Shown: piece by piece, positions 1 through 8,089 of the stretch
How positions within the stretch are numbered: position 1 is the first letter of the stretch
Layout: every line of letters begins with the position of its first letter
Source: Treponema sp.
Lineage (GTDB): Bacteria > Spirochaetota > Spirochaetia > Treponematales > Breznakiellaceae
Length of the DNA: 8,089 nucleotides
NCBI GenBank assembly: GCA_031283505.1
Contig: JAITBO010000409.1
Span: forward strand, 1-8,089
Direction: 5' to 3'
The notes under the pieces: model-generated
What the model saw: the letters and a program-made list of their open reading frames with translations, nothing else
What the model was told of the DNA's origin: nothing
Database searches by the model: none
Program-made: the position numbers and the translations under genes

Positions 1-48
1 AGGCGGTTGGCAGATATTGAAACTAAACCGGGAAAAAAAGTATGGTGA
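1..48 (+). CDS. Possible C-terminal tail of an upstream gene (partial)
   Basis: The first frame is open from the window edge and stops at TGA 46-48, giving a 15-residue tail (RRLADIETKPGKKVW). The second frame is also open, to a TGA at 89-91, so the choice of frame is uncertain. The composition is plausible for a protein end, and what follows looks non-coding. No function can be assigned from so short a piece, and it may not be coding at all. Confidence 0.25.
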   Translation, partial: RRLADIETKPGKKVW

Positions 49-81
49 AAAAGGCTCCTGTCAGGAGGATGGTCGGGACCC

Positions 82-130
82 GGCGGCCTGATATTGGCTA
101 GGTTTTTGTTTCCGGGCAGCCGCCCCTTTT
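82..130 (+). terminator. GC-rich stem followed by a short T run, weak terminator candidate
   Basis: GGCGGC at 82-87 can pair with GCCGCC at 119-124, and TTTT follows at 127-130. The loop is long (31 bases) and the T run is short, so this is a weak candidate for ending transcription of whatever gene lies upstream of the window. A small CTCC/GGAG hairpin lies just before it, around 55-67. Confidence 0.25.
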
Positions 131-139
131 CGACTAGAT

Positions 140-190
140 TAATTAGAGTCTGTCCACAAAGTCGGTTGCTTTGCGGACAGACTCTAATTA
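140..190. repeat. Perfect 16-bp inverted repeat, hairpin family copy A
   Basis: The arm 140-155 pairs perfectly with 175-190 over 16 bp. After one A/C mismatch, a further 5 bp (CAAAG 157-161 with CTTTG 169-173) close on a 7-base loop. The core arm GAGTCTGTCCACAAAG (146-161) aligns position by position with the arms of two other hairpins at 3776-3833 and 3911-3946. There is no T run beyond the stem, so it is not a classical terminator. The core is flanked on both sides by TAATTA. It lies directly upstream of the beta-glucosidase promoter. Confidence 0.85.
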
Positions 191-207
191 TTAGGCAATG
201 CGCTCCA

Positions 208-236
208 TTTACTTAGTATTCATAACGTATTATAGT
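208..236 (+). promoter_or_regulatory. Sigma-70-type promoter for the beta-glucosidase gene
   Basis: A -35-like TTTACT (208-213, 4 of 6 consensus bases) is followed after 17 bases by TATAGT (231-236, 5 of 6). Transcription would start near 243, leaving about 35 bases before the ATG. It lies about 18 bp after hairpin copy A. This is prediction from consensus alone. Confidence 0.45.
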
Positions 237-277
237 AGTCATGGTATATATTATGGGTTGTTTAATGGAGGTTTATT

Positions 278-1609
278 ATGCATACCTTGGATTTTCCGGA
301 AGATTTTCTTTGGGGCACCGCAACTGCCAGTTATCAGGTGGAAGGCGCCGGTCACGAGGGGGGGCGCGGCGAGTCAATCTGGGATACCTTCGCCCGGGTT
401 CCCGGAGCGGTTTGCTGCGGCGAAAACGGCGAAATCGCCTGCGATCAGTATCACCGGTATAAAGAGGACATTGCCCTCATAGCGGAACTAGGTTTCAAGA
501 GCTACCGGTTTTCCATTGCCTGGCCCCGGATCATTCCCGCCGGTTCCGGCAAGGTGAACCCCGAGGGGGTTGCCTATTATAAAGAGCTCATCAGGGAGCT
601 TCATAGACAGGGCATTAAGGCCGCCGCAACCCTGTACCACTGGGATCTGCCGCAGACTCTCCAGAACAAAGGAGGCTGGGCGGAGCGGTCCACAGCCGAA
701 GCCTGCGCCGAATTCGCCAAGGTTTGTTTCGCCGAATTTGGGGAAGAAGTGGATCAGTGGATCACCATCAACGAACCTTTCTGTATAGCGTATCTGGGCT
801 ATCTTTGGGGCGTTCATGCGCCGGGGATTAAAGATATAGACCAGGCCGTTAAGTCGGTACACCATGTGAATCTTGCCCACGGGCTTATGGTCAACGCGTA
901 TCGCAAGACCGGCCTCACGGCGCCTATAGGGATCACCTGGAACCCCAGTACGCCCCGGCCAGCTACTGGCAGCAGGGCGGATAAAAAGGCGGCGCTGCTT
1001 GCCCGGGCGTTTGAAACCGAAGTTTTTATGCTGCCCGTGCTGGGCAAGGGTTACCCGGAAAGCGTATCCAGGGAGTTAAAGCTTCAATTTCCGGTAAAAC
1101 CCGGCGATATGGAAATAATTTCCCAGCCTGTTGACTTTATCGGGGTGAATTACTACACGGAACATCCCGTGGGAGCGGACCGGAAGTCTCCCTTTAAGTA
1201 TGCGGCTAAACCTTCCTGGCAGGAGACCACCGATATGGGCTGGCCCATCGTGCCCGGCGGACTCAGACGGCAGCTTCTCTGGATACAGTCCATATCCGGC
1301 GGGCTCCCCATTTACATCACCGAAAACGGCTGCGCAGAACGGGACGAGGCCGGTCCTGACGGCAGGTTTCATGACCAGGGACGCATCCGTTACATCCGCA
1401 AACATCTGGAGGTATGCGCGGATCTGATCAAAGAAGGGGTGAATCTCAAGGGGTATTTCGTCTGGTCTTTCCTCGACAACTTTGAATGGGCGCTGGGGTA
1501 CTCTAAACGTTTCGGCATCGTTCACGTTGATTACGCGGCCCAGAAACGGACGCCCAAGGACAGCGCGTATTTCTTCCGGGATGTGATCGCCGGTTACGGG
1601 GAGTGGTAA
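278..1609 (+). CDS. Family 1 glycoside hydrolase, probable beta-glucosidase
   Basis: This 443-residue protein is a full-length GH1 (TIM barrel) retaining glycosidase, expected to release glucose from cellobiose and other short beta-glucosides. Visible signatures are the N-terminal FLWGTATASYQVEG (10-23, with substrate-binding Q20), TLYHWDLP (118-125, H121), the acid/base E166 in TINEP and the nucleophile E349 in ITENG. DNFEW around 400-404 carries E403 and W404, typical of enzymes for non-phosphorylated glucosides; 6-phospho-beta-glucosidases have a different segment there. No signal peptide is seen, so it is probably cytoplasmic and acts on imported oligosaccharides. The ATG is supported by GGAGG (267-271) with 6-base spacing and by the usual family N-terminus. 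The next gene starts 9 bases after the stop, suggesting one transcript. Exact specificity (glucosidase, galactosidase or fucosidase) cannot be read from sequence. Confidence 0.93.
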   Translation: MHTLDFPEDFLWGTATASYQVEGAGHEGGRGESIWDTFARVPGAVCCGENGEIACDQYHRYKEDIALIAELGFKSYRFSIAWPRIIPAGSGKVNPEGVAYYKELIRELHRQGIKAAATLYHWDLPQTLQNKGGWAERSTAEACAEFAKVCFAEFGEEVDQWITINEPFCIAYLGYLWGVHAPGIKDIDQAVKSVHHVNLAHGLMVNAYRKTGLTAPIGITWNPSTPRPATGSRADKKAALLARAFETEVFMLPVLGKGYPESVSRELKLQFPVKPGDMEIISQPVDFIGVNYYTEHPVGADRKSPFKYAAKPSWQETTDMGWPIVPGGLRRQLLWIQSISGGLPIYITENGCAERDEAGPDGRFHDQGRIRYIRKHLEVCADLIKEGVNLKGYFVWSFLDNFEWALGYSKRFGIVHVDYAAQKRTPKDSAYFFRDVIAGYGEW

Positions 1610-1616
1610 ATTTACC
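1605..1616. repeat. 12-bp perfect palindrome across the stop codon
   Basis: GGTAAATTTACC is a perfect palindrome that includes the TAA stop of the beta-glucosidase gene and ends 2 bases before the ATG of the next gene. It has no T run and no clear Shine-Dalgarno sequence next to it. It may be chance, or a processing or protein-binding site. Confidence 0.5.
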
Positions 1617-1618
1617 GC

Positions 1619-2944
1619 ATGGTAAAACAGTTACTTCTTCAATTAATATTGATTTTGATCAACGCATTTTTCGCCTCTGCGGAAATCGCGTTGATCTCCG
1701 TTAATGACACGAAGTTGGAATTCCTGGCTGCTTCCGGGAACAAACGAGCCAGGAGGCTTCTCGCCCTGACCAAGCAGCCTGCCCGGTTCCTGGCGACTAT
1801 TCAGGTGGGGATCACCCTGGCGGGTTTTCTGGGAAGCGCCTTTGCCGCGGACAACTTTTCCGAACGGCTCATGGGCCGGCTCCTTAGCCTGGGGTTCCCC
1901 ATTTCGGCGGCGACTCTCAAGGCTGTTTCGGTGGTGATCATCACCGTCATCCTGTCTTTCTTCACCCTGGTCCTCGGCGAACTGGTTCCCAAACGTATCG
2001 CCATGAAAAAAGCGGAACCCTTGGCCTTTTTCATGTCCGGCGTCATTTTCGCCATCTCCCGGATCTTCTCTCCGGTAGTGTGGTTCCTCACCGCGTCCAC
2101 CAACGGCCTGCTCCGGCTTTTCGGGATAGATCCCAACGCGGAAGATCCTGCGGTAACGGAAGAGGAGATACGCATGATGGTGGACGCCGGCAGCGAAAAG
2201 GGCACTATCAATGTGCGTGAAAAAGAGATCATTCACAATATTTTTGAATTTGACAATAAAACCGCCGCCGAGGTGATGACCCACAGATTAAATGTTAAAT
2301 TGCTCAAGCTAAAGGAAACTGATGACGAATGGGAAACCACCCTGCTGGAAAGCGGGCATAGTTACTACCCGGTCTGCGGTGATACTCCGGACGACATCAT
2401 CGGCGTTCTCAGCGCCACAGACTACTTTCGTCTCAATGACCGTTGCCGCCGTACCGTGATGGATCAGGCGGTAAAACCCGCCAACTTCGTCCCCGAGTCG
2501 GTCAAGACCGATGTGCTTTTCAAAAATATGCGCCATAGCCGCAACCATTTTGCGGTGGTTCTGGATGAATACAGCGGTATGGCCGGTATCATTACTATCC
2601 ACGATCTCCTGGAACAGCTTGTGGGCGATCTGGACGATGACAACGCCGGAACTTCGGCGCGGCTCCTCATTGAAAAGACGGAAAACCGGTGGTGGCGCAT
2701 CAAAGGCGCCGCCCCCCTGGACAAGGTGGAAAAAACCCTGGGGGTCGGCCTTCCGGTGGACGATTACGACACCTTCGGCGGCTATGTGTTCAGCCTCCTG
2801 GGAGAGATTCCCGAAGACGGCAGTACGGCGGAACTGCAAGACTCAGGGCTGGTGATCATGGTGGAAGAAGTTAAGGAACGCCATCTGGAAACCGCCATGG
2901 TCAGGCTTGCGGAAGAAAACGGGGAAGACCGGAAACCGGTGTAG
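1619..2944 (+). CDS. CNNM/HlyC-CorC family membrane protein (DUF21, CBS pair, CorC domain)
   Basis: The 441-residue product has the complete architecture of the family often annotated as hemolysin or magnesium/cobalt efflux protein. Residues 1 to about 190 form the DUF21 membrane domain with three or four hydrophobic segments, an N-terminal LILINAFFASAEIAL and the conserved GELVPKR (120-126). Two CBS domains follow (about 214-275, beginning near AAEVMTHR, and 280-337), which in relatives bind adenine nucleotides. A CorC_HlyC domain (about 350-430) ends the protein. Characterised relatives export Mg2+ or contribute to divalent cation homeostasis; true haemolysis is doubtful. It sits in the inner membrane. 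No good Shine-Dalgarno sequence is visible: the nearest purine run, GGGGAG at 1598-1603, lies 15 bases from the ATG and inside the preceding gene. Translation may therefore be coupled to the beta-glucosidase. Confidence 0.9.
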   Translation: MVKQLLLQLILILINAFFASAEIALISVNDTKLEFLAASGNKRARRLLALTKQPARFLATIQVGITLAGFLGSAFAADNFSERLMGRLLSLGFPISAATLKAVSVVIITVILSFFTLVLGELVPKRIAMKKAEPLAFFMSGVIFAISRIFSPVVWFLTASTNGLLRLFGIDPNAEDPAVTEEEIRMMVDAGSEKGTINVREKEIIHNIFEFDNKTAAEVMTHRLNVKLLKLKETDDEWETTLLESGHSYYPVCGDTPDDIIGVLSATDYFRLNDRCRRTVMDQAVKPANFVPESVKTDVLFKNMRHSRNHFAVVLDEYSGMAGIITIHDLLEQLVGDLDDDNAGTSARLLIEKTENRWWRIKGAAPLDKVEKTLGVGLPVDDYDTFGGYVFSLLGEIPEDGSTAELQDSGLVIMVEEVKERHLETAMVRLAEENGEDRKPV

Positions 2945-2949
2945 GGCAT

Positions 2950-2990
2950 AAAAAACGTCCGGCAAGTCCCTCCCTGGGACCTGCCGGACG
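2950..2990 (-). terminator. Strong intrinsic terminator of hsp20
   Basis: The arm 2956-2970 pairs with 2976-2990 over 14 bp with a single A/C mismatch and a 5-base loop. On the minus strand the stem is followed directly by six T residues (A run 2950-2955 on the plus strand). It lies about 55 bases beyond the hsp20 stop and 12 bases beyond the stop of the facing gene, so it also insulates the convergent pair. Confidence 0.88.
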
Positions 2991-3010
2991 GCAGGGGTTC
3001 TTCTGCTGAC

Positions 3011-3038
3011 AGGGCCTGTATGTTTAGACGGCCCTTTT
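3011..3038 (+). terminator. Possible terminator for the CNNM-family gene
   Basis: AGGGCC (3011-3016) pairs with GGCCCT (3030-3035) around a 13-base loop, and a T run (3035-3038) overlaps and follows the stem. It is much weaker than the opposing terminator. The stronger hairpin 2956-2990 would also fold in plus-strand RNA but has no T run on that side. Confidence 0.4.
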
Positions 3039-3043
3039 AGCCT

Positions 3044-3526
3044 TTAGTCCCGGCTGGTTTCGATTTGAATCACCCGCTTCTGGGCTCCAGCCCGCTTCTT
3101 AATCTCCAGATTCAGAAGGCCGTTCCGAAAGGCGGCAGTGACGGATTCGGTGTCAGCGTCCTCGGGCAGCCTGAAGGAGCGGCTGAAGGAAGCGCGCCGG
3201 CGTTCCCGGACAATGAACCGGTCTTCGCCTCCTTTTTTCCCTTCCTTTTTGGGGGACACATCCCGGGCGTTTTCCTCTTCTTTTTTAGATTCGATGGAGA
3301 GGGTGTTTCCATCCACCTGAACGCGGATATTGTTCTCGTCATATCCGGGGAGTTCGGCTTCGATCAGATAGGTGTTGTCGGTCTCCCGGATATCCACCGG
3401 CGGTACCTGCCCGGTTTTCCCAAAAGTGGGAGCGAGAGGGGAGTCCCCGAAAACGGATCCTATGTACCGGTCAAAGTCATCCAGGGCCGTCTCGATGGTA
3501 AAGGGGTGAAGAGCTACAGTTTTCAT
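3044..3526 (-). CDS. Small heat-shock protein (Hsp20 / alpha-crystallin family)
   Basis: This 160-residue ATP-independent cytoplasmic holdase binds unfolding proteins and hands them to DnaK/ClpB systems. The alpha-crystallin domain spans about 42-145, starting at PPVDIRETDNTYLIEAELPG and ending in NGLLNLEIKK; N135-G-L-L138 is the family's NGLL/NGVL motif. The C-terminal I153-Q-I155 is the I-x-I motif used for oligomer assembly. A lysine/glutamate-rich stretch (about 82-101) makes the mid-domain loop longer than usual. The start was chosen at the MKTVALHPF methionine because AGGAGGT (3539-3533) lies 6 bases upstream; an in-frame ATG at 3577 would add 17 unconvincing residues and lies inside the structured leader. 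The gene stands alone, with its own terminator and an upstream sigma-54-type promoter. Confidence 0.95.
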   Translation of the reverse strand: MKTVALHPFTIETALDDFDRYIGSVFGDSPLAPTFGKTGQVPPVDIRETDNTYLIEAELPGYDENNIRVQVDGNTLSIESKKEEENARDVSPKKEGKKGGEDRFIVRERRRASFSRSFRLPEDADTESVTAAFRNGLLNLEIKKRAGAQKRVIQIETSRD

Positions 3527-3709
3527 AATAATACCTCCTGGGTATGTTTTGTATTTCGTTCCAAACTTACCCGGCAACGCCGGCGTACCAGTTGGAACGG
3601 TGGATTTTCGACCGGTATTACCGGCCAGCCGGAAACTACTATGGCCGGTTTCCGGCGTTGAATCCGGCGGACCTTTGGGTTTCCCCGACCCCGCTGGATT
3701 TCTTATTCA
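3527..3709 (-). promoter_or_regulatory. Structured 5' leader of hsp20, RNA-thermometer candidate
   Basis: In leader RNA, reading towards the gene, a perfect 9-bp hairpin (3656-3648 with 3636-3628) is followed by a small CCGG stem near 3624-3612. Next comes a long hairpin (3599-3592 with 3564-3557, 8 bp, enclosing a CCGGC/GCCGG stem at 3583-3571). Last is a 5-bp hairpin, ATACC/GGTAT (3545-3541 with 3535-3531), whose loop and 3' arm hold the AGGAGGT ribosome binding site. Several stem-loops ending in a weak one over the Shine-Dalgarno sequence is the general layout of ROSE-type thermometers of small heat-shock genes. No match to a ROSE consensus is claimed. The 5' end assumes the sigma-54 promoter is used. 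Confidence 0.5.
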
Positions 3710-3719
3710 TTTATTTATA

Positions 3720-3735
3720 AGCAAATTCCGTGCCA
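3720..3735 (-). promoter_or_regulatory. Sigma-54 (RpoN) promoter upstream of hsp20
   Basis: The minus strand reads TGGCACGGAATTTGCT. Every position fits the sigma-54 consensus TGGCACGRNNNTTGCW, with the invariant GG (-24) and GC (-12) separated by 10 bases. The predicted start is near 3709, about 183 bases before the hsp20 ATG, and points towards that gene. No comparably good sigma-70 promoter is seen between here and hsp20. Activation would need an AAA+ enhancer-binding protein, with sites expected upstream at higher coordinates, where a large palindromic element lies. Confidence 0.75.
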
Positions 3736-3775
3736 TATTTTGTAATAATATCAAATTTGTGCAATTTTTTATAAT

Positions 3776-3833
3776 GAGCCCGTCCCAAAACTAATTGACT
3801 GTACGCTAACGCACACGGTTTTGGGACAGACTC
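3776..3833. repeat. Hairpin family copy B
   Basis: Arms 3776-3791 and 3818-3833 pair at 14 of 16 positions, with an unbroken 10-bp inner stem GTCCCAAAAC/GTTTTGGGAC. The two mismatches are C/A on the plus strand, which would be G-U wobbles in minus-strand RNA. The 26-base interior can form a small second stem (TGT/ACA and CG/CG around CTAA, 3800-3815). Confidence 0.75.
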
Positions 3834-3835
3834 TT

Positions 3836-3900
3836 GCAGTTTTTCAGGCTGAAAGCCTGCGAACCGAAGGTTCGTCGAACATTCGGTTCGACAAAACTGC
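3836..3900. other. Three-way-junction fold inside the palindromic element
   Basis: An outer stem GCAGTTTT/AAAACTGC (3836-3843 with 3893-3900, 8 bp) encloses two hairpins. One is CAGGC-TGAAA-GCCTG (3845-3859). The other has CGAACCGAA paired to TTCGGTTCG (3860-3868 with 3882-3890, 9 bp) and a further inner GTTC/GAAC pairing. The two inner helices abut with no spacer, and only 1-2 unpaired bases link them to the outer stem. Either strand could fold. No known RNA family is recognised; the repeated arms may simply reflect nested palindromes. Confidence 0.5.
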
Positions 3901-3910
3901 GAATTTCAGG

Positions 3911-3946
3911 GAGGCTTTCCCAAAACTGAAGTTTTGGGAAAGCCTC
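3911..3946. repeat. Hairpin family copy C, perfect 16-bp stem
   Basis: GAGGCTTTCCCAAAAC (3911-3926) pairs perfectly with 3931-3946 around a TGAA tetraloop. Compared with copy A, two arm positions have changed on both sides so that pairing is kept. TAATATAAGG follows, similar to the TAATTATTAGG after copy A. No T run follows, which argues against a simple terminator. Confidence 0.85.
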
Positions 3947-4050
3947 TAATATAAGGAATTATGTTTATTGAACCTTTGTTTTTTGTTTTGAATTAAAGAA
4001 AAATATGATAAAAATTTTGGATCAAATTATTTGCGTCATTTTTTCCTGTA

Positions 4051-4093
4051 TGTGTATCAAACAAGAATTTACTATGTATCAAAATGACACATA
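4051..4093. promoter_or_regulatory. Operator-like repeat cluster
   Basis: TATGTATCA (4073-4081) and TGACACATA (4085-4093) form an inverted repeat with 8 of 9 matches and a 3-base AAA centre. A similar half-site, TGTGTATCA (4051-4059), lies 22 bases upstream in direct orientation. The arrangement resembles a dimeric regulator site with an accessory half-site. It is about 110 bp upstream of the start of the AlbA-domain gene; which gene it would serve is unknown. Confidence 0.4.
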
Positions 4094-4110
4094 ATATAAC
4101 AAAAAACTTT

Positions 4111-4134
4111 TTGCCCAATCAGAAACCTGGGCAA
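4111..4134. other. 7-bp hairpin in the intergenic region
   Basis: TTGCCCA (4111-4117) pairs with TGGGCAA (4128-4134) around a 10-base loop. It has no T run on the plus side, and on the minus side the T run is offset by about six bases, so a terminator role is weak. Its purpose is unknown. Confidence 0.4.
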
Positions 4135-4165
4135 TTATGAACCACCAGGATAAGCTATTTTTTGC

Positions 4166-4194
4166 TTGACAGAATGATTAGAATATATTAAAAT
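4166..4194 (+). promoter_or_regulatory. Near-consensus sigma-70 promoter of the AlbA-domain gene
   Basis: A perfect TTGACA (4166-4171) is followed after exactly 17 bases by TAAAAT (4189-4194, 5 of 6 consensus). The predicted start is near 4201, about 26 bases before the ATG, in AT-rich DNA. As one of the strongest promoters visible here, it would be expected to need repression; the overlapping repeats at 4177-4208 are candidates. Confidence 0.75.
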
Positions 4195-4208
4195 GTATTA
4201 GAATATAT
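4177..4208. repeat. Two 12-bp direct repeats overlapping the promoter
   Basis: ATTAGAATATAT occurs at 4177-4188 and again at 4197-4208, a 20-bp period or about two helical turns. The first copy fills the spacer up to the -10 box and the second covers the predicted start. A protein bound to both would block transcription. The downstream product ends in a winged helix, so autoregulation is a reasonable guess. Confidence 0.6.
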
Positions 4209-4226
4209 CAGCAACGGTGGAAAAAA

Positions 4227-5639
4227 ATGATAAATATACCGGAAAGCCTTACCGTAGAATTTAAACGGGAATATACCGAAGAACTCAAAAAAACCATTGC
4301 AGCTTTTGCCAATACCAAAGGCGGAACCCTCTATATCGGCATAGCCGATGATGGATCGGTGGTGGGAGTAGACAACCCGGACGAGACCATGCGCAAGATC
4401 ATAGATTCGGTACGCAATGGAATAAAGCCCGATGTCACCCTATTTGTGGGCTATAAAACAGAAATTATGGAAGGAACCGGCGTGATCGTTGTAACCGTCC
4501 AGCAGGGAACCGCTGCGCCATATTATCTCGTGAATAAAGGACTTAAACCCGAAGGGGTATATGTCAGGCAGGGCGCTTCCTCTGTCCCGGCCTCCGAAGC
4601 CGCCATCCTCAAAATGATCAAAGAAACAGACGGCGAGCGCTACGAGGAAGTCCGTTCCCTCAACCAGGACCTGACCTTTAAGGAAGCCGAAAAATTCTTT
4701 GCCGAAAAAGGTTTCTCCTTAGGCGTCAATCAAATGAAAACCCTCCACCTGATGACGCCGGATGGCGTATACACAAACCTCGGCCTGTTGCTTTCTGATC
4801 AGACAATCAATACGGTCAAATTAGCGGTTTTTGAAGGCGGTGAAAAAGAGATATTCAAGGACAGGCGGGAATTTTCCGGGTCTTTGCTCAAGCAACTGAG
4901 GGACGCCTATGATTTCATCGATATGTACAACCATACTCATGCTGAAGTAACCGGCCTTTACCGTACCGATACCCGTGATTACCCCGAAGATGCCATACGA
5001 GAGGCCCTGCTCAACGCCATGGTTCACCGGGATTACGGGTTTGCCGGTAGCACCCTTATCAGCATCTTCTACGACCGCATAGACTTCGTTTCTATCGGGG
5101 GCCTTCCTAAAGGTATTTCCCTGGAGGATATAATGCTGGGCATCTCGGTTCCCCGGAACGAGAATCTTGCAAACATCTTTTACCGGCTCAAATTGATAGA
5201 AGCCTATGGTACGGGGATCCCGAAGATACTGCACAGTTATGCGGACTTTCCCGGACAGCCCCTGCTACAGACCACCGGCAACGCCTTTAAGATTACCCTG
5301 CCCAACCGGAATACCACCGGAATAGCGGCCAGACCCAACAGAGCCGTCCATTCCCAAATAGACAACAGGGCGTTTCCCTCTATAGTAGCCGAACACACAC
5401 CTCCCTATGGCGTCCGGTACGGCCCGCAGCAGCCTTACTCCGCATCGTCGCGTCCGCTCACTGAGGGCGAGGAAAAAGCCTTGGCCCTGTTCGACACCAG
5501 GCAGGTGGTTGTACGGAAAGATCTGGAAGCCGCCCTGAGCGTCTCTCAGGCCATGGCAGTCCGCCTCTTGAGGGGCTTGCTGGACAAAGGCGCAATACGG
5601 TCCGTGGGCGGCGGCAAAAACACCCGTTATACCCGGTAA
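4227..5639 (+). CDS. AlbA_2 (Schlafen-like) and ATPase-domain predicted transcriptional regulator
   Basis: The 470-residue protein has the layout of COG2865-type predicted regulators. Residues about 5-120 form the AlbA_2 domain, with ESLTVEFK at the start and FANTKGGTLYIGIADDG (27-43). Residues about 250-360 resemble the GHKL-type ATPase region of this family: EALLNAMVHRDY (259-270, N263 as the N-box asparagine), GGLPKGI (291-297) and YGTGI (327-331). A proline-rich linker (about 365-412) leads to a C-terminal winged helix (about 415-470). It is probably a cytoplasmic, nucleotide-responsive DNA-binding protein; targets are unknown. The start fits the family N-terminus and has GGTGG (4216-4220) 6 bases upstream. 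It is a single-gene unit convergent with the YjbQ gene. Some relatives sit in stress or phage-defence loci, but nothing here shows that. Confidence 0.88.
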   Translation: MINIPESLTVEFKREYTEELKKTIAAFANTKGGTLYIGIADDGSVVGVDNPDETMRKIIDSVRNGIKPDVTLFVGYKTEIMEGTGVIVVTVQQGTAAPYYLVNKGLKPEGVYVRQGASSVPASEAAILKMIKETDGERYEEVRSLNQDLTFKEAEKFFAEKGFSLGVNQMKTLHLMTPDGVYTNLGLLLSDQTINTVKLAVFEGGEKEIFKDRREFSGSLLKQLRDAYDFIDMYNHTHAEVTGLYRTDTRDYPEDAIREALLNAMVHRDYGFAGSTLISIFYDRIDFVSIGGLPKGISLEDIMLGISVPRNENLANIFYRLKLIEAYGTGIPKILHSYADFPGQPLLQTTGNAFKITLPNRNTTGIAARPNRAVHSQIDNRAFPSIVAEHTPPYGVRYGPQQPYSASSRPLTEGEEKALALFDTRQVVVRKDLEAALSVSQAMAVRLLRGLLDKGAIRSVGGGKNTRYTR

Positions 5640-5688
5640 CAGGCTCTCTTTCTCCGTTCCCGGTTATCCGGTTTCCGTTTGCCAGGTT

Positions 5689-6105
5689 TCATTCCCCGAT
5701 AATCTTGACCAGCACCCGCTTGCGGCGCTGTCCGTCAAACTCGCCGTAAAAAATCTGTTCCCAGGGACCGAAGTGAAGCCTCCCGCCGGTAACGGCTACC
5801 ACCACTTCCCGGCCCATGATCTGCCGCTTCATGTGGGCGTCGGCGTTCACCTCCCCGGTATTGTGGCGATAAGAGGCCACAGGCTCGTGGGGGGCCAGCT
5901 TTTCCAGCCATGCGTCAAAATCGTGGTGGAGCCCGGACTCGTCGTCGTTGATAAAAACACTGGCGGTAATGTGCATGGCGTTCACCAGGCACAGCCCCTC
6001 CTGAATTCCCGATTCCCGGAGCAGTTCTTCCACCTGGGACGTAATGTTGAGAAATTCCCGGGGTTTCTTCGTGTTGAACCACAGTTCTTTGCTGATAGAT
6101 TTCAT
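5689..6105 (-). CDS. YjbQ/UPF0047 family protein
   Basis: With this start the protein is 138 residues, the usual length of the family (E. coli YjbQ is also 138). Conserved elements are H45-I-T-A-S (45-49) with N53, GEVNADAH (84-91), [11 protein letters not shown] (108-118) and E122-FDGQRRKRV. The family is a compact trimeric fold annotated as secondary thiamine-phosphate synthase because members show weak ThiE-like activity; the physiological role is unsettled. No thiamine genes are nearby. An in-frame ATG at 6168 has GGAGGA only about 2-3 bases upstream and would add 21 residues not typical of the family. The chosen ATG has no Shine-Dalgarno sequence but sits exactly where a transcript from a TATACT box would begin, so it may be leaderless. 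The longer start remains possible. Confidence 0.85.
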
Positions 6106-6111
6106 AGAAAC

Positions 6112-6140
6112 AGTATACAAAAAGGCCGAAAAAATGACAC
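6112..6140 (-). promoter_or_regulatory. Promoter that would give a leaderless yjbQ transcript
   Basis: On the minus strand GTGTCA (6140-6135, 4 of 6 match to -35) is followed after 17 bases by TATACT (6117-6112, 5 of 6 match to -10). The seventh base after the -10 box is the A of the ATG at 6105. The sequence would be coding if the longer start at 6168 were used. Confidence 0.4.
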
Positions 6141-6161
6141 GGTGATTCAACCGGGCGTATA

Positions 6162-6190
6162 TTCTCATAATCCTCCAAATTTGCTATGCT
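6162..6190 (+). promoter_or_regulatory. Possible pheS promoter
   Basis: TTCTCA (6162-6167) and TATGCT (6185-6190) are separated by 17 bases, each about 4 of 6 matches to consensus. The untranslated leader would be only about 12 bases but includes GGAG (6200-6203). The match is modest, and other starts within the divergent gap are possible. Confidence 0.3.
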
Positions 6191-6208
6191 GGTTTTATCG
6201 GAGTCAGT

Positions 6209-7822
6209 ATGGATATTCAAAGCGTGGTGAAAAATCTGCATCCCCTGGAGGTCCGCATAATCCTGGGCTATAAGAAGGGAGATGAACTTTCTATAGAGAA
6301 GGTGGAAAAGGAACTGGGCTTTAAGCCGGGGAACGGGAACCAGGCCCTGTCGTGGCTTGCGGCCAAGGGCGTTATCAGGGAGATACGCCGGGAAACTTCG
6401 GTTTTTTTTGAATTGACCGATCTTGGCCGGGAGTGGAAGGAAAAGGGGGCCCCGGAGGAACGGATCGTTGAGTTGGTCCGGATCCAGCAGGGGCGGCAGT
6501 TGCCGTGGATAGCCCAAAATCTGGGCCTGGATGCCAGGGATGTGGGGAGTGCGTTCGGCGCCCTGTCCAGGCTGGGGGTCTTAGGCATGGATGCCGGAAA
6601 GGGAGTGATTCTCACTCTGCCGGAGGATCAGCTTGCCGATGGCCGGCCCGCCAAGGGTGCGGCTGCCGAATACTTCGCCCTCCTCAGGGGGCTCCTGAAC
6701 AAGGCGGACGCAGCTCCGGGCGGACTTTTGGCGCGGGACAGTCTCTCCGAAGCCGAAGCCGGCCGTATGGCGGGGATAGCCAGAAAACGGGGCGCCGCAG
6801 GAGCGCCTTTCCGGGAGGCGGACCGTGAAACGGTGCTTTTCGGCTTTTCAACGGGCGGGGGCGAGGCTGTAGACCGGGATGTCCTGGCGGCGGACCTCAC
6901 GGCGGCGGGGATTACCGGGGACGAGATAGGAACCCTTACGGCGGATATGCTTGAGACAGGAGCCTGGAAGGGCAAGAGTTTCCGGTCTTACAATGTGCAG
7001 GTTCCTCCCTCACGGCTCATCGTGGGACGGACCAATCCTTACGCGCAGTTTCTGGAGAATGTAAAAGATAAACTCGTGTCCCTGGGTTTTGAGGAATTTG
7101 ACGGGCCCTTGGTGGAGACGGAATTTTGGAATTCCGACGCCTTGTTCATGCCCCAATTCCATTCCGCCCGGGACATCCACGATGTGTACCGTATTGCCGA
7201 GCCGGATCACGCCGGAGCCATTGAGGAACCCTGGCTGTCCAATGTTGCGGCGGCTCATGAGAACGGGGGGGGTACTGGCAGCCGGGGCTGGAATTACGCC
7301 TTTGACCGGGATTTTACCCACAGGCTCATACTCCGCAGCCAGGGTACGGTGATGTCCGCCAAAACCCTGCCCCGCGCCGTTATTCCGGGCAAATACTTCG
7401 GGATGCTCCGGGTGTTCCGGTATGACAAGGTGGATGCCACGCATCTTCCGGATTTTTACCAGACCGAGGGCATCATTCTGGGGGAGGATGTGAACCTTAA
7501 AACCCTTTTGGGTATGCTAGAAATGTTCGCCGTTGAGGTCGCGGGCGCCAAAGAGGTAAAATATGTTCCGGGCTACTTCCCCTTTACCGAGCCATCAGTG
7601 GAGGTCCACATCAAACACCCGGTCTTGGGATGGTTCGAACTTGGCGGATCGGGGATCTTCCGTCCTGAGGTGACCGAATCTCTGGGGGTACACGTACCTG
7701 TCGCGGCTTGGGGTATAGGCATAGACCGGATGGCCCTGATGGCCCTGGGGCTCAATGATCTGCGGGAATTGTTCAGTTATGATATTGAACACATCCGGCT
7801 CAGGCGCGCCCAGGGTGCCTGA
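6209..7822 (+). CDS. pheS: Phenylalanine--tRNA ligase alpha subunit, archaeal/eukaryal type
   Basis: This 537-residue class II synthetase subunit charges tRNA-Phe as part of an alpha2beta2 enzyme with PheT. The N-terminal region (about 1-150) contains winged-helix modules (from HPLEVRIIL), the archaeal/eukaryal arrangement, rather than the coiled coil of typical bacterial PheS. The catalytic core runs from about 265. It has motif 1 (NPYAQFLENV from 276, then FWNSDALFMPQFHSARD), HENGGGTGSRGW, motif 2 (VFRYDKVDATHLPDFYQTEG from 402) and motif 3 (GIGIDRMALMALG from 502). Where most PheS proteins read LRTHT, this one reads L375-R-S-Q-G-T380, altering residues near the active site. The 150-265 linker is alanine/glycine-rich and poorly conserved. 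GGAG (6200-6203) lies 5 bases before the ATG. It is divergent from the YjbQ gene, and no pheT follows. Confidence 0.95.
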   Translation: MDIQSVVKNLHPLEVRIILGYKKGDELSIEKVEKELGFKPGNGNQALSWLAAKGVIREIRRETSVFFELTDLGREWKEKGAPEERIVELVRIQQGRQLPWIAQNLGLDARDVGSAFGALSRLGVLGMDAGKGVILTLPEDQLADGRPAKGAAAEYFALLRGLLNKADAAPGGLLARDSLSEAEAGRMAGIARKRGAAGAPFREADRETVLFGFSTGGGEAVDRDVLAADLTAAGITGDEIGTLTADMLETGAWKGKSFRSYNVQVPPSRLIVGRTNPYAQFLENVKDKLVSLGFEEFDGPLVETEFWNSDALFMPQFHSARDIHDVYRIAEPDHAGAIEEPWLSNVAAAHENGGGTGSRGWNYAFDRDFTHRLILRSQGTVMSAKTLPRAVIPGKYFGMLRVFRYDKVDATHLPDFYQTEGIILGEDVNLKTLLGMLEMFAVEVAGAKEVKYVPGYFPFTEPSVEVHIKHPVLGWFELGGSGIFRPEVTESLGVHVPVAAWGIGIDRMALMALGLNDLRELFSYDIEHIRLRRAQGA

Positions 7823-7867
7823 AACTCTGCTCTGCCTTTTCAGGACGAAGCATACTGTTTCAGTCTC

Positions 7868-7884
7868 TTTGCGGTAAGCGCAAA
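7868..7884 (+). other. Small hairpin TTTGCG/CGCAAA downstream of pheS
   Basis: TTTGCG (7868-7873) pairs with CGCAAA (7879-7884) around GTAAG. The same CGCAAA can instead pair with a second TTTGCG at 7924-7929 just before a T run, giving two mutually exclusive folds. Confidence 0.35.
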
Positions 7885-7888
7885 CCTA

Positions 7889-7935
7889 AAATTTAACGGA
7901 GCATTAAACCTTACTCCGAAAAATTTGCGTTTTTT
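7889..7935 (+). terminator. pheS: Probable intrinsic terminator of pheS
   Basis: AAATTT (7889-7894) and CGGAG (7897-7901) can pair with CTCCG (7914-7918) and AAATTT (7921-7926), with an AA/AA internal loop and a 12-base apical loop. GCG then leads into six T residues (7930-7935). The stem is AT-rich, so strength is uncertain. It lies about 70 bases after the pheS stop. Confidence 0.5.
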
Positions 7936-7951
7936 CTTATTGGGGGGCGAA

Positions 7952-7996
7952 ATGCCTCATTTTAAAAAGCAACCGAAGGGCTGGATGCCTCATTAA
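7952..7996 (+). CDS. 14-codon micro-ORF with repeated MPH ends (speculative)
   Basis: An ATG at 7952 opens a frame encoding MPHFKKQPKGWMPH before a TAA (7994-7996). A G-rich run (GGGGGG, 7942-7947) lies 4 bases upstream and could weakly serve as a ribosome binding site. The 10-bp sequence ATGCCTCATT occurs at both ends (7952-7961 and 7985-7994), so the peptide starts and ends with the same residues. The reverse strand also has an ORF across it. There is no independent evidence of translation. Confidence 0.15.
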   Translation: MPHFKKQPKGWMPH

Positions 7997-8009
7997 GAAA
8001 AAAGTAACT

Positions 8010-8089
8010 TTAGGCCGCCGCTTCCCTTCCAGAGGAAGAGGACAGAGCGGCGACGGCCTCCCGCAACGCAAGGATGGCCTTGTTGACAT
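8010..8089 (-). CDS. C-terminal end of an unidentified protein (partial)
   Basis: The minus strand is open from the window edge to a TAA at 8012-8010, giving the tail VNKAILALREAVAALSSSSGREAAA. The regular hydrophobic and alanine pattern looks like a terminal helix followed by a flexible serine/alanine tail, so this frame is preferred over an alternative arginine/proline-rich frame. The rest of the gene lies beyond the window. No family can be assigned. It is convergent with pheS. Confidence 0.45.
   Translation of the reverse strand, partial: VNKAILALREAVAALSSSSGREAAA
8013..8058 (-). other. GC-rich hairpin at the 3' end of the partial gene
   Basis: GGCCGCCGCT (8013-8022) pairs with AGCGGC (8046-8051) and, after a 3-base bulge, GGCC (8055-8058). 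An inner CTTCC/GGAAG stem (8026-8030 with 8034-8038) adds to it. On the minus strand a T run follows about 9 bases later (TTTTTT in 8003-7996), so it could be an imperfect terminator that overlaps the coding end. Confidence 0.35.

Follow-up and report, generated by a model that had tools for sequence, protein, structure and literature searches.

The small heat-shock gene hsp20 of a gut spirochaete, carried on an 8,089-nucleotide stretch of a Treponema sp. assembly (the whole of which is called the window here), is very probably transcribed from a working sigma-54 (RpoN) promoter, as judged from a perfect -24/-12 match and its conservation in related genomes. The near-universal occurrence of this promoter upstream of hsp20 among these relatives points to a stress circuit that has been little noticed. 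A preliminary description of the window was right about the promoter; it overlooked a palindrome in helical phase with the -24 box and the interruption of this palindrome in the window. The relevant features, with the evidence for each, are as follows.

3044 to 3526, minus strand: hsp20 coding sequence, 160 amino acids, ATG at 3526 (PF00011, E = 3.4e-21; orthologue L001, 83% identical)
3527 to 3709, minus strand: predicted GC-rich 5' leader of about 183 nt, from a predicted transcript start (conserved with L001)
3720 to 3735, minus strand: sigma-54 -24/-12 promoter TGGCACGGAATTTGCT (shuffles, counterpart in L001, conservation upstream of hsp20)
3761 to 3775, minus strand: promoter-proximal palindrome half ATTATAAAAAATTGC, with one ATTA copy (score of the rejoined palindrome)
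3776 to 3946, minus strand: hairpin-rich, MITE-like element of 171 bp (inverted repeats, folding, repeat family)
3947 to 3962, minus strand: distal palindrome half ATAATTCCTTATATTA, with the second ATTA copy (rejoined palindrome; undivided in L001)

The hsp20 promoter and its conservation

Sigma-54 promoters follow the consensus TGGCACGN4TTGCW. The 16-mer TGGCACGGAATTTGCT, read from 3735 to 3720 on the minus strand, agrees with this consensus at all specified positions; GG lies at 3734-3733 and GC at 3722-3721, which is the GG-N10-GC spacing within TGGCAC-N5-TTGCW. The consensus fit, the spacing and the orientation toward hsp20 had all been described from the letters alone and are borne out, the gene being recognized by PF00011. 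The site starts 209 nt upstream of the ATG at 3526, and the transcript is expected to begin near 3709, the position given previously. In dinucleotide-preserving shuffles of the window, TGGCACGN4TTGCW appeared in 1 of 1000 and the looser TGGCAYN5TTGCW in 13 of 1000. When up to two mismatches are allowed, one site is found against 3.4 expected by chance, and the case therefore rests on the perfect match together with conservation. A chance origin of TGGCACGGAATTTGCT was considered and is rejected in view of the shuffles and of conservation among hsp20 upstream regions.

The nearest relative is a Treponema MAG (G001), in which the Hsp20 locus L001 (the same gene as L009) encodes a protein 83% identical to that of the window and has TGGCACGGTATTTGCT at the corresponding place. 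Conservation was assessed in 147 relatives chosen around G001, their kinship not being specified by the search. Hsp20 was found at E <= 1e-15 in 113 of them, at 117 places in total, and 110 of these places plus the window gave 111 upstream regions (left out: G091, G102, G111, G119, G132, G141 and G144). A GG-N10-GC site scoring at least 13 of 15 within 300 bp is present in 108 of the 111, compared with a mean of 2.1 in shuffles (maximum 4, 20 rounds), 3/111 on the opposite strand and 2/103 in the region from -700 to -400. Conservation of the -24/-12 element at orthologues, which the preliminary description had proposed as a check, is thus seen in 107 of 110 relative upstream regions as well as in the window. 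The strict TGGCAYN5TTGCW occurs in 81 of the 110 upstream regions with at least 150 bp of DNA (shuffles: mean 0.1, maximum 2; opposite strand: 0).

The site is missing in three of the 111 (L058, L104 and L064), and L064 has the near-match TGGCACGGTTTTTGTA, one base off, with GT in place of GC. L058 is the second hsp20 copy of G036, which we take to be Breznakiella homolactica; the first copy, L021, has the site. Loci L002-L007, L039 and L040 are not part of the 111. Among these, L002 has the sigma-54 site TGGCACGCTCTTTGCA; L003 and L004 have 212 and 148 bp of upstream DNA, which reads as an upstream hsp20-like gene and is too short to judge. L005-L007 come from other or unclassified bacteria: L005 and L007 have no site and L006 only a weak one. 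Two distant Hsp20-like loci were seen on viral contigs.

The sigma-54 DNA-binding domain of rpoN is found in 139 of the 147 relatives, G001 included, a count that concerns the relatives and not the window's own genome. Eight relatives lack rpoN by two Pfam models, one for the DNA-binding and one for the core-binding domain, and four of them (G012, G047, G075 and G084) keep hsp20 with the site (L012, L065, L017, L025 and L051). These four are counted against the sigma-54 explanation; given their high contig numbers, they are likely to be incomplete drafts, which is not proof.

In the alignment of window positions 3500-3760 with L001, mean column identity is 92%. By eye, a Shine-Dalgarno sequence AGGAGGT closely precedes hsp20. 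A 150-nt part of the leader folds with z = -2.57 relative to shuffles, and Rfam at its gathering thresholds gave no match in the window; a role of the leader (3527-3709) as a translation-control element is possible. Elsewhere in the window, a strong sigma-70-like site (TTGACA-17-TAAAAT, 11/12; 4166-4194) lies upstream of a divergent Schlafen/AlbA_2 gene at 4227. A 537-aa protein encoded at 6209-7822 has a match to PF01409 (phenylalanyl-tRNA synthetase core) that starts at residue 261, leaving a long N-terminal part.

A phased palindrome and its interruption in the window

The DNA upstream of the -24 box has in common a 27-bp palindrome of approximate form TAATTCyTTATAnTATAArGAATTA. It scores above the 98% shuffle threshold in 73 of 107 upstream regions scanned, with a model trained on the same regions, and falls below it in the other 34. 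With the regions split into halves, a model built on either half placed 33 of 53 and 27 of 53 regions of the other above the 99% shuffle level. The distance from the palindrome centre to the T of the -24 box ranges from 18.5 to 95.5 bp, with clusters at about 18, 28, 39, 50, 60 and 69 bp. Phasing at 10.5 bp is strong (n = 60, R = 0.645, Rayleigh p of about 1.4e-11; no equally strong value in 20000 jittered sets); these p values overstate, since orthologues are not independent, and serve as a guide only. The 60 are those of 65 palindromes above 15 bits that lie closer than 100 bp, five at 100 bp or more being left out; L002 is included among both the 107 and the 60.

The same phase is found in a separate set of 21 sigma-54 promoters of other genes (R = 0.71; mean phase 8.06 bp, against 8.05 bp for hsp20). 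This set consists of 19 promoters of at least 12.2 bits and two from a palindrome-based set; best matches above 12 bits were considered, with L253 excluded because it nearly duplicates L218 and three hsp20 entries left out. The palindrome is not a sign of sigma-54 only, because no sigma-54 site lies within 100 bp for 36 of the 42 non-hsp20 palindromes examined in G036, G040 and G031. The 42 were drawn from 51 palindromes, and among the other nine, three are known to have a sigma-54 site (two hsp20 genes and L230). By eye, the partnerless palindromes precede genes resembling dnaA, dnaN, metK and others. A palindrome beside dnaA- or dnaN-like genes, by eye and with no sigma-54 site, was seen at L172, L174, L188 and L297 (G036, G040, G031 and T. 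denticola). Per or Fur boxes and the BosR repeat were considered as identities of the palindrome and set aside, since those printed in the available part of PMC3037356 differ from it by eye in spacing or orientation.

In the window the palindrome is not intact, the best match being 5.5 bits. Removal of the insert and one ATTA restores a palindrome of 28.7 bits, centred 38.5 bp from the T of the -24 box and in the common phase; in L001 the palindrome is undivided. The insert, flanked by ATTA on either side as a duplication, sits at the palindrome centre. Its ends are 17-bp inverted repeats, 82% complementary, and parts of it form strong hairpins (z = -6.83 and -8.26). It belongs to a repeat family with 59 matches in G001, 24 in G018, 18 in G023, 6 each in G010 and G043 and 2 in G012, many of them partial, and none in G040, G031 or G036. 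A hairpin seen by eye at 146-191 of the window (AGAGTCTGTCC...GGACAGACTCT), upstream of a GH1 gene, resembles the ends of this element.

These observations suggest that the core promoter is intact in the window and that the phased control site is probably impaired. Whether hsp20 is thereby deregulated, with the core promoter alone remaining, is a question we put at slightly under even: the insert with its ATTA duplication falls right at the palindrome centre, but the proximal half is still in place and promoter and leader keep their 92% identity to L001, so that function may persist.

A candidate stress regulon and T. denticola

We take G040 to be T. primitia, G031 T. azotonutricia, G030 T. 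caldaria and G131 T. succinifaciens. Strict sigma-54 sites number 10 in G036, 15 in G040, 17 in G031 and 24 in G030, against 13, 4, 3 and 1, respectively, for a backwards-pattern control; the G036 count is not above its control, and many of the listed sites fall within open frames and could be chance matches. In these four genomes an in-phase palindrome and a sigma-54 site together precede hsp20, two kinds of sigma-70-family factor (kind A: L180, L228, L230, L240; kind B: L202, L223, L224, L241) and the type III glutamine synthetase, GSIII (L204, L216, L227, L245). Only in G030 do both elements also precede a second Hsp20 gene (L225) and genes for a ferritin-like Dps-type protein (L233) and a 1-Cys-type peroxiredoxin (L237). 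The two elements were further found at three loci encoding similar proteins, L250 (no Pfam hit), L219 (no NCBIfam hit) and L232, and at a few others. L225, L233, L237, L240, L241, L245 and L180 were confirmed by protein models; the remaining genes were named by eye.

Sigma-54 sites that lack an in-phase palindrome precede genes for ammonium transporters and for a histidine kinase adjoining an enhancer-binding protein (EBP), as well as nifH. One strand of G040 carries, at short distances from one another (L180, L211), a histidine kinase gene that has a sigma-54 site to itself, an EBP gene, and then the palindrome, a further sigma-54 site and a gene of the sigma-70 family. A sigma-54 promoter before a sigma-70-family gene occurs in the relatives and not in the window. 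The shared pair of palindrome and sigma-54 site is a candidate mark of a sigma-54 stress regulon.

Exact matches within 400 kb to three of seven primer pairs published in PMC2965109 (TDE0937, TDE0345 and TDE1663) identify G134 as T. denticola; no match to the remaining four was seen in these 400 kb. Upstream of its hsp20 is TGGCATATAAATTGCT, with a palindrome at 49.5 bp. The sigma-factor gene TDE0937 has a palindrome and, at 69.5 bp, TAGCATGGTTTTTGCT, in which one G of the -24 box is lost. A peroxiredoxin gene that is 74% identical to L237, and which by its place is presumably TDE0011, has TGGCATGAAATTTGCT and no palindrome. According to the available text of the expression study (PMC2965109), HSP20 TDE1029 is induced 9.5-fold by heat (9.8 in another table), 8.5-fold by oxygen and 6.7-fold by osmotic downshift; TDE0937 2.8-, 21.8- and 14.0-fold; and ferritin TDE0449 3.0-, 8.3- and 4.0-fold, respectively. 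Peroxiredoxin tde0011 is up 38.6-fold by oxygen, and the same text describes T. denticola as having no OxyR homologue and leaves open the regulator of the oxygen-induced genes (PMC2965109).

Genome-wide, T. denticola has only four strict sigma-54 sites, two of which were examined, against one in the backwards control. In 400 kb around the stress genes there are 88 loose sites, of which that of hsp20 alone is accompanied by a palindrome in phase and above 15 bits. Direct sigma-54 control thus leaves most of the published stress response unexplained. The gene for ferritin was not found in the 400 kb, where the G030 query had no match. By eye, a palindrome lies about 216 bp upstream of a desulfoferrodoxin/neelaredoxin-like gene (L300), where no sigma-54 site was seen.

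Activator, alternative readings and known systems

EBPs were listed in the genomes of 16 relatives, all of which have them, and a family of response-regulator EBPs resembling Rrp2 is present in all 16. At E <= 1e-30, nothing but this family and a short EBP is seen in G104, G140 and G146; as none of the six strong EBPs of G031 is of the short type, the Rrp2-like family is the sole one common to all 16. In T. denticola its member has a receiver domain, an AAA+ domain and a Fis-type HTH (PF02954), and the gene order is histidine kinase, Rrp2-like regulator and FtsJ methyltransferase. Because ftsJ is TDE1968 (PMC2965109, available text) and TDE1970 and TDE1969 are named Hpk2 and Rrp2, the latter a predicted sigma-54 EBP, in the accessible part of PMC12070737, this regulator is most likely Rrp2. 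From these gene contents, the chances that the activator of hsp20 is the Rrp2-like response regulator appear to be even.

In the mechanism that we propose, sigma-54 polymerase would be held closed at the hsp20 site until oxygen, heat or osmotic stress causes an EBP, most likely the Rrp2-like regulator with its kinase, to open the promoter. This opening would be helped or gated by a dimeric protein bound at the palindrome, and the induced sigma factors would spread the response. Counted against such activation is the higher autophosphorylation of Hpk2 without oxygen, as stated in the part of PMC12070737 consulted. The explanation as a whole, namely a working sigma-54 promoter of hsp20 that is old in this spirochaete group and operates by this mechanism, is in our judgement likely.

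It seems highly improbable that hsp20 is driven by a sigma-70-type promoter, with the sigma-54 site in a minor role. E. coli offers a parallel for such an arrangement, in that ibpAB is transcribed by sigma-32 and ibpB by sigma-54 (PMC4370416, accessible text), but in a simple minus-strand scan of 3500-4230 the sole sigma-70-like match lies at 4211-4182, far upstream of the sigma-54 site, and the latter is strongly conserved. The preliminary description had named a sigma-70 box, at a mapped start elsewhere, as refuting evidence; no competing box of this kind was seen near hsp20 in the region scanned. An activator that varies by lineage, a GAF-type EBP being one candidate for some of them, would accord with the presence of the GAF-type family in 13 of 16 genomes (9/9 in one set and 4/7 in the other). 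This reading is unlikely, as G104, G140 and G146 have no GAF-type EBP yet keep the hsp20 site (L078, L111 and L085).

The palindrome itself could be the enhancer (UAS) of the activating EBP, with no third protein involved. Its centres, 18.5-95.5 bp upstream of the T of the -24 box, and its helical phasing suit a DNA-bound activator, and the Fis-type HTH (PF02954) of the T. denticola Rrp2-like EBP fits as well. On the other hand, the 36 of 42 palindromes with no sigma-54 site within 100 bp speak against this role, as do G104, G140, G146 and G113, which have the Rrp2-like EBP and an hsp20 palindrome below threshold (L078, L111, L085 and L082). We consider an enhancer role a lesser, though tenable, prospect, and give even weight to the proposal, made in the mechanism above, that a protein other than the activator binds the palindrome. 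When G134, G030 and G131 were searched with a palindrome profile, E-values were weak, 0.045 at best, and no gene clearly stood out as encoding such a protein.

In our literature search, which mostly did not extend to subscription papers, no report of a spirochaete hsp20 with a sigma-54 promoter was found. In Leptospira, sigma-54 targets in the available part of PMC12655853 are amtB and lipoproteins, and the word hsp20 does not occur in a paper on the Desulfovibrio sigma-54 regulome (PMC4641369). The preliminary description held sigma-54 control of a small heat-shock gene to be unusual. The control is supported, and it has a precedent: E. coli ibpB is likewise a small heat-shock gene transcribed by sigma-54 (PMC4370416, accessible text). 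The E. coli ibp operon is also transcribed by sigma-32, whereas hsp20 of the window showed no further promoter, and its site is conserved and accompanied by a phased palindrome. Among predicted sigma-54 targets in Bacteroidota and Planctomycetota, COG0071 (IbpA) appears in a chaperone cluster, which resembles the case of hsp20; in the part of that survey seen, this cluster is enriched in other phyla, and Spirochaetia are assigned a different one, COG0533 (PMC12316311).

The core stress response of T. denticola is similar in content, with HSP20 TDE1029, the sigma factor TDE0937 and ferritin TDE0449 all induced by heat, oxygen and osmotic downshift, and the term rpoN is absent from the main text of that study (PMC2965109). 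On the sequence evidence, sigma-54 with the Rrp2-like activator is a testable candidate for the control of part of the oxygen-induced genes. If this is true, a two-component signal and sigma-factor genes would be tied in treponemes to protein-folding and oxygen stress.

A likeness in design is offered by the Rrp2-RpoN-RpoS pathway of Borrelia with BosR, in which a response-regulator EBP and sigma-54 also switch on a second sigma factor and an extra DNA-binding protein acts near the promoter (PMC3037356, available part). BosR has the direct repeat TAAATTAAAT as its site, while the treponeme element is a 27-bp inverted repeat, and no membership in the BosR class is claimed for it. Unlike in the Borrelia cascade, the sites precede hsp20 and, in G030, the ferritin-like and peroxiredoxin genes themselves. 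We tentatively suggest, as the less probable but more general reading, that a sigma-54 stress regulon (hsp20, ferritin/Dps, peroxiredoxin, two sigma-70-family factors and GSIII) is ancestral and common to spirochaetes, and that within it an Rrp2-like EBP is gated by a dimeric palindrome-bound protein. The RpoN-RpoS-BosR system of Borrelia would then be derived from it, and the window, with its gate cut by a mobile element, would be a natural test. If so, the RpoN-RpoS circuit of Borrelia would gain an older context.
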